This document shows positions 1 through 64,000 of a stretch of 64,000 bases of DNA, in pieces. The notes under the pieces are model-generated. The model was not told the origin of the DNA and made no database searches. It worked only from the letters and a program-made list of their open reading frames with translations. Source of the DNA: Candidatus Polarisedimenticolia bacterium (lineage in GTDB: Bacteria > Acidobacteriota > Polarisedimenticolia > Gp22-AA2 > AA152). Position numbers and translations under genes: made by a program. Each line of letters begins with the position of its first letter. Position 1 is the stretch's first letter. Location of the stretch: the NCBI GenBank assembly GCA_036004685.1, contig DASYRE010000054.1, positions 1-64,000 on the forward strand, given 5' to 3'.

Positions 1-2
1 TG

Positions 3-734
3 GTCGAGGAGGCCTACAACCAGGAAGATCACGTCGTCCAGCACATCAGCAGCTTCGCGCTGTATCGCGAGAGCCGGGACTGGGTCGGGAACTTCACCCA
101 GGAGTGGCCGCTGTTCGGCGCCAAGCACCAGCTCAGCTACACGCTCGCCTGGCTCGACCCCGGCGAAGAGGCGCCGGGCGGCGCCGGCGCGGGGGACCTG
201 GCCCTGAACTACCGCTGGCAGGCGGCGGGCGGCTCCGGAGAGGCTCTCGCCTTCGCCTGGCGAGTCAGCGTGCTGCTTCCCACCGGAGATGACGAGAAAG
301 GCAGAGGCTCCGGATCGACCGGCTTCCAGCTGAACCTCCCCCTGAGCCTGCGGATCTCGCCAGGGCTGGCCGCCCACTCCAACGCCGGGATCCAGCACTT
401 CTCCTCCGAGCGCAACGACGCGGGCGACGAAGCCGGGACGACCGGCTACAACCTCGGACAGAGCCTGATCTGGCTGTTGCGTCCCGACTTCAACCTGATG
501 CTCGAGGCGGCCTGGACCAGCTTCGAAGAGGTCACGGGGCCGGGACGGACCTCGCGTTCCAGCACGTTCCTCCTCAGCCCGGGCGCGCGGTGGGCGCTGA
601 ACCTCCCCTCCGGGACGCAGATCGTCCCGGGCGTCGCGCTTCCGGTGGGCGTCGGACCCAGCTCGGGCGACTACGGTCTGTTCCTGTATTTGAGCTTCGA
701 GCATCCGTTCGGGGCGGGAAGCGCCGAACGCTAG
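3..734 (+). CDS. Outer-membrane transporter-like protein, 5' truncated
   Basis: The reading frame is open from the window edge to the stop at 734, so about 243 C-terminal residues are visible and the start lies outside. The visible N-terminal motif EEAYNQE..VVQHI followed by alternating aromatic/polar beta-strands (FALYRES..WVGNFTQEWPL) resembles the outer-membrane beta-barrel 'MetA-pathway of phenol degradation' transporter family (PF13557). The end (LFLYLSFEHPFG) looks like a final barrel strand. It converges with the GGDEF-EAL gene only 13 bases away. The substrate cannot be inferred. The family assignment is from remembered motif patterns, so it is moderate. Confidence 0.6.
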   Translation, partial: VEEAYNQEDHVVQHISSFALYRESRDWVGNFTQEWPLFGAKHQLSYTLAWLDPGEEAPGGAGAGDLALNYRWQAAGGSGEALAFAWRVSVLLPTGDDEKGRGSGSTGFQLNLPLSLRISPGLAAHSNAGIQHFSSERNDAGDEAGTTGYNLGQSLIWLLRPDFNLMLEAAWTSFEEVTGPGRTSRSSTFLLSPGARWALNLPSGTQIVPGVALPVGVGPSSGDYGLFLYLSFEHPFGAGSAER

Positions 735-747
735 CGGGACCGCGGCC

Positions 748-2907
748 TCACGACTTCCTCTTGCCCGCGACCTTGCGCGGCTGGATCGGCCGGCAGAGCA
801 GCCGCTCGAGCTGATCGGGCGGCATCGGCTTGCCGAAGAGGAAGCCCTGCATGAGCAGGCAGCCCTGCCGGCGCAGGAAGGTCCGCTGCGCGGCGGTCTC
901 GACTCCCTCCGCCATCGGGTGGATCCGCAGCCCGCGCGCCATAGAGATGATGGCGGACGTGATCGCGCCGTCTTCGGCGTTCGTGGTGATGTCGCGGACG
1001 AAGGACCGATCGATCTTGAGGGTGTCGATCGGGAAGCGCTTCAAGTAGCTCAAGGACGAATAGCCCGTTCCGAAATCGTCCAGCGAGATCCGCAATCCCA
1101 TCTCCTTGAGGTTGCGGAGCGTGCGGACGTTCTCCTCCACGTCCTGCAGGAGGATCGTCTCGGTGATCTCCAGCTCCAGGGAGCGGGGATCGAGATCGAC
1201 CGCCTCCATCGCCTCCTCGACGCTCGCCAGAAGCTGCTGCCGGCGGAACTGGCGGGCCGACAGGTTCACCGCCATCCTCAGCGAGTGATGGCCCTCGCGC
1301 TGCCAGGACTTGATCTGGGCGCACGCGGTGCGCAGGACCCACTCGCCGATCGGCAGGATGAGCCCCGTATCCTCGGCCAACGGAATGAACATTCCGGGAG
1401 CCACGAGGCCCAGTTCCGGATGCCTCCATCGCACCAGGGCCTCCACCCCGATGATCCGCCCTGATCTCATGTCCACCTGGGGCTGGAAGTGGAGAACCAG
1501 TTCATCGCGCTCGAGCGCTTTGCGCAGGCTCCCCTCCAGGTTGAGGCGGTGCAGCGCCCGGGCGTTCATCGACTCGTCGTAGAACTGATAGTTGCCGCGG
1601 CCGCAGTCCTTCGCGTGGTACACGGCGGCGTCGGCGTTCTTCAGGAGGCTCTCGACGTCCTCGCCATCGTGCGGGAAGAGGCTGATGCCGATGCTCCCGG
1701 TGACGAAGACCTCGTGCTCGTCAAGTAGGAACGGGCTTTTCAGGGAATCGAGGATCCGCCAGGCCACCTTCGCGGCGTCTTCGCCCCGGTTGATGTCCGG
1801 GATGCAGACGATGAACTCGTCGCCGCCCAGCCGCGCCACCGTGTCGCCTCTCGGGGCCGCGGGAGAGCCGCGCGCGATCGTGTCGCCTTCGCGGAGGCAT
1901 TTGCCGAGCCGCTCGGTGACCCCCTGGAGGAGCTTGTCCCCCAGCGTGTGGCCCAGGGTGTCGTTGATCTCCTTGAAGCGATCCAGATCGAGAAGGAGCA
2001 TGGCCAACGTCCGCTTCTGGCGCCGCGCCACGTTCAGGGCGGTGACCAGGCGCTCGGTGAAGAGCAGGCGGTTGGGCAACCGGGTCAGGCCGTCGTAGTA
2101 GGCGAGGAAACGGATCTGCTCCTCGCTGGCTTTCCGGTCGGTGACGTCCTGGACCGTGCCGCTCAAGCGGGCCGGGCGGCCGTCCTCGTCGAGCAGGACC
2201 TCCGCCTGCTCGTGGAGGAAGCGGATCCCGCCGTCGGGGCGGACGACCCGGAAGTCGATGCGGTAGGGCTCCTGGCTCGCCAGCGAGCGGCCGCGGGCCG
2301 CGGAGACCGCCTCCCGGTCCTCGGGATGGATCAGCTCGAGGGATCGCCCGGGATCGGGGTCGAAGCGCTCCGGATCGACGCCGAAGGCAGCGTAGATCTC
2401 CTTCGACCACCGGAGATCTCCCGACTCCAGATCCCAGTCCCAGTTCCCCAGCCCGGCGATCCGGTGGGCCGTCGCCAGCCGGCTCTCGCTTTCGCGCAGG
2501 TTGTCGAGCGTCGTCTTCGACCGGAGCATGTAACGGATCCGGTGGGAGAGGATGACCCAGTTGATCGGCTTGATGGCGAAATCGGTCGCGCCCGCCTCGT
2601 AAGCCTTGTTGACCGACTCGATGTCGTCGAGGCCGGTGAGCATCATGATCGGAAGGGAGTTTCCGCCGGGCAGGCGCCGGATGGCGGCGCACGCCTGGTA
2701 GCCGTCCATCTCCGGCATCATCACGTCCAGGAGGACCATCTGCGGCCGCTGCGCCGCGCAGGCTTTCACGGCCTCGGCGCCGTTCTCGACCTCCGAGACG
2801 GAAAAACCGGAAACCTCCAACGCCTCGCGCAGAACCATCCGGCTGGTGGAGTCGTCGTCGGCCAGGAGGATGAGCGGAGTCTTCGCCTTCGAGCCTCCGG
2901 AAGTCAT
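748..2907 (-). CDS. Response regulator with PAS, GGDEF and EAL domains (c-di-GMP turnover)
   Basis: This 719-residue protein has a receiver domain (about residues 8-125: ADDD, LLDVMMPEMDG, IKP), a PAS/PAC sensor (about 140-255), a GGDEF diguanylate cyclase domain and a C-terminal EAL phosphodiesterase domain. Both output signatures look intact: GGDEF, and EALVRWRHP, DDFGTG and AEGVET in the EAL part. It may therefore make or degrade cyclic di-GMP on phosphorylation and PAS input. An open frame extends upstream to 3297, but the receiver domain begins at MTSGG, which overlaps the stop of the upstream small exported gene (2904-3179) by ATGA, so I use 2907. A roughly 13-residue insertion with a repeated GDT[IV]AR sits just before GGDEF. 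Confidence 0.93.
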   Translation of the reverse strand: MTSGGSKAKTPLILLADDDSTSRMVLREALEVSGFSVSEVENGAEAVKACAAQRPQMVLLDVMMPEMDGYQACAAIRRLPGGNSLPIMMLTGLDDIESVNKAYEAGATDFAIKPINWVILSHRIRYMLRSKTTLDNLRESESRLATAHRIAGLGNWDWDLESGDLRWSKEIYAAFGVDPERFDPDPGRSLELIHPEDREAVSAARGRSLASQEPYRIDFRVVRPDGGIRFLHEQAEVLLDEDGRPARLSGTVQDVTDRKASEEQIRFLAYYDGLTRLPNRLLFTERLVTALNVARRQKRTLAMLLLDLDRFKEINDTLGHTLGDKLLQGVTERLGKCLREGDTIARGSPAAPRGDTVARLGGDEFIVCIPDINRGEDAAKVAWRILDSLKSPFLLDEHEVFVTGSIGISLFPHDGEDVESLLKNADAAVYHAKDCGRGNYQFYDESMNARALHRLNLEGSLRKALERDELVLHFQPQVDMRSGRIIGVEALVRWRHPELGLVAPGMFIPLAEDTGLILPIGEWVLRTACAQIKSWQREGHHSLRMAVNLSARQFRRQQLLASVEEAMEAVDLDPRSLELEITETILLQDVEENVRTLRNLKEMGLRISLDDFGTGYSSLSYLKRFPIDTLKIDRSFVRDITTNAEDGAITSAIISMARGLRIHPMAEGVETAAQRTFLRRQGCLLMQGFLFGKPMPPDQLERLLCRPIQPRKVAGKRKS

Positions 2908-3179
2908 GATTGCACGCGCCCCAGGAGCTGCGTCAGCGCCGGCTCCGCGCCGGGAGACTCGCTCAGAATCCCGGGCGACCTGCTCCCTCGTCCCCTCCTT
3001 GTCGCGGAAGAGGGGCTGCGGATGAACTCCACGCGGTCGGTGCGGTAGACCGAGGGGATCCCCTGGAAGAGTATCATCTCCTCCCCGGAGCCTTCGCGGG
3101 CTTCCGGATTCTCCTGGCCCTGGATCGACAGGGGGAATGCGAGGCTCAGGACCGACAGTAAAGCCTTGAGTCCGTTCAT
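2904..3179 (-). CDS. Small exported protein resembling the N-terminus of a TonB-dependent receptor
   Basis: This 91-residue ORF has a good ribosome site (GGGAAGGAAC before ATG) and a hydrophobic signal peptide (LKALLSVLSLAFPLS). The next stretch, EEMILFQGIPSVYRTDRVE, resembles the pre-plug segment (EE..LF..IPSVY) at the start of many TonB-dependent receptors. The rest is Arg/Ser-rich with no recognisable plug or barrel. The stop overlaps the start of the downstream c-di-GMP regulator by ATGA, so the two are probably translationally coupled. It could be a receptor remnant whose 5' end now serves as a leader, or a small periplasmic partner. The function is unknown. Confidence 0.5.
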   Translation of the reverse strand: MNGLKALLSVLSLAFPLSIQGQENPEAREGSGEEMILFQGIPSVYRTDRVEFIRSPSSATRRGRGSRSPGILSESPGAEPALTQLLGRVQS

Positions 3180-3376
3180 GTTCCTTCCCTCGCCCTGACC
3201 GGACGGTCGGCACCTGCAGGACCCTGCGGGTCCGACAAGACGAGAACCTAGGTTCCGAATAAAGGGAAGTCAAGGAAAAGGCTGGACTTGCGCTCATTCT
3301 CAGCCGGAGGGATCCACTTATCAGCTGGCCGGCGCGATGGACGACTCTTGGCGCGGCGCTCCTCGTCGTCTATGGC

Positions 3377-4162
3377 TTGCTTTGCCTTCTGGCCTTCCTC
3401 GTCCAGCGCCGCCTGATCTATTTCCCCGTTCCCTGGAGCGCGGCGGAGGAGAGCCGCCTCAATCCGGGCTACGAAGGGGTCTTTTTCAGGAGCACGGATG
3501 GCGAGAGGCTGCACGGTTGGCTCCACCGGCGAGCCGGTGCCCCCTGGACGGTGATCGTCTTCCACGGAAACGCCGGGAACCTCTCCTTGCACGAGCCGGC
3601 CATGGCGCCGTTCAAGGCGCTGGGCCTGCAAGTCCTCTTGTTCGACTATCGGGGATTCGGCCGGAGCACCGGCCGGCCGACGGAGGCGGGATTGATCGCC
3701 GACGGCGAGGCGGCGGCCGCCTTCGTCGAGTCGACTCTCGAAGTGCCGCGCGGGCGCATCGTGTTCTTCGGGCAATCGCTGGGGGCGGGCGTCGCGATCG
3801 AGCTGGCGGCGCGGCGGGAGCCGGGGCGGCTCATCCTCGAGTCGGCCTTCGATTCCCTCGCCTCGGTGGCCGGGCACCACTATTCCTATCTTCCCGTGCG
3901 GCTCCTGCTGCGCGATCGCTTCGACTCCGCCGCCGTCGTCGGACGGATCTCCTGTCCCGTCCTTTTCCTGCATCCCGGCGAAGACGAGATCATTCCGGTT
4001 GCGTTCGGCCGCGCGCTCTTCGCGAAGGTCCGCGCGCCGAAGCGCTTCGTCCTCCTGCCCCGGGCGCACCACAACGATTCGCTCGAGATCGCCTTGGCGG
4101 AGCGCCGCGCGGCGCTGCGCGAGTTCCTCGCCTTGCCCGAGAAGCCATCGTTCGGCGAATGA
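3377..4162 (+). CDS. Membrane-anchored alpha/beta hydrolase (Bem46-like)
   Basis: This is a serine hydrolase of the alpha/beta fold with an N-terminal hydrophobic anchor followed by QRRLIYFP, the typical start of Bem46/YfhR-type proteins. Visible motifs are FHGNAGN (oxyanion region), DYRGFGRS, the nucleophile elbow GQSLGAG, the acid in HPGEDEIIP and the catalytic His in RAHHND. The substrate is unknown. The start is doubtful. TTG at 3377 falls inside the hydrophobic segment, yet the frame is open back to 3263 and encodes the rest of a transmembrane helix (TTLGAALLVVYG) without an in-frame ATG, GTG or TTG. Translation may begin at a non-standard codon upstream (ATT at 3296). Confidence 0.82.
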   Translation: MLCLLAFLVQRRLIYFPVPWSAAEESRLNPGYEGVFFRSTDGERLHGWLHRRAGAPWTVIVFHGNAGNLSLHEPAMAPFKALGLQVLLFDYRGFGRSTGRPTEAGLIADGEAAAAFVESTLEVPRGRIVFFGQSLGAGVAIELAARREPGRLILESAFDSLASVAGHHYSYLPVRLLLRDRFDSAAVVGRISCPVLFLHPGEDEIIPVAFGRALFAKVRAPKRFVLLPRAHHNDSLEIALAERRAALREFLALPEKPSFGE

Positions 4163-4254
4163 GCCGCGTGCCTTGACGGAGGGCAAGAATCTGGCTTAGC
4201 CTTGCTGTATCGGACGAACTGGAAGCCTCCGATTGAGCCGCAGCGGAGTCGCCG

Positions 4255-6504
4255 ATGTCCGGCCCCCTTTCAGGTCGCCGCATCCTCCCCGTTCTCTTGC
4301 CGGTTCTCGCCGCCGCCGTTGCCCTGTCGTTTCTCCTTGGAGCGGAATCGTCCCCGCGCGCCTCCCGCGCGGCCGGCCAGGACACGCCGAGGTCGCTGGC
4401 GGAATGGCGGGCCCTGAGGAAGGCTGCCGACGACGCGATGGCGGCGCCGCGAGGACCGCAGCGGATCCGGGAGTGCGAAGCTTTCCTGAGGCAGCATCCC
4501 AATTATCACGACCCGAGGCTCTATCGGGTGCTGGTCGACGACCTGGTCGGGACGATGAGGTTCGATCCGGCCCATGTGGCGCGGATCCTGGAGCGCTGGG
4601 CCGCGCCGGAGGAGGACAGCTATCTCCCCGTCGCCCTGGTCGGCATGTATTACTTCCGGTATCACCTGCCGCTCGACAGCGCGGAGAGGCTCCTGAAGCA
4701 GGCCCGCGAGGCGCTTGGCCGCGAGCAGGCGGCGTTGGAGAAGGAGAGCGATCCGAGAGCCCACGAGCAAACGATCTACTTCGACCCGAGGTTCGAGATC
4801 GAGCTGACGGAGGGACGAATCCTGCTGGCCCGGAGGGACGCGGCGGGGGCGGTGAAGAAGCTGCGGGAGGCGGAAGCGATCGCCCGCGATCTCGGAGAGA
4901 TCATGACGCTGCGGGATTCCCGCCGGGAGATCGTGCGGGAGCTCGAAAGCGGCAGCCAGGACGTGGACCGGCTGTACGTCTCCCTCTCGGAGGGCTACGC
5001 GCGCCTCGGCGATCGCTCCTCCGCGCGCCGGTGCCTGGCGAAGGTGAGAGGAGGCGGCGACGCTGAGTCTCAGGAAATCTCACGCGAAGTGGAGAAGCTC
5101 CGGAGAGAGCTGAAGGCCGCCCCGCCCGCGCTCGCCGAGACACGCAGCGAGCCGATGCCGGCGCACGAATTCACCCTCGACGACCTGGAGGGGAAGCCCG
5201 TCAGCCTTTCGGACTACCGGGGCCGGGTGGTCCTCGTCATGCTCTGGACCACCTGGTGAGGCTCCTGCCCCCGGCACCTGCAGGTCCTGCAGGCGGAGCA
5301 AGCGAAACACGGCAAGGAGGGGCTCGCGCTTCTCGCCGTCAGCGTCGACGCGCCCGAGGATCGCCCGAGAATCCCCGCTTTTCTGAAAAAGCACGGTCTT
5401 CACCCGACGGTTCTCCTCGGAGAAGCCGAGAAGCTCCCGGGTTACGACACCCGCGTCGTCTCCACGCTCTACGTCGTGGATCGCCAGGGGATCCTCGCCG
5501 GAAGGCCGGGCGAGTTCGAGCCCGATCTCGAGAAGAAGCTGGAGGCGCGGCTCCCTGATCTTCTGACCGGGAAGCCGGCTCCGGGACGGGTGGTCTGGAC
5601 GATCGAGAAATCGCCGCCCGACTTCGGCGTGCTGTGGAGGGACAAGGAGGCTCCGATCGCCACGGCGATGTCGGTCGCTCCTTCCGGGAAGGGGCGGCCG
5701 GCCGAGATCGGGCTGCTGAGCGAGGGCCGACTGACCCGATACTCCCCTTCGGGGGAGCTTCTCGGAGGTGCGCCGCTTGAAGGAAAGGACTTCTATTACC
5801 TGCGCGGGGCCGATCTCGACGGCGACGGAAAGAGCGAGTGGATCGCGGGAGGGGAAGATCACCTGAAGGTGGTCGACTCGTCCGGAGAAGCCTACTGGCA
5901 GTACTACACCGCCCGACCTCCGCTGCGAGTCGCGGACGTCGCCGATCTGGACGGCAATGGGACGGCGGAGATTCTGATCCAGGACGCGTCTTCCTTGATC
6001 GCCCGGACGGCGCTCGCCGCGAACCTCTGGAAGACCCTTCCCTTGGGCTACGTCCGATCGGTGGTTCCCGATCCGCTCGGCGGCGTGCTGGTCCAGACGC
6101 CTGAGGGGACCCAGTCGATCGATCGCGCTGGACAGGCGCGGCTTGCGGCGCCACCGACCCGCGGCCTGGCCGTCCTGAAGGGGCGGATCGAGCCGGGCGA
6201 CGGGGGGAGCCTCGATCTGTTCGGACCCGCTTACGGCGCCGACGTCGACCTGATGCACGATTTTGACGGAGACGGAAGGAAGGACATCTTCGTTGCCGCC
6301 CGGGGCGGCGTCTCGGTTTACGCTCTGGACGGCTCGCCGCTACTGCTGATGAACGTGACGGGCAGCCTGACGGACTTTCCCGCCGCGATCGCCGATCTCG
6401 ACGGGCGGCCCGGGGACGAGATCATCCTGGACGTCCCGCAGTACGGGCTCGTCGCCCTCGGCTCGCCCGCCGCGGCGGCGCGCGGCGCCGCCGGAAAGAA
6501 CTGA
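4255..6504 (+). CDS. Putative selenoprotein: TlpA-like thioredoxin domain with UxxC, fused to a beta-propeller
   Basis: I read one 749-residue frame through the in-frame TGA at 5257-5259, which would be selenocysteine 335. The order is a signal anchor (about 10-30), a helical repeat region with TPR-like segments (about 45-290), a TlpA/ResA-type thioredoxin domain (about 300-440) and a C-terminal VCBS/FG-GAP-like propeller with Asp-rich loops (DLDGDGKSE, DFDGDGRKD). The TGA replaces the first Cys of the redox motif: MLWTTW-U-GSC-PRHL. Homology continues without shift after it (LLAVSVDAPED, STLYVVDRQG). A SECIS-like hairpin follows at 5261-5299. The usual cis-Pro before the TLYVVD strand is Ser. 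It is probably an extracytoplasmic dithiol or selenol oxidoreductase. The alternative is a Cys-to-stop nonsense mutation; a second UGA gene in the window argues against that. Confidence 0.8.
5261..5299 (+). promoter_or_regulatory. Candidate bacterial SECIS element after UGA 5257
   Basis: Immediately after the TGA the RNA can fold as an outer stem GCUCC (5261-5265) with GGAGC (5295-5299), an internal loop, and an upper 7-bp stem CCUGCAG (5277-5283) with CUGCAGG (5287-5293) closed by the loop GUC (5284-5286). The loop begins 25 nt after UGA, within the range known for bacterial SECIS. The apical octamer UGCAGGUC matches, as I remember it, the E. coli fdhF SECIS apex bound by SelB. Confidence 0.7.
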
Positions 6505-6526
6505 TTCCAGGAAAAGGAAAGAAGAG

Positions 6527-6565
6527 CCTTCTCGGGGTCCGGAGGATTCCGGACCCCGGAGAAGG
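6527..6565. terminator. Strong hairpin between convergent genes
   Basis: GGGGTCCGGA (6534-6543) pairs perfectly with TCCGGACCCC (6548-6557) around a 4-base loop. The stem is extended outward by CCTTCTC (6527-6533) with GAGAAGG (6559-6565) across one bulged base. It lies between the stops of the plus-strand UGA gene (6504) and the minus-strand protease (6594). On the minus strand a pyrimidine-rich tract follows, so it is best as a terminator for the protease operon and possibly bidirectional. Confidence 0.6.
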
Positions 6566-6593
6566 ATGCGTTCGTCCGCGAGCGGCGAGCGGC

Positions 6594-8063
6594 TCAGGGA
6601 GCGGACGACGAACTGGAGCCCGGCCTTCCGGCGTTCTTGGGCGGCGGGATGGTGATGTCGACCCGGGTCACCTTGCCGAACGAGTCGAGCGGCCGGTCCT
6701 GGCCTTTCGGGGGTCCGACGACCAGGATCGCCAGCTGATCCTTGTGCACGTACTTCTTGGCGACCCGGTTGACGTCGGCGACCGTTACCTTCTCGATGTT
6801 CTGCCGGTAGCGCGACAGGTAGTCGGCCGGGAACCCGTAATAGCTGTAGACGATCTGCTGGCGCAGGATCTTCGCCTTCGAGTCGTAATTGAAGATGAAG
6901 GAATTCAGGATCGAGTCCTTGGCCCGCTGGACTTCCTCCTCGGTCAGGGGAGTCTTCGAGAGGCCCTCGATCTCCACCATCAGAGCCTCAAGCCCGGCCC
7001 CGGTGGTCTCGGTCTTGGTCGTCATCCAGACGTTGAACGTCCCGGGGAAATCGTAATTGGAATCGATCGCCCCCCGGACCGCGTAGGCGAGCCCCTTGCG
7101 GGAGCGGACGTTGCTGAACAGCCGCGCCGCGAAGCCTCCGCCCCACGCTTCGTTCATCACGTCGACGGCGAAGATGTCGGGATTGTCTTTCTGGATCCCG
7201 AGGTGGCCCAGGATGATGTCGGACTGGGTCATATCATCCTTCTGGACGTAGTAGACGCCCGGCTTCGGGGCGGTGCGATAGGCGGCCGGCGCGTCCTTCA
7301 CTTCGGCCCCTTTGGGCCAGTCGCCGAAGACCTCCCGGATCGTCTTCGCCATCTCCTTCGCGTCGAAATCACCCGTCACGCCCAGGATCGTCCGGTTCGG
7401 GACGTAGTACTTCTTGTGGAACGCCACCAGGTCGTCGCGCGTGACGCTCTCGAGGGTGGCGAACTCCGGCGTCCGGGCGTAGGGGCTTTCCGGGCCGTAG
7501 ACCAGCTTGTCGAACTCCCGGAACATGATCCCGGTCGGGTTGTCGTTGCGGCGCGCGATCGTCGAGGCGATCTGGTTCTTCGAGATGGCGATCTTCTCCT
7601 CCTCGAAGGTCGGGTTCCGCAGAACGTCGGCGAAGAGCTTGAAGACCTGGGGGAAATCTTTCTTCAAGGACCACATGTTGGCCGTGCCGGAGGTCTCGGA
7701 CATGCCGGTCTCGATCCGGGCGCCCCGGGCCTCGAGAAAGTCGTCGATCTGATCCCCCTTCATCGACTTGGCGCCGCCCGTGCGCTGCACGTCGCCGAGG
7801 ATGTCCCCGAGTCCCGCCTTGTCGGCGGGCTCGTAGCGGGTCCCCGTGCGGATCGAGGCGATCGCCTCGATCGTGGGAAGCTCGTGATCCTCGAGCAGCA
7901 GCACCGTCATGCCGTTGGGCACGGTGAGGCGCTGCGGCTCGGGGATCGTGATGGGCCGCAGGGCGGGAGCTTTGATCTGCCGGTAGTCCTGCACCTGCGC
8001 GGCGGCCGGCAGGGCCAGAGCGAGCACGAGGAGCGGGATCGTCGGGAATCTCCTGGAGGTCAT
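6594..8063 (-). CDS. M16 family peptidase-like protein, inactive subunit
   Basis: This 489-residue exported protein has a signal peptide ending in ALPAAAQ and the two-lobed M16 (pitrilysin/processing-peptidase) fold: RLTVPNGMTVLLLEDHELP, and GLAYAVRG in the second half. The zinc motif HxxEH expected after the first strands is absent; the site reads LGDILGD. It is therefore likely the non-catalytic partner of the M16 protease encoded 13 bases upstream in the same operon, as in heterodimeric M16B enzymes. The Ser/Pro-rich tail (GRPGSSSSS) is low complexity. The ribosome site AAGGAGAAGCC precedes the ATG. Confidence 0.88.
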   Translation of the reverse strand: MTSRRFPTIPLLVLALALPAAAQVQDYRQIKAPALRPITIPEPQRLTVPNGMTVLLLEDHELPTIEAIASIRTGTRYEPADKAGLGDILGDVQRTGGAKSMKGDQIDDFLEARGARIETGMSETSGTANMWSLKKDFPQVFKLFADVLRNPTFEEEKIAISKNQIASTIARRNDNPTGIMFREFDKLVYGPESPYARTPEFATLESVTRDDLVAFHKKYYVPNRTILGVTGDFDAKEMAKTIREVFGDWPKGAEVKDAPAAYRTAPKPGVYYVQKDDMTQSDIILGHLGIQKDNPDIFAVDVMNEAWGGGFAARLFSNVRSRKGLAYAVRGAIDSNYDFPGTFNVWMTTKTETTGAGLEALMVEIEGLSKTPLTEEEVQRAKDSILNSFIFNYDSKAKILRQQIVYSYYGFPADYLSRYRQNIEKVTVADVNRVAKKYVHKDQLAILVVGPPKGQDRPLDSFGKVTRVDITIPPPKNAGRPGSSSSSAP

Positions 8064-8076
8064 GGCTTCTCCTTCG

Positions 8077-9624
8077 TCAGCGACCGGCGTCGCCGCCGGC
8101 GCGCGGCTGCGAGCCGGTGGTGTCCACCATGGCCACGGTGCGGTTGGTGTCCACGAACATCGCGTTCGCCACGCGGCGGACGTCCGCCGCCGTGACCTTG
8201 TCGATCTTGTCCACCGATCGGAACAGCTCGCGCCAGTCGCCGAACGTCGTCTGATACTCGGCCATGCTGTTCGCGAGCCCCTGATTGCTGTTGAGCCCCT
8301 CGATCAGCGCCGCCCGGGCGCGCGTCTTGACCATCGCCAGCTCCTCGGCCGTGACGTCCTCCTTCTTCAGGCGATCCAGCTCGGCGCGAATGGCGCCCCG
8401 GACCTCGTCGTTGGTGTGGCCCGGGGCGGGGACGGCGAACACCAGGAACAGGTTCGGGTACTTCTCCCCGGGGAAGCTGGGGAACGACTGGGCCGTCGCG
8501 GCGATCTGCTTGTCGCGGACCAGGCTGCGGTAGAGGCGCGAGGTCCGCCCGTTCGAGAGGACGTCCACCAGCGCCTGGTAGACCGCCCCGTCCGGATCGG
8601 TGGAGGCGGGCTTGTGATACCCCTCGAGGTAGAAGGGCTGGGCCGGATCGGGGATCCGGATCGTCTTCTCGGCGATCTGCTTCGGCTCGACCGTCCGGAT
8701 CGGCGGGGGAGGATCGCCCTTCGGGATCCGCCCGAAGTACTTCTCCAGGATCGGTGTCGTCTCCGAAGCCTTCACGTCCCCGACGAGGGTCGTGACGAGG
8801 TTGGACGGGACGTAATAGGTTCGGTAGAACTTCTCGGCGTCGCCGCGGCTGAACGAATCGAGATCGCTCATGTATCCCACCACCGGATGCTGGTAGGGAT
8901 GCGCCGAGAAGGCGACCATCACGAACTGTTCGACGAGCCGGCCGATCGGATTGCTCTCGGTCCTGAGCCGCCGCTCTTCCTTCACGACGTCGCGCTCCTT
9001 GTAGAACTCCCGGAACACCGGATGGAGGAAGCGCTCCGATTCGAGGTAGGCCCAGAGCTCCATCTTGTTGGAGGGAAGCGAGTAGAAGTAGACGGTCGAG
9101 TCGGCCCCGGTGCCGGCGTTGAGGCCCACCCCGCCCTCGCGCTCGATGATCTCGCCGAATTCGTTCTTCTTGACGAACTTTCCCGCTTCCTCCTGCGCCT
9201 CCTTCCAGGCCTGCTGGAGCGTCTTGACCCTCTCCGGATCGGGGCGCAGCTTGCGTCGCTCGCTGTCGAAGGCGGCGTACGCCTGGTCCACCTTGTCGAG
9301 CGCCTTCTTCTCGGCCGCGTAGTCGGTGGTGCCGATATGATCGGTGCCCTTGAAGGCCATGTGCTCGAACATGTGGGCGATGCCGGTGATGCCCGGGACT
9401 TCCTGGGCCGATCCCACGTTGACGTGCGTGGAGAACGAGAACACCGGCGCCTCGGGCCGCTCGTAGATGATGAAAGTCCAGCCGTTCGGCAGCGTCTTGA
9501 CCGTCACCTTCTTCTCGAAGTCGGCCAGACTCTGGGCGGCGGCCGGCAGGGCCGCGAATCCCGCCAGGGCGGCGGCGATCAGCAGCGCGCCGAGGCGGCG
9601 ATGGAAAGGCCTTGATTTGCGCAT
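8077..9624 (-). CDS. Zinc-dependent M16 family peptidase, catalytic subunit
   Basis: This 515-residue exported protein has a signal peptide (LLIAAALAGFAALPAAAQ) and the inverted zinc motif HMFEH (H84, E87, H88) followed by the downstream glutamate region VVKEERRLR, so all metal ligands of an M16 metallopeptidase seem present. It should degrade or process peptides in the periplasm. It is the first gene of a two-gene unit with the HxxEH-lacking partner downstream. The ribosome site GAGGAGAGC supports the ATG at 9624. On the minus strand TATAAT lies at 9657-9662 just upstream, but no -35 box is evident. Confidence 0.93.
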   Translation of the reverse strand: MRKSRPFHRRLGALLIAAALAGFAALPAAAQSLADFEKKVTVKTLPNGWTFIIYERPEAPVFSFSTHVNVGSAQEVPGITGIAHMFEHMAFKGTDHIGTTDYAAEKKALDKVDQAYAAFDSERRKLRPDPERVKTLQQAWKEAQEEAGKFVKKNEFGEIIEREGGVGLNAGTGADSTVYFYSLPSNKMELWAYLESERFLHPVFREFYKERDVVKEERRLRTESNPIGRLVEQFVMVAFSAHPYQHPVVGYMSDLDSFSRGDAEKFYRTYYVPSNLVTTLVGDVKASETTPILEKYFGRIPKGDPPPPIRTVEPKQIAEKTIRIPDPAQPFYLEGYHKPASTDPDGAVYQALVDVLSNGRTSRLYRSLVRDKQIAATAQSFPSFPGEKYPNLFLVFAVPAPGHTNDEVRGAIRAELDRLKKEDVTAEELAMVKTRARAALIEGLNSNQGLANSMAEYQTTFGDWRELFRSVDKIDKVTAADVRRVANAMFVDTNRTVAMVDTTGSQPRAGGDAGR

Positions 9625-9677
9625 GCTCTCCTCGATGAAATGGTTCGGGGTTCCCGATTATACCGGAAGGCGGGCCG

Positions 9678-10703
9678 TCAGGGGCCGTACCGCGCCTGGG
9701 CCAGATTCACGATCTCTTCGATGAGGGCCGGATAGGTCCGTCCCGACTCCTTCGCGGCCAGGGCGACCTCTGCCTTGGACTGCAGCCAAGGATTGGGATT
9801 CACCTCCAGCACGTAGATCTTGCCGTCCGCGGCCAGGCGCATGTCGATGCGCCCGTAGTCCCTGAGCTCGACCGCCTGGTAGGCCGCGAGGGCGACCTCC
9901 TGGAGCTTCCGGCCGACCTTTTCGTCGAGGTCGGTCGGGATCACGCTCTTCGTCTTCTTGTAGGCTTCGGATCCCGTCCGCCACTTGACCTCGGTCCCGG
10001 CGATCCGCGGCGTCCCCTCCGGGAGCTTCGACATGTCCAGTTCTACGACGGGCAGGGCGATCGGGTTCTCGTTTCCCAGGACGGTCACGTAGATCTCGCG
10101 CCCTTCGATGTACTCCTCGATCAGGGCGGGGGAGTCGAACTTCTCGTGGATGTCGTGGATCCGCTCCATCAGCTCTTTGATCGACTCGCAGACGGCGTTG
10201 AATTCGATGCCAATCGACCCGTCCTCGCGCGCCGGTTTCACGATGACCGGAAAGGAAAGGTCGTCGTGCGCCCAGTCGAGCCTCCCGCGGTAGACGGCGG
10301 CGAAGAAGGGGGTGCGAATCCCGTGAAAAGCGAAGATCTTCTTGGCGAGGGACTTGTTCTGCGACAGATGCAGGCCGAACGGCCCCGCGCCCGTGTACTT
10401 GAATCCGCAGAGGTCGAGGTAGGCGGCGAGATGAATGTCCTTGGTGTCGTCCCCCGCCCACGAGGCGGTCAGGTTGAAGATCAGGTCGCATTCGGTCTTG
10501 GCCAGCTCGGCCAGGGACTCCCGGGTGCCGTCGATGCTGACATAAAAAGGGGAGTGGCCCGCCTCCCGGAGGGCCTCATGGATCTCCTGCCGGTCTTCCT
10601 TGTCCGGTTTCTTCTTCCGGCGGGAAGGCTTGCCCTCCGGAGGTTCCTCCTGGGAGTCGTCGTACCAGATGTCGTAGAGCACGGCGATTCGCAGTTTCGC
10701 CAT
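9678..10703 (-). CDS. D-alanine-D-alanine ligase-like ATP-grasp protein
   Basis: This 341-residue protein has the ATP-grasp architecture of D-Ala-D-Ala ligases: FNLTASWAGDD, KYTGAGPFGLHLSQNK, PVIVKPAREDGSIGI, LIEEYIEGREIYVTVLG and the metal-binding end RIDMRLAADGKIYVLEVNPNP. It should join two amino- or carboxy-substrates with ATP. Unlike standard Ddl it carries a Lys/Arg-rich insert at residues 17-37 (KPSRRKKKPDKED) and forms a pair with a zinc metallopeptidase gene rather than mur genes. It may act on a peptide substrate other than D-Ala-D-Ala; the precise substrate is not visible. Confidence 0.85.
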   Translation of the reverse strand: MAKLRIAVLYDIWYDDSQEEPPEGKPSRRKKKPDKEDRQEIHEALREAGHSPFYVSIDGTRESLAELAKTECDLIFNLTASWAGDDTKDIHLAAYLDLCGFKYTGAGPFGLHLSQNKSLAKKIFAFHGIRTPFFAAVYRGRLDWAHDDLSFPVIVKPAREDGSIGIEFNAVCESIKELMERIHDIHEKFDSPALIEEYIEGREIYVTVLGNENPIALPVVELDMSKLPEGTPRIAGTEVKWRTGSEAYKKTKSVIPTDLDEKVGRKLQEVALAAYQAVELRDYGRIDMRLAADGKIYVLEVNPNPWLQSKAEVALAAKESGRTYPALIEEIVNLAQARYGP

Positions 10704-10733
10704 CGATGCCGCCTTCCGGAACCTCGGTTCCCG

Positions 10734-11747
10734 TTACTTTAGTACGAAACGGCCGCGCGTGAGATAGTTCATGGCCAGGGTGGTGCCGTACGCGGTAAGC
10801 TCCACGAGGTACGCGGCCTCCTTCGCCGGATCTCCCAGGAGCTTCTGCTCGCCGCAATGCCGGATGACGGACTCGACCAGGGCGCGGACGACGGGACGCC
10901 GCACGCCGGTCCAGTAAGCGATCTTGTCGGTCAGATCCTCGCGGTGTTCCTGGACGATCTCGGCGGCCGGCCGCAGGCCGTTCTTGCGCCGAACCGGCTT
11001 CCCGAAGATGTCGAGCAGGTCCCCTTCCATCGCGACGTCCACGGCCGCGCGATTCCGGCGGGCCGCCTTCTGGTAGAACTCCTCGACCGTGACCTTCATC
11101 TCCGCCACGGTAAGGTCGGTCTTGCCGTGCCCCACCGTCGGCTCCCGATCGGCGATCTCGCGCGCGATCCGGTGGACGTAGCGCAGCTTCGCGAGGGCCG
11201 GCCATCCCCGGTACCGCTTGCGCCACCCCGATCCCGGCGTCAGCCAGACGGCGAAGGTCTCCGCGAAGTCCTCGTCGGGGTGCTTCTGCGCGTACCAACC
11301 TTCGATGTGCCGGACGAAGCGGCGCGAGAAGGGAACGGGCCGGTAGTGCTCGCGGTAGCGGCGGTTGAAAGGGCCGAACAGCTTTCTCCACTCGGGCGTG
11401 GCGTAGAGGCGGTAGGCGTAATTCAGGGCGTGCCCCGCCTCGTGCCGCAGGTACATCATGATCTCGCGGGCGTCCTCGAGATCGTTCATCTCCTTCTCGA
11501 GCGTGGCGAGCTTGGGGTCGGCCAGGTAGAAGGGGATTCCGATGATCGGCTCCTGGTCGGGGCAGCCCCACTCGTCGGTGAGATAGCAGACCGCCTGGAA
11601 CTTTTTGAGCCCCTTGCGGCGGATCTCGTCCTGAAGCTGGAGGACGAAGCGCTCCACCGGGGATCCTTCGAGCTTCAGCCCGAGCTGGTCGATCCGCCGG
11701 CCCAGGATCTCCCGGACTTCGGGGGTGGCGCTCTCAAATCCGCGCAC
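10734..11747 (-). CDS. Putative zinc-binding metallopeptidase
   Basis: This 337-residue protein has the zincin motif HEAGH (H102, E103, H106) and a downstream acidic segment DEDFAETFAVWLTP that could supply the third ligand. There is no signal peptide, so it is probably cytoplasmic. The GTG start at 11747 follows GGAG at good spacing. It lies 30 bases upstream of the ATP-grasp gene on the same strand, so the two probably form an operon and act on a common peptide substrate (inference). The substrate is unknown. Confidence 0.78.
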   Translation of the reverse strand: MRGFESATPEVREILGRRIDQLGLKLEGSPVERFVLQLQDEIRRKGLKKFQAVCYLTDEWGCPDQEPIIGIPFYLADPKLATLEKEMNDLEDAREIMMYLRHEAGHALNYAYRLYATPEWRKLFGPFNRRYREHYRPVPFSRRFVRHIEGWYAQKHPDEDFAETFAVWLTPGSGWRKRYRGWPALAKLRYVHRIAREIADREPTVGHGKTDLTVAEMKVTVEEFYQKAARRNRAAVDVAMEGDLLDIFGKPVRRKNGLRPAAEIVQEHREDLTDKIAYWTGVRRPVVRALVESVIRHCGEQKLLGDPAKEAAYLVELTAYGTTLAMNYLTRGRFVLK

Positions 11748-11763
11748 CAGGGCTCCGCGATAC

Positions 11764-11931
11764 TAGTGCCGCGTCTCCGAAATCCCGTTACATTCGGCTG
11801 CCGATGCATCCCCGCTCGCCGCGTTGCGCCTCGCTGGCGTACCGCTTGGGTACGCGGCACTTCGGCGCGCCTTGCGATCCGGTCGCCTCGACAGCCTCGA
11901 TGTTAACGCCATTTCCGAGACGCGACACTTA
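11764..11931. repeat. MITE/REP-like element with about 27-bp terminal inverted repeats
   Basis: The left end (11764-11790, AGTGCCGCGTCTCCGAAAT..) and the right end (11904-11931, read on the minus strand as AGTGTCGCGTCTCGGAAAT..) are near-identical inverted copies, both ending in CGTTA. The interior has a perfect small hairpin GCGTACC (11837-11843) / GGTACGC (11849-11855). No ORF is carried. The right terminus TTA/TAA is the stop codon of the adjacent lipoprotein gene. The architecture fits a miniature inverted-repeat or REP-type mobile element; no transposase is nearby. Confidence 0.7.
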
Positions 11932-12468
11932 ATGAATGGAGACGGTGGGATCCAGGATCAGGGTCAGATCGCAATCCGAGACGACCGTCACCGGATCGGT
12001 CAGCGGCTCGTCGAGCACCGTCGCCGAGTCGCACTCGGCGCGGACGATCCCGCTCTGGCGGTTCAGCGTGCCGATGCACTGGAGGTAGAGCGGGGTGGAG
12101 TCGGTGGTCGACGCCGCCGTCAGGAACGAGAAGAGCATGGAGCACGAATCGGTCTCGACGTTGCCGAAGATGTCCTCGGGGCTTCCGCCGTTGTGGAAGA
12201 AGAAGCCGACGTTGCTGCGGGAAGCGGAGACTTCCACGTCGTTGAACGAGGTCGTTCCCGAAGGGATGACGACGCTCTTGTTGTTGAACGAGGTGTTGGA
12301 GCAGGCGAAGAGCTGCGTGCTCTGCGACGGGAAGGTGACGTCCCACGCGCCCAGGAGATCGCTGCGGATGAGGCCGCAGTCGGAGGTCGAAACGATGGTG
12401 TCTCCGTTGTCGCAGGAAGCGGTGAACGCGAGCAGCGGGACGAAAGCCGCGAGCAGAGCGGTGCGCAT
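11929..12468 (-). CDS. Predicted lipoprotein of unknown function
   Basis: This 179-residue protein has a signal peptide ending in a lipobox-like FTASC (Cys19), suggesting membrane anchoring after lipidation. The mature part is Ser/Thr/Cys-rich (Cys at several spaced positions, e.g. STSDCGLI, LFACSN, DSCSM, LQCIG, RAECDS) and beta-rich, perhaps a small disulphide-bonded beta domain. I recognise no family. The ribosome site GAAGGAGGAGATTC is strong. The C-terminus ends on the inverted-repeat element, whose terminal bases form the stop codon, so the native C-terminus may have been altered by element insertion. Confidence 0.7.
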   Translation of the reverse strand: MRTALLAAFVPLLAFTASCDNGDTIVSTSDCGLIRSDLLGAWDVTFPSQSTQLFACSNTSFNNKSVVIPSGTTSFNDVEVSASRSNVGFFFHNGGSPEDIFGNVETDSCSMLFSFLTAASTTDSTPLYLQCIGTLNRQSGIVRAECDSATVLDEPLTDPVTVVSDCDLTLILDPTVSIH

Positions 12469-12638
12469 GAATCTCCTCCTTCTCGGGCCCGGCAGTCCGG
12501 GAGCCGGTCCCGATGGCCTTCTAGTGTACCCGATCCGGCCGCCCTGGTGCCTTCGGGCGGGGATGCGCTATCCTTCCCGCCGGTGCGAGGGATCCGAAAC
12601 GCCCGGAAGCGGCGCCGCGGGCGACGCGGGAGGACGGG

Positions 12639-13064
12639 ATGGCGGCGGTCAATCTCAAGCGGATCGTGGTGGGCGGCCTCCTGGGAGGCCTGGCGTGGAA
12701 CGTCTGGAGCATCCTGGTCAATGCCGGCCTCCTGGCGAAGCTCTATCAGGAGGAAGAGGCGGCGGGACACCTGCTCCCGCAGGCGCGCTACGGCTTCTTC
12801 ATGGGCTTCTGGATCGTGTCCTTGCTCCTCCTGGCGATCGGCCTGGCGTGGCTCTACGCCGCCAGCCGCGGGACGCTGGGTCCCGGGCCGCTCTCGGCGC
12901 TGAAAGTCGGCTTGGTCGCCGGCCTGATCGCGGGGTGGCCGGGGAATCTGGCCCAGGCTTCCTGGAGCCCGGTTTCCCGCTGGCTGCCGCTGGGCTGGAT
13001 GGTGGACCTCGTCGTCGGCTGCGTCCTGGCCACCGTGGTCGCCGCCTGGTACTACCGGGACTGA
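12639..13064 (+). CDS. Four-helix inner-membrane protein of unknown function
   Basis: This 141-residue protein has four predicted transmembrane helices (around residues 8-30, 50-74, 86-106 and 116-138). The ribosome site GGGAGGACGGG precedes the ATG. GG-rich helix starts (VVGGLLGGLAWNVW) resemble small uncharacterised membrane proteins of soil and sediment bacteria. No catalytic motif is visible. It stands alone, divergent from the lipoprotein gene and about 170 bases before sppA. Confidence 0.7.
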   Translation: MAAVNLKRIVVGGLLGGLAWNVWSILVNAGLLAKLYQEEEAAGHLLPQARYGFFMGFWIVSLLLLAIGLAWLYAASRGTLGPGPLSALKVGLVAGLIAGWPGNLAQASWSPVSRWLPLGWMVDLVVGCVLATVVAAWYYRD

Positions 13065-13145
13065 GGCCGTGCCGGCCCTGAGACCCTGGCGGCTCGCCGA
13101 GTCCGCCCCAGACCGGGCCGCTGGAACTCGACGACTGCTCTTGCG

Positions 13146-13205
13146 TATGATCCATCGGGGATGAGGTCGGGCCGCGGGAAGGCAGGGCGCAACGCCGCGC
13201 CCTTT
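13146..13205 (+). promoter_or_regulatory. Possible -10 box and leader hairpin upstream of sppA
   Basis: A TATGAT hexamer (13146-13151) could be a -10 box, although no good -35 is seen. Downstream, GGGCGC (13185-13190) pairs with GCGCCC (13197-13202) around AACGCC, followed by TTT. This is a terminator-like leader hairpin that could attenuate sppA. Evidence is weak. Confidence 0.25.
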
Positions 13206-13236
13206 CGCGCCCGGTGAGACAGGGGGGAAGTCTGCC

Positions 13237-15006
13237 ATGAAAGTATTCGTTCGGATTTTGGCGGTGATCGGGGGGTTGCTGATCATCGGCCTGGTCGTGG
13301 GAGTGGGGATCTGGTCGATCCTCCGCCTGGGCAAGGGGATCGTGCCGGGGAAGACGATCCTGGAAGTGGATCTCGAGACGGGGATGATCGAGGACATTCC
13401 CGACGACCCGATCGCCGCCCTGACGCTCCGCGAAGCGCCGGTCGTGAGGGACATGGTCGAGGCGCTGGAGAAAGGAGCGAATGACAGCCGCGTGGTGGGT
13501 CTCGTCGCGAAGGTGGGGGCCGCCCCCGTCGGCATGGCTCAAATCCAGGAGCTCCGGGACGCCGTCATCGCGTTTCGCGCGAAGAAGAAGCCGGCGATCG
13601 CCTACTCCGAGACGTTCGGAGAGGTGGGGACCGGCACCGGGGCCTACTACCTGGCCACCGCCTTCGACGAGATCTGGCTGCAGCCTTCCGGCGACATCGG
13701 GCTCACGGGGATCATCCTGGAGAGCCCGTTCGTGCGCGGCACGCTCGACAAGATCGGCGTGAAGCCCCGGATGGATCACCGCTACGAATACAAGAACGCC
13801 ATGAATTTCTTCACCGACAAGAAGTACGACCCGCACTATAGGGAGGCGATGGAGCGTCTCATGAACTCCTGGTTCTCCCAGATCGTCGCCGGGATAGCCA
13901 AGTCCCGGCACCTGACCGAGGGCCAAGTCCGCGCCCTCGCGGATCGCGGGCCGTTCCTGGGCAAGGAGGCGGTGGACGCGGGGCTCGTGGACGGTCTCGC
14001 CTATCGGGACGAGGTCTACTCCAAGGTGAAGAAGAAGGCGGGAGAGGGGGCGAAGCTCCTCTACCTGCGGCAATACCTCAAGCGCGCCGGACGCCCCCAC
14101 CAGCAGGGAAAGACGATCGCGCTCGTGTACGGAGTCGGGTCGGTCACCCGCGGCGAGAACGGCTACAGGCCGATGAGCGGCGAGACGAGCATGGGATCCG
14201 ACTCGATCACCCAGGCGTTCCGCACGGCGGTCGCCGATCGCAGCGTCAAGGCGATCATCTTCCGCGTCGACTCGCCCGGGGGATCGTACGTCGCCTCGGA
14301 CACGATCTGGCGCGAGACGCTCAAGGCGAAGCAGGCGGGGAAGCCGGTCATCGTGACGATGGGGAACCTGGCGGGCTCCGGAGGCTATTTCGTGGCGATG
14401 GCGGCCGACAAGATCGTGGCGCAGCCCGGAACGATCACCGCCTCGATCGGAGTCCTCGGCGGCAAGATGCTCACCTCGGGGCTCTGGGACAAGCTCGGGC
14501 TCTCGTGGGACGAGGTCCACACCAGCGCCAATGCGACGATGTGGACCGGGACGCACGACTACTCCGAGCCCGAATGGCGGCGCTTCCAGGCTTGGCTCGA
14601 TCGGGTCTATATCGACTTCACCGGCAAGGTGGCCGAGGGAAGGAAGCTCCCCAAGGAGAAAGTCCTGCAGATCGCCAAAGGGCGGATCTGGACCGGAGAG
14701 GACGCCAAGGGTCTGGGACTGGTGGACGAGCTGGGCGGATTCCCCGCGGCCCTGCGGCTCGCGAAGAAGGCGGCGGGCATCCCGGAGGGCGACGACGTGA
14801 ATCTGAAGGTCTACCCGCCGAAGAAGGGGCCGCTGGAGATGATTCTGGAGGAGCCGCCCGAGAACAGCGACCCGCAGGCGGCGGTGGCGGCGCTGGCCGC
14901 CGGGATGCGAGAGCTCCAACCGGCGGTTCGGCAGCTGCGAAGCCTCGGGATCCTGGGCGCCGAGCGGGGAGTCCTGTCGATGCCGGAGATCTCCCCCACG
15001 CCCTGA
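13237..15006 (+). CDS. sppA: Signal peptide peptidase SppA, 67-kDa type
   Basis: This 589-residue protein has an N-terminal membrane anchor (residues 3-30) and two tandem crotonase-like S49 domains as in E. coli SppA. The catalytic Lys is in YEYKNAMN (K186, matching YKSA of E. coli) and the nucleophile Ser in AGSGGYF (S381). VDSPGGS and ASIGVLGGK are also conserved. It cuts residual signal peptides in the membrane. The ATG follows a G-rich ribosome site. The C-terminal 70 residues are helical and less conserved. It is monocistronic by position. Confidence 0.94.
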   Translation: MKVFVRILAVIGGLLIIGLVVGVGIWSILRLGKGIVPGKTILEVDLETGMIEDIPDDPIAALTLREAPVVRDMVEALEKGANDSRVVGLVAKVGAAPVGMAQIQELRDAVIAFRAKKKPAIAYSETFGEVGTGTGAYYLATAFDEIWLQPSGDIGLTGIILESPFVRGTLDKIGVKPRMDHRYEYKNAMNFFTDKKYDPHYREAMERLMNSWFSQIVAGIAKSRHLTEGQVRALADRGPFLGKEAVDAGLVDGLAYRDEVYSKVKKKAGEGAKLLYLRQYLKRAGRPHQQGKTIALVYGVGSVTRGENGYRPMSGETSMGSDSITQAFRTAVADRSVKAIIFRVDSPGGSYVASDTIWRETLKAKQAGKPVIVTMGNLAGSGGYFVAMAADKIVAQPGTITASIGVLGGKMLTSGLWDKLGLSWDEVHTSANATMWTGTHDYSEPEWRRFQAWLDRVYIDFTGKVAEGRKLPKEKVLQIAKGRIWTGEDAKGLGLVDELGGFPAALRLAKKAAGIPEGDDVNLKVYPPKKGPLEMILEEPPENSDPQAAVAALAAGMRELQPAVRQLRSLGILGAERGVLSMPEISPTP

Positions 15007-15068
15007 GAGGATGCGAGCGCCGCTCGGCACGTCGAGCGGAAGAATCCCAACCCCCTCGCGAGGTTGCA

Positions 15069-15098
15069 CCCAGGCGCGCAACCCCTGGCTCGCCTGGG
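15069..15098. terminator. Hairpin after sppA
   Basis: CCCAGGCG (15069-15076) pairs with CGCCTGGG (15091-15098), 8 bp around a 14-base loop, without a T-run. It is a possible factor-dependent or weak terminator between sppA and the radical-SAM gene. Confidence 0.3.
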
Positions 15099-15244
15099 GA
15101 TTCAGGCGACCGCGGCGCCCGGGAGCCGAGGCAATCGCGGAGACGCTGACCGCTCTTTCCCTTGCCGGTTGAATTTCGGGAGCCGACTGGACCAGAATGT
15201 CGCCGGCGCGACCGACCGGCGCCCAGAGGTCCGTCCAGCTTCCG

Positions 15245-16774
15245 ATGAACATCCTGCTGCTTCGACCGGTCCCGTCGAACGAGCGCTTCGGACTCGGGCC
15301 CTTCTTCCGGATCGAGCCGCTCGGCATGGAGTACATCGCCGCCGCGCTCGCGGCCCGGGGCCACCGGGTCACGCTCGTCGATCTGCGCTTCGGCCGCTCG
15401 CTCGCCTCCACGATGCGCCGGTCGCGTCCGGGCCTCGTGGGAATCGCCGCGATGCACGCCCTCGAGACCGACGACGTGCTGGCGCTCGTCCGGCGCGTGC
15501 GCCGGCTGTCCCCCCAGGTTCCAATCGTCGTCGGCGGTCACACGGCGGCCGCCTGCCCCGGTCCCTTTCTCGTGCCGGAAGTGGCGGCGGTCGTCCTGGA
15601 CGACGGCGAGCGGACTCTGCCGGAGGCGTGCGATACGCTCGAGCGCGGCGGATCGCTTGCGGGCGTGCCCGGACTGGCGCTGCCCGACGGGGCCGGAGGG
15701 GCCATCCGGACCCCGGGCGAAACGGGCGGCCTCGATCTCGACGAGGTGCCCCTGCCGGCGCGGCACCATCTGGCGGGCTGCCGCCGGGAGTACGCCTGCC
15801 TGGCGCACCGGCCCGCGTGGCTCGTCGAGACGGCGCGCGGCTGCCCGTTCCGCTGCTCCTTCTGCTCGATATGGCAGCTGCACGCGCGCGCCGTGCGCGA
15901 GCGCTCGATCGAATGGGTCTGCCGCGATTTCGAGTCGGCGGGGGAGCACATCTTCGTCGCCGACGATCTCTTCTGGCACCACCCGGCGCGCAGCCTTGAG
16001 CTGGCGCGGGAGCTGCGCCGCCGGAACGTGCGGAAACGGTGGATCCTGGTCCAGAGCCGGGTGGACCTCGTCGGCCGCCACCCCGAGCTGCTCGAGGCCT
16101 GGCGGCCGCTCGCCCGGGACTTCGACATCTTCTTCGGATTGGAGGCCGCCACCGACGAAGGGCTCGGCCATCTGGTGAAGGATGCGACCGTCGCCCAGAC
16201 CCTGCGCGGCGTGGAGACGGCCCGCCACTTCCGCTACGGCGTCACCGGGAACTTCGTCGTCGATCCGGCATGGGGGGAGGCGGACTTCGAGAGGCTGTGG
16301 GACTTCGTGGAGCGCCACCGTCTGTACCAGGCCGGCTTCACGATCCTCACGCCTCTGCCCGGCACAGCCTATTTCGACGAGATGCGGCCGAAGCTGAGAG
16401 CGCGCTCCTGGTCGCACTTCGACATGCACCACCTGCTGTGGGAGCCGGCGCTCGGCGCGCGCCGCTTCTTCGAGCTGTACTGCCAGACGTGGCGGCGATC
16501 GGTCCTGAACCTGCGGGGCCGGAAAGCGATGTGGCAATGGATGCGGGAGGTCGATCCGCGCAACGCGCTCTTCCTGCTGCGCGCGCTGCGCCGCAGCCAG
16601 CGGCTCATGGATCCCGCCCATTATCTCGCGGAATACGATCTGGCGGCTTCTCCCGAGCCTTTCATCGCGCGGGCTTCGGCCCCCGCGACGCCCCGGGCCC
16701 CTTTCGGCGCCGCAGCGTTGGGGACGGCGGGACGGCTGCCGTCCGCGCGGCCATCCGCGCCGGCGCCTTTCTGA
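15245..16774 (+). CDS. B12-binding-domain radical SAM protein (HpnR-like)
   Basis: This protein has about 509 residues from MNILLL; an upstream in-frame ATG at 15197 would add 16 residues of no clear domain. An N-terminal cobalamin-binding Rossmann domain (about 1-130: RIEPLGMEYIAAALAARGH, VGIAAMHA, IVVGGHTA) precedes the radical-SAM core with CPFRCSFC (4Fe-4S ligands CxxxCxxC). Then follow DDLFWHH, FFGLEAATDEGLG and NFVVDPAW. The DPAW motif and overall order recall HpnR-type hopanoid methylases, but no hopanoid genes are here, so I call only a B12/radical-SAM methylase-like enzyme. The last 40 residues are Ala/Pro-rich. Confidence 0.82.
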   Translation: MNILLLRPVPSNERFGLGPFFRIEPLGMEYIAAALAARGHRVTLVDLRFGRSLASTMRRSRPGLVGIAAMHALETDDVLALVRRVRRLSPQVPIVVGGHTAAACPGPFLVPEVAAVVLDDGERTLPEACDTLERGGSLAGVPGLALPDGAGGAIRTPGETGGLDLDEVPLPARHHLAGCRREYACLAHRPAWLVETARGCPFRCSFCSIWQLHARAVRERSIEWVCRDFESAGEHIFVADDLFWHHPARSLELARELRRRNVRKRWILVQSRVDLVGRHPELLEAWRPLARDFDIFFGLEAATDEGLGHLVKDATVAQTLRGVETARHFRYGVTGNFVVDPAWGEADFERLWDFVERHRLYQAGFTILTPLPGTAYFDEMRPKLRARSWSHFDMHHLLWEPALGARRFFELYCQTWRRSVLNLRGRKAMWQWMREVDPRNALFLLRALRRSQRLMDPAHYLAEYDLAASPEPFIARASAPATPRAPFGAAALGTAGRLPSARPSAPAPF

Positions 16775-16789
16775 GCCCCGGCAAATAAA

Positions 16790-16823
16790 AAGGGGCCGCC
16801 GAAAACTGCCCGGCGACCCCTTG
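16790..16823 (-). terminator. Rho-independent terminator of the SYLF gene
   Basis: AAGGGG-C-CGCCG (16790-16801) pairs with CGGCG-A-CCCCTT (16811-16822) with one mismatch and a 9-base loop. On the minus strand the stem runs straight into TTTTTATTT, a classical intrinsic terminator for the gene ending at 16851. It may also stop plus-strand transcription from the radical-SAM gene. Confidence 0.8.
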
Positions 16824-16850
16824 GGAAGTGGGGGAAAATTCAGGCGGCCA

Positions 16851-17591
16851 CTAGCTTTTTTTCGCCGCCTCCTGCGCGCCGGCACCCATGTGCCGGTTGA
16901 TGGTCTGCATCAAGGACCGCGCCCGAGCGGGGGTGGTCAGCTTCGTGTTGACGAGAATCTCCGTTCCCGAAACGGGCGAGCCGTACAGCGCTTCGTTCGC
17001 CTCCTTGTCGGGCTTCACGACGGAGCCATCCAGAGCCGCTCCGACGAAAAGTCCCTTGGAGCGCGACCAGGAGAGAATCTGCGCATGCAGCTGGGCGTCG
17101 GTGGCCGCTTGGGCCGTCCGGCCGACGGGGCCGGCCGTGGCCGCCGCCTCGGCTCCGATCGTGAACTTGTCGGAGAGCAGGTGGCTGACTCCGCTATCGT
17201 TCATGATCAGCAGCACCATGTCGGCCGACTGGCCGCCGATTTGCCAGCCGACGCTCGCTCCGCCGATCTCATAGAACGCCGGCGGGCTCATCTTCCCGTC
17301 CGCCTGACGGCAGGAAGCGACGCCTTTACCGGCCTTGCCGCCGACGATGAAGGCGCCTTTCGCGACGTTCGGAAAGATCAGGATGCAATTGGCCTTGGCC
17401 ATAAGCTCGTGCGGAATCCCCTTGTCGGGAGCGTTGGTCAGAGCGTTGAGGACGGCCGAGGCCTCCTGCAGCGTCTTCGTATCCTTCGTGTCGAGACCGC
17501 CCTTGTGGGTCTCAGCGGCCGCAAGCGTCGATAACGCCAGAAGCAGCGCGAGCGGAAGTGCAAGGAACGCGTTTCGCGTGGGCTTCAGCAT
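16851..17591 (-). CDS. Exported SYLF (YSC84-like) lipid-binding domain protein
   Basis: This 246-residue protein has a signal peptide (ALPLALLLALSTLAAA) and the SYLF/YSC84 core: a helical start (TLQEASAVLNAL..PDKGIP), ILIFPNVAKGAFIVGGKAGKGV, QIGGQSADMVLLIMND and a C-terminal GLFVGAALDGSVVKPD, where the family binds phosphoinositides or other lipids. It should sit in the periplasm. An open frame continues upstream to 17708, but AGGAGGGG directly before the ATG at 17591, together with the signal peptide, decides the start. It is monocistronic, with its own terminator. Confidence 0.92.
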   Translation of the reverse strand: MLKPTRNAFLALPLALLLALSTLAAAETHKGGLDTKDTKTLQEASAVLNALTNAPDKGIPHELMAKANCILIFPNVAKGAFIVGGKAGKGVASCRQADGKMSPPAFYEIGGASVGWQIGGQSADMVLLIMNDSGVSHLLSDKFTIGAEAAATAGPVGRTAQAATDAQLHAQILSWSRSKGLFVGAALDGSVVKPDKEANEALYGSPVSGTEILVNTKLTTPARARSLMQTINRHMGAGAQEAAKKS

Positions 17592-17662
17592 CGTGCCCCT
17601 CCTTTTCCTTCCTCGTGGGTTTCCTGAATCGGTCTCGTTCCGCCCGAGGATTACGGAACCGA

Positions 17663-17684
17663 AACCTGATGCGCGATTCAGGTT
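17663..17684. promoter_or_regulatory. Inverted repeat upstream of the SYLF gene
   Basis: AACCTGA (17663-17669) and TCAGGTT (17678-17684) form a perfect 7-bp inverted repeat around 8 bases, 72 bases upstream of the SYLF start. It could be an operator or a leader hairpin. Apart from this, the 266-base gap 17592-17857 shows no coding or RNA feature. Confidence 0.35.
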
Positions 17685-17857
17685 CAATACGACGATACAG
17701 CCACACATACTACTGCGCCCCCCGATCCCCGACTATGGGGCAAAACCCTACCCCGCGAGGGCGTCTTCCGGGCGCGGAAGTCACCTCGATGCGTCGTCCT
17801 AAGTTATTTGGGACGATAAGGATACGGACGTCGAGAGGACGGGGCGGGAAATGAGGC

Positions 17858-20224
17858 TTACAGGGGAAGCTTGCGCAGCCGCAGCGCGTTGGCGATGACC
17901 GAGACGGAGCTGAACGACATGGCGGCGCTGGCGATCATCGGATTGAGGAGCCACCCGAACCGAGGGTAGAAGACGCCCGCCGCGAGGGGGATGCTCAGGG
18001 CGTTGTAGAAGAAGGCGAAGAACAGATTCTGACGGATGTTGCGAAGGGTCGCGCGGCTCAGCGCCCGGGTCCGTGCGATACCCCGGAGATCGCCTTTCAC
18101 CAGCGTGATTCCCGCGCTCTCCATCGCCACGTCCGTTCCGGTTCCGAGAGCGATGCCGACGTCGGCCTGAGCCAACGCCGGAGCGTCGTTGATTCCGTCG
18201 CCCGCCATCGCGACGACGCGCCCTTGCGCCTGGAGGCGGCGGACGACCTCCCCTTTCTGCTCGGGGAGAAGCTCCGCCGCCACTTCGTCGATGCCGAGCT
18301 CCCGGGCTATGGCCTCGGCGGTCGTCCGCGAATCGCCCGTGGCCATCACGACCCGGATCCCCTCCTGATGGAATCGCCGGATCGCCAGGCGCGTCGATTC
18401 CCGCAACGTGTCGGCCACCGCCAGCAGGCCGGCGGGGCGCCCCTCGATCGCGACGAAGACGACCGTCTTTCCAGCCTCCCCCATCTCCCGCGCTTTCGCG
18501 GTGAGCGCGCCGGCTGGGATCCCCTCCTCCAGCATCAGCGGAAACGTTCCGACCGCGACCGCCTTTCCGTCGACGCGGCCCAGGACCCCTTTGCCCGGGA
18601 CGGCCCGGAAGTCCGTGACCCTGCCTGCCGGGAGATTGAGGCGCCGGCCCCCGGCGACGATCGCCGCCGCGAGAGGATGCTCGCTCGCTTGCTCGAGCGA
18701 ATAGGCGAGCCGCAGCATCTCCGTCTCCTCCACGCCGGGCGCCGTGTGATACTCGACGAGCTGCGGCTTCCCTTCGGTGAGGGTTCCCGTCTTGTCGACC
18801 ACCAGGGTGTCGATGCGGGCCATGGTCTCGAGCGCCTCCGCGCTCTTGATCAGGATGCCGGCGGTCGCACCACGCCCCGTGCCCACCATGATGGCGATGG
18901 GGGTCGCCAAGCCCAGGGCGCAGGGACAGGCGATGATGAGGACCGAAACCGCGGCCAGGAATGCATGGGCGAGGCGCGGCTCGGGGCCGATCCAGGCCCA
19001 GGCCGCGAACGTGACGGCCGCGACCGCCAGCACGGCGGGCACGAAATAGGAAGCGATGCGGTCCGCGACGCGCTGAATGGGGGCGCGGCTGCGCTGCGCT
19101 TCGCCGACCAGCCGGACGATGCGCGCCAGAAGCGTGTCTTCGCCGACCTTTTCGGCGCGGAGGATCAGCCATCCGAGGCCGTTCACGGTCGCGCCCACGA
19201 CCCGATCCCCGGCGCGCCGCTCGATCGGAATCGGCTCCCCGGTGACCATCGATTGATCCACCGAGCTGGCTCCCTCCACCACGATCCCGTCCACGGGGAT
19301 CTTCTCGCCGGGGCGCACCCGGAGAAGGTCCCCTGGCCTCACGGCGGAGAGGGGGACGAGCTCCTCCCTCCGATCCGCGTCGATTCTCAAAGCGGTCGGC
19401 GGCGCGAGGCTCAGAAGCGCCCGGATGGCTCCGCCGGCGCGGCTTCGCGCCCGCAGCTCCAGGACCTGGCCCAGCAGGACGAGCACGGTGATCACTGCGG
19501 AAGCCTCGAAGTAGAGGGCCGCCTCGCCTCCCGGGCCGCGGAAGGATCGCGGAAAGAGTCCCGGCGCCAGGACGGCGGCGACGCTGGACGCATACGCGGC
19601 GCCCGTCCCGAGCGCGATGAGGGTGTACATGTTCAAGCGCCGGCTTCGCAGCGAAGCCGCGCCGCGCTGGAAGAAAGGAAATCCTCCCCACAGGACTACG
19701 GGAGTCGCCAGCAGGAATTCGGTCCAGGCTTCGCCGCGCGGAGAAACGACGCGATCGAGTGCCTGGATGCCCGTCATGTGAAGCATGTCGAGGAGAAATA
19801 GTGGAAGGGTGAACGCCAGGCTCACCCAGAAGCGCCGAGTCATCTCGGAGAGCTCGGGATTCTCCTCCTCTCCTGTGCCCGGAACGAGCGGCTCGAGCGC
19901 CATGCCGCAAATCGGGCAGGGCCCGGGGCCGGTCTGACGGATTTCCGGGTGCATCGGACAGGTGAAGATCGCCCCCGAGACCGTCGCCGGGGCGGGCTTC
20001 TCGATCGAGATCGGCGCCGAGGGGCCGGAAGCGGGTCGGGCCGAGAGGTATTTCTCCGGCGCCGCCTTGAATTTGTCGAGGCACCACGCGCTGCAGAAGT
20101 AGTAAGTGCTCCCGCGGTGCTGGTGCTTTCCGGCGGCGCCGGCGGGGTCCACGTCCATCTCGCACACGGGATCCTTGAACGTCTTCGCACCGGTGGGTCG
20201 AGACGGATTGACTCCGGACTCCAT
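17858..20224 (-). CDS. Copper-type P1B ATPase with YHS and heavy-metal-binding domains
   Basis: This 788-residue pump has an N-terminal YHS domain (about 15-60: [22 protein letters not shown]) and a heavy-metal-binding segment ([20 protein letters not shown]). The eight-helix P-type ATPase core follows with ACPCALG (CPC metal site), [10 protein letters not shown] (phosphorylated Asp), SEHPLA and [16 protein letters not shown]. The CPC motif and domain order fit Cu(I) export from the cytoplasm (CopA-like); other soft metals are possible. The frame is open up to 20332, but GGGAGG before ATG 20224 and the YHS start fit better. It lies 58 bases after lhgO on the same strand. Confidence 0.92.
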
Positions 20225-20282
20225 GGTCGCCTCCCGCCAGCTCAAACCGGGAAAGATGATAGAGGATTCCGGGGCGATTGGC

Positions 20283-21503
20283 TCAGCTCTTCGCGAGACC
20301 GAAAGCCTCCTCCGCCCGCCGGGCCAGCTCACGGCCGATAGCCAGCGCCGCGGTGGCGGCCGGGGACGGGGCGTTGAGGACGTGCAGCGCGCCGGGAGAG
20401 GAGACGATGCGGAAGTCGTCCACCAGGCTGCCGTCGGGGTCGACCGCCTGGGCCCGGACGCCGGATCCTCCCGGAGCCAGGTCCTCTTGGCGAATCTCCG
20501 GAACGAGCCGCTGGAGGGCCCGCGTGAAAGCCGACTTGCTCAGGGATCGGAGCATCTCGCCGCCTCCCGTCCGCCAATTCCGGCGGACCATCGCCCAGAA
20601 GCCGCGGAAGGCCAGAGTGGAAGCCGTCTCGCCGAGGCTGATCCGCCCGAGACGGTAGCCTTCCCGGGCGAAGGCGAGGACGGCGTTCGGGCCCGCTTCC
20701 ACCTCGCCGCCAACGCCGCGGGTGAAATGGACCCCTAGAAACGGGAACCGCGGATCGGGGACGGGGTAGATGAGGCCGCGCACCAGGTGCCGGCGGTCGG
20801 GCCGCAGGCGATAGTACTCTCCCCGGAAGGGGACGATCCGCGCCGCCGGGCAGGCCCCGGAAAGCGCCGCCACGACGTCGGAGTAGAGCCCGGCGCAGTT
20901 CACCATCCATTTAGAACGGAAGACGGTTAGTGGCGTGCGCAGCTCGAGCGCCCCCGGAGCGCCGCTTACCCCGACGAGCCGCGCCTCGGTCCGCACCGCG
21001 ACCCCGCGCTGCTCCAGCTTCCCGGCGATCTTCTCCGCCACTTCCCGGAAGTCGACGGTGCAGGTTTCGGGAGAGTGAAGGGCCGCGAGACCCCGCGCGT
21101 GAGGCTCCAGCTCGCGCAGCTCCTCGGGAGCGAGCCGGCGCAGCCCTGCGACCCCATTCGCCGCGCCGCGCTGATGGAGAGTCTCCAGTCGCGGCAGCTC
21201 GTCCTGCGAGACGGCGACGATCACCTTTCCGGTCCGGCGGATCGCCACGCCGCTCTCGTCGCAGAATCGGCAGAGCAGGCGCGCCCCCTCGACGCAAAGC
21301 TTCGCCTTCCGCGAGCCCGGCACATAGTAGATTCCCGAATGGATCACGCCGCTGTTGTGCCCCGTCTGGTGGGCCGCGAGGCGGTTTTCCTTCTCGAGCA
21401 CCGCGAGCCGGAGGCGGGGGAGCGCCTCGGAAATCGCCAGCGCCGTCGCCAGGCCGACGATCCCTCCGCCGATCACCGTGACGTCGAAGCGGCCGGATTC
21501 CAT
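20283..21503 (-). CDS. lhgO: L-2-hydroxyglutarate oxidase/dehydrogenase
   Basis: This 406-residue FAD enzyme of the DAO family has the N-terminal dinucleotide motif [12 protein letters not shown], then [16 protein letters not shown], a hallmark of L-2-hydroxyglutarate oxidases, and NCAGLYSD and [12 protein letters not shown]. It oxidises L-2-hydroxyglutarate to 2-oxoglutarate, passing electrons to oxygen or quinone. It lies 19 bases downstream of the UGA-containing reductase-like gene and upstream of the copper ATPase, probably co-transcribed. Why it sits beside a selenoprotein is not obvious. Confidence 0.92.
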
Positions 21504-21522
21504 CAGGCCCCCGAGGCGCCGT

Positions 21523-22263
21523 TCATGCCGGCTGATAATCCTCGAGGATCGGAGAGGAGGAGTGCAAACGGAGAAGGTCGAGCGCGGCGAGGAGGACGCG
21601 CTCCTGGAGCTCCGGGCGATCCGGCTCGCCGAGGGGGTAGCCCATCGGGAAAGGCACGCAGAGCGTGCGCGGCGGCCGGACGCGCACCGCCACCTCCTTG
21701 AGCAGCGACAGGGAAACGGTGGGGATCCCGGCCGACTCGACGAAACCCTGGATCAGACCGACGGTCTGATTGCACATCGGTCAGACGGGGGTTAGGAGGA
21801 CCCAGTCGGGCCGATCTTCCTTGAGCCGGCGCGCGACTTCGGGGGCCGATTCCACCAGCAGCCGCGCCGGGGCGGTGATCGATCCCATGAAGCTGAAATG
21901 GCGGTGATTCGGCGGCCCGAGGACCCGGCGCGCCGCAAGCTCGCGCAGCCGATCCAAGGGAAACGCCAGATTCGGATCGCGCTCGATCCCGGTCCGATCG
22001 AAGGAGCGGCTCTTGTGGGCGCAGCGCAGGGACTTCACCGCCACGGCGTCGGAAATCTCCCGGAAGCTCCAGTCTCCGCCTCGAATCGTCTCGTCGAACG
22101 GAGCCTGCTCGGAGAGGTGGAGCGCCGCGGTGGTGATCAGCGCGCCGCGCGTCTCGGCAAGAGGCTTCTCCAGACGCGTCATCGCCTTCCAGGTGGAGAC
22201 GCGATACCGATACAGCTTCATGAAGCTGCGGTCGGCGAACGAAAGATCGTCGAGCTCTGCCAT
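21523..22263 (-). CDS. Putative selenoprotein, glycine/sarcosine/betaine/D-proline reductase selenoprotein B family
   Basis: I read a 246-residue protein through the in-frame TGA at 21783-21781 (Sec161). The N-terminus (FMKLYRYR, LITTAALHL, GGDWSFREI) and VLLTPV-U-PMCNQTVGLIQ followed by SAGIPTVSLS fit the GrdB/PrdB-like selenoprotein family, where UxxC is the redox site. The frame continues unshifted to 21523 with conserved-looking VPFPMGYPLGEP. A perfect SECIS-like hairpin starts 11 nt after the UGA. It is shorter than clostridial GrdB and has no glycine-reductase partner genes, so it belongs to the short stand-alone branch, of unknown substrate. The ribosome site GAGGGAA supports ATG 22263. 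Confidence 0.88.
21752..21770 (-). promoter_or_regulatory. Candidate bacterial SECIS element after UGA 21783-21781
   Basis: On the minus strand AUCAGACC (21770-21763) pairs perfectly over 8 bp with GGUCUGAU (21759-21752) around the loop GUC (21762-21760). The loop begins 19 nt after the UGA, the same distance as I recall for E. coli fdhF. The GUC loop is identical to that of the hairpin after UGA 5257. Confidence 0.78.
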
Positions 22264-22297
22264 CGATGGAGTTCCCTCGCTGCGCCGCCGAGCTTGG

Positions 22298-22669
22298 CTA
22301 GCGCAGCGGCATCCCGAGCCAGCGCGGATAGCCGTCGAGCAGCGCCGAAACCAGTCCGGCCGCGGCGCCCGCCGCGAGGAAGACGGCCGCGGCGGCCAGG
22401 AGCTGCGCCAGGATTCCCCGCTTCCTCAGCCCGAGGACGGCGCCCGCTTGAGCCGCCAGGAGCAGCGCCGGCACCCACAGAAAGCCGCGCCATCCATGGG
22501 AGCACCAGGGACAATGGGGCGGCGCGGCGTGGTGGACGTCGCAATGCCGCGCGGCCCCGGCCCACGCCCAGGTGCAGCCGCATCCGAAGACCAGATTGCA
22601 TAGGTTCAAGAGGAAGAGGAGGGAAGCCGTCCACGCGCCGCCCAGGACGATGACTTCTCGGATCGACAT
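22298..22669 (-). CDS. Small Cys/His-rich inner-membrane protein
   Basis: This 123-residue protein has about three transmembrane helices (near 8-27, 58-78 and 85-108). The first extramembrane loop is rich in potential metal or redox ligands: FGCGCTW, RHCDVHH and PHCPWCSHG. GGAGGA upstream of ATG 22669 chooses this start over the longer open frame to 22723. It precedes the UGA gene by 34 bases and is probably co-transcribed with it, lhgO and the copper ATPase. I do not recognise the family; a metal- or thiol-handling role is only inference. Confidence 0.72.
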   Translation of the reverse strand: MSIREVIVLGGAWTASLLFLLNLCNLVFGCGCTWAWAGAARHCDVHHAAPPHCPWCSHGWRGFLWVPALLLAAQAGAVLGLRKRGILAQLLAAAAVFLAAGAAAGLVSALLDGYPRWLGMPLR

Positions 22670-22740
22670 CTTCAAGAGTCCTCCGGCCGCCCTCAGTATG
22701 GGCGAGACGGGCCCGGCGGGCAACCGCGCGCGAGGCGGCT

Positions 22741-22746
22741 TATAAT
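22741..22746 (+). promoter_or_regulatory. Possible -10 box (TATAAT) for the deacetylase gene
   Basis: A perfect TATAAT lies 31 bases upstream of the GTG start at 22777, but no recognisable -35 box is found 16-18 bases before it. The region 22670-22776 separates divergent genes. Confidence 0.35.
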
Positions 22747-22776
22747 CCTCCGCTCGGATCCGGCGGGAGGAGCTCC

Positions 22777-23691
22777 GTGAAAGTCGTCTATTCCGACGGG
22801 TATCTGCTCAAACTCGGGGAGCACGTCTTTCCGGCGATCAAATATCGCCGCGTCAAGGAGAGGCTGCTGGAAGAAAAAGTGATCCGGGAAGCGGATCTCG
22901 TCGTTCCCGAGCCGGCGACCGACCAGGATCTCCTCCTGGTGCACACCCCCTCCTACGTCCAGAAGCTGAAGAGCGGAGCTTTCTCCCCGGTCGAAGTGAT
23001 GCGGATGGAGGTGCCGTACTCGCGCGAGCTCGCGGAGGCCTTCTTCCTAGCCGCCGGCGGGAGCATCGCGGCGGGCCGGCTGGCGCTCGAGGAAAAAGTC
23101 GCCGCCAACCTGGGCGGGGGATTCCATCACGCCTTTCCGGAGCATGGCGAGGGATTCTGCCTGGTCAACGACGTGGCGGTGGCGATCCGCCGGCTTCAGA
23201 AAGACCGGACCGTCGGGCGGGCGATGGTGGTCGACTGCGACGTGCACCACGGAAACGGAACGGCCGCGATTTTCATGAAGGATCCGGAAGTCTTCACCTT
23301 CTCCATCCACCAAGCCAACAATTACCCGGCCTGGAAGCCGCCCGGCGACCTCGACATCAACCTCGCCGACGGCGTCGAGGATGCCGAATACCTGCGGCGG
23401 CTCGAAGAGGGGCTCTCGGACTCGCTCGGCCGGTTCACGCCGGAACTGCTCTTCTACGTGGCGGGCGCCGATCCCTACACCGAGGACCAGCTCGGCGGCC
23501 TGAAGGTCAGCCGAGAGGGCCTGGCGCAACGGGATCGGCTGGTCCTCGCCGCCGCGCGGGATCGCCGGATCCCGGTGTGCATCACACTGGCCGGCGGCTA
23601 CGCGGTGCGCGTCGAGGACACCGTCGAAATCCACGTCACGACCATTCGCGCGGCCCAAGAACTCCTGGGAGCCTCTTCGCCCCCCGCCTGA
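22777..23691 (+). CDS. Histone deacetylase-family (class IV-like) deacetylase
   Basis: This 304-residue zinc-dependent deacylase of the arginase/deacetylase fold starts YSDGYLLKLGEHVFPAIKY. It has GGGFHHAFPEHGEGFCLVND (tandem catalytic His), the metal ligands VDCDVHHGNG (Asp, His) and the Asp in GADPYTED, plus TLAGGY. Length and motifs match the HDAC11-like bacterial group that removes acyl groups from lysines or polyamine-type substrates; the target is unknown. GGGAGGAGCTCC before GTG supports the start. It is monocistronic. Confidence 0.92.
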   Translation: MKVVYSDGYLLKLGEHVFPAIKYRRVKERLLEEKVIREADLVVPEPATDQDLLLVHTPSYVQKLKSGAFSPVEVMRMEVPYSRELAEAFFLAAGGSIAAGRLALEEKVAANLGGGFHHAFPEHGEGFCLVNDVAVAIRRLQKDRTVGRAMVVDCDVHHGNGTAAIFMKDPEVFTFSIHQANNYPAWKPPGDLDINLADGVEDAEYLRRLEEGLSDSLGRFTPELLFYVAGADPYTEDQLGGLKVSREGLAQRDRLVLAAARDRRIPVCITLAGGYAVRVEDTVEIHVTTIRAAQELLGASSPPA

Positions 23692-23836
23692 ACCCGCTCA
23701 AGACGGGACCTTCCGCCTGTCCAATTATAGATGTTGCGCTCCGGAAAATGGGCTGGTAGCATTTCCCCTAGGTTATCTCTCTTCGTTGCATCGATCACAG
23801 CGTCACCGGCAAAGCGTCGGCGGCAGGAGAGGCCCT

Positions 23837-26800
23837 ATGGGCTCCTTCCTTCGCGCGAGCCTCGTTTTCCTCCAGCTTTCAGCGGCCCTGGCCGGCCTTC
23901 CGCTCCTCGCCGGAACCACCGGCGACCTGAAAGGCCGCGTGCTCGACGCAGCGCTCCAGCCTCTCCCGGGCGTCACCGTCACGGCGCGTAACGCGGGCTT
24001 GGCCCTGGCCGAGCGCGGCACGGTCAGCGACGCGGCGGGAAACTACCGGATCCCGGGGCTGCCTCCCGGAAGCGGCTACCGCGTGCGGGTCTCCCTCCCC
24101 ACCTTCGCACCGGTGGAATTCTCCGACGTGACGATCACCGCCGGCGGCGTGACGACGCTCGACGCCGTGCTGCGCCCGGCCACCGAGCTGCAGGAGACGG
24201 TGCGGGTTCCGGGGAAGACGAGCGTCGTCGACACCGAGAGCGTGGTGACCTCCAGCACCTTCACCTCGCAGTTCATCGCCAGCCTGCCGCTCCTGGGCCG
24301 CAACTATCAGGACCTCCTCACGCTGGCCCCGGGCGTGACCGACATCTACGAAACCGGCAACCCCAACATCCACGGCGCCCGGGACACCTCGGTCGTCACC
24401 CTGGTCGACGGGGTGAGCACGACCGATCCCTTCACCGGTTACTACGGGCAGCAGCTGAACGTGGAGTCGATCGAGGAGCTCGAGGTGATCACGGCCGGAG
24501 CCACGGCGGAATTCAGCCGGGCTCAGGGGGGCTTCGCCAACATCATCACGAAGTCGGGCGGCAACGAGTTCCGGGGAACGTTCAAGTTCTTTATGAGAAC
24601 GAGCCGCCTGGACGGCGACGGCGCCGGCATCGATCCTCCCGAGCTGACGTACGGCTTCCGCGGAGCGGAGAGCTTCCGCGACCTGCGGTTCACCGACCTC
24701 TACCCGTTCCTCTCGGTCTCCGGCCCGCTCCTGCGGGACAAGCTCTGGTACTACCTTGCCGGAGAATATCTGCAGATCGAGACTCCCAGGAATTTCCTGA
24801 GCCAGGCCATCGTCTCGCGGGAGCGCGGCGCCCGCGAGTTCGGGAAAGTCACCTGGCAGGCCGTTCCCGTCCACAAATGGGCGCTCTCCGCCATCGTGGA
24901 TCGCACCGTGATGCCGGATCTGGGGGTGAGCACTCTCAAGGACCGGCGGTCGGGCTATCTCTACAAGCGCGGCGGGCCGACTTACACCCTCAAGGAGAGC
25001 GCCGCCTTCTCCCCGAACCTCCTGCTCGACTCCACCCTCGGGTGGTTCGACAACAGCTTCGAGCGGCGGCCGAACACCGATCCCGACACGAACGGCAACG
25101 GCATCCTCTTCGTCGACGACCGGCCGGAGCTGGGAGGGAACGGAGACGGGATTCTCCAGGCCCGTGAGCGCGATTCCGGCGAGGATTGGGATCGAGACGG
25201 CGCTTACGATCTTTTCGAGGATTTCAATCACAACTCCCTCCTGAGCCCGGGGGAGGATCTGGATCACGACGGCCGGCTCACCCGCAGTGGCTGTGAGGGC
25301 CGGGAGCATGAGGACGAGGACTGCGACGGAGTGCTGGGGCACGAGGTCGATCTCAATCAGAACGGCATCCTGGATCCCGAAGACGACTCCGGATTTGATT
25401 GCGGGGGGGGTGTGGTGTGCGGCACTGGAAACGGACGATTCGATACCGAGGATTTAAACGGGAACGGCGTCCTGGACGTCGTGGGCGATTCGGGGCAAAG
25501 CGCGTTTCCGTTCTGGTTCGATCGCAACGCCGACGGGAGGGTCGAGGCCGGCGAGTATCGGGCCCCGCTTCCGCCCGACCTGGACTATTCGACCGACGCC
25601 GAGGGGAGGACGACCGGCCCGAATCCCCTGGAGTTTCTCGATCACCGCAAACGCTTCGTCTGGCGCGAAGACCTGTCGATCTATCGGGAGATCGGGGGAG
25701 ACAGCCACGACATCAAGCTGGGCGTTGCGTTCGAGCACGAGGCCTATCATCAGGATATCCTGCAGCGTCCCATCCTCACTTTTCCCTCGCGGCAACAGTC
25801 CGCCGGGATCGGAGGCTCATCCTCCTCCTCCCCCTCTCCGGGCACGGTGACCGCCAGCATGGCCTTCCCGATCCAGGCGGAGAACGCGGCCGTCGGCGAC
25901 GACGTCGGAATCTATTTCCAGGACACTTACAAACCGCTTCCCAACCTGTCCCTGGGGCTGGGGCTGCGCGTCGATCTGGAAAACGTGCACGCGCCGGGCT
26001 TCCAGCCTTTCGATCCGCGGCGGGAGCGCGATCGTTTCGACGCCCTGATGGGCGTGAGCGGCCTCGACACGAACCCGATGGACACTCTCGAGCAGGGGGG
26101 GCTGGCGTCGGATCCGCTCTACCGGGACAATCCGACCGGCTCTGTCGTCTCGCAAATCTCTTCCGTGGCGAGGCAGCTCGCGCCCAGCAGCTTCACCCGC
26201 CACAACGTCATCGTGGACATGTTCAGCCCGCATCTCACGGACATCCTGGGGCACTCCCCGACGCGCGCCGATCTTCTGGCCCTCGGATTCCGGGTCCGCG
26301 AGCCTCAGGAAATGCGGATTCAGAACGCCAACGTGGCGCCCCGGCTGAGCGCGAGCTGGGACCCGGCCGGGGACGGGAAGGCGAAAGCCTTCGCCTCGTG
26401 GGGCCGCTTCTACGACAAGCTCTTCCTCAATGCGGTCACCGGAGAGCAGGGTCCGGACGAGCTGACGCGCTATTACGATTTCGACGAGGACGGGGTGCAG
26501 TCCGGGATTCCGAACAACCAGCTCGGAGGTCTGAAATCGGAGTCTCCGCTCTCGGCCTTCCAGGTGGATCGCGGCCTGAGCACGCCCTACACCGACGAGC
26601 TCACGGCCGGCTTCAGCCACGAGCTGGCCCCCGAGCTTTCCCTGTCCGTCACGTACGTCCGCCGGGACTACCGGCAGCAGCTGCAGTACGTCGACATCAA
26701 CCACCACACGACAATCGATCCCTACACCGGACAACTATCGGACCTGTTCGGAGCAGAATTGAAGCCCGACAAGAAGCTCGACCCCCCGGTCGATCCCAGC

Positions 26801-27511
26801 TTCCTGCGGAATCCGAACCAGCGCATTTCCGACGGGCTCCCCGATCTCTACATCGAGAACCCGATGTTCAACCGCGTCTTCCGGCTCGGGAATCTCAACG
26901 CCCAGGCCTATCGCGGATGGGAGGTCGAATGGGTGCGTCGGTTGAGCAGGAAATGGCAGATGCAGGCGAGCTACACCTGGTCCCGCACCTGGGGAGACGC
27001 GGAGTCCTACGTCTCCGAGCAGGGCGACGATCCGTCCGTGGCGGAATTCGAGAAGGGATACCTGGCGTACGATCAGCGCCATGTGGTCAAAGTCAGCGCC
27101 GTGACGTACTTCCCCAGAGACTGGCGCCTGGCATGGCGCACCCAATGGGCCTCCGGGACGCCCTACTCGTCGGTCTACCGGGGAGGCGCCCAGGACGACG
27201 TCGGATATGGACAGAGTCGGCTCCTGTACGGGAGATTCCACGGGCTGGGCTTCCTCCGCGAAAACCGGAACGTGCACCGCAATCGCGCGACCTACGACTT
27301 TAACTTCCGCGTCGAGAAGAACTTCGTCCTGGGGAAGGCCGGCGCCGCGGGGTTTTTCGAGGTATTCAACGCGCTCAACAGCGACGACCTGAGAGTCGAC
27401 GAAATGAGATTGTGGTGGGCCGGCCTCGGCATTCCGCATCAGTACACGGCCCTCGAAGGCGAGCGGCGCTTCGGGCGCCGGTTCGAGTTCGGGGTCCAGA
27501 TCGACTTCTGA
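23837..27511 (+). CDS. Oar-like TonB-dependent outer-membrane receptor with EF-hand-like insert
   Basis: This 1224-residue protein has a signal peptide, a carboxypeptidase-regulatory-like beta domain (about 28-115: GDLKGRVLDAALQPLPGVTV), a plug (SLPLLGRNYQDLLTLAPGV, NIHGARDTSVVTLVDGV, FANIITKSGG) and a long barrel ending in aromatic Phe (FGVQIDF), typical of outer-membrane insertion. Between about residues 415 and 573 lies a highly acidic insert with at least six DxNxDG-type loops (DTNGNGI, DLNQNGILD, DLNGNGVLD, DRNADGRVE) that should bind calcium. AGGAGAGGCCCT before ATG 23837 chooses this start over 23786. It probably takes up a bulky nutrient; the substrate is unknown. Confidence 0.92.
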   Translation: MGSFLRASLVFLQLSAALAGLPLLAGTTGDLKGRVLDAALQPLPGVTVTARNAGLALAERGTVSDAAGNYRIPGLPPGSGYRVRVSLPTFAPVEFSDVTITAGGVTTLDAVLRPATELQETVRVPGKTSVVDTESVVTSSTFTSQFIASLPLLGRNYQDLLTLAPGVTDIYETGNPNIHGARDTSVVTLVDGVSTTDPFTGYYGQQLNVESIEELEVITAGATAEFSRAQGGFANIITKSGGNEFRGTFKFFMRTSRLDGDGAGIDPPELTYGFRGAESFRDLRFTDLYPFLSVSGPLLRDKLWYYLAGEYLQIETPRNFLSQAIVSRERGAREFGKVTWQAVPVHKWALSAIVDRTVMPDLGVSTLKDRRSGYLYKRGGPTYTLKESAAFSPNLLLDSTLGWFDNSFERRPNTDPDTNGNGILFVDDRPELGGNGDGILQARERDSGEDWDRDGAYDLFEDFNHNSLLSPGEDLDHDGRLTRSGCEGREHEDEDCDGVLGHEVDLNQNGILDPEDDSGFDCGGGVVCGTGNGRFDTEDLNGNGVLDVVGDSGQSAFPFWFDRNADGRVEAGEYRAPLPPDLDYSTDAEGRTTGPNPLEFLDHRKRFVWREDLSIYREIGGDSHDIKLGVAFEHEAYHQDILQRPILTFPSRQQSAGIGGSSSSSPSPGTVTASMAFPIQAENAAVGDDVGIYFQDTYKPLPNLSLGLGLRVDLENVHAPGFQPFDPRRERDRFDALMGVSGLDTNPMDTLEQGGLASDPLYRDNPTGSVVSQISSVARQLAPSSFTRHNVIVDMFSPHLTDILGHSPTRADLLALGFRVREPQEMRIQNANVAPRLSASWDPAGDGKAKAFASWGRFYDKLFLNAVTGEQGPDELTRYYDFDEDGVQSGIPNNQLGGLKSESPLSAFQVDRGLSTPYTDELTAGFSHELAPELSLSVTYVRRDYRQQLQYVDINHHTTIDPYTGQLSDLFGAELKPDKKLDPPVDPSFLRNPNQRISDGLPDLYIENPMFNRVFRLGNLNAQAYRGWEVEWVRRLSRKWQMQASYTWSRTWGDAESYVSEQGDDPSVAEFEKGYLAYDQRHVVKVSAVTYFPRDWRLAWRTQWASGTPYSSVYRGGAQDDVGYGQSRLLYGRFHGLGFLRENRNVHRNRATYDFNFRVEKNFVLGKAGAAGFFEVFNALNSDDLRVDEMRLWWAGLGIPHQYTALEGERRFGRRFEFGVQIDF

Positions 27512-27563
27512 GCCTTGAGGCGGCTGCCTCTCTGCGGTAGACTTCCGGCTTTCCGGAGGCCCG

Positions 27564-28406
27564 ATGCAGGACACGCTCGCGCCGCTGACGATCGAGGGTC
27601 ACTTCCTGCTGCACCAGATGTTCCGGGTGCGCTGGGAGTCCTGGAAGGCGCTCGCCCCCGAGACACGGCGCGCCGTCGCCGGGGAGGCGGCCGCGGCGCT
27701 CGGCGAGATGGAGAAGCGGCCGGGAGGGACCAGCGCGGCGGCGGCGATTCTCGGGCACAAGGCCGACCTGATGCTGATCCATTTCCGTCCGACGCTCGAC
27801 GATCTGCAGCAGGCCGAGCTGGACGTCTCGCGCCTGGGGCTCTCCGGCCAGCTCGAGCCGGCGGACTCCTACGTCTCGGTCGTCGAGCTGGGCCTCTACG
27901 AGATGACGCTGAAGATCCACGAAGAGCTCGAGGGGAAGGGCTTGAAGCCGAACACCCCCGAGTTCGACAGTCTGCTGGAGGAGGAGCTCGCCCGCCAGCG
28001 CGAGCGCCTGCGCGGCCGGCTCGATCCGGTCTTTCCGCCGCGGCGGTACGTCTGCTTCTATCCGATGAACAAGAAGCGCGGCGAGATCAAGAACTGGTAC
28101 GCCGAGCCGGTTCGCCGGCGGGCCGCGATGATGCGGGAGCACGGCATGATCGGCCGCCGCTACGGCGAGCGGGTCACCCAGATCATCTCCGGATCGATCG
28201 GCTACGACGACTGGGAGTGGGGCGTCGACCTGTTCGCCGACGACCCGCTGGTCTTCAAGAAGCTGGTCTACGAGATGCGTTTCGACGAAGCCAGCTCCTG
28301 GTTCGGAGAGTTCGGGTCCTTCTGGGTCGGCCTGCAATTCCACGCCTCCGATCTTCCCCGATACCTCGAAGGAAGGACCCCCGGTTTCGGCCGGCGCCCC
28401 AGCTGA
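27564..28406 (+). CDS. hemQ: HemQ-like coproheme decarboxylase (chlorite dismutase family)
   Basis: This 280-residue protein fits the heme-dependent peroxidase/chlorite dismutase fold: RPTLDDLQQAELDV, VSVVELGLYE, VCFYPMNKKRGE, MREHGMIGRRYG with the likely haem-ligand His193, and the hallmark GYDDWEWGVDLFADDPL..VYEMRFDE. These are characteristic of HemQ, which converts coproheme to haem b in the coproporphyrin-dependent pathway, rather than of true chlorite dismutases. It follows the TonB receptor by 52 bases on the same strand. Haem demand of the A-type oxidase in this window would fit. Confidence 0.9.
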   Translation: MQDTLAPLTIEGHFLLHQMFRVRWESWKALAPETRRAVAGEAAAALGEMEKRPGGTSAAAAILGHKADLMLIHFRPTLDDLQQAELDVSRLGLSGQLEPADSYVSVVELGLYEMTLKIHEELEGKGLKPNTPEFDSLLEEELARQRERLRGRLDPVFPPRRYVCFYPMNKKRGEIKNWYAEPVRRRAAMMREHGMIGRRYGERVTQIISGSIGYDDWEWGVDLFADDPLVFKKLVYEMRFDEASSWFGEFGSFWVGLQFHASDLPRYLEGRTPGFGRRPS

Positions 28407-28515
28407 CCCTTCCCGGAACCCGGTCCGCATCGCGTCCGTACATTAATAATGTTGGGGGGTCCGGGTGTCCGGATCCGGGACGCCGGGGTTCCGGAAGCGA
28501 ACGAGACACGCCTTT

Positions 28516-28530
28516 GCCACGGCCGGTGGC
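28516..28530 (+). promoter_or_regulatory. Palindrome upstream of the sigma-54 promoter, possible enhancer site
   Basis: GCCAC-GGCCG-GTGGC is a perfect inverted repeat centred about 56 bases before the -24 element. Its place fits an upstream activating site for an NtrC-family activator such as the one encoded at 38700-40070. This is inference from position and symmetry only. Confidence 0.4.
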
Positions 28531-28578
28531 GGCCACGTATGAGACGGGATTCCAGGGGCTTGCGCGATCGGCCTCACG

Positions 28579-28593
28579 TGGCACGGCCCTTGC
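28579..28593 (+). promoter_or_regulatory. Sigma-54 (-24/-12) promoter of the efflux cluster
   Basis: TGGCACG-GCCC-TTGC matches the sigma-54 consensus at every key base: GG at -24 and GC at -12 separated by exactly 10 bases. Transcription would start near 28604, giving a short leader of about 40 bases to the membrane-fusion gene. An NtrC-family activator is encoded downstream in the same cluster, pointing to autoregulated control. The rest of the gap 28407-28644 has no gene. Confidence 0.85.
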
Positions 28594-28631
28594 CATCTAC
28601 CCCGCCGCCGGCTCGAATCCGCCGGATCCAC

Positions 28632-28638
28632 AAAGGAG
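28632..28638 (+). promoter_or_regulatory. Shine-Dalgarno AAAGGAG indicating an AUC start at 28645
   Basis: AAAGGAG lies 6 bases upstream of ATC (28645-28647), the ideal spacing for that codon. The first standard start in frame, GTG at 28666, is 27 bases away and could not use it. The first codons (ATC GAT ATT CAG CGT CCG) read like the MDI.RP opening that I recall for this protein family. Confidence 0.65.
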
Positions 28639-28644
28639 ACTGAC

Positions 28645-29898
28645 ATCGATATTCAGCGTCCGTCCGTGGCGGCGAAGCGCCGCAAGCAACGGATTGCGCT
28701 CGTGGCGGGGACCGTCCTGCTCCTGGTCCTGGTGACGGTGGGACTCTCCCGGCTGGAGCCGGCCGCGCCTTCCATCGAGCGCGCCACCGTCTGGGTGGAT
28801 ACCGTCAAGCGCGGCTCGATGCTCCGGCAGGTGCGGGGCACCGGGAGCCTGGTGCCCGAGGAGATCCGCTGGATCCCGGCGGTCACGGAGGGACGGGTGG
28901 AGCGGATCAAGACGCTGCCCGGGACGGTGGTGAAGGCCGACACCGTGCTCCTCGAGCTGAGCAATCCCGACGTCGGCCTCGCGGAGCGCGACGCCGCCTC
29001 GGAGCTGAAGGCCGGCGAGGCCGAGCTGCTCAACCTGAAGGCCCAGCTGCAAAGCCAGCTCCTGACGCAGCAGGCGGCCGCGGCACTCGTCCAGGCGGAC
29101 TACCGGCAAGCCGCCATGCAGGCCGACGCCGACGCGCGGCTCGCCGCCGACGGGCTGGTCGCCGACATCACGAAAAACATCTCCAAGCTGCGCGCCGAGG
29201 AGCTCGAAGGGCGCTCCGGGATCGAGCAGAAGCGCCTGGACGTCGCCGCGCAGGCGGCGGAGGCGCAGCTCGCGGTCCAGCAGGCGCGCGTGGGGAGACT
29301 GAAGGAAGCCCACGATCTGCGCAAGAGCCAGCTCAACGCGCTGAAGGTGCGAGCCGGAGTGGAGGGGGTCCTGCAGCTCATTCCCGTCGAGGTGGGACAG
29401 CGCGTTTCGCCGGGCGCGAACCTGGCGCGCGTCGCCGAGCCGGGGCGCCTGAAGGCGCAGGTACGGATCGCCGAGACGCAGGCCCGGGACATCCAGATCG
29501 GGCAGGTGGCGTCCATCGACACGCGCAACGGCATCATCGCCGGGCGGGTCTCCCGGATCGATCCTTCCGTGCAGAACGGCACGGTCACCGTCGACGTCGC
29601 GCTGACCGGCGAGCTGCTGCGCGGCGCCCGGCCCGATCTGACGGTGGACGGAACGATCGAGCTGGAGCGGCTCGAGAACGTCCTGTACGTCGGCCGTCCG
29701 GCGTTCGGTCAGGAGAAGAGCACCGTGAGCCTCTTCCGTCTCGCCCCCGGCGGCAAGGAAGCCAACCGGACCCAGGTCAAGCTGGGCCGCAGCTCGGTGA
29801 ACACCGTGGAGATCCTGGAGGGGCTCAAGGAGGGAGAGCAGGTGATCCTTTCGGACACCTCGGCGTGGGACTCCTACGATCGCGTCCGATTGAATTGA
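28645..29898 (+). CDS. Periplasmic adaptor (membrane-fusion protein, HlyD/MacA-like)
   Basis: This protein has 417 residues if it starts at ATC 28645; the shorter GTG start at 28666 leaves 410. It has one N-terminal transmembrane helix (about 17-35), a lipoyl/barrel-sandwich half (GRVERIKTLPGTVVKAD), a long Ala/Glu/Gln-rich coiled-coil hairpin (about 115-235) and the second lipoyl half (RAGVEGVLQLIPVEVGQRVSPG). The beta-barrel region LKAQVRIAETQARDIQIGQ follows. It links an inner-membrane ABC transporter to the envelope, as MacA does. It is the first gene after the sigma-54 promoter and upstream of the ABC genes. The non-standard start codon is unusual, or a sequencing error for ATG. Confidence 0.9.
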   Translation: MDIQRPSVAAKRRKQRIALVAGTVLLLVLVTVGLSRLEPAAPSIERATVWVDTVKRGSMLRQVRGTGSLVPEEIRWIPAVTEGRVERIKTLPGTVVKADTVLLELSNPDVGLAERDAASELKAGEAELLNLKAQLQSQLLTQQAAAALVQADYRQAAMQADADARLAADGLVADITKNISKLRAEELEGRSGIEQKRLDVAAQAAEAQLAVQQARVGRLKEAHDLRKSQLNALKVRAGVEGVLQLIPVEVGQRVSPGANLARVAEPGRLKAQVRIAETQARDIQIGQVASIDTRNGIIAGRVSRIDPSVQNGTVTVDVALTGELLRGARPDLTVDGTIELERLENVLYVGRPAFGQEKSTVSLFRLAPGGKEANRTQVKLGRSSVNTVEILEGLKEGEQVILSDTSAWDSYDRVRLN

Positions 29899-29935
29899 CG
29901 GTCCGAATCCATTCACGAAGAGAGGAGCGGGATCC

Positions 29936-30640
29936 ATGAACAGTTCGGCTCAGCCCCTGATCGCCCTGGACGGCGTGACCAAAGTCTTCTACACGGATGA
30001 GGTCGAGACGCATGCCCTTTCGGGCGTTCAGATGGAGATTAAGAACGGCGAGTACGTCTCGATCGCCGGACCGTCGGGATGCGGCAAGTCCACGCTGCTC
30101 TCCATCCTGGGACTGCTCGATTCCCCGACCGAGGGGTCGTTCCTGCTCAACGGGCGCCCGGTGCAGGATCTGAATCTCTCGGATCGCGCCCGGATCCGCA
30201 ACCGGGAAATCGGGTTCATCTTCCAGAGCTTCAACCTCATCGGCGATCTCACCGTGTTCGAGAACGTGGAGCTTCCGCTCACCTACCGGGGCATGAAGGG
30301 GAGCGAGCGCAAGGGACGGGTGAACGAGGCCCTCGAGAAAGTGGGGATGGCCCATCGGGCCCGCCACCTCCCGAGCCAGCTCTCCGGAGGGCAGCAGCAG
30401 CGCGTCGCGGTGGCGCGAGCCCTCGTCGGCAGCCCTCTGATGCTGCTCGCGGACGAGCCGACCGGGAACCTCGACTCCAAGAACGGCGATGCGGTGATGG
30501 AGCTGCTGCGGGAGCTGCACCGGGGAGGCGCGACGATCTGCATGGTGACCCACGATCAACGCTTCTCGCGGCACGCGGACCGCACGATCCATCTCTTCGA
30601 CGGGCGCATCGTGGAGGAGACGATGGAGGCGGCGCGGTGA
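29936..30640 (+). CDS. ABC transporter ATP-binding protein (MacB/LolD type)
   Basis: This 234-residue ATPase has Walker A GPSGCGKST, a Q-loop (FQSFNLIGDLTVFEN), the signature LSGGQQQRVAVARAL, Walker [15 protein letters not shown] and the switch His in MVTHDQR, all intact. It belongs to the MacB/LolD/FtsE branch that drives mechanotransmission by FtsX-like permeases rather than direct import. The stop overlaps the start of the first ADOP permease (GTGA at 30637-30640), so the two are coupled. The ribosome site GAGAGGAGCGGG precedes the ATG. Confidence 0.95.
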   Translation: MNSSAQPLIALDGVTKVFYTDEVETHALSGVQMEIKNGEYVSIAGPSGCGKSTLLSILGLLDSPTEGSFLLNGRPVQDLNLSDRARIRNREIGFIFQSFNLIGDLTVFENVELPLTYRGMKGSERKGRVNEALEKVGMAHRARHLPSQLSGGQQQRVAVARALVGSPLMLLADEPTGNLDSKNGDAVMELLRELHRGGATICMVTHDQRFSRHADRTIHLFDGRIVEETMEAAR

Positions 30641-33039
30641 AGTCGCTCTGGCAGGATGTGCGCTATGGCTTCCGCCTGCTCGTCCACCAGCCCGGATTCA
30701 CGACGGCCGCGATCCTGACGCTGGGGCTCGGGATCGGCGCCAACACGGCGCTCTTCTCGGTCATCCACGCGGTCCTCCTCAAGCCGCTGCCCTACGCCGA
30801 CGCCGACCGGATCATGATGGTCTGGTCCAATAATCTCTCCAAGGGATGGGACAGCTTCGCCGTTTCCCCGCCCGATTTCCTCGACTTCAAAAAACGCAGC
30901 AGGCGATTCGAGACGATGGTCGCCTTCCAGAGCGAATCGCTGGTCCTGACCGGCGATGCCGAGCCGGAGCGTCTCGACGGAATGCTCACGACCGAAGGGT
31001 TCTTCGAGCTCTCCGGCGTGCAGCCGGCGCGGGGCCGCGGATTTCGACCGGAGGAATTCGGGGAAGGAAAGAACCGGGTCGTCGTGCTGAGCCATGGTCT
31101 GTGGAAGCGCCGGTTCGGATCGAATCCGGAGGTCCTGCAGAAGAGCCTGCTACTGAACGGGGAGCCCTACGCCGTGGTCGGGGTCCTGCCGGAACAGTTC
31201 CGGATTCCCATGGGGGCCGATCTGCTCGCGCCCCTCGGCTTCTCGGACGAGCGGCTGGCCCATCGCGGGAGTCGAAACCTCGTGGTGATGGGCAAGCTGC
31301 GGCCCGGCGGCACCGTCTCCGGGGCCCGGGCCGAGGTGAGCGGGATCGCCGAGAGTCTGGCGAAGCAGTACCCGGACGCCGACACCGGTTGGGGGGCGAC
31401 GGTGAACCCGCTCTACGAACAAATCGTGGGAGGAGTTCGTCCGGCTCTCGTGGCGCTTTTCGCCGCCGTCGGCTTCGTGCTCCTCATCGCCTGCGGCAAC
31501 GTCACCAACCTGCTTCTGGCGCACGGATCCTCGCGGCAGAAAGAGATCGCCCTGCGCGCGGCGGTGGGGGCGGGTCAGGGCCGCCTCGTCCGCCAGCTGT
31601 TGACCGAGAGCGTCCTGCTGGCGTTGGGAGGCGGAGGGCTCGGGCTGCTCCTCGGAGGATGGGGGGTCGATCTCCTGCGCGCGCTCAAGCCGGCCGGCTT
31701 GCCGCGGATCCAGGAGCTCGGGATGAATCCGACGGTTCTTCTGTTCACGCTGGGCCTCTCCCTGCTCACGGGGCTGGTGGTCGGGGTGACGCCCGCGTTC
31801 CTGATTTCACGATCCAATCTGCACGACGTCCTGAAAGAAGGCGGCCGCGGGCCCTCCCGGCTGCGGCAGCGGCTGCGGGGCCTCCTGGTCGTCTCCCAGG
31901 TGGCCCTGTCCCTCGTGCTTCTGGTGGGAGCCGGATTGCAGATCCGGAGCTTCATGCAGTTGATGGCCGTCAACCCCGGCTTCGACGCGACCAACGCGCT
32001 CACCTTCCGCGTCTCTCTCCCCGGGCAGAAGTACGCGGCGGGAGAACCGCGCTCCGACTTCTACCGGAGGACACTCGAAAGCGCACGAGCGCTGCCCGGA
32101 GTGAAAGCGGTCGCCGCCGTCAACCCGCTGCCTTTCGGAGGGGACGACCTGATCTACTCGGTGGAGGTGGAAGGGCGCCCGAGCCCCGCGGGCCAGAATC
32201 CGTCCGCCAACTGGTACTCGATCAGCTCCGACTACCTCCAGACCATGGGGATCCCGATCGTGAAGGGGCGCGGATTCACCGAGCACGACGCGCCCGGCGC
32301 CCCCCGCGTGGCGCTCATCAACGAGACGATGGCGCGCAAGGTCTTCCCCGGCGAGGACCCGATCGGGCGGAGGATCTCGATGGGGATCGATCCCGAGTCG
32401 ATGCGGGAGATCGTGGGAATCGTGAGAGACGTGAAGCACTACGGACTGGAGTCCCAAGTGACGATGCAGATGTACGAGCCGTTCTTGCAGAATCCGAGCG
32501 AGGGGATGACGTTCGTGCTGCGCTCCGATGCGAACCCGGGCTCCCTGGCGCCGGCCGCGCGCCGGGCGGTGTTCGCGCTGGATCGCGACCTGCCCGTCTC
32601 CCAGGTCCAGACCCTCGAGTCCCTGATCTCCGACTCCTCCTCCCAGCGCCGGTTCAACACCGTCCTGATCGGTCTCTTCGCGCTCGTCGCGCTGGTTCTG
32701 GCGGCGGTGGGGATCTACGGCGTGGTCGCCTATTCGGTGGCGCAGCGCACCCAGGAGCTGGGCGTGCGCATGGCGCTCGGCGCGCAGAAGAGCCACATCT
32801 TCGGCATGGTGCTCCGGCAGGCGATGGGGCTGGTGACCTCGGGCGTGATCGTCGGCCTGGCGGGAGCCGCGCTGCTCATCCGGTTCATCGCCCACCTTCT
32901 CTACGGCGTCGGTCCTTTCGATGCCATGACCTTCTTCGTGACGCCGCTGATCCTGGCCGCGGTCGCGCTCCTTGCCTCGTATCTGCCGGCGCGGCGGGCG
33001 ACCCGGGTCGATCCGGCGGTCGCCCTGCGGTGCGAGTAG
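30637..33039 (+). CDS. ADOP-type (duplicated FtsX/MacB) ABC permease 1
   Basis: This 800-residue permease starts with DVRYGFRLLVHQPGFT, the N-terminal signature of acidobacterial duplicated permeases. The next part is [27 protein letters not shown]. It contains two MacB periplasmic-core plus FtsX units, each with a large extracytoplasmic domain and about four helices, ending in [18 protein letters not shown]. The open frame continues upstream through the ATPase gene in another frame; the GTG at 30637, overlapping the ATPase stop, is the real start. With the ATPase and adaptor it should form a MacAB-like exporter or lipoprotein/peptide extrusion machine. The substrate is unknown. Confidence 0.92.
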   Translation: MKSLWQDVRYGFRLLVHQPGFTTAAILTLGLGIGANTALFSVIHAVLLKPLPYADADRIMMVWSNNLSKGWDSFAVSPPDFLDFKKRSRRFETMVAFQSESLVLTGDAEPERLDGMLTTEGFFELSGVQPARGRGFRPEEFGEGKNRVVVLSHGLWKRRFGSNPEVLQKSLLLNGEPYAVVGVLPEQFRIPMGADLLAPLGFSDERLAHRGSRNLVVMGKLRPGGTVSGARAEVSGIAESLAKQYPDADTGWGATVNPLYEQIVGGVRPALVALFAAVGFVLLIACGNVTNLLLAHGSSRQKEIALRAAVGAGQGRLVRQLLTESVLLALGGGGLGLLLGGWGVDLLRALKPAGLPRIQELGMNPTVLLFTLGLSLLTGLVVGVTPAFLISRSNLHDVLKEGGRGPSRLRQRLRGLLVVSQVALSLVLLVGAGLQIRSFMQLMAVNPGFDATNALTFRVSLPGQKYAAGEPRSDFYRRTLESARALPGVKAVAAVNPLPFGGDDLIYSVEVEGRPSPAGQNPSANWYSISSDYLQTMGIPIVKGRGFTEHDAPGAPRVALINETMARKVFPGEDPIGRRISMGIDPESMREIVGIVRDVKHYGLESQVTMQMYEPFLQNPSEGMTFVLRSDANPGSLAPAARRAVFALDRDLPVSQVQTLESLISDSSSQRRFNTVLIGLFALVALVLAAVGIYGVVAYSVAQRTQELGVRMALGAQKSHIFGMVLRQAMGLVTSGVIVGLAGAALLIRFIAHLLYGVGPFDAMTFFVTPLILAAVALLASYLPARRATRVDPAVALRCE

Positions 33040-33051
33040 GAGGACGCCGCC

Positions 33052-35460
33052 ATGGGCTCCTTCCTCCAGGATCTTCGTCACGCCCTCCGGTTGTTCCTGA
33101 AGGCTCCCGGCTTCACGGCGATCGCCGTCGTGACGCTCGGGCTGGGAATCGGCGCCAACACCGCCCTGTTCAGCGTTGTGAACGCCGTCCTCATGCGCCC
33201 GCTCCCCTACGAGGATCCGCGGCGCCTAGTCCGGATCCACGGGGTCAACGCCCTTTCCGGGACCACCGCCGGTCCGGTGTCCACGCTCGACGTGGAGGAC
33301 TTCCGGCGGCAGAACAGGACGCTCGAGTCGCTCGCGGCGTTGAGCAACTCCTCCGCGATCCTGACCGGAAGAGGGGAGCCCCGCCCGTTGAGCGTGGCCA
33401 GCGCCTCCTCCAGCCTGCTCCGGGTCCTGGGCGCGAAGCCTCTGCTGGGACGCTTCCTCCTGCCGGAAGAGGAGAAGGAAGGGGGTGAGCGCGTCATCGT
33501 GGTGGCCCACGAATTCTGGCGGTCCGAATTCGGAGGCGATCCGAAGGTTCTCGGACAGATGGTGACGCTGAGCGGCATTCCGCGCCGCGTCGTGGGGGTT
33601 CTGCCCTCCGGGTTCCGTTCTCCGATCCCGGGGCCGATGGGGGAGCCCGCGATCTGGCGGCCGCTGCTCGTGCCGTCTGACCTCGGGGCGCGCGGCGGCC
33701 ACACGAACTGGTGCGTCGGCCGCCTGAAGCCGGGGGCGTCGGTCGCCCAGGCCCAGGCCGATCTCGACTCCCTGGCCGCGAGCATCGAAAAGACCTATCC
33801 GGAGACGAGCACCGGCTGGCGGACGCACGTCGTGCCGCTCCAGGAGGATCTCGTGGGCGAAGTCCGCCGCGGCCTGGTCGCGCTGACCGGCGCGGTCGCC
33901 CTCGTCCTGGCCATCGCCTGCGCCAATGTGGCCAACCTGTTTCTCGTCCGGGCCGCCGGAAGGACGCGGGAGATGGCGATTCGCCGGACCCTCGGGGCGA
34001 GCTCCTGGAGAATCTCCCGCCAGCTCCTGACCGAATGCCTCGTCCTCGCGGCGGCCGGCGGAACGTTCGGGCTCCTTCTCGCCACCTGGACGAAGGATTT
34101 GATTCTCGCCGCGGCCGGAGCCTCGCTTCCGGCCTGGGCCGACGTCCGGCTCGACGGCACCGTCCTGGGCTTCACCTTGGTGGTCTCGATCGTCACCGGA
34201 GTGCTGTTCGGCCTCGGCCCCGCGCTGCACGGCTTCCGATCGGATTTGGGGCGCTTCCTCCAGGAGGGGACGCGGGCGGGGATCGGCCTGGAGAAGACCC
34301 GGCTCCGGCGCCTCCTGGTGACGGGCCAAGTCGCCCTTTCCATGGTGCTCCTTGCCGGAGCGGGATTGCTGCTGCAGAGCTTGTGGCGCCTCCTGCGGGT
34401 CGACACCGGCTTTCGGACCGAAAACGTCCTCACCGTGACGCTGGCGCCGCCCCGCGCCCGGTACGCGGAGACCGGTCAGATCAACGACTTCTATCGCCGC
34501 CTCCTCGATCGGGTCGAAGCGATCCCGGGCCTGCGCGCCGCCGGCCTGATCAACATCCTGCCGCTCAGCGGCGGCTATTCGGGGGACAGCTTCCTCGTCG
34601 ACGAGCACCCGCCCGTCCAGCCCGGCCAGGAGCCGAACGCGGAGCATCGCACGGTGAGCGAAGGCTATTTCACGGCGATGGGGATCCCGTTGCGCCGCGG
34701 CCGCCTCTTCACGCCGCGCGACGACGCGCAGGCGCCGCGCGTCGCCCTGATCAACGAGGCGATGGCGCGGACTTTCTTCCCCGGTGAGGATCCCATGGGC
34801 AAGCACCTCAAGTACGGCGAGTCCCGCGAGATCGTGGGAATCGTCGGCAACGTCCGTCACTTTGCGGTGGCCGAGGAGCCCAAGCCCGAGTACTACTTCC
34901 CCTTCTCCCAGGAGGACCTTTCGGAGTACACGCTCGTCGTGAGGGGCTCCGGGGATCCGGCGCCGCTGCTGGCCCCCGTCCGCGCGGCGGTCCGCGACCT
35001 GGACAAGGATCTAGCGCTCTCCAACGTCCGGACGATCGCTGATCTGGTGGACCGCTCGGTCGCCCAGCCGCGCTTTCGGGCGCTGCTCCTGGGGGCCTTC
35101 GCGGGGCTCGCGCTCGCCCTCGCGGCGGTGGGGATTTACGGGCTGACGGCCCACGTGGTGGCGCAGCGGACCCGAGAGATCGGCATCCGCATCGCTCTCG
35201 GCGCCCGGCGCTCGGACGTCCTGGCCTTGATCGTCGGGGACGGGCTCCGGCCGGTCGGGGTCGGGATGGCCGTCGGATTGGCCGGGACTTTCGCGCTGAC
35301 CCGCCTGCTCGCGAGCCTGCTCTTCGGCGTCAAGCCTGCCGATCTCTCGACCTTCACGGCGGTCTCGTTCCTGCTCGGAGTCGTGACGCTTCTCGCCTGC
35401 TACCTCCCCGCCCGGAGGGCGACGCGGATCGATCCCGCCGTCGCCCTCCGGGACGAATAG
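33052..35460 (+). CDS. ADOP-type ABC permease 2
   Basis: This 802-residue permease has the same duplicated layout as its neighbours: [41 protein letters not shown] at the start, a second FtsX unit around residues 680-800 and the end [10 protein letters not shown]-like [20 protein letters not shown]. The ATG follows AGGAGGACGCCGCC, 12 bases after the first permease, so it arose by tandem duplication and is co-transcribed. It may pair with permease 1 or 3 as a heterodimer. The divergence between copies is large enough to suggest old duplication. Confidence 0.92.
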
Positions 35461-35468
35461 GAGCTTCC

Positions 35469-36167
35469 ATGATGATTCGCCTGCGCAACGTGGAGAAATT
35501 CTTCGAATCGGGAGCCGGTCGCACCTACGTCCTGCGGCGGGTCAATCTCGACGTCGGGGAAGGGGACTTCCTGACGATCATGGGTCCGTCCGGGGCGGGG
35601 AAGTCGACGCTTCTGGCGATTCTCGGAATGCTCGACGCGAGCTGGACCGGCGAGTTCGAGTTCCTCGGCCACCAGGTCCACACCCTGAACCGCAAGCAGC
35701 GCGCCGAGCTGAACAAGCAGTACATCGGGTTCGTGTTCCAGAGCTACCACCTCCTGGACAACCTCACGGTGTACGAGAACCTGGAGCTGCCGCTCTCCTA
35801 CAAGAACATCAAGGGGAGCGACCGGGCCGGCCTGGTCTGCGACGTCCTCGATCGCTTCGGGATCGTCGGCAAGCGGGACCTCTATCCCGCCCAGCTCTCC
35901 GGCGGCCAGCAGCAGCTGGTGGCGGTGGCGCGGGCGGTGATCATCAACCCGCTTCTGATCCTCGCCGACGAACCGACCGGGAACCTCCATTCCAGCCAGG
36001 GACGGGAGATCATGGAGCTGTTCAAGAAGCTGAACGGCGAGGGGACGACGATCATCCAGGTCACGCACTCCGAGACGAACGCCGCCTACGGCAACCGGAT
36101 CCTCCAGCTGATGGACGGCTGGGTGCAGCCGGAGAAGGGGCGGGAGGAAGCGCTCCAGGAGATGTGA
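35469..36167 (+). CDS. ABC transporter ATP-binding protein 2
   Basis: This 232-residue ATPase of the same MacB/LolD branch has Walker [10 protein letters not shown], a Q-loop ([15 protein letters not shown]), Walker [15 protein letters not shown] and QVTHSE. Two departures from the first ATPase stand out: the signature reads [14 protein letters not shown] (Leu for the usual Arg), and the D-loop region has GNLHS instead of GNLDS. It may be a weaker or regulatory partner, or simply diverged. AGGAG precedes the ATG. Its end overlaps the alternative GTG start (36164) of permease 3. Confidence 0.94.
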
Positions 36168-36196
36168 CGCCCGGTTGCGGGCGCGCGGGAGGCAAG

Positions 36197-38587
36197 GTGG
36201 GAATCCTCATCCAGGACGTCCGTCACGGGATCCGGGTCCTGTCCCAGAGCCCCGGGCTGAGCCTGGTGATGATCCTCACCCTCGCCCTCGGCATCGGCGC
36301 GACGACCGCCATCTTCAGCGTGGTGCACGCGGTTCTCCTCAATCCGCTCCCGTATCCCGAGCCCGAGCGGCTGGTGCTGCTGTGGGACGTCCAGCCGGGG
36401 CTGGCTCAGGCCCCTGCCTCCTATCCCGAATTCCTCGATTGGCGAGAGCGCAGCCGGAGCTTCCAGGAGGTGACGGCCCGCTTCGACGCGTCGGTCACGC
36501 TGACGGGCGGCGGCCGGCCGGAGAAGCTCAACGCCATGGCGATCTCGGCGAACCTGCTGCCGGCCCTGGGCGTGAAGCCTCTCCTCGGCCGGGGCTTCCG
36601 GCCCGACGAAGAGCTATCCGCCGCCGAGCCGGTCGTCTTGATCAGCGATCGGCTGTGGCACCGGCGCTTCGGTGGCGACCCGAAGATCCTCGGCCGGACG
36701 GTCATCCTGGACGCCCGGCCGCAGACGATCGTCGGCGTTCTGCCCGAATTCCGCTACGGCGGCCCGCGCGACCTCTGGATGCCGCTGCGGCTCGACACCG
36801 AGCGCGCCCCGCGAGGGCTGCACTTCATCGTCGTCATGGGGCGGCTCCGTCCGGGGAAGACGCTCGCCGCGGCGCGGCAGGAGATGGAGGGGATCGCGTC
36901 GCAGCTGCGCCGCGACGGCGTCACCAATCACGGGATCCTCCTGGTCGGGCTGAAGGAGCAGGTCGTGGGACGCGTCCGCCCGACGCTTCTGATCCTGTTC
37001 GGAGCGGTCGGTCTCGTCCTGTTGATCGCCTGCAGCAACGTCGCGAACCTTCTACTCGCCCGCTCGACCGCGCGCCAGAAGGAGATCGCGATCCGCCAGG
37101 CGCTCGGCGCCGGACGGATCCGGCTGATGCGCCAGTTCCTCACCGAAGGAGCGCTCGTCGCCGCGGCGGGAGGAGGTCTCGGACTGCTCCTGGCCTGGTG
37201 GGGGATGGACGGATTGATCGCCGCGGGGCAGAGCGCCGGACTTCCCCGGATGAGCGAGATCGCCGTCGATCCCGCCGTCCTCGCTTTCACGGCGGCGGCC
37301 TCGCTGCTCACCGGGTTGCTCTGCGGGCTGTTCCCGGCCTGGCAGAATTCCCGCCAAGCGCCGGGCCAGACGCTGCGCGAAGGGGGACGGCGCAGCGGCG
37401 CCGGCACCGGACGCGGCCGGCTGCGAAGCCTTCTCGTCGTCTCGGAAGTGGCCCTTTCGATCGTCCTGCTGGTCGGCGCCGGCCTTCTGATTCACAGCTT
37501 CGTGAAGGTCCTGGCGGTCCCCAAGGGGTTCGATCCCTCGGGGGTGGTCACGGCCGAGATCGACCTGCCGCCGGGAAAGTATGCGGAGCCTGCCCGGCAG
37601 GCCGCGTTCTTTCAGGATCTTCTCCAGCGCGTCCGGCCGCTGCCCGGCGTGCGGGCCGCGGCCGTCGTGAGCCACCTGCCGCTCTCCGGGCAGGACACCA
37701 ACGGCGGCATCCTGATCGAAGGCCGGGCGGTGCCCACCGGCGAGGAGCCGCTCGTGGAGCTGCGCATCGCGAGCCCCGACTATTTCCGTGCCATGGGGAT
37801 CCCGGTGCTTCGGGGACGGGCCTTCACGGAGGCCGACGACGCCCAGGCCCCCGCCGTCGCCGTGATCAACCAGGCGATGGCCCGGCGCCTGTTCCCTGGG
37901 CAGGACCCGATGGGGAAGCGGATCGACATGCAGTGGCTCGGCAAGGGCTGGCAGGAAGTCGTCGGAGTGGTGGGGGACGTGAAGCACGACTCCCTGGACG
38001 CTCCGACCCTGGCGGAGGCCTACGCGCCGCTGGCCCAGCGGCCGAATCCGAGCATGAACCTGGTGGTCCGCGCCGCCTCGTCGCCTGTGGCCCTGGCGGC
38101 GGCGCTCCGCGAGCGGGTCTCGGCCGTCGATCCCGATCAGCCGGTCTCGGAGATCCGGACCCTCGACCGCGTGGTCGCCGACTCGACCGTCGACCGGCGC
38201 TTCTCGACGATCCTGTTCGGCGGCTTCGCGGGCGTGGCCCTGTTCCTCGCGACGCTGGGGCTCTACGGCGTGATCGCCTATTCGGTGACGCAGCGGACCC
38301 ATGAGATCGGCGTCCGGATGGCCCTGGGAGCGAGGCGCTCCGACGTCCTGCGCCTAGTCGTGGGCCAAGGGCTGCGTCTGGTGGCGGCGGGAGTCGGGCT
38401 GGGTCTGGCGGCGGCCCTGCCGCTGGCCGGTCTGCTCTCCGGCCTGCTGTTCGGGGTGCCGGCGAGAGACCCGATGACCTTCGGTGGCGTCCCGATCCTG
38501 CTCGCCGCCGTCGCGTGGATCGCCTGCTACCTGCCGGCGCGCCGGGCGACGAAAGTCGATCCCATCATCGCCTTGAGAGTCGAATAG
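36197..38587 (+). CDS. ADOP-type ABC permease 3
   Basis: This permease has about 796 residues from GTG 36197, chosen because GGGAGG lies 5 bases upstream and the protein then begins with VGILIQDVRHGIRVL like its relatives. An in-frame GTG at 36164 overlapping the ATPase stop would add 11 residues. It has the duplicated FtsX/MacB layout: LTLALGIGATTAIFSVVHAVLLNPLPY, then LFGAVGLVLLIACSNVANLLLARS in mid-protein and [20 protein letters not shown] at the end. It is likely partnered with ATPase 2. It is the last transport gene before the two-component pair. Confidence 0.92.
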   Translation: MGILIQDVRHGIRVLSQSPGLSLVMILTLALGIGATTAIFSVVHAVLLNPLPYPEPERLVLLWDVQPGLAQAPASYPEFLDWRERSRSFQEVTARFDASVTLTGGGRPEKLNAMAISANLLPALGVKPLLGRGFRPDEELSAAEPVVLISDRLWHRRFGGDPKILGRTVILDARPQTIVGVLPEFRYGGPRDLWMPLRLDTERAPRGLHFIVVMGRLRPGKTLAAARQEMEGIASQLRRDGVTNHGILLVGLKEQVVGRVRPTLLILFGAVGLVLLIACSNVANLLLARSTARQKEIAIRQALGAGRIRLMRQFLTEGALVAAAGGGLGLLLAWWGMDGLIAAGQSAGLPRMSEIAVDPAVLAFTAAASLLTGLLCGLFPAWQNSRQAPGQTLREGGRRSGAGTGRGRLRSLLVVSEVALSIVLLVGAGLLIHSFVKVLAVPKGFDPSGVVTAEIDLPPGKYAEPARQAAFFQDLLQRVRPLPGVRAAAVVSHLPLSGQDTNGGILIEGRAVPTGEEPLVELRIASPDYFRAMGIPVLRGRAFTEADDAQAPAVAVINQAMARRLFPGQDPMGKRIDMQWLGKGWQEVVGVVGDVKHDSLDAPTLAEAYAPLAQRPNPSMNLVVRAASSPVALAAALRERVSAVDPDQPVSEIRTLDRVVADSTVDRRFSTILFGGFAGVALFLATLGLYGVIAYSVTQRTHEIGVRMALGARRSDVLRLVVGQGLRLVAAGVGLGLAAALPLAGLLSGLLFGVPARDPMTFGGVPILLAAVAWIACYLPARRATKVDPIIALRVE

Positions 38588-38644
38588 GGAGCCGATGCCC
38601 GACTCCAGCGCCCGCCGCCGGGCGATCTTCCCCGTCGGCGGCGC

Positions 38645-38676
38645 TCGGGGCGCGGCGGCCCTGCCCGTTTTTCGGA
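38645..38676 (+). terminator. Weak terminator-like sequence before the regulator gene
   Basis: A GC-rich stretch with a short CGGG/CCCG stem ends in TTTTT (about 38670-38674) in the 112-base gap after permease 3. It could partly uncouple the regulator/kinase pair from the transporter genes, but the stem is only about 4 bp. Confidence 0.25.
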
Positions 38677-38699
38677 TCTGACATAAACTAGTTGCCACG

Positions 38700-40070
38700 A
38701 TGAGCCTTGCCGACGAGCCTTCCCCGCGGGTCCTGATCGCCGACGACCAGACCGACGTCCTGGTCTCCTTGCGGCTGCTTCTGAAGAGCGAGGGGTACCG
38801 GATCGAGACGGTCTCTTCCCCCGCCGGCGTCCTCGCCGCACTCGACGCGGACGACTTCGACGTCGTCCTGATCGACCTGAACTACGCCCGCGACACGACC
38901 TCGGGCCAGGAAGGGCTCGACCTCCTCTCCCGCCTCGGGACGCTCGACTCCACGCTGCCGGTGGTGGTGATGACCGCGTGGGGCAGCGTCGAGCTGGCGG
39001 TGCAGGCGATGCGGCGCGGGGCGCGCGACTTCGTCCAGAAGCCTTGGGAGAACGACCGCCTCCTCGCGATCGTGCGCACCCAGGTGGAGCTGGGCCGCGC
39101 GCTGCGCAAGGGGAGACTGCTGGAGGCCGAGAACCGTTTCCTGCGGGAGGAGATCCGGCCCGAGCTGGTGGCCGAATCGCCCGTGATGAAGCCGGTCCTG
39201 GAGGTGATCGCGCGCATCGGCCCCTCCGACGCGAACGTCCTGATCACGGGAGAGAACGGCAGCGGCAAGCAAGTGGTCGCCCAGGCGCTCCATGCCGCCT
39301 CCGGCCGGGCGGGCCGCCCTCTCGTCACGGTGAACGCCGGCGGCCTTTCGGAGGGGGTCTTCGAAAGCGAGCTTTTCGGCCACGTCAAGGGGGCGTTCAC
39401 CGACGCGAAGACCGATCGCGTCGGACGCTTCGAGCTGGCCGATCGCGGCACGCTTTTCCTCGACGAGATCGCCAACATCTCGCCCCGGCAGCAGGCCAGG
39501 CTGCTGCGCGTCCTGGAGACCGGGGAGCTGGAGCGCGTCGGCTCGTCGCGCACGCGCCGCGTCGACGTCCGGATCCTCTCCGCCACGAACGCCGATCTTC
39601 CGGAGGAGGTCCGCGCGGGGCGCTTCCGCCAAGACCTCCTGTTCCGCCTGAACACCATCGAGATCCGCATCCCGCCCTTGCGCGATCGCCGCGACGACAT
39701 CCCGAAGCTCGCCGCCCTGTTCCTCCGCCAGCATTCCGGCCGCTATCGCAAGCGCATCGAGGCGTTCGAGCCGGCGGCGCTGCGGGCGATGATGGATCAT
39801 CCCTGGCCGGGGAACGTGCGGGAGCTGGATCACGCGGTCGAGCGCGGCGTCCTCATGGCGCCGAAGGACCGGGTGCGCGCCGAGGATCTGGCCCTGACGA
39901 AGGGGCAGTCCGTGCCGCTTCCGCTGGAGGAGATGGGGCTGGAAGAGGTGGAGTATCAATTGATCAAGAAGGCGCTGCAGAAGTTCAACGGCAACGTGAG
40001 CCGCGCCGCGCAGGCGCTCGGGCTCAGCCGCAGCGCCCTTTACCGGCGGATCCAGCGGTTCGGGTTATGA
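38700..40070 (+). CDS. NtrC-family sigma-54-dependent response regulator with GAFTDA motif
   Basis: This 456-residue regulator has a receiver domain (about 10-130: IADDQTD, LIDLNYARD, VMTAW, VQKPW), an AAA+ domain (about 160-390) and a C-terminal Fis-type helix-turn-helix (NVSRAAQALGLSRSALYRRI). Walker A is GENGSGKQ and Walker B GTLFLDEI. The sigma-54 contact loop reads GAFTDA (residues 231-236) rather than GAFTGA, with Asp in place of Gly. The operon it closes starts with a sigma-54 promoter, so it probably activates its own transporter cluster. Its stop overlaps the kinase start (ATGA). Confidence 0.94.
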   Translation: MSLADEPSPRVLIADDQTDVLVSLRLLLKSEGYRIETVSSPAGVLAALDADDFDVVLIDLNYARDTTSGQEGLDLLSRLGTLDSTLPVVVMTAWGSVELAVQAMRRGARDFVQKPWENDRLLAIVRTQVELGRALRKGRLLEAENRFLREEIRPELVAESPVMKPVLEVIARIGPSDANVLITGENGSGKQVVAQALHAASGRAGRPLVTVNAGGLSEGVFESELFGHVKGAFTDAKTDRVGRFELADRGTLFLDEIANISPRQQARLLRVLETGELERVGSSRTRRVDVRILSATNADLPEEVRAGRFRQDLLFRLNTIEIRIPPLRDRRDDIPKLAALFLRQHSGRYRKRIEAFEPAALRAMMDHPWPGNVRELDHAVERGVLMAPKDRVRAEDLALTKGQSVPLPLEEMGLEEVEYQLIKKALQKFNGNVSRAAQALGLSRSALYRRIQRFGL

Positions 40071-41407
40071 CCGGCAAGAAAGGCCGGAGCAGCCGCCGCC
40101 TGAGCTTCGAAGGCCGGGTGCTCCTGATGGCCTTGATGACCGGCCTGTGCGGCTCGCTCATCGCCGTCATCCTGCTGTGGAGCGGCGACTTCACGCCGAA
40201 GGTCCGCTGGACCCTCGCCGCCCTGATCGGGATGACCTGGCTGAGCTTCGCCTTCCGCCTGCGCGAGCGCGTCGTGCGCCCCCTCCAGACCGTCTCCAAC
40301 CTGCTCTCGGCCCTCCGGGAAGGCGATTTCTCGATCCGCGCGCGCGGGGCGCGGCGCGGCGACGTCCTGGGCGACGTGATGCTGGAAGTGAATGCCCTGG
40401 TGGAGATGCTCCACGGCCAGCGCCTCGACGCGCTGGAGGCGACCGTCCTGCTGCGCAAGATCATGGGAGAGATCGAGGTCGCCATCTTCGCGTTCGACGC
40501 CTCCGGGAAGCTGGGGCTGGTGAACCGGGCGGGGGAGCGGCTCATGGCCCAGCCGGCGGAGCGCCTGCTGGGGCGCAACGCGGCGGAGCTGGAGCTGCTC
40601 GACTGCCTGCGCGACGACGCGCCGATGACGATCTCGCGCAACTTTCCCGGCGGGGCGGGGCGCTGGGAAACGCGCCGCAGCGAGTTCCGGCAGGGGGGCC
40701 TGCCTCTCCAGCTGCTGGTGATCACCGACTTGAGCCGGGCTTTGAGGGAGGAGGAGCGGCAGGCCTGGCAGCGGCTCATCCGGGTCATGGGGCACGAGCT
40801 GAACAATTCGCTCGCGCCGATCCGGTCGCTGGCCGGCAGCCTCGAAGCGCTCGCGGAGAAGGAGCCGCGCCCCGCCGACTGGGAGGAGGATCTGAAGAAA
40901 GGGCTCGCGGTGATCTCCGCCCGCTCGGAGTCGCTCAACCGCTTCATGGAGGCCTACGCGCGCTTGGCGCGCCTGCCGGCGCCGAAGCTGCGCGAGGTCG
41001 AGCTGGGAGCGCTGGTGCGCCGCGTCGCGGGGCTGGAGAGCCGGGCGAGGATCACGCTCCGGCCGGGACCCGAGCTGCTCGTCCGGGCCGACGGCGATCA
41101 GCTCGAGCAGCTCCTCATCAACCTTCTGCGCAACGCCGCCGACGCCGTGCTGGAGACCCACGGGAGCGTGACGGTGGGGTGGGGAAGGAACGCGACTCAT
41201 TTCGACGTCTGGGTCGAGGACGAGGGGCCGGGGATCTCCAGCACCTCGAACCTATTCGTGCCGTTCTTTACCACGAAGCCGGGAGGATCGGGGATCGGGC
41301 TGGTGCTGAGCCGGCAGATCGCCGAAGCCCACGGTGGCACGCTGACGGTGGAGAACCGGCGCCGCGGCCGGGGGTGCGCGGCGCGCCTGCGGATTCCGCT
41401 GCGATGA
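40067..41407 (+). CDS. Sensor histidine kinase (NtrY/PAS type)
   Basis: This 446-residue kinase has two N-terminal transmembrane helices (about 14-36 and 42-60) with almost no periplasmic loop, then a HAMP-like region (VVRPLQTVSNLLSALREGDFSI), a PAS domain (about 125-215) and the kinase core. The phospho-acceptor is in VMGHELNNSLAPIRS (His243). The ATP-binding motifs are LLRNAADAV, DEGPGI and GSGIGLVLS. The lack of an external loop suggests it senses membrane or cytoplasmic cues. It is translated in overlap with the regulator gene, its cognate partner. Confidence 0.93.
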   Translation: MTGKKGRSSRRLSFEGRVLLMALMTGLCGSLIAVILLWSGDFTPKVRWTLAALIGMTWLSFAFRLRERVVRPLQTVSNLLSALREGDFSIRARGARRGDVLGDVMLEVNALVEMLHGQRLDALEATVLLRKIMGEIEVAIFAFDASGKLGLVNRAGERLMAQPAERLLGRNAAELELLDCLRDDAPMTISRNFPGGAGRWETRRSEFRQGGLPLQLLVITDLSRALREEERQAWQRLIRVMGHELNNSLAPIRSLAGSLEALAEKEPRPADWEEDLKKGLAVISARSESLNRFMEAYARLARLPAPKLREVELGALVRRVAGLESRARITLRPGPELLVRADGDQLEQLLINLLRNAADAVLETHGSVTVGWGRNATHFDVWVEDEGPGISSTSNLFVPFFTTKPGGSGIGLVLSRQIAEAHGGTLTVENRRRGRGCAARLRIPLR

Positions 41408-41413
41408 CCAACA

Positions 41414-42562
41414 CTAGAGCGTGGTGCGCGGGAGCATCCGCTGCGGGGCGCCGAAGAACCGCTGCACGGCGGCGCGCGCCGCGGGGTAGTCGGAGACGCG
41501 CGTCATCTCCGCCCAGAGGTGGTGCCCGAACTGGAGCCACTTGTGGCTCCAGGCGGTGAAGAAGCGGAGCCGGCGGATTCCCTCGGCCGGCTCGAACCAG
41601 CGCTCGAGCTGATCGACGAAATAAGCCAAGGCCCGGCCGCATTCACTGCCTTCCTCTTCCGGAGTGCGGGGGGCCCGCTCGTTCTCGCGGCCCGCCGGCG
41701 GGGGAAAGCCCAGCTCTTCGCCGACCTGCCAGAAGATCCAGGGACGGGCGGTGACGGCCCGCGCCACCATGACGCCGTCGCATCCCGTCTCGGAGAACAT
41801 GCGCGCCACGTCCTCCGAAGTCTGGACGTCGCCGTTGCCGACGACCGGGATCCGCACGGCGCGCCGCGCCGCCCCGATGGTTTCCCAGGAGGCGCGTCCC
41901 CGGCGCCCCTGGGATTGAAGCCGCGGGTGGAGCGTCACCCAGTCGGCGCCCGCCGCTTCCATGGCCTGGAGGAAATCGATCAGGTAGGGGAGGTTCTCCG
42001 ACAGCCCGCTCCTCATCTTGACCGACAAAGGCTCCGCGAACTCCCGCCGGGCGATCGCCACGACTTCCGAGGCGTAGCCGATGTCGCCCATCAGCGCGAC
42101 TCCCCAGTTGTGGGACAGCGCCTTCTTCACCGGGCAGCCCATGTTGATGTCGACGCCGGCGGGCCGGAGGATCTGGAGCTTCTTCGCGGACTCCCGGATG
42201 AAGCGCTCTTCGTTGGCGAGAAGCTGCGGGACGAGGTCGCGCTCCTCCTCCGTCACGAAAGTCTGCAGCGTCCCCCCGACGCGCTCCGACGGCAGCCGGC
42301 GGCTCGACAGCATCTCGGTGAAGAGGAGAGTGGAGCAACGCGCCGGAAGGTAGGCGCGGACCAGCGCCCGGAAGGCGACGTGCGAGATGCCGACCATCGG
42401 AGCGGCCAGGACGGGGAAGTCGACGCGATGTCCGCCGGCGAAGCGGATCTGCCCCAACCGCGAGGCCGGGAGGGGCGCGGCCACCGATGCCTCCCGAGGC
42501 AAAGCGGGCGATGCAGCCGGTCCTTCCACGGGAGGCGGCGGGGCGGCGAGCGGGGTCGGCAT
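41414..42562 (-). CDS. tRNA-dihydrouridine synthase family protein
   Basis: This 382-residue FMN enzyme has the Dus signatures: VLAAPMVGISHVAFRALVR, TEML, VDINMGCPVKKA with the catalytic Cys, VKMRSGL, VTLHPR and VVGNGDVQ. It reduces uridines in the tRNA D-loop with NADPH. The open frame runs far upstream to 43288, but MPTPLAAP at 42562 after GGGAGAACGCTCC is the likely start; its first 45 residues are Pro/Ala-rich and not part of the domain. It converges with the histidine kinase, leaving only 6 bases between stops. Which Dus subtype it is cannot be told by eye. Confidence 0.9.
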   Translation of the reverse strand: MPTPLAAPPPPVEGPAASPALPREASVAAPLPASRLGQIRFAGGHRVDFPVLAAPMVGISHVAFRALVRAYLPARCSTLLFTEMLSSRRLPSERVGGTLQTFVTEEERDLVPQLLANEERFIRESAKKLQILRPAGVDINMGCPVKKALSHNWGVALMGDIGYASEVVAIARREFAEPLSVKMRSGLSENLPYLIDFLQAMEAAGADWVTLHPRLQSQGRRGRASWETIGAARRAVRIPVVGNGDVQTSEDVARMFSETGCDGVMVARAVTARPWIFWQVGEELGFPPPAGRENERAPRTPEEEGSECGRALAYFVDQLERWFEPAEGIRRLRFFTAWSHKWLQFGHHLWAEMTRVSDYPAARAAVQRFFGAPQRMLPRTTL

Positions 42563-42656
42563 GGAGCGTTCTCCCAGGACACCCGAGCCCGGCGAGGGAC
42601 TCGGGGAGCGATTATAGAACGGGTTCTTCCCCCACTTCTCGCACCTCCCCGGCCTG

Positions 42657-42665
42657 TGGTATATT
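42657..42665 (+). promoter_or_regulatory. Possible extended -10 promoter for oxidase subunits III/IV
   Basis: TGG-TATATT (42657-42665) fits an extended -10 element (TGnTATAAT) 68 bases upstream of the subunit III start. On the opposite strand ATTATA at 42611-42616 reads TATAAT and may serve the Dus gene. Neither has a clear -35 box. Confidence 0.35.
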
Positions 42666-42733
42666 CCGCCGCTGCGGCGGGGGCTGGCCCGCCGGCGTGA
42701 CCCCGGGACGAGCCGCCGGAGCGACCATGTAAG

Positions 42734-43339
42734 ATGATGGACCATGCGAGCACCATGGATCCGATGACCGATCCGGTCACCCCCTCCCCCCTCAGCCCGA
42801 GCTGGGGGAAGCTGATGATGTGGCTCTTCCTGATGAGCGACGCCATGTCGTTCGCGGGGCTGCTGTGCGCCTACGGCGCGGTGCGCATGGGGAACCCCCT
42901 CTGGCCGGTCCCGTCCAGCATCCTCGGCGTTCCCCTCACCGCCTTGAATACCTTCATCTTGATCTGCTCGTCCGTGACGATGGTGAAGGCGGTCGCCGCG
43001 ATCCAGAAGGGGGACCAGAAAGGCCTGCGGCGGTTCCTCGCCTTCACCATGCTCGGCGGGGCGATTTTCCTCGGGATTCAAGCGTACGAATGGACCCACC
43101 TGATCCGTGAAGGGCTGACGGCCAATCGAAGCCTGTTCGGGGCCACCTTCTTCGCCCTGACCGGTTTCCACGGCTGCCACGTCTTCGGAGGAGTCTGCTA
43201 CCTGGGGTTCATCCTCGCCGCAGCCTTCCGCGGCCGCTACAGCGCGACCCACTGGACGTCGGTGGAAGTGGTGGGACTCTACTGGCACTTCGTCGATCTC
43301 GTCTGGATTCTCGTCTTCACCTTCGTCTATCTGATCTGA
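42734..43339 (+). CDS. Cytochrome c oxidase subunit III-like protein (first copy)
   Basis: This 201-residue, five-helix protein is of the COX3/CyoC family: WGKLMMWLFLMSDAMSFAGLL, IFLGIQAYEWTHLI, GATFFALTGFHGCHVFGG and SVEVVGLYWHFVDLVWILVFTFVYLI. It should belong to a haem-copper oxidase complex in the inner membrane. It precedes a subunit IV gene by 8 bases, but subunits I and II are 7 kb away, where a second subunit III gene exists. ATG 42734 and 42737 are both possible starts. Confidence 0.92.
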   Translation: MMDHASTMDPMTDPVTPSPLSPSWGKLMMWLFLMSDAMSFAGLLCAYGAVRMGNPLWPVPSSILGVPLTALNTFILICSSVTMVKAVAAIQKGDQKGLRRFLAFTMLGGAIFLGIQAYEWTHLIREGLTANRSLFGATFFALTGFHGCHVFGGVCYLGFILAAAFRGRYSATHWTSVEVVGLYWHFVDLVWILVFTFVYLI

Positions 43340-43347
43340 GGGCGATC

Positions 43348-43797
43348 ATGAGCGGTGAGGGGCACCAGGAGCCGAACTACATGGGGGTCTTCGTGGCCCT
43401 CATCATCCTGACCGCGGCGGAAATCGGCATCTTCTATCTGCATCTGCCGCAGCTGGTGATGGTCGTCTCGCTCGTCCTGATGGCGCTCGCCAAGGCGGGT
43501 CTCGTCGCCGCCTATTTCATGCACCTCCGCTTCGAGAAGAGAACCCTGGCGATCATCGTCCTCACCCCTCTGATCCTGTCGGCGGTGATCATCATCGGCC
43601 TCGTCCCCGACGCCAACAACCGGTTCAGCTACCCCCGCAAGGCCCCGACGAACTGGGTCCTTCCCGGCGAGAAGGGGGCCGAGGAGAGCGCGCCCGCCGA
43701 AGGCGGCGCGCCCGGGGCTCCCGGCGAGGGCCAGGAAGCTCCGGAAGCTCCGCCCAAAGACCTGCCGCCGGCGCCCGCCGGTGAGACGCCCGCCTAG
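43348..43797 (+). CDS. Cytochrome c oxidase subunit IV-like protein (CyoD/caa3 type)
   Basis: This 149-residue protein has three transmembrane helices (about 11-31, 36-58 and 69-89) in the pattern of prokaryotic oxidase subunit IV (NYMGVFVALIILTAAEIGIFYL, KAGLVAAYFMHLRFEKR). A soluble Glu/Pro/Ala-rich tail of about 50 residues follows, unusual for the family and low in complexity. The YFMHLRFE motif is characteristic. It is co-transcribed with the preceding subunit III gene and likely assists oxidase assembly or stability. Confidence 0.88.
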   Translation: MSGEGHQEPNYMGVFVALIILTAAEIGIFYLHLPQLVMVVSLVLMALAKAGLVAAYFMHLRFEKRTLAIIVLTPLILSAVIIIGLVPDANNRFSYPRKAPTNWVLPGEKGAEESAPAEGGAPGAPGEGQEAPEAPPKDLPPAPAGETPA

Positions 43798-43893
43798 CCC
43801 GCGCTCGCATCCTCATCTGGCCGAGCCGCCGGCGCGACTCTGCGCTTGGTTCAGTCATGGATCGCTCGGCATGGGGATTCCGCGGGACGAGAC

Positions 43894-43922
43894 TTGCTCC
43901 AAGACCTCACCCATCGTATATT
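43894..43922 (+). promoter_or_regulatory. Candidate promoter of the protein kinase gene
   Basis: TTGCTC (43894-43899) and TATATT (43917-43922) are separated by 17 bases, 62 bases upstream of the kinase start. The -10 is good; the -35 matches only TTG. Confidence 0.45.
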
Positions 43923-43983
43923 GCACGCAGATTTTCCATAAAAGCTAATCAATGGCCGCCGCGCGCGGCCGGAGACTACGGCA

Positions 43984-46209
43984 ATGGAAGTCCAGGTCGG
44001 CAGCACCATCTCGCACTACCGGATCCTGCGCAAGCTCGGCTCCGGGGGCATGGGCGTGGTCTACGAGGCGGAGGACGGCCAGCTCGGCCGGCGGGTCGCC
44101 GTCAAGTTTCTCTCCGAGGCGATGGAGCAGGATCCCTCCACCCTCGAGCGCTTCCAGCGGGAGGCGCGGGCAGCCTCCTCGCTCAACCATCCCGGCATTT
44201 GCACCGTCCATGCGATCGAGGAGCACGAAAAGCGGCACTTCATCGTGATGGAGCTGCTGGAGGGGGAAACCCTCGCGCAGCGCATGGCCCGCCAGCCCCT
44301 CGAGATCGGCGAGCTCCTCGATCTCGGGATCCAGATCGCCGACGCGCTCGAGTCGGCGCATTCGAAGGGGATCGTGCACCGGGACCTCAAGCCGGTGAAC
44401 CTGATCATCAACGCGCGCGGCCAGCTGAAGATTCTCGATTTCGGCCTGGCCAAGGTGGGGGCGGGGGGCGGCCCCGTGGATCGCGCCGGCGAACCCTCTC
44501 AGGCCGAGACGATGCTCAAGTCGGGGCAGCTGACGACGGCGGGGGCGGTGCTCGGGACCGTCTCCTACATGTCTCCGGAGCAGGCGCGCGGGCTGCTGAC
44601 CGATGCGCGCACCGACCTGTTCTCTCTCGGAGCCGTCCTCTACCAGATGGCGACGGGGCAGCTGCCGTTCCCGGGAGATACGCAGCCGGTGGTGTTCGAG
44701 GCGATCCTGAACCGCCCGCCGCGGCCGCTCTCCGAGGCCAACCCCCGGATGCCCGCCGAGCTGGCAAGGATTCTCGAAAAGGCGCTCGAAAAGGACCGGA
44801 ACCTCCGGCATCAGACCGCGACGGAGCTCAAGACCGACCTGCTGCGACTCAAGCGCGATCTCGACTCCGGGAAGCGGAAGTCGTCGGACCTATCCGACTC
44901 GAAAGCCTCGGACCGGGCTTCCGAGAAATCGATCGCGGTCCTGTACTTCGAGAACCTGAGCGGGAACAAGGAAGACGTCTACCTGCGGGACGGCATCACC
45001 GAGGACATCATCACGGAGCTGTCGAAAATCCGCGGGATGAAAGTCTTCTCACGACCGACCGTCCTGGGCTATCGGGACAAATCGGTGACCCCCACCCAGA
45101 TCGGCCAGCAGCTCGGCGCGGCCTACGTGCTGGCCGGGAGCCTGAGGAGCGCCGGCAGCCGGCTGCGCATCACCACCCAGCTGGTCGACACCCACACCGA
45201 CTTCCCGCTCTGGTCCGAGCGCTACGACCGTGAGATGAAGGACGTGTTCGAAGTCCAGGACGAGATCGCCCAGAAGATCGCCGCGGCCCTGCGGATCCAG
45301 CTCTCCCCGCAGGAGCAGCAGGCGCTCGCGGCCAAGCCCACCGACAACATGCAGGCCTATGATCTCTACCTGCGGGGCCGGAGCTACGCCCGGCGGCTGA
45401 CCCGGCAGGACCTCGAATTCGCGCTCCAGATGTTCGAGAACGCCGTGACCCAGGATGCGAAGTTCGCGCTGGCCTTCGCGGCGATCGCCAACGTCTGCGC
45501 CTACTACCACGCCCACTACGCGCGGGAGGACGTCTGGATTCATCGCGCCCGGGCCGCCGCCGAGCGGGCGATGGCGCTTCAGCCCGACGTGCCGGAAGTG
45601 ATGGTCGCCCAAGCGTGGATCCTCTACGCCAAGGGACAGTACGACGAGATGACGGCGATCGTGCGCAACGTCATCGCCCGCAAGCGTGACTGCGAGGGGG
45701 CCTATTACCTCCTGCTGCGCGGCCTCTACGCTTCCGGACGGTACCAGGAGGTCGCGAACGTGGCCGACGAGGCGATCGAGTCGAGCGGGACCGATTACAA
45801 CGTCTACGTTCCGATTATGAATTCGCTGGGCGCGCTGGCCAAGGAGGAGGCGCTGCGGAACATCCGGCATCGCGGGATGCAGGCGCTGGAGGCGCATCTG
45901 CGCGAGGTGCCTGAGGATGCCCGGGCCCGGATCCTGGTAGGCGTGTGGTACGCCATGGAGGGGCGCCACGAAGACGCAATCCGGGAGACCAATCTCGCCA
46001 TGCTCCTGCGCCCCAACGAGGCGATGGTCCACTACAACGCCGCCTGCACCTTCTGCCAGATCAACAAGAAGGCCGAGGCGCTCGACGCCTTGGGCAAAGC
46101 CTGGCGCAACGGGTTCAAGGACGCGGATTGGGCCCGCCGTGATCCCGATCTGGCGATCCTCCGCGGCGACCCGGAATTCGAAAAGCTTTACCCGGAAGCG
46201 CATCCCTGA
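43984..46209 (+). CDS. Ser/Thr protein kinase with TolB-like and TPR domains
   Basis: This 741-residue protein has a eukaryotic-type kinase domain (about 9-295) that is complete: GSGGMGVVYEA, K41 in VAVKF, HRDLKPVN (D134), DFG (D152) and SYMSPEQARG. A FlgO/TolB-N-like domain follows (about 315-450: SIAVLYFENLSGNKEDVYL..GITEDI, GAAYVLAGSLR), then TPR-type helical repeats to the end. No transmembrane helix is seen, so it is cytosolic. This layout is common in Acidobacteriota. The target is unknown; it lies between two oxidase loci without obvious operon links. Confidence 0.94.
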   Translation: MEVQVGSTISHYRILRKLGSGGMGVVYEAEDGQLGRRVAVKFLSEAMEQDPSTLERFQREARAASSLNHPGICTVHAIEEHEKRHFIVMELLEGETLAQRMARQPLEIGELLDLGIQIADALESAHSKGIVHRDLKPVNLIINARGQLKILDFGLAKVGAGGGPVDRAGEPSQAETMLKSGQLTTAGAVLGTVSYMSPEQARGLLTDARTDLFSLGAVLYQMATGQLPFPGDTQPVVFEAILNRPPRPLSEANPRMPAELARILEKALEKDRNLRHQTATELKTDLLRLKRDLDSGKRKSSDLSDSKASDRASEKSIAVLYFENLSGNKEDVYLRDGITEDIITELSKIRGMKVFSRPTVLGYRDKSVTPTQIGQQLGAAYVLAGSLRSAGSRLRITTQLVDTHTDFPLWSERYDREMKDVFEVQDEIAQKIAAALRIQLSPQEQQALAAKPTDNMQAYDLYLRGRSYARRLTRQDLEFALQMFENAVTQDAKFALAFAAIANVCAYYHAHYAREDVWIHRARAAAERAMALQPDVPEVMVAQAWILYAKGQYDEMTAIVRNVIARKRDCEGAYYLLLRGLYASGRYQEVANVADEAIESSGTDYNVYVPIMNSLGALAKEEALRNIRHRGMQALEAHLREVPEDARARILVGVWYAMEGRHEDAIRETNLAMLLRPNEAMVHYNAACTFCQINKKAEALDALGKAWRNGFKDADWARRDPDLAILRGDPEFEKLYPEAHP

Positions 46210-46426
46210 TCCGGACGGCGTCCGATCCCGAAACAACCGGTCCCTGCGCCGGCCGATCCCCCCTGGCCTGAAGCCGCCGCCGGATTTCTTTCTTGCCTCC
46301 AGCCTCCCCGGCGCCCCCGGCGAACCGAAAGCGCGGCCGATCTCGAACGGGGATTCCCGCCGGAAATTTGCTTTTTCGATCGGGTTGAGCAGCCGTTGGA
46401 TAGGGCCCGCCGGCGCGAAGGCCTCC

Positions 46427-47497
46427 CTAAGCCTTCGCCCCGTAAACCCAATAGAGCATGACGTAGACCAGGACGCCGGTGATCGAGACGTAGGCCCAGA
46501 TGGGGAAGGTCCAGCGGGCGAGGCGGCGGTGGGCGGCGAAATCGAGGCGCAGAGCCCGCGCCAGCGTCACGATCGCCAGGAACGGGACGGTCGCGGCCAG
46601 GAGAGTGTGGGAAAGGAGCAGCGAGAAATAGACGGGTCGAATCCATCCGACGCCGGGGAAGCGGACCGAGCCCGCCTGAAGATGGTAGGCGACGTATGAG
46701 ATGAAGAAGAGGACCGAGGTCGCGAAGGCGGAAATCATGCAGGCGCGGTGGGCCGGTATCCGCTCCCGCCGGATGAAGAAGTACCCCCCGCAGAGGAGGA
46801 GGAAGCTCGCGGCGTTCAATCCGGCGTTCAGATGGGGCAGAGAGCGGGTGGAGAAGAGCGGGTGGAGGCTGCCGGCGAGCGCCGCGAGGTCGGCCCGCAG
46901 CTTCGCCATCTCGGCCGGATCGGTCGATTCGTAATAGCCGCGAATCCGGACCTGCGGGTCGAGAAGGACGAGCGAGACGCTGTGCAGGGTCGCCTCGGGG
47001 GAAGTGTCGACCGGCGTCTTGGAGGCTCCCGCGACCCGGAAGCCGTTCCGGATCAGCGCGTCGAGCGCCTTCGGTGGGCCGGTCACGAAGCGCCAGCGTG
47101 CCGGATCGGCCGAGAAGCCCCGGGCGTACTCGGCCAGGGCTTCCGGCGTGTCGCGCTCCGGATCGACGGTGAAGGAGATCAGGAGGGCCTCCGGCCAGCG
47201 CGGCAGCGCCCAGGTCTGCAGCTTCGCCATCTGGGCGGTGACGGTCGGGCACTGGGCGGAGCAGGAAGTGAAGATGAAGTCGGCCACCGTCACGCGCCCT
47301 TCGAGGTCGGCGCGCGTGATCGTGCGGCCGGCGCTGTCGGTGAGAGTGAAATCGGGGAGCGCGCCCAGGTCGGGCAGGGCGCGGGCCCGGCTGCCGGCGC
47401 CGTAGCGGCTCCAGAGAAAAGCGACCGCGATCGCCGCGATCACCAGGACCAGGAGGGACCAGAGCAGGCGCGTCGGCAACCGGTCGTCGCCGCTCAT
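46427..47497 (-). CDS. SCO1/SenC-DUF420 fusion, copper chaperone for oxidase assembly
   Basis: This 356-residue membrane protein has an N-terminal anchor (about 9-29), a SCO thioredoxin-like domain with the copper ligands in TSCSAQCP and the later His in ATLHSVSLVLLDP, and a C-terminal four-helix DUF420 domain (LPHLNAGLNAASFLLLCGGY, SYVAYHL, SHTLLAATVP). SCO proteins deliver copper to the CuA site of subunit II, and DUF420 proteins are often encoded beside oxidases; here they are one polypeptide. The ATG overlaps the stop of the upstream ABC permease (ATGA). The divergent oxidase operon fits its role. Confidence 0.92.
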   Translation of the reverse strand: MSGDDRLPTRLLWSLLVLVIAAIAVAFLWSRYGAGSRARALPDLGALPDFTLTDSAGRTITRADLEGRVTVADFIFTSCSAQCPTVTAQMAKLQTWALPRWPEALLISFTVDPERDTPEALAEYARGFSADPARWRFVTGPPKALDALIRNGFRVAGASKTPVDTSPEATLHSVSLVLLDPQVRIRGYYESTDPAEMAKLRADLAALAGSLHPLFSTRSLPHLNAGLNAASFLLLCGGYFFIRRERIPAHRACMISAFATSVLFFISYVAYHLQAGSVRFPGVGWIRPVYFSLLLSHTLLAATVPFLAIVTLARALRLDFAAHRRLARWTFPIWAYVSITGVLVYVMLYWVYGAKA

Positions 47498-48285
47498 CCG
47501 GTCGCTCCGCCCGTTCGGCGGCGCGCCAGCAGCGTGGCGAGCAGGAACGTCGCCAGCCCGAACGCGGCGATCGCCGGCAGGCTGGCGCGCAGCGACGGGA
47601 GATCGACCGGAAGCTCCCCGTCCGCCCCGTAGAGGATGCGCCGCAGGGCGGCGGTGCCGTAGGTCAGCGGATTGATCCGCATCACCCACGCCAGCCAGGC
47701 CGGAGCGCCGTGCGCCGGGAAGAACGCGCCGGAGAGCAGCCAGAGCGGCATCAGGAAGACGGTCATGATGGCATGGAAGCCCTGGGTCGAATCCATCCTC
47801 CAGGCGATGCAGAACGACAGCGCCGTCAGCGCGAAAGCCACCGCGAATTGCACGGCCACCGCGGCCAGGAACATGCGGATCGTCAGGTGGATCCCGGCCC
47901 AGGGGGACAAGGCCAGGAGGACCGTTCCCTGCACGAGGGCCAGCGTGGTGCCTCCGAGGACCTTCCCCAGCACGATCGCCGAGCGCGAGACGGGGGCGAC
48001 GAGAACTCCTTGGAGGAATCCCTCCCGGCGGTCCTCGATGACCGAGATGGTCGAGAAGATGGCGGTGAACAGAAGGATGAGGATGATCGTGCCGGGAAAG
48101 AAGTATTCCAGGTAGCTGAGGTCCCGGCCGCCGGTCGAAGGGCGGAACGACGCCTGCAGCCCCGCTCCGAAGAGGACCCAGAAGATCAACGGCTGCGCGA
48201 AGGCCCCGAAGACGCGGCTGCCCTGCCGGAAGAACCGCACCTGCTCGCGCCACCAAAGCGTGTAGACGCCCAGCATCGCTTTCAC
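47494..48285 (-). CDS. ABC-2 type transporter permease
   Basis: This 263-residue protein has six hydrophobic segments and is of the ABC-2 exporter family: LWWREQVRFFRQGSRVFGAFAQPL, SYLEYFFPGTIILILLF, SVIEDRREGFLQGVLVAPVSR and MPLWLLSGAFFP..NPLTYG. It forms the membrane channel with the ATPase whose stop it overlaps (GTGA at 48282-48285), which sets the GTG start. It also overlaps the SCO-DUF420 gene at its end. The substrate is unknown; context suggests a role in oxidase maturation, comparable to NosFY or Ccm-type exporters (inference). Confidence 0.92.
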   Translation of the reverse strand: MKAMLGVYTLWWREQVRFFRQGSRVFGAFAQPLIFWVLFGAGLQASFRPSTGGRDLSYLEYFFPGTIILILLFTAIFSTISVIEDRREGFLQGVLVAPVSRSAIVLGKVLGGTTLALVQGTVLLALSPWAGIHLTIRMFLAAVAVQFAVAFALTALSFCIAWRMDSTQGFHAIMTVFLMPLWLLSGAFFPAHGAPAWLAWVMRINPLTYGTAALRRILYGADGELPVDLPSLRASLPAIAAFGLATFLLATLLARRRTGGATG

Positions 48286-49268
48286 CGCTCCCTTCCCGCG
48301 GCGGCCGGCGCCTCCTCCTTCTCCTCCTCGCGGAAGAGGTGCCCCGTGAGGCGGATGAAGACGTCCTCGAGCGTCGGCTTTCCGACCTTGACGGCCGAGA
48401 TTTGTCCCGCGAAGCTCTCGATCAAGGAAGGCAGGAAACGGTGTCCCTCGGGCCGCTCGAGCCGCACCGCTCCGTCGACCACCTGCGCCGCCTCGCCGAG
48501 CCTCTCCCGGATGGCCTCGGCGAGCTGCGTCGGGCGCGGCGTCTCGATCCAGACGACGTCGCCGCCGATCATCGCCTTCAGCGCGTCGGGCCGGTCGAGC
48601 GCCACCAGCTGGCCGCGGCTCAGGATCCCGATCCGATCGCAACGCTCCGCCTCCTCCAGGAGATGGGTCGTGAGGAGCACGGTGACGCCGTTGTCGCGGC
48701 GGAGCCTCTCCAAGTACTCCCAGAGATCGTGACGGGCGCCTGGATCGAGCCCGGTCGCCGGCTCGTCCAGCAAGAGGATTTCGGGCCCGTGGAGGAGTCC
48801 CTTGGCCAGCTCGACCCGCCGGCAGAGGCCGCCGGAGAGGACTTCCACCCGATCGCCCGCCCGATCGGCGAGTCGGAAGCGTCCCAGGAGGTCGTCGATC
48901 CGCCCCTTAAGCGGCGCGCCCGACAATCCGTAGAGGTGCCCCTGATGCCTCAGGTTCTCCCGGACCGTGAGCTTCTTGTCCAGGCTGAAGGCTTGGAACA
49001 CGACGCCGATGCGCCGCCGGATCGCCCGGAGCGTCTCCCCGTCGGTCGAGCGGCTCAGGATCCGCCCGAACAGCGAGGCCCGGCCTTCGGTCGGGACGGC
49101 GAGCGTGGAGAGGATCCGGAAGAGGGTCGTCTTGCCGCCGCCGTTGGGACCGAGCAGCCCGAAGATCTCGCCGCGATCGACGGTGAAGCTGACCTCTCGC
49201 AGGGCTTGCCGATCGCCGTAAAGGTGCCGCAGGCCCTGGACCTCCAGGGCCGGATCGCTCCGGCTCAT
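48282..49268 (-). CDS. ABC-2 type transporter ATP-binding protein
   Basis: This 328-residue ATPase has Walker A GPNGGGKTT, a Q-loop region VFQAFSLDKKLTVREN, signature LSGGLCRRVELAKGL, Walker B ILLLDEPATGLDPGA and the switch His in TTHLLEEAERCD. The extra C-terminal domain after residue 220 (TLEDVFIRLTGHLF) is typical of drug/NodI-type exporters. The frame is open to 49487, but ATG 49268 after GGGAGTCAGAAG begins the domain. It is the first gene of a three-gene overlapping operon with the permease and SCO-DUF420. Confidence 0.94.
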   Translation of the reverse strand: MSRSDPALEVQGLRHLYGDRQALREVSFTVDRGEIFGLLGPNGGGKTTLFRILSTLAVPTEGRASLFGRILSRSTDGETLRAIRRRIGVVFQAFSLDKKLTVRENLRHQGHLYGLSGAPLKGRIDDLLGRFRLADRAGDRVEVLSGGLCRRVELAKGLLHGPEILLLDEPATGLDPGARHDLWEYLERLRRDNGVTVLLTTHLLEEAERCDRIGILSRGQLVALDRPDALKAMIGGDVVWIETPRPTQLAEAIRERLGEAAQVVDGAVRLERPEGHRFLPSLIESFAGQISAVKVGKPTLEDVFIRLTGHLFREEEKEEAPAAAGRER

Positions 49269-49421
49269 CTTCTGACTCCCAAGAGGCAGGATGATACACC
49301 GCTCCGTCGCCGGCGTCATCCGCCCGCGCGCCGCTCGCATGAAGCACGCGGGGGACTCGGCAGGTCCTGGCCGCGGGGCGCGAAACCGGCCCGAGGCCGG
49401 CGGAATCGCCCGAGAGGAGTG

Positions 49422-49450
49422 TTGACAGACGCCGGCGCGACATGTATAAA
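49422..49450 (+). promoter_or_regulatory. Housekeeping sigma-factor promoter of the oxidase operon
   Basis: A perfect TTGACA (49422-49427) and TATAAA (49445-49450) are separated by exactly 17 bases, giving a start near 49457 and a leader of about 30 bases to the subunit II ATG at 49486. The leader carries the ribosome site GCGGGAGACGC. This is the clearest sigma-70-type promoter in the window. Confidence 0.85.
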
Positions 49451-49485
49451 AGTGCGTTTTCGGGACGGAAAAAAGCGGGAGACGC

Positions 49486-50184
49486 ATGTTCGTCTGGCTG
49501 CCGGAAGTCGCCTCGACCTACGGTCCGCGCATCGACCATCTCTTCTACATCATTCTCGCCCTGACCGGCGGAAGCATGATCCTCACCGAGGCCTGCCTCT
49601 TCTGGTTCGCCTGGAAATACCGGCATCGTGAAGGGCGCCGGGCGCATTACACGCACGGAAACAAGACGATCGAAGCGGTGTGGACGGTGATCCCGGCCGG
49701 CATCCTCGTGATGCTGACCTTCATGAGCAAGTCGGTGTGGGATCTCGTGAAGCACACCAATCCCCCCAGCGACGTGAATCTGCTGATCACCGCCAGCCAG
49801 TTCAACTGGGAGGTCCGCTATCCGGGATCGGACGGCAAGCTGGATACACCAGACGACGTCGTCCTGAACAACGAGATGCACGTTCCCCTGGGCCGGCCGA
49901 CCCACATCATGCTGCGATCGAAGGACGTGATCCACAGCTTCTTCCTTCCCAACATGAGGGTGAAGCAGGATGTCGTCCCGGGGTTGACCATTCCGATCTG
50001 GTTCGAGCCGACGAAGGCCGGGAACTACGAGATCGGCTGCGCCGAGCTCTGCGGATTCGGTCATTACACGATGCACGGAATCCTGACGGTCCACCCCGCC
50101 GAGGAGTACAAAGCGTGGCTCGAGCAGGCGGAGAAGGAGGCCGGCCCCCAGGCGGCTCCCGCCGCCGACGAGGGCCCCGCATAG
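49486..50184 (+). CDS. ctaC: Cytochrome c oxidase subunit II
   Basis: This 232-residue protein has two N-terminal transmembrane helices and a periplasmic cupredoxin domain with the complete CuA site GCAELCGFGHYTM (C185, E187, C189, H193, M196), plus the earlier ligand His in SKDVIHSFFLPN. It receives electrons from cytochrome c and passes them to subunit I. No fused cytochrome c domain is present after the CuA domain, only an Ala/Pro/Glu tail. There is no obvious lipobox. It is the first gene of the operon behind the TTGACA/TATAAA promoter. Confidence 0.95.
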   Translation: MFVWLPEVASTYGPRIDHLFYIILALTGGSMILTEACLFWFAWKYRHREGRRAHYTHGNKTIEAVWTVIPAGILVMLTFMSKSVWDLVKHTNPPSDVNLLITASQFNWEVRYPGSDGKLDTPDDVVLNNEMHVPLGRPTHIMLRSKDVIHSFFLPNMRVKQDVVPGLTIPIWFEPTKAGNYEIGCAELCGFGHYTMHGILTVHPAEEYKAWLEQAEKEAGPQAAPAADEGPA

Positions 50185-50221
50185 TCCGGAGCCGAACCGG
50201 CCGAGACGGAGAATCAAGAGC

Positions 50222-51967
50222 ATGACCCAGTCCCACGCGAGCGCGCCCGATCACGGCCCCACCAGCTTCTGGACGAAGTACGTCTTCTCCCAGGATCACA
50301 AAGTCATCGGGATCCAGTTCATGTTCGTGAGCTTCTTCTTCATGCTCATCGGCGGCTTCCTGGCGATGATGATCCGCTGGCAGCTCGCCTACCCCGACCG
50401 CGCGCTGCCGGGGGGGAGCCTCTTCCCGTCCAGCGTCCTGGAGGAAGGCCACATCACCCCGCCGGTCTACAACCAGATCTTCACCATGCACGGGACGATC
50501 ATGATCTTCTTCGTGATCATTCCGATGCTCACCGGCGCGTTCGGAAACTACCTGATCCCCCTGATGATCGGCGCGCGGGACATGGCCTTTCCCAAGCTCA
50601 ACATGCTCTCCTACTGGGTCCTGGTCCCTTCGGCGTTCGTCATCCTGTCCAGCTTCTTCGTCCCGCTGGGGCCGGCGGCGGCGGGCTGGACCAACTACCC
50701 GCCCCTGTCGTACGACCCGCAGTGGACGGGGGTCGGCATCGGCCACACCCTCTGGCTGGTCGCGCTGCTGATGTCGGGGACCTCCTCCATCATGGGATCG
50801 CTGAACTACATCACCACCATCGTCAACATGCGTGCCCCGGGGATGTCGTTCTTCCGCATGCCGCTCACCATCTGGGCGCTGTTCGTCACCGCCATCCTCC
50901 AGCTCATGGCGACGCCGGTCCTGGCGTCGGTCCTGGGGATGCTCCTCCTGGACCGGACGGTGGGGACGCATTTCTTCGCCCCCGCCGGCGGAGGCCACGT
51001 CATCCTCTGGCAACATCTCTTCTGGTTCTATTCGCATCCGGCCGTCTACATCATGATCCTGCCGGCCATGGGATTCGTCTCCGACATCATCTCCACCTTC
51101 TCCCGCAAGCCGATCTTCGGCTATCACGCCATGGCGTACTCGATCATGGGGATCGCGGGCCTCGGCTTCATCGTCTGGGGCCATCACATGTTCCAGAGCG
51201 GCATGAACCCGACGCTGGGCACTTCCTTCATGATGTCGACGATGCTCATCGCCGTCCCTTCGGCCATCAAGACCTTCAACTGGCTGGGAACCTTGTGGCG
51301 GGGGACGATCCATTTCACGACGGCGATGCTCAACGCCATGGCCTTCGTGTCGATGTTCATCATCGGCGGGCTGTCGGGCATCTTCATGGCCTCCACCCCC
51401 GTCGACATCTTCATCCACGACACCTACTTCATCGTGGCGCACCTCCACTACGTCCTGTTCGGCGGCAGCATGTTCGGCATCTTCGCCTCCGTCCATTACT
51501 GGTTCCCGAAGATGTTCGGGAGGATGATGAGCGAGAGGTGGGGGAAAGTGCACTTCGTCCTGACCTTCATCGCCTACAACCTGACCTTCTTCCCCATGCA
51601 CCTCCTCGGGATGGGCGGGATGATGCGGCGCATCTACGATCCGACGCAGTACGACTTCCTCAAGCCGCTGCAGCCCATGAACATCTTCGTCTCGATGAGC
51701 GCCTTCACGCTCGGGTTGGTGCAGCTCATCTTCATGCTCAACTTCCTCATCAGCCTGTTCCGCGGCAAGAAGGTCGATCGGAATCCCTGGCGGGCGAACA
51801 GCCTGGAATGGGCCGCTCCGTCGCCTCCGGGACACGGGAACTTCGAGACCATTCCCACCGTGTACCGCGGCCCGTATGAATTCTCCTCGCCGGAGTCGAA
51901 GGAGGATTACCTGCCGCAGGACGTACCCTCGGCGCTTCCGGCGGGCGCGCCGGCCGGCGTCCATTGA
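50222..51967 (+). CDS. ctaD: Cytochrome c oxidase subunit I, A2-type
   Basis: This 581-residue, roughly 12-helix catalytic subunit has the haem and CuB ligands in MHGTIMIFF, WFYSHPAVYIMILP, WGHHMF and HDTYFIVAHLHYVL. The helix VI motif is YSHPAVY, not HPEVY. It therefore lacks the D-channel Glu and carries the Tyr-Ser pair of A2-type oxidases such as caa3 of Rhodothermus. It reduces oxygen to water with proton pumping. It lies between ctaC and the haem A genes and is co-transcribed with them. Confidence 0.96.
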   Translation: MTQSHASAPDHGPTSFWTKYVFSQDHKVIGIQFMFVSFFFMLIGGFLAMMIRWQLAYPDRALPGGSLFPSSVLEEGHITPPVYNQIFTMHGTIMIFFVIIPMLTGAFGNYLIPLMIGARDMAFPKLNMLSYWVLVPSAFVILSSFFVPLGPAAAGWTNYPPLSYDPQWTGVGIGHTLWLVALLMSGTSSIMGSLNYITTIVNMRAPGMSFFRMPLTIWALFVTAILQLMATPVLASVLGMLLLDRTVGTHFFAPAGGGHVILWQHLFWFYSHPAVYIMILPAMGFVSDIISTFSRKPIFGYHAMAYSIMGIAGLGFIVWGHHMFQSGMNPTLGTSFMMSTMLIAVPSAIKTFNWLGTLWRGTIHFTTAMLNAMAFVSMFIIGGLSGIFMASTPVDIFIHDTYFIVAHLHYVLFGGSMFGIFASVHYWFPKMFGRMMSERWGKVHFVLTFIAYNLTFFPMHLLGMGGMMRRIYDPTQYDFLKPLQPMNIFVSMSAFTLGLVQLIFMLNFLISLFRGKKVDRNPWRANSLEWAAPSPPGHGNFETIPTVYRGPYEFSSPESKEDYLPQDVPSALPAGAPAGVH

Positions 51968-51988
51968 GGCGGCGGCGATGAGGCCCGC

Positions 51989-52975
51989 GTGAGCTCCGCC
52001 GAGGACCGGGGCGCTCCATTCTCCCCAGCCTTGCACGGCTTCGCAGTTTTCACGGCCCTGTGCACCGTGGTCCTTCTGGTCGCGGGAGGACTGGTGACCA
52101 GCACCGGCTCGTCGCTCGCCGTTCCGGACTGGCCCCTCTCCTTCGGCCAGGTGCTTCCCAAGATGGAAGGCGGGGTCCTCTACGAGCACGGCCACCGGAT
52201 GGTCGCCTCGTTCGTCGGAGGGCTGTCGGTGGCGCTGGCCGTCTGGATCGCGCGGCGCGAGCGGCGGCGGTGGGTGAGGCGCCTGGCGTTCGCGGCGTTG
52301 CTCGCGGTGGTGCTCCAGGGAGTCCTGGGGGGCGTCACCGTTCTGATGCGCCTGCCGCTCGCCGTTTCGGTCGGGCATGCCTGTCTGGGCCAGATTTTCT
52401 TCTGCCTGGTCGTCACCCTCGCCGTGGTCACCGGGCGGGACTGGGCCGGTGCCCAGGAGGCGCGGCGATCGGACGGCGGCTTTCCGCCGCTTCCGTCGCT
52501 CTGCCTCGCGTCGACCGTCATGATCTTCATGCAGCTCGTTCTGGGGGCCCTCGTCCGGCACACCGGCTCGGGGCTGGCGATACCGGACTTTCCGCTCGCG
52601 TTCGGCCGGCTCGTGCCCCCTGTCCTGCGGGGCCAGGTCCTGATCGCGTATTTGCACCGGCTCGGAGCGCTCGGCGTGATCTTGATCGTGAGCTGGACGG
52701 CGGCTCGGATCCTGCGCCGGCACGGCGAGGTGGCGGCGCTCCGGCGCCCGGCGGTCCTGATGCTCTCCCTGCTCTTTCTGCAGGTCGCGCTGGGAGGGCT
52801 GACGGTCCTCAGCGAGCTGGCGGTCGTCCCCGCGACGGCCCACGTCGTCACGGGGGCGCTGCTCCTCGCGACGGCCTGGGTCGCCACCCTCCGGAGCTTC
52901 CGGAGGATCGCGCCGCCGGACGTGACCGAGCCGTCGATCCCCGCGGGCCGCCGGGAAGGATGGGCGGTGCGATGA
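51989..52975 (+). CDS. ctaA: Haem A synthase (CtaA/COX15 family)
   Basis: This 328-residue, eight-helix protein is built of two related halves. Each has the haem-ligand pattern: VTSTGSSLAVPDWPLSFG with EHGHRMVASF, and VRHTGSGLAIPDFPLAFG with YLHRLGALG. It oxidises haem O to haem A for the neighbouring oxidase. The start is GTG at 51989 after a short GAGG; its stop overlaps the ctaB start by ATGA, so the two are translationally coupled. Order ctaC-ctaD-ctaA-ctaB supports the assignment. Confidence 0.93.
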   Translation: MSSAEDRGAPFSPALHGFAVFTALCTVVLLVAGGLVTSTGSSLAVPDWPLSFGQVLPKMEGGVLYEHGHRMVASFVGGLSVALAVWIARRERRRWVRRLAFAALLAVVLQGVLGGVTVLMRLPLAVSVGHACLGQIFFCLVVTLAVVTGRDWAGAQEARRSDGGFPPLPSLCLASTVMIFMQLVLGALVRHTGSGLAIPDFPLAFGRLVPPVLRGQVLIAYLHRLGALGVILIVSWTAARILRRHGEVAALRRPAVLMLSLLFLQVALGGLTVLSELAVVPATAHVVTGALLLATAWVATLRSFRRIAPPDVTEPSIPAGRREGWAVR

Positions 52976-53877
52976 GCGAGATGATTGGGCTCGAACAGGT
53001 GGCGGAGTCGCGGGTTGCCTCGGGAAGCCTGTCCGACTATCTGGAGCTGACCAAGCCGCGCGTCACCTCGCTGGTGGTCGCCACCACCGCCTTCGGGTTC
53101 TATCTGGGAAGCCGCGGCGGGATCGATCCCGTCCTGCTATTCCACGCGCTCCTCGGCACCACGCTGGTCGCGGGAGGGACGAGCGCGCTCAACCAGGTGA
53201 TCGAGCGCGACAGCGACGCGAAGATGGAGCGGACGCGCCGACGGCCGCTGCCCGCCGGGAGGCTGCAGCCGGTGCAGGCGCTCGGCTTCGCGACGGCGCT
53301 GGCCTCGGCGGGGATGGTCTATCTGGCGCTCACGGTCAATCTTCTGACGGCCCTGCTCGCCGCCGCGACCCTGGCGAGCTATATCTTCTTATATACCCCG
53401 CTCAAGGCGCGGACCCCGCTCGCCACTCTCGTCGGGGCGGTCCCGGGCGCGCTGCCGCCGCTGGGGGGGTGGGCGGCGGCCGCGGGGTCGCTGGCGGCGG
53501 GCGGCTGGGCGTTGTTCGCCATCCTCTTCCTGTGGCAGCTGCCGCATTCGCTGGCGATCGCCTGGATGTATCGCGACGACTATGTCCGGGGGGGGTTCCG
53601 CCTCCTGCCGGCGGTCGATCCAAGCGGCGACGGCACCGTCCGGAGGATCCTCGGCAACGCTCTCGTCCTGATCCCCGTGAGCCTGACGCCGGCGCTTTTC
53701 GGGCTGACCGGCATCGTCTATTTCTACGGAGCGCTGGCGCTCGGCCTTTTCCTGATCTGGCACTGCGCCGGAATCCTGCGCGACCGGGGTCACGCCAGCG
53801 CCCGCCGGATCGTCCTGGCCTCCGTCATCTACCTTCCGGCGCTCCTGCTGTTGATGGCACTGGACAAGATCCGATGA
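52972..53877 (+). CDS. ctaB: Protohaem IX farnesyltransferase (haem O synthase)
   Basis: This 301-residue UbiA-family prenyltransferase has the N-terminal LELTKPRVTSLVVATTAFG, the Asp-rich motif NQVIERDSDAKMERTRRRPLPAG, YTPLKARTPLATLVGAVPGALPPLGGW and the second motif AWMYRDDYVRGGF. It adds a farnesyl group to haem b, the step before CtaA. The ATG overlaps ctaA's stop, and its own stop overlaps the next small gene in the same ATGA fashion. A long open frame upstream in ctaA is only a shadow. Confidence 0.95.
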   Translation: MSEMIGLEQVAESRVASGSLSDYLELTKPRVTSLVVATTAFGFYLGSRGGIDPVLLFHALLGTTLVAGGTSALNQVIERDSDAKMERTRRRPLPAGRLQPVQALGFATALASAGMVYLALTVNLLTALLAAATLASYIFLYTPLKARTPLATLVGAVPGALPPLGGWAAAAGSLAAGGWALFAILFLWQLPHSLAIAWMYRDDYVRGGFRLLPAVDPSGDGTVRRILGNALVLIPVSLTPALFGLTGIVYFYGALALGLFLIWHCAGILRDRGHASARRIVLASVIYLPALLLLMALDKIR

Positions 53878-54002
53878 ACTTCAGCTCTCCTTTCGCCTCC
53901 GCGGCGCTGAAAGAAAAGAACCGCAAGACCGGGCGCCTCCTGGCGTTCGTCATCCTCGGCCTCGTCCTGCTCTCCATCGCCACCGTCCTCATCGCGAACT
54001 GA
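53874..54002 (+). CDS. Small single-helix membrane protein in the oxidase operon
   Basis: This 42-residue ORF starts in ATGA overlap with ctaB's stop and ends 7 bases before the subunit III gene. A basic stretch (ALKEKNRKTGR) is followed by one transmembrane helix (LLAFVILGLVLLSIATVLIA), so it should sit N-in in the membrane. It resembles in size and layout the tiny helper or CoxIV-like proteins found in other bacterial oxidase operons. The function is inferred only from position. It is easily missed by gene callers. Confidence 0.72.
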   Translation: MNFSSPFASAALKEKNRKTGRLLAFVILGLVLLSIATVLIAN

Positions 54003-54009
54003 GCCCGTC

Positions 54010-54618
54010 ATGGTCTCTGGAGTGACGCAGCGGCCTGCGCAGCCCGATCCGCGGCAGACTCCGCCCGCCATCCCGAACCACCGGCTGGGAATGATCATCT
54101 TCCTGGTGGCGGAGACGATGCTGTTCACCGGCCTGCTCGGCGGCTATCTGGTCCTGCGGCTCGCGGCGCCGATGTGGCCCCCGGCGGGCCAGCCGCAGCT
54201 GCCGTTCTGGGCCGGCGCCGCGAACCTGGCCTTCCTGGCCGCCGGGAGCTTCGGAATCCATGGGGCGCTGCGCGCCGCCCGGCGCGCCAGCCATCGGGGG
54301 GTCCTGCGCGGCATCTCCGTGGCGCTCGCCGCCGGGGCGGCCTTCCTGGCGGTTCTCGGGATGGAGTGGGCCCGCCTGCGGTCGAGCGGGCTTTCCCTGT
54401 CGAGCGGCGGGACCTACGGCGCGCTCTTCTTCGCCCTGACCGGCTGTCACGCGCTGCACCTGCTGGCCGTTTGGATCTGGATCGCGGTCCTGCTGGTGAT
54501 GGCGCTTAAGGATCGGTTCTCCCCGGCCCATCACGAGCCGGTCGAGATGGCGGGCATGTTCTGGCATTTCGTGACTCTCGCCTGGCTGTTTCTCTTCGTG
54601 ATACTCTACGTCCTATGA
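54010..54618 (+). CDS. ctaE: Cytochrome c oxidase subunit III (second copy)
   Basis: This 202-residue, five-helix COX3-family protein has GMIIFLVAETMLFTGLLGGYLVLR, GTYGALFFALTGCHALHLLAV and PVEMAGMFWHFVTLAWLFLFVILYVL. It stabilises the catalytic core of the oxidase. No ribosome site is clear; translation may be coupled to the small upstream ORF 7 bases away. It is distinct from the subunit III at 42734, which is paired with subunit IV. The stop overlaps the following gene (ATGA). Confidence 0.93.
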   Translation: MVSGVTQRPAQPDPRQTPPAIPNHRLGMIIFLVAETMLFTGLLGGYLVLRLAAPMWPPAGQPQLPFWAGAANLAFLAAGSFGIHGALRAARRASHRGVLRGISVALAAGAAFLAVLGMEWARLRSSGLSLSSGGTYGALFFALTGCHALHLLAVWIWIAVLLVMALKDRFSPAHHEPVEMAGMFWHFVTLAWLFLFVILYVL

Positions 54619-54905
54619 GAGCGTCCTCCTCCCAACGGCTCGCCCGCCTGGCCGCGTCCGCCTCGCTCGCGTACGGCTTCTGCCTGGCCGCCGCGAAGGC
54701 GACCGCCCAATGCGCCATGTGCTCGGGCGCCGCCGACGCCTCCGCGGGTCAGTTCGCCTTCAGCAAGAGCACCCTGATGATGCTCTCGGTCCCCTATCTC
54801 CTGCTCGGCGGCGTCGCGCTCTACGTGGTCCGCGCTTTCCGGAGAAGCCGCGAGGATTCCGGCGGCGCGCCCGGAGACGGAGACGCGGATTCGGCCGGGA
54901 GGTAG
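54615..54905 (+). CDS. Small membrane protein with CxxC motif
   Basis: This 96-residue protein starts in overlap with ctaE's stop. It has a hydrophobic, signal-like N-terminus, a QCAMCSG motif at about residue 32, a central transmembrane helix (TLMMLSVPYLLLGGVALYVV) and a charged Gly/Asp tail. The CxxC could bind copper or haem or act in thiol exchange; its place at the end of the oxidase operon hints at an assembly role. I do not recognise the family. Confidence 0.7.
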   Translation: MRASSSQRLARLAASASLAYGFCLAAAKATAQCAMCSGAADASAGQFAFSKSTLMMLSVPYLLLGGVALYVVRAFRRSREDSGGAPGDGDADSAGR

Positions 54906-54962
54906 ATCCGCCCCTCATCGCCTGGACTTTCCGGGCCGCCGCGCGTGCCCCCGGGGAGGCTC

Positions 54963-55922
54963 ATGGACCCGGTGACCCACACACTGGTGGGGATCACGAC
55001 GGCGAACGCCTTTTTGCGGCGGCGGGCTGGGCGGGAGGCGGTCCCGATCCTGGCGTGGGCCTCCAACCTGCCGGATCTCGACGGCGTGGTGATGCTGACG
55101 GGACATCCCGCGGCGGTCGTGTTCCGCCGGACCTTCGGCCATTCCCTCTTCCTTCTGCCGCTCTGGTCCCTTCTCCTCGCCCTGGTCCTGCGGCGCTTCT
55201 ATCCGCGCCCGAGTGTTAGGACCGTCTACGGTCTCGTGCTCCTCGGCGCCGGCCTGCATCTCTTCTTCGACCTCATCAATTCGTTCGGCGTCGTCCTGCT
55301 CTGGCCGCTGAGCGATCGCCGCCCGGAGCTGGCGATCGTCTTCATCGTCGATCTGGTTCTGACCGGCCTGCTCGCGCTGCCGATCCTCCTCGCGGCCCCG
55401 GCGGCGCTCCGGCCGCGCCGGGCGCTGCTTTCGCAAATTTCGGCGGCCGCCGTCGTCCTCTATCTCGGAGTCTGCGCCGCGGGGCACGCCCTGGCCCGGG
55501 AGGCGCTGGCCCGGGAGGCGCTGGCGACCCCGGGGCGGGCCGACTTCCTCTACGTCTTTCCCGAGCCGCTGGGTCCCCATCGATGGCGCGGGGTCATCCG
55601 GAAGGGAAACCTATACGACGTCTACCTCGTACACTCGTTCACCGGCCGTCTGGAGAAGAAAGAGCGTCTCGAGACGCACCCCGAGAGTCCCGAGGCGGCC
55701 CGCGCCCGGCAAACCCCGCTGGGGCACCGGTTGGAGCGGTTCTTCAAAGCCCCGGTCTGGGAGACGCGCCGCTCCTATCCGGAGGGCGCGCCGGCGAGGG
55801 TGACCGCCTACGATTTGCGGTTTCGTTCCCTGGTCCTGAACCGTCGCTCGATCTTCCCGTTCTGCTTTCAGGTGACGGACGCCGGCGCGAAAGCCTGTCG
55901 CCAGGGGGCGTCCCTGGAATGA
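54963..55922 (+). CDS. Inner-membrane metal-dependent hydrolase (YdjM/DUF457-like)
   Basis: This 319-residue protein begins MDPVTHTLVGITTANAF, with the early His typical of the LexA-regulated membrane-bound hydrolase family, and continues ASNLPDLDGVVM, FRRTFGHSLFLLPL and HLFFDLINSFG. These conserved His and Asp residues lie at the ends of about five helices and probably bind a metal. The second half is soluble. The ATG at 54963 after GGGGAGGCTC is preferred to 54945. A 15-base tandem repeat encodes LAREA twice. The physiological substrate is unknown. Confidence 0.85.
   Translation: MDPVTHTLVGITTANAFLRRRAGREAVPILAWASNLPDLDGVVMLTGHPAAVVFRRTFGHSLFLLPLWSLLLALVLRRFYPRPSVRTVYGLVLLGAGLHLFFDLINSFGVVLLWPLSDRRPELAIVFIVDLVLTGLLALPILLAAPAALRPRRALLSQISAAAVVLYLGVCAAGHALAREALAREALATPGRADFLYVFPEPLGPHRWRGVIRKGNLYDVYLVHSFTGRLEKKERLETHPESPEAARARQTPLGHRLERFFKAPVWETRRSYPEGAPARVTAYDLRFRSLVLNRRSIFPFCFQVTDAGAKACRQGASLE
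55491..55520 (+). repeat. 15-bp tandem duplication inside the YdjM-like gene
   Basis: ctggcccgggaggcg occurs twice in a row (55491-55505 and 55506-55520), in frame, encoding LAREALAREA. It looks like a recent slippage or duplication event and may vary in copy number between strains. Confidence 0.8.
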
Positions 55923-56158
55923 CGCCGGGCGCCAGGCCTTGGTCGCCCGGATCGCTAGGCGGACAGGCTCCTGTAGCGAAGCGGCGCGCCGCCGAGGGCC
56001 GGCACCGGGAGTGGTTCGAGGTCTCGCAGCCCGCAGCCGGGCCGCACGTGACCCAGGCGCAGGCTGGCCAGACCGCAGGTGGGCCGTGTGTTAGGATGAC
56101 GCGCTGCAACCATACCGATTCCGACCGCCCATCCATTCATTCCCTCGAGGGCCTGTCC

Positions 56159-59100
56159 ATGAGCCGCCTCCGACCGCCTGTCCAGCCGATCCGTCCTTGG
56201 CTGCCGATGCTTCTCGGATTCGTGATTCTCCTCGGGGCTCCCGCGGCGCCGCGCGGGCTCGCGCAGGAGACCAAACCGAAGAAGCCGGCGAAGCTGGACA
56301 TCAACGCGCCACCGGAGAACGCCCGGAAGGTGGAGTTCACCACCGAAGAGGGGACCTGGATTTCCGTGGACGTCACGCCGGACGGGAAGTGGATCTTCTT
56401 CGATCTGCTCGGCGACCTCTACAAGATCCCGATCGCCGGTGGCAAGGCGATTCGGGTCACCTCCGGGCCGGCCTACGACTATGCCCCCCGCGTCTCGCCC
56501 GACGGCAAGACGGTGGCTTTTTGCAGCGACCGCGGCGGGAACATGAACCTTTGGACGATGGATTCCGACGGAAGCCATCCGCGCCCGCTCACGGCGGACA
56601 AGGACGCGGTCTATTCCTCCCCGTCGTGGACAGCCGACGGCCTGTATCTCCTGACCCGGCGCGAAGACACCTCGCGCGCCGGGATTCCGCCCGTCGAGCT
56701 GATGATGATTCACCGCGACGGCGGCGGCGCGGGAGTGAAGGTCGTCGCGAAGGAGAAGCTCAACAACGTGGCAGGCCCGATCGGCAGCTCCGACGGCCGC
56801 TACATCTACTTCACCGGCCGGGAGCGGAAGTTCTCCTACATTCCCAAACTGGACGACGGCCTCTGGAACGTCTATCGGTTCGATCGCAAGACGAGCGAGA
56901 TGGTCCGGCTGACACCGGGGCCGAACGGCGGCCTCCGGCCGCTGCTCTCCCAGGACGGCAAGCGGCTGGCCTACGTCCGCCGGGACGACGCCTCCGACGT
57001 CCTCGTCCTGCGGGACCTGGAGACCGGCGGGGAGAAGGTCGTCTCCCGGAATCTGAGTCGTGACGAAGCGGAGGGCTTCGCCCAGATGGACGTCACCCCC
57101 GGAGCCGACTTCACGCCCGACGGCAAGTCGCTCGTCTTCTCCTCCGGCGGGAAGATCCAGCGCCTCAACCTCTCGGACGGGAAGCAATCGGTCGTTCCGT
57201 TCAGCGCCGACGTGTCCCTCGACCTCAGGCCGTTGCACCGCCCCGAACAGCCGGTCGGAGGCCAGGAGCTGCGGGTGAGGCTCCTGAGGTGGCCGACGCT
57301 CTCGCCCGACGGCCGGACGCTGGTGTTCGATGCCCTCGGAAAGCTGTGGATCGCCGAGATCCACGACGGCAAAGCGGGGAAGCCCCGCCGCCTGACGCGC
57401 GACGGCGCGCGGGAGTACGCCCCGGAATTCTCCCCCGACGGCCGCTGGATCGCCTACGTCACCTGGAGCGACGCGGCGCTGGGGCAGCTCTGGAAAATCA
57501 GGCCCGAAGGCGGCGCCCCGGTTCGGCTCACGCGGCAGGCGGGGCACTACGTGAATCCCGCCTGGTCGAAGAAAGGGGATCGGATCGCCTTCGTGGCGGG
57601 ATCGGGCGCGGAGCTGCGCGGCCAGCAGCCCGAAACCGATCCCTATTACGAGATCCGCTGGGTGCCCTCGCAGCCGGCCTCGGGGGGCTCGGAAGCCCGC
57701 ACCGTCATCGGCGTCTCGCCGACCGATGCGCTGAGGTTCCATCCCATCCCCGCGTGGAGCGCCGATGGCGAGCGCCTTTTCTACGAGGAGACGATTCCTG
57801 CCAAGGAGCCCTATACCGACGACAAGACCGACCTGGTCTCGGTCCGGTTGGATGGCACCGACAAGAAGCGCCACCTGCGGTTCCGCCAGGTCGAGGACGC
57901 CATCCCCTCGCCCGACGGCGCGTGGGTGGCGTACGTCCGCTCCGACGACGTCTACGTGACGGCGCTTCCCCAGGCGGGGACCGACCCGGTCGAGATCGGT
58001 TTCGGAAGCGATCCGGTGCCGGTCTACCGGCTGAGCGAGGAGGGGGGAGGCTACCTCGGCTGGGCCGACGGGGGGAAGACGATCCTCTGGGGAATGGGCG
58101 ATACGATCTACCGGCAGAGCCTGGAGAGAGTGCGGGCGGCGATTCAGAAGCAGCGGGACGACAAGAGGAAGGCGGAGGAGGGCGGCGAGGGGTCCGAGGC
58201 GAAGGGCCCGGAGGAGGCGAAGAAAGAGCCCGAGCTGCCGAAGCCCGAAGCGATCCCGGTGACGCTGATCGTGGAGAAGCCGCGCCCGAAGGGCTCGGTG
58301 CTCCTCCGGAACGCCCGGGTGATCACGATGCGCGGCGACGAGGTGCTCGACGCGGCCGACGTCCTGGTCAGCGGCAACCGGATCGAGTCGGTCGGCGCGC
58401 CGGGGAGCCTCCACGTCCCGCCAGGAGCGGCCTCCTTCGATCTTTCCGGCAAGACGATCATTCCCGGGATCGTCGACGTCCACGCCCACCCGCATTACTC
58501 CGGGTTCGAGATCTTCCCCGAAAAGAAATGGGAGTACGTCGTCAACCTGGCCTACGGCGTCACCACGATGCACGACCCGTCGGCCCACAGTATCGACGTG
58601 TTTGCCGAAGCGGAGATGGTCGAGGCGGGGGAGATGCTGGGCCCGCGAATCTACTCGAGCGGCGACGTGCTCTACGGCGGCGGCCAGGCCTCCGTCTACG
58701 CCAAGGTCGACACTCCGGAGGACGCGCTCCACGTGGTGAAGAGGATGAAGGCCTACGGCGCGCACTGGCTCAAGGTCTACCAGCAGCCGCGCCGCGAGCA
58801 GCGCATCTGGCTGCTCGACGCCGCCCGGAAGGAGGGCGTCGGGGCCACGATGGAAGGAGCGGGAGAGCTGCACACCGATCTGACGAACCTTCTCGACGGC
58901 TTCACGGGCCTGGAGCATTCGCTGCCGGTGCGCCTCTACGGCGACGTCGCGACGCTGGCGGCGAAATCGGGGACGGCCTACACTCCCACGCTGATCGTCT
59001 CCTACGGCGGCCCCGCGGCGGAGATCTACTGGTACCAGCACGCCAATCCCCACGACGATCCGCGGCTGCGGCGGTTCACGCCTCACGACGCTCTGGACAA

Positions 59101-59527
59101 TCTCGGGCGGCGGCGGATGTGGTATCCGGAGGAGGATTTCCATTTCCCGACTGTGGCGGAAGGGGCGGCGCGGATCGCCCGCGAAGGCGGGCGGGTCTGC
59201 CTGGGAGCCCACGGACAGCTGAACGGCCTCGGGGCGCATTGGGAGATGTGGGCCTTCACGATCGGCAAGGGCATGACTCCGATGGAGGCTCTCCGGACCG
59301 CGACCTGGAGCGGCGCCGAGGCGCTGGGATTCGGCAAGGACCTCGGGACGGTGGAGGCGGGGAAGCTGGCCGATCTGGCCGTGATCGACGGCAACCCGCT
59401 CGCGAACCTCCGCGATTCGGCCAAGGTCGCCTACACCATGAAAGACGGCGTCCTGTTCGATGCCTTCACGATGAACGAGGTGTGGCCCGAGAAGAAAGCG
59501 CTCGGGAAGTTCTTCTGGGAGCGCTAG
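56159..59527 (+). CDS. TolB-type beta-propeller fused to amidohydrolase
   Basis: This 1122-residue exported protein has a signal peptide (LLGFVILLGAPAAPRGLAQ), a WD40-like/TolB propeller of many PDG repeats (about 45-680: SPDGKTVAFCSDRGG, SPDGRWIAYVTWSD), a charged Lys/Glu linker and a C-terminal metal-dependent amidohydrolase domain (about 710-1122). The metal-site motif HAHPHY follows GIVDV; LEHSL, LGAHGQL and the family end EAGKLADLAVIDGNPL are present. It likely hydrolyses a periplasmic amide or peptide-like compound, with the propeller for binding. ATG 56159 is chosen because the signal peptide follows. The phosphatase gene starts 3 bases after its stop. Confidence 0.92.
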   Translation: MSRLRPPVQPIRPWLPMLLGFVILLGAPAAPRGLAQETKPKKPAKLDINAPPENARKVEFTTEEGTWISVDVTPDGKWIFFDLLGDLYKIPIAGGKAIRVTSGPAYDYAPRVSPDGKTVAFCSDRGGNMNLWTMDSDGSHPRPLTADKDAVYSSPSWTADGLYLLTRREDTSRAGIPPVELMMIHRDGGGAGVKVVAKEKLNNVAGPIGSSDGRYIYFTGRERKFSYIPKLDDGLWNVYRFDRKTSEMVRLTPGPNGGLRPLLSQDGKRLAYVRRDDASDVLVLRDLETGGEKVVSRNLSRDEAEGFAQMDVTPGADFTPDGKSLVFSSGGKIQRLNLSDGKQSVVPFSADVSLDLRPLHRPEQPVGGQELRVRLLRWPTLSPDGRTLVFDALGKLWIAEIHDGKAGKPRRLTRDGAREYAPEFSPDGRWIAYVTWSDAALGQLWKIRPEGGAPVRLTRQAGHYVNPAWSKKGDRIAFVAGSGAELRGQQPETDPYYEIRWVPSQPASGGSEARTVIGVSPTDALRFHPIPAWSADGERLFYEETIPAKEPYTDDKTDLVSVRLDGTDKKRHLRFRQVEDAIPSPDGAWVAYVRSDDVYVTALPQAGTDPVEIGFGSDPVPVYRLSEEGGGYLGWADGGKTILWGMGDTIYRQSLERVRAAIQKQRDDKRKAEEGGEGSEAKGPEEAKKEPELPKPEAIPVTLIVEKPRPKGSVLLRNARVITMRGDEVLDAADVLVSGNRIESVGAPGSLHVPPGAASFDLSGKTIIPGIVDVHAHPHYSGFEIFPEKKWEYVVNLAYGVTTMHDPSAHSIDVFAEAEMVEAGEMLGPRIYSSGDVLYGGGQASVYAKVDTPEDALHVVKRMKAYGAHWLKVYQQPRREQRIWLLDAARKEGVGATMEGAGELHTDLTNLLDGFTGLEHSLPVRLYGDVATLAAKSGTAYTPTLIVSYGGPAAEIYWYQHANPHDDPRLRRFTPHDALDNLGRRRMWYPEEDFHFPTVAEGAARIAREGGRVCLGAHGQLNGLGAHWEMWAFTIGKGMTPMEALRTATWSGAEALGFGKDLGTVEAGKLADLAVIDGNPLANLRDSAKVAYTMKDGVLFDAFTMNEVWPEKKALGKFFWER

Positions 59528-59529
59528 GG

Positions 59530-61311
59530 TTGGCGCGCCGCCGGCGAGGATCGGGGCGTGCCCGAGCGGCGGGATGGCTGCTTTCGGGGGTCGTCCTGGC
59601 GGGCGTCCTCCCGTCGAAGGCTCCGCCTCCCTCCTCCTTGCCCAAGCTCACCGTGCTGATCGTCGTCGACCAGATGCGCGCCGACTACCTGCAGCGCTTC
59701 CGGCCGTACTTCGGCGAGAAGGGCTTTCGGCGGCTCGAGACGGAGGGGAGGGTGTTCCTGCAGGCGCGCTATTTCCATGCCGCCACCTTGACGGCACCCG
59801 GCCATGCGCTGATCGGCTCGGGACTCTACGGCGATCGCTCCGGCATCATCGGCAACCGGTGGTACTCCTATGCGGAGGGGGAGGACGTGTACTGCGTCTC
59901 CTCGAGGAGCGCCGGGCTGGGGGCGGGGGAGTGCCCGCCGGTAGCGGCAAAAGCCGCGCCGGCCGGGACGACCCTGCGGAAAAGCCCCTGCGCGTTCGAC
60001 GGAACGACCCTGGCGGAGCGCGTCAAGGAGAAATATCCGGAAGCGCGGGTGGTGGGCGTGTCGATCAAGGACCGGTCGGCGATTCTCCTGGCGGGGAAGA
60101 AGGCCGACGCGGCCTATTGGGTGGAGGAAAAGGCGGATCGCACCGGCGAGCTGGCCTGCTCCGAATACTATCCCGCCTGCCGGCCCGACGTGTTGGCCTA
60201 CGCCGCCGAGGAAGGATTCTCCGAGAGGCCCTCTTCCCCCGAGGCGGGAGTCCTCTTTCGCCGCCATCCGCTCTGGCGCGAGTGGTCCTGCTCGCTGCCG
60301 CCGCCGTGCGACAAGGCCTGCCCCGAAGACGTCCCCGACGCTCATGCGCTGGAGGGAGGCCTCGGCAAGAGCTTTCCGCATCCGGTGAAGGACGCGGCGA
60401 CCCTGCTCTTCACGCCTTACGGGAACGAATTCCTGGAAGGGCTCGCCGAGAGAGTCGTCGAGGCCCACGACCTGGGAAGAAACCGCCGGGGCGCGCCCGA
60501 CGTCCTGGCGCTCGGCTTCTCCAGCATCGACTACCTCGGGCATCTGTTCGGCCCCGACTCCTGCGAAGCGGCGGACGCGATGAAGCGCATGGACGCGACG
60601 CTCGCGCGACTGCTCGATTTTCTGATCAAGCGGCTCGGCAGGGAGAATCTGCTGGTGGTGGTGACCGCCGACCATGGAGTCGCCCCGCTTCCGGAGGTTT
60701 CCCTGAAGATGGGAGTCGCGGCGGGCCGCATCGAGCTTCCCGCCGGCGTGGCGCGGGAGACGGGGAAGGTCGGCGACCTGCCGGCGCTGCGCCAGCGGAT
60801 GGAGTTTTTCCTGGCCGGGAAGCTGGGGGAGAAAATCGACGCCGCGACGCCGCTCTCCGAGGCCTTGGTGACGGCCTACTTCGAGCCTTCGCTCTACCTC
60901 AACCGCAACCGGATCGGCCCGGCGCATCTGGCGCTCGCCCGCTCCAGCCTGAAGGAGTATCTGCTCCGCGTCGAAGGGATCGAGGCGGTCTATACGGCCG
61001 AGGAGATCGAGGCGGGGGAGGCGCCCGAAGCGGTCCGGCTCTCGTTCCGGAGCGATCGCTCCGGAGATCTGACCATCCAGCTCCGCCCCTATTGGACCGC
61101 AAGCGCCCCGGGAGGGGGCGCGGATCACGGGCAGGCGCACGATTACGACGCTCGCGTGCCGCTCCTGTTCTGGGGATCGCGAGTGACGGCCGGGACCGAG
61201 CCGAGGGTCGTGGATATGGCGCAGATCGCTCCGACCCTGGCTCGCATCCTTGAGCTGGAGGGGTCGCGCTTCAGCCGTCCCTCTCCCTTGTCTGTCGGAG
61301 AGTCGCCGTAG
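59530..61311 (+). CDS. PafA-type alkaline phosphatase superfamily protein
   Basis: This 593-residue exported protein begins, by my choice, at TTG 59530 after GGGAG, giving an Arg-rich signal peptide (MARRRRGSG..LLSGVVLAGVL). Motifs of the alkaline phosphatase superfamily are VVDQMRADYL (metal Asp), LTAPGHALIGSG with the nucleophile Thr, GNRWY, SIKDRSA (the Lys-x-Arg pair characteristic of PafA monoesterases), FSSIDYLGHLFGPD and VTADHG. It should release phosphate from organic esters in the periplasm. It starts 3 bases after the amidohydrolase gene, so they form an operon. Many Cys pairs are consistent with export. Confidence 0.88.
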   Translation: MARRRRGSGRARAAGWLLSGVVLAGVLPSKAPPPSSLPKLTVLIVVDQMRADYLQRFRPYFGEKGFRRLETEGRVFLQARYFHAATLTAPGHALIGSGLYGDRSGIIGNRWYSYAEGEDVYCVSSRSAGLGAGECPPVAAKAAPAGTTLRKSPCAFDGTTLAERVKEKYPEARVVGVSIKDRSAILLAGKKADAAYWVEEKADRTGELACSEYYPACRPDVLAYAAEEGFSERPSSPEAGVLFRRHPLWREWSCSLPPPCDKACPEDVPDAHALEGGLGKSFPHPVKDAATLLFTPYGNEFLEGLAERVVEAHDLGRNRRGAPDVLALGFSSIDYLGHLFGPDSCEAADAMKRMDATLARLLDFLIKRLGRENLLVVVTADHGVAPLPEVSLKMGVAAGRIELPAGVARETGKVGDLPALRQRMEFFLAGKLGEKIDAATPLSEALVTAYFEPSLYLNRNRIGPAHLALARSSLKEYLLRVEGIEAVYTAEEIEAGEAPEAVRLSFRSDRSGDLTIQLRPYWTASAPGGGADHGQAHDYDARVPLLFWGSRVTAGTEPRVVDMAQIAPTLARILELEGSRFSRPSPLSVGESP

Positions 61312-61335
61312 AGTCGGCGCGATCCCCGGGCGGGA

Positions 61336-61524
61336 TCACTTGTTGTTGCAGACGTCCGCGCAGGTCTTCACGTGCGCGCCCGAAACGCACAGCGTGTTCG
61401 GGTCACAATTGACGCTGCGGCACATCGTCATCGAGCACTTGGGGAGCTTCACCTCCGCGCGGATGGTCACGGCCGCGGCCGCCGCCATCAGCACCATCAC
61501 CGCCACCGGAATCAGCCTCTTCAT
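61336..61524 (-). CDS. Small Cys-rich exported peptide
   Basis: This 62-residue ORF has a very strong ribosome site (AAAGGAGGAGAGG), a signal peptide (VAVMVLMAAAAAVTIRAE) and a mature part of about 38 residues with six Cys (KCSMTMC, VNCDPNTLC, TCADVC) that could form three disulphides. It faces the phosphatase gene, 24 bases from its stop. I recognise no family. Size, export signal and Cys spacing suggest a stable secreted mini-protein, perhaps metal-binding. Confidence 0.7.
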   Translation of the reverse strand: MKRLIPVAVMVLMAAAAAVTIRAEVKLPKCSMTMCRSVNCDPNTLCVSGAHVKTCADVCNNK

Positions 61525-61653
61525 CCTCTCCTCCTTTGGTTCGCGACGTTTTCATCAAGACGTGGATGCGATCCAGCAGTCGGAAGTTTAAGCGATCCTG
61601 GACCGGGTCGGTCAAGTCCGGGGGGCCTTCCGCCGGGATGGTGGCCGTGGAAG

Positions 61654-62739
61654 CTACGCCGCGTCGGCGGCGGGGCTTTCGACGGCCCGGACGGAGACGG
61701 TGCGCCGGGCGGGGCCGCGAACCAGGGTGAGCGGGGCGTCCACGCCGACGCGCTCCTCCGTGAGGAGCCGCTGGAGGTCGTCGATCCCCGCGACCGAATG
61801 GTCGGCGTAGCCGACGATGATGTCCCCTTCCTCCACCGCCGCCCGGGCGGCGGGGCTGTCCTTCTCCACCGAGACCACCAGCACTCCGCGCTCGGCGGGC
61901 AGATCGTGGAAGCGGACCTGGCGGCGGGGAAGGGGCACCGTCTGGCCGGCGATCCCGAGCCAGGCGCGCCGCACCCTGCCCTCGCGGATCAGCCTCCCCG
62001 CCACGAACTTCGCGGTGTTCACGGCGATGGCGAAGCAGATCCCCTGGGCCGGGAGGATCGTGGCGGTGTTGACACCGATGACCTCGCCTCGCGAGTTCAC
62101 CAGCGGGCCGCCGGACGAGCCGGGGTTGAGGGCGGCGTCGGTCTGCAGGATGTTCTCCATCAGCCGCCCGCTCCCCGTCCGCAAGGAGCGCCCGAGCGCG
62201 CTCACCACTCCGGCCGTCACCGTGCACTGGAAACCGAACGGATTGCCGATCGCGATCGCCAGCTGGCCCACCCGCACCTCGGCCGAATCTCCGAGCGGCG
62301 CGGGGACGAAGCCGGTGGAGGGAATCCGGAGCACGGCCAGATCGGTCGCCGGATCGTCGCCGGCGAGAGACGCCTCGAAACGCCGGCCGTCGGGCAGGGT
62401 GACGTCGATCCTCCCGGCGGCGTGCACGACGTGGCTGTTCGTCAGCAGGAATCCGTCGGGCGTGAAGATGAAGCCCGAGCCGCTGCCGCGCGCGCCGCGC
62501 TCGGGGAGCCGGCCCGCCGGCGCTCCTTCCGGCCGCGGGCGCACCTCGATATTCACGACGGCCGGGCTGATCCGCTCCGCCGCTCCCGTCACCGCGCGCG
62601 AATAGGCATCGAGAAGCGTTTCGTCCGAGAGGGCGGCGGGACTGGCGCGATCTTCCGGGTCGCCTTGCCGGACGGCGCCCGAAGCGCCATCCTCGGCGGC
62701 ACCGGAACTACCCTGCAGCAACTCCAGGAAGCGAGCCAT
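61654..62739 (-). CDS. HtrA/DegP-like serine protease with PDZ domain
   Basis: This 361-residue protein has a trypsin-like domain with a complete triad (His in TNSHVVHAAG, Asp in DPATDLAVLRI, Ser in NPGSSGGPLVNSRGEV) and one C-terminal PDZ domain (ERGVLVVSVEKDSPAARAAVEEGDIIVGY). Unusually the N-terminus (MARFLELLQGSSGAAED) shows neither a signal peptide nor a transmembrane helix, so it may act in the cytoplasm, or the true start may differ. GGAG lies upstream of ATG 62739. It probably degrades damaged proteins. Confidence 0.92.
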   Translation of the reverse strand: MARFLELLQGSSGAAEDGASGAVRQGDPEDRASPAALSDETLLDAYSRAVTGAAERISPAVVNIEVRPRPEGAPAGRLPERGARGSGSGFIFTPDGFLLTNSHVVHAAGRIDVTLPDGRRFEASLAGDDPATDLAVLRIPSTGFVPAPLGDSAEVRVGQLAIAIGNPFGFQCTVTAGVVSALGRSLRTGSGRLMENILQTDAALNPGSSGGPLVNSRGEVIGVNTATILPAQGICFAIAVNTAKFVAGRLIREGRVRRAWLGIAGQTVPLPRRQVRFHDLPAERGVLVVSVEKDSPAARAAVEEGDIIVGYADHSVAGIDDLQRLLTEERVGVDAPLTLVRGPARRTVSVRAVESPAADAA

Positions 62740-63073
62740 CAGTCAGTCTCCGCCGGAACGCACAACCCAGGATAGCCCCTCCAATCAAGCGGGGAAAAAG
62801 ATTATTCCCGCCGCCGCGGCAAGCTCGCTCACGGCCCGGTTTTTTGATTCCCGGCCCGACCCGGATCAAAATCCCTCGACGAACGGAGGGCGCCGCCGGA
62901 CCCGCGCCGTCCGGCAATCGCTCAACGCCTCCCGTGCCCGCATCGGGGCCTCCAGGAAGGCCGCCGCGATGCGGAATCCGCTCAGAATCGAGCATCTTTC
63001 CCGATACAGGGACTTCGTCGAGCCGTTCTCCTTTGCCGAGGTCGAAGAAGATCGCGGGCCGGCCGGAGAAGGG
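62740..63073. other. Intergenic region with no recognised gene
   Basis: This 334-base gap between the kinase's stop and the HtrA-like start contains only GC-rich shadow frames, a T6 run near 62838 without a good stem, and a purine-rich AAAGGAG on the minus strand near 63040 that is not followed by a sensible ORF. The upstream region of the protease probably holds its promoter, which I could not place. Confidence 0.5.
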
Positions 63074-64000
63074 TCAGCCGCGGGCCGGGGTGCCGGAAAG
63101 AAGCTGGTGGATGGTGGACTCGATTTTCTCGATGTTGACGGGCTTGAGCAGGCAGGGATTGTTCGTCACGGTCGACATCTGCTGGTTGGTCAGCGAATTC
63201 ATGTCGCCGGTGATGAAGATGAAGCGCTTGCGCATCGACGGCTTGATCGTCGCCACCTTTTCGTAGAGCTGGATGCCGCTCATCTTCGGCATCTTGATGT
63301 CGGTGATGACCAGATCGTAGTCGCGCGCCTCGATCTTCTTCAGAGCCTCGAGGCCGGTGGACGCGGTGTCGATCTTGTGGCCCAGCGCCTGTAGAAGCTG
63401 CAGGTAAAGCTCCACGATGATCTCCTCGTCGTCCACCACCAGGATCTCCTTGCCGGCGTCGCCTCCTTGCCGGGCGGGCGCCTCCCGCGCCGGCCACGGC
63501 TCTCCGGCGCTGTGCACGGGGAAGATCACCTGGAAGGTCGTTCCCTGGCCGAGGCGGGTCTGCACGCGGAGCTCGCCGCCGTGCTCCCGAACGATCCCGT
63601 AGGAGACGCTCAAGCCAAGGCCGGTCCCGCTGCCCATTTTTTTCGTCGAAAAGAAGGGATCGAAGATCCGGGGCAGCACCTCCGGGGGGATGCCGGCGCC
63701 GTTGTCCGCCACTTCCAGGATCACTTTGCCGTCCTCGGAGTGGCTGCGCAAGACCAGCCGGCCGGGCGTCTGCCGGGAGCTCATCGCCTGCTGGGCGTTG
63801 GTGATCAGGTTCGTGAAGACCTGCTGCACCTGATGGAAATCGCCGAGGATGTAGGGAAGGCGCGGGTCCAGCTCCTTCACGATCTCGATGTTCTCGGTCT
63901 GGAGGGTCGGCTCGAGGAGATCCAGGGTCTTTTCGAGAATGCCGTTGATGCCCACCGGCTTCTTCTCCGGATGGGCGGGCCGCGAGAAGCTCAGGAGATT
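63074..64000 (-). CDS. Hybrid sensor histidine kinase with C-terminal receiver, 5' truncated
   Basis: The frame is open through the window edge, so the N-terminus lies beyond 64000; about 308 C-terminal residues are visible. They include the end of the dimerisation domain (NLLSFSRPAHPEKKP), the HATPase domain (NLITNAQQAM, DNGAGIPP, GSGTGLGLSVSYGIVREHGG) and a receiver domain (ILVVDDEEI, Asp in VITDIKMPKMSG, LKPVN). The phospho-acceptor His is outside. It is a self-contained phosphorelay kinase. The sensed signal cannot be judged. Confidence 0.92.
   Translation of the reverse strand, partial: NLLSFSRPAHPEKKPVGINGILEKTLDLLEPTLQTENIEIVKELDPRLPYILGDFHQVQQVFTNLITNAQQAMSSRQTPGRLVLRSHSEDGKVILEVADNGAGIPPEVLPRIFDPFFSTKKMGSGTGLGLSVSYGIVREHGGELRVQTRLGQGTTFQVIFPVHSAGEPWPAREAPARQGGDAGKEILVVDDEEIIVELYLQLLQALGHKIDTASTGLEALKKIEARDYDLVITDIKMPKMSGIQLYEKVATIKPSMRKRFIFITGDMNSLTNQQMSTVTNNPCLLKPVNIEKIESTIHQLLSGTPARG

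Follow-up and report, generated by a model that had tools for sequence, protein, structure and literature searches.

In the substrates of the selenoprotein subunits GrdB and PrdB, the amine is held by a carbonyl group, which in proline reductase is the pyruvoyl group of PrdA, and the selenocysteine (Sec) of the subunit attacks the activated carbon. To our knowledge, every characterised member of the GrdB/PrdB family acts together with a subunit of the GrdE/PrdA type. Selenoproteins of the PrdB type, which carry a UxxC redox site, have also been counted in marine surveys, where they were the third most abundant known selenoprotein family in the Sargasso Sea, with 42 genes (PMC1088965), and among the commonest in the GOS samples, with 235 Sec and 110 Cys forms (PMC2398784). 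Both surveys named these proteins proline reductase by homology (PMC1088965, PMC2398784).

The gene described here lies on the minus strand at positions 21523-22263 of the window, that is, the whole stretch of 64,000 nucleotides that was analysed, and encodes a PrdB-like, stand-alone selenoprotein of 246 amino acids followed by a stop codon (TGA, 21523-21525). When the in-frame UGA at codon 161 (21781-21783, minus strand) is read as a residue, it stands in the context VLLTPV-U-PMCNQTVG as the Sec of a U-P-M-C motif. The second UxxC residue, Cys164 (21772-21774, minus strand), is invariant in the clade of the window gene and in the PrdB sequences compared. A SECIS-type hairpin of the bacterial kind, with 8 bp and the loop GUC, is located at 21752-21770 on the minus strand, its loop starting 18 nt after the UGA. 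Comparison with relatives indicates that the frame is conserved on both flanks of the UGA, and the initial annotation was correct in its frame, coordinates, strand and placement of the UGA at residue 161, as well as in stating that a conserved C-terminus continues in frame.

Family models have been used to place the protein relative to GrdB and PrdB. The Pfam model GRDB (PF07355) is just passed, at 22.8 bits against a gathering threshold of 22 with Cys written for Sec. The PrdB model TIGR04483 gives 120.1 bits over residues 27-231, short of its equivalog cut-off of 300, and the GrdB-type models TIGR01917, TIGR01918, NF040794 and NF040795 give 32-44 bits, short of cut-offs of 65-800. In GrdB proteins adjoining GrdE genes, the family profiles match the Sec-bearing half alone (approximately residues 200-440). 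A midpoint-rooted tree, for which true PrdB sequences were taken from annotated prd clusters, shows the stand-alone proteins as sister to PrdB, each group being monophyletic (95/83 and 95/88) and GrdB falling outside (100/100). The original designation as "GrdB/PrdB-like" is therefore sound at the level of the superfamily, while its GrdB half falls away, since both the scores (120 versus 32-44 bits) and the tree put the protein nearer to PrdB. To judge by its sequence, the UPMC protein is PrdB-like rather than GrdB-like, yet it is no PrdB: UPMCNQ stands in place of the UGTCxR motif of PrdB, and both the GrdE partner and the roughly 200-residue N-terminal half that mark GrdB are missing.

Four groups, of 26, 5, 4 and 13 sequences, have been compared at the active site. 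The clade of the window gene, a peroxiredoxin-linked sister clade, PrdB and GrdB have H83, D89, D96, P102, G127, Sec161, E176, G179, R199 and G208 in common, and D64, R68, N98, R105 and Cys164 are common to the window-gene clade and PrdB. The motif at the Sec column is UGTCxRCG in GrdB (the second Cys is not always kept), UGTCHR in PrdB, UPxVCHR and similar in the sister clade, and UPMCNQ/HQ in the window-gene clade. Gln166 (21766-21768, minus strand) is invariant in the window-gene clade, where the other three groups have Arg. An AlphaFold2 model (mean pLDDT 97.3, pTM 0.94) places Sec161 between the strand 154-158 and the helix 162-177, at the helix start, with Cys164 one turn on. A sequence search of the PDB gave chance matches only, the best being designed proteins, and no solved relative; Foldseek returned nothing at an E-value of 0.001 or better. 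The best VIA-align match is a LacI-type regulator (Z 8.7, 136 residues), a score that common alpha/beta arrangements also reach, so that no function is read from the fold match.

The explanation to which we give a slightly better than even chance is that this gene encodes a genuine Sec enzyme of the PrdB branch that works without PrdA or GrdE, as a selenol oxidoreductase that is self-sufficient and is regenerated by thiols of the thioredoxin type. The Sec, the SECIS hairpin, the core residues His83, Asp89, Asp96, Glu176 and Arg199, the absence of a partner and the confident fold are computed; how the redox cycle runs, what donates the electrons and what type of substrate is reduced are inferred. 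In such a cycle, the Sec161 selenolate would attack a small substrate open to reduction, either an electrophile or an oxidised group; Cys164 would then resolve the adduct into a selenenylsulfide within the protein, which a thioredoxin-type dithiol would reduce, recharging the enzyme. Without a carbonyl-donor subunit, the substrate would have to be reactive on its own. Because Gln166 and Pro162 depart from PrdB, chemistry carried over from PrdB is uncertain.

A narrower form of this explanation, drawn by analogy with D-proline and glycine reductase, is that the enzyme would reductively cleave an activated bond between carbon and N, S, O or a halogen (C-X) adjacent to a carbonyl, in a substrate needing no Schiff base. 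That the protein is homologous to PrdB and the Sec half of GrdB, and has core residues in common with them, points in this direction. However, the characterised members all act with a GrdE/PrdA-type subunit that is missing from these genomes, and the Arg beside Sec is Gln here, making C-X cleavage possible but rather doubtful. Also in favour of C-X cleavage is a GrdB-like pair proposed to act on monofluoroacetate, where a Schiff base is impossible (PMC10838667).

While the homology to PrdB favours C-X cleavage, the gene pairs of the sister clade favour redox defence. Members of this clade lie directly 3' of a (seleno)peroxiredoxin (Prx) gene in nine Acidobacteriota genomes from six families (G275, G291, G009, G025, G230, G042, G029, G074 and G188), a count obtained by comparing the coordinates of PrdB-like matches with those from a search for Prx in these genomes, after which the pairs were seen directly. 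At the loci concerned (L082, L083, L084, L085 and L092; L211-L214, L216-L218, L224 and L225) the partner is a (seleno)peroxiredoxin (TPVUT), and in the first five members examined a Prx gene on the same strand lies directly upstream, with FYPLDWTPVUT or close variants. The pairs occur as Sec/Sec, Sec/Cys and Cys/Cys, and the tandem is apparently a two-selenoprotein unit. A 2026 review of selenoprotein operons describes Prx with a SELENOW-like protein and a Prx-like with an AhpD-like protein; a PrdB-like/Prx pair is absent from it (PMC13188914).

These pairs, together with one locus of the main clade, suggest a thiol/selenol redox context for the window gene. At that locus (L132, a Blastocatellia MAG), a seleno-Prx-like gene with the motif WUPFC (534-1013, plus strand) ends approximately 48 bp upstream of the UPMC gene. 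It has been considered whether the protein serves in peroxide defence, by reducing peroxides itself or by re-reducing a peroxiredoxin. Both the nine tandem pairs and L132 speak for such a role, but the sister clade represents another paralogue, with Arg166 and at 33-37% identity, and L132 is the only one of 80 main-clade loci that adjoins a Prx-like gene, even after the loci were re-searched for Prx by tblastn reading through stops. A role in peroxide defence is thus improbable for the window gene. The same limitation weighs on the self-sufficient oxidoreductase, as 29 of the Prx observations come from other clades or from genes that are not adjacent. The tandem-type Prx of the window's own genome is present in the Cys form only, on another contig.

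The neighbourhood of the gene offers little that is shared. The initial annotation pointed to a setting with lhgO, a Cys/His membrane protein and a copper ATPase; the first two are not conserved, as tblastn finds neither in any other locus compared. A deacetylase-like gene, HemQ and a metal ATPase lie near the gene also in its nearest relative only, a member of the same family (L053/L093), and the ATPase alone of these three had been named before. A weak match to the metal ATPase (30%) is found about 4 kb away in L100. Functional links to lhgO and the membrane protein were rejected given their absence from all relative loci, and a link to the metal ATPase was rejected given its restriction to L053/L093. 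The membrane protein itself (22298-22723, minus strand) is small, contains a Cys/His-rich segment (CGC...HCDVHH...HCPWC), and matches neither Pfam nor NCBIfam models; the loci compared contain no homologue of it. No neighbour is generally conserved across phyla, and no Pfam family occurs in more than 3 of the 85 and 82 flanking proteins tallied (near-duplicates were thinned, and the ORF calls missed Sec genes with an internal TGA). Such a lack of cross-phylum neighbours is as expected for a self-sufficient enzyme.

Two recurrent associations have nonetheless been observed within lineages. Gfo/Idh/MocA dehydrogenases flank the gene at -1/+1 in 17 loci, all of them from Poribacteria according to the record titles and often with an upstream gap of 12 bp (L134, L138, L147, L150, L151, L156, L158 and L169 are among them; the Pfam family GFO_IDH_MocA was confirmed in L150 and L151). 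A PF00860 (purine/xanthine-type) permease lies just 3' of the gene in eight loci, an arrangement present in some Acidobacteriota (L057, L060, L108, L124, L128, L135, L139 and L142). These neighbours could be taken to mean that the protein is a partner in sugar or polyol metabolism or in purine uptake, but each association is bound to its lineage, and the two disagree with one another and with the lhgO of the window, leaving such a role quite unlikely.

The search for a partner subunit bears on whether the protein is simply a PrdB subunit of D-proline reductase whose partner is encoded elsewhere in the genome. No grd or prd subunit lies nearby, just as the initial annotation had reported, and its term "stand-alone" extends beyond the neighbourhood: PF09338, the GrdE/PrdA carbonyl-donor family, has no match in the source assembly (a draft) or in 24 other genomes carrying the clade (many of them drafts). 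When applied to 297 genomes around a Desulfobacterales MAG that carries the clade, the same search found PF09338 in 12 of them, so its absence is meaningful even though many assemblies are drafts. A carbonyl donor of an unrelated family would still be compatible with the missing match. The TIGR04483 match over residues 27-231 is what a PrdB subunit would give; set against the missed 300-bit cut-off, the genome-wide absence of PF09338 from the draft assembly, and the differing motif and tree position, it leaves this assignment very improbable.

That the UPMC gene product is a genuine selenoprotein is indicated by the conservation of its codon, its RNA hairpin and the machinery of its genome. 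A scan of 84,980 species genomes provided 220 relatives, and the best 80 of these, from Acidobacteriota, Poribacteria, Desulfobacterota-type bacteria, Chloroflexota, Latescibacterota, Verrucomicrobiota, Gemmatimonadota and others according to their record titles, all have UGA at the Sec codon (79 by pattern, and the 80th, L141, as PMUPMC). Within Acidobacteriota, a homologue is found in 81 of 297 genomes, the nearest all having one TGA at the Sec site, and approximately 24 loci, a set overlapping with the 80 relatives, have UGA and never Cys. No Cys form was found in the window-gene clade, among either the best 80 of 220 relatives or the main-clade loci of Acidobacteriota. As a stop lowers the tblastn score, the ranking of relatives is not biased toward UGA, and any Cys form within the clade would have been expected to surface. 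The family alignment shows a uniform Sec codon in the clade, with Cys in more distant clades. The initial annotation held that relatives with neither Cys nor Sec at this position would count against a selenoprotein; such relatives do exist (L088, L089 and L091), but only in other clades, and at 30-38% identity they are no refutation, as the gene's own clade is uniformly Sec. One or both redox residues have been lost in these stand-alone relatives, the first in SRLC and the two together in DCLS, which suggests non-redox paralogues. In a separate observation, on L159 and L165, a contig filed as Akkermansia muciniphila has almost the same gene as a Pedosphaera MAG from a lake; its assignment to Akkermansia is probably wrong.

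The hairpin has been probed in 90 distinct sequences, which are related rather than independent, such that the statistics are descriptive. At least 7 of the 8 pairs form in 83 of the 90, and pairing occurs in 93% of cells in register versus 14-51% when the partner is slid by 1-4. One pair, at offsets 18/26, clearly covaries (T-A 40, A-T 32, G-C 9), coupling the choice of a Ser/Thr/Ala codon with the third base of the Gly codon that follows, and the covariation spans phyla despite the relatedness of the sequences. Relative to synonymous-codon shuffles, folding after the UGA has a mean z of -1.69, with p <0.05 in 43% of genes, as opposed to +0.12 and 1% for a control stretch of the same genes under the same shuffles. 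A search of the window gave no Rfam match. Taken together, the pairing, covariation and folding mark the SECIS element expected of a selenoprotein gene.

The source genome (a 3.84 Mb draft in 62 contigs, listed as 100% complete) contains the Sec machinery: selA (564 bits), selB (302 bits, or 327 counting a second piece), selD (369 bits) and a tRNA-Sec (75 bits, anticodon tca, i.e., UCA). The selD gene has an internal TGA (L049, G000:C8:40973-41899), so SelD is likewise probably a selenoprotein. A candidate second tRNA-Sec at C54:156723 was ruled out, as it is a tRNA-Ser. The UGA, the SECIS hairpin, the Sec machinery and the family matches bear out the original proposal of a UxxC-site selenoprotein of the GrdB/PrdB superfamily. 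The view that the UGA is a real stop, a sequencing error or the mark of a decayed gene has only the stop codon itself in its favour, and with the same UGA in about 90 distinct sequences from several phyla, SECIS covariation and Sec machinery against it, it is almost certainly wrong.

The initial annotation regarded this as a stand-alone branch without known function; the kind itself is not new, having been counted since 2005 (PMC1088965, PMC2398784). In the open literature searched (subscription papers lay outside it), there is no account of a split from PrdB, of a partner-free UPMC branch with Gln166, of a clade without Cys forms or of the Prx pairing. Carriers of the window-gene clade include soil and marine bacteria. 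It may be, although we rate the chance as somewhat below even, that the UPMC branch forms an enzyme class of its own, obligately dependent on selenium and partner-free, with a remodelled site (Arg166 to Gln, UGTC to UPMC), that catalyzes a new reaction in many largely uncultured phyla, and that the sister clade with Prx is a new two-selenoprotein system. If the environmental branch is partner-free and no PrdB, the name proline reductase is wrong for many ocean selenoproteins, and a widespread selenium-dependent reaction awaits assignment. Furthermore, a clade in which Cys forms were not found is well suited to studying what keeps Sec in place, and the Prx-linked sister clade is a testable lead to the electron path.

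Among known systems, PrdB (e.g., that of Terrisporobacter glycolicus pTG1) is similar in size (242 and 246 amino acids), homologous over the full length at 37% identity, and shares the Sec column, the Cys three residues later and the core D64, R68, H83, D89, D96, N98, R105, E176, T182 and R199. The window protein differs from it in having UPMC-Q rather than UGTC-R, in belonging to its own sister clade, and in occurring without prdA, prdC, prdD or a racemase. GrdB (PF07355, TIGR01917/01918) is homologous in its Sec-bearing half, with Sec in the same column; the protein described here is about half its length, lacks GrdE and has another motif in place of UGTCxRCG. The alphaproteobacterial proteins of Roseomonas and Haematobacter annotated as "Glycine/sarcosine/betaine reductase selenoprotein B family protein" are also stand-alone and belong to the same wider group, but these are Cys forms (CPVC, CPIC) of approximately 300 amino acids with extensions, at 30-34% identity. 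Finally, the "Proline reductase PrdB" proteins of the Sargasso Sea and GOS surveys are alike in description (members of pfam07355 with UxxC that abound in open-ocean and coastal samples), and this set very probably includes the stand-alone branch, although GOS contains 110 Cys homologues and none was found in the clade of the window gene.
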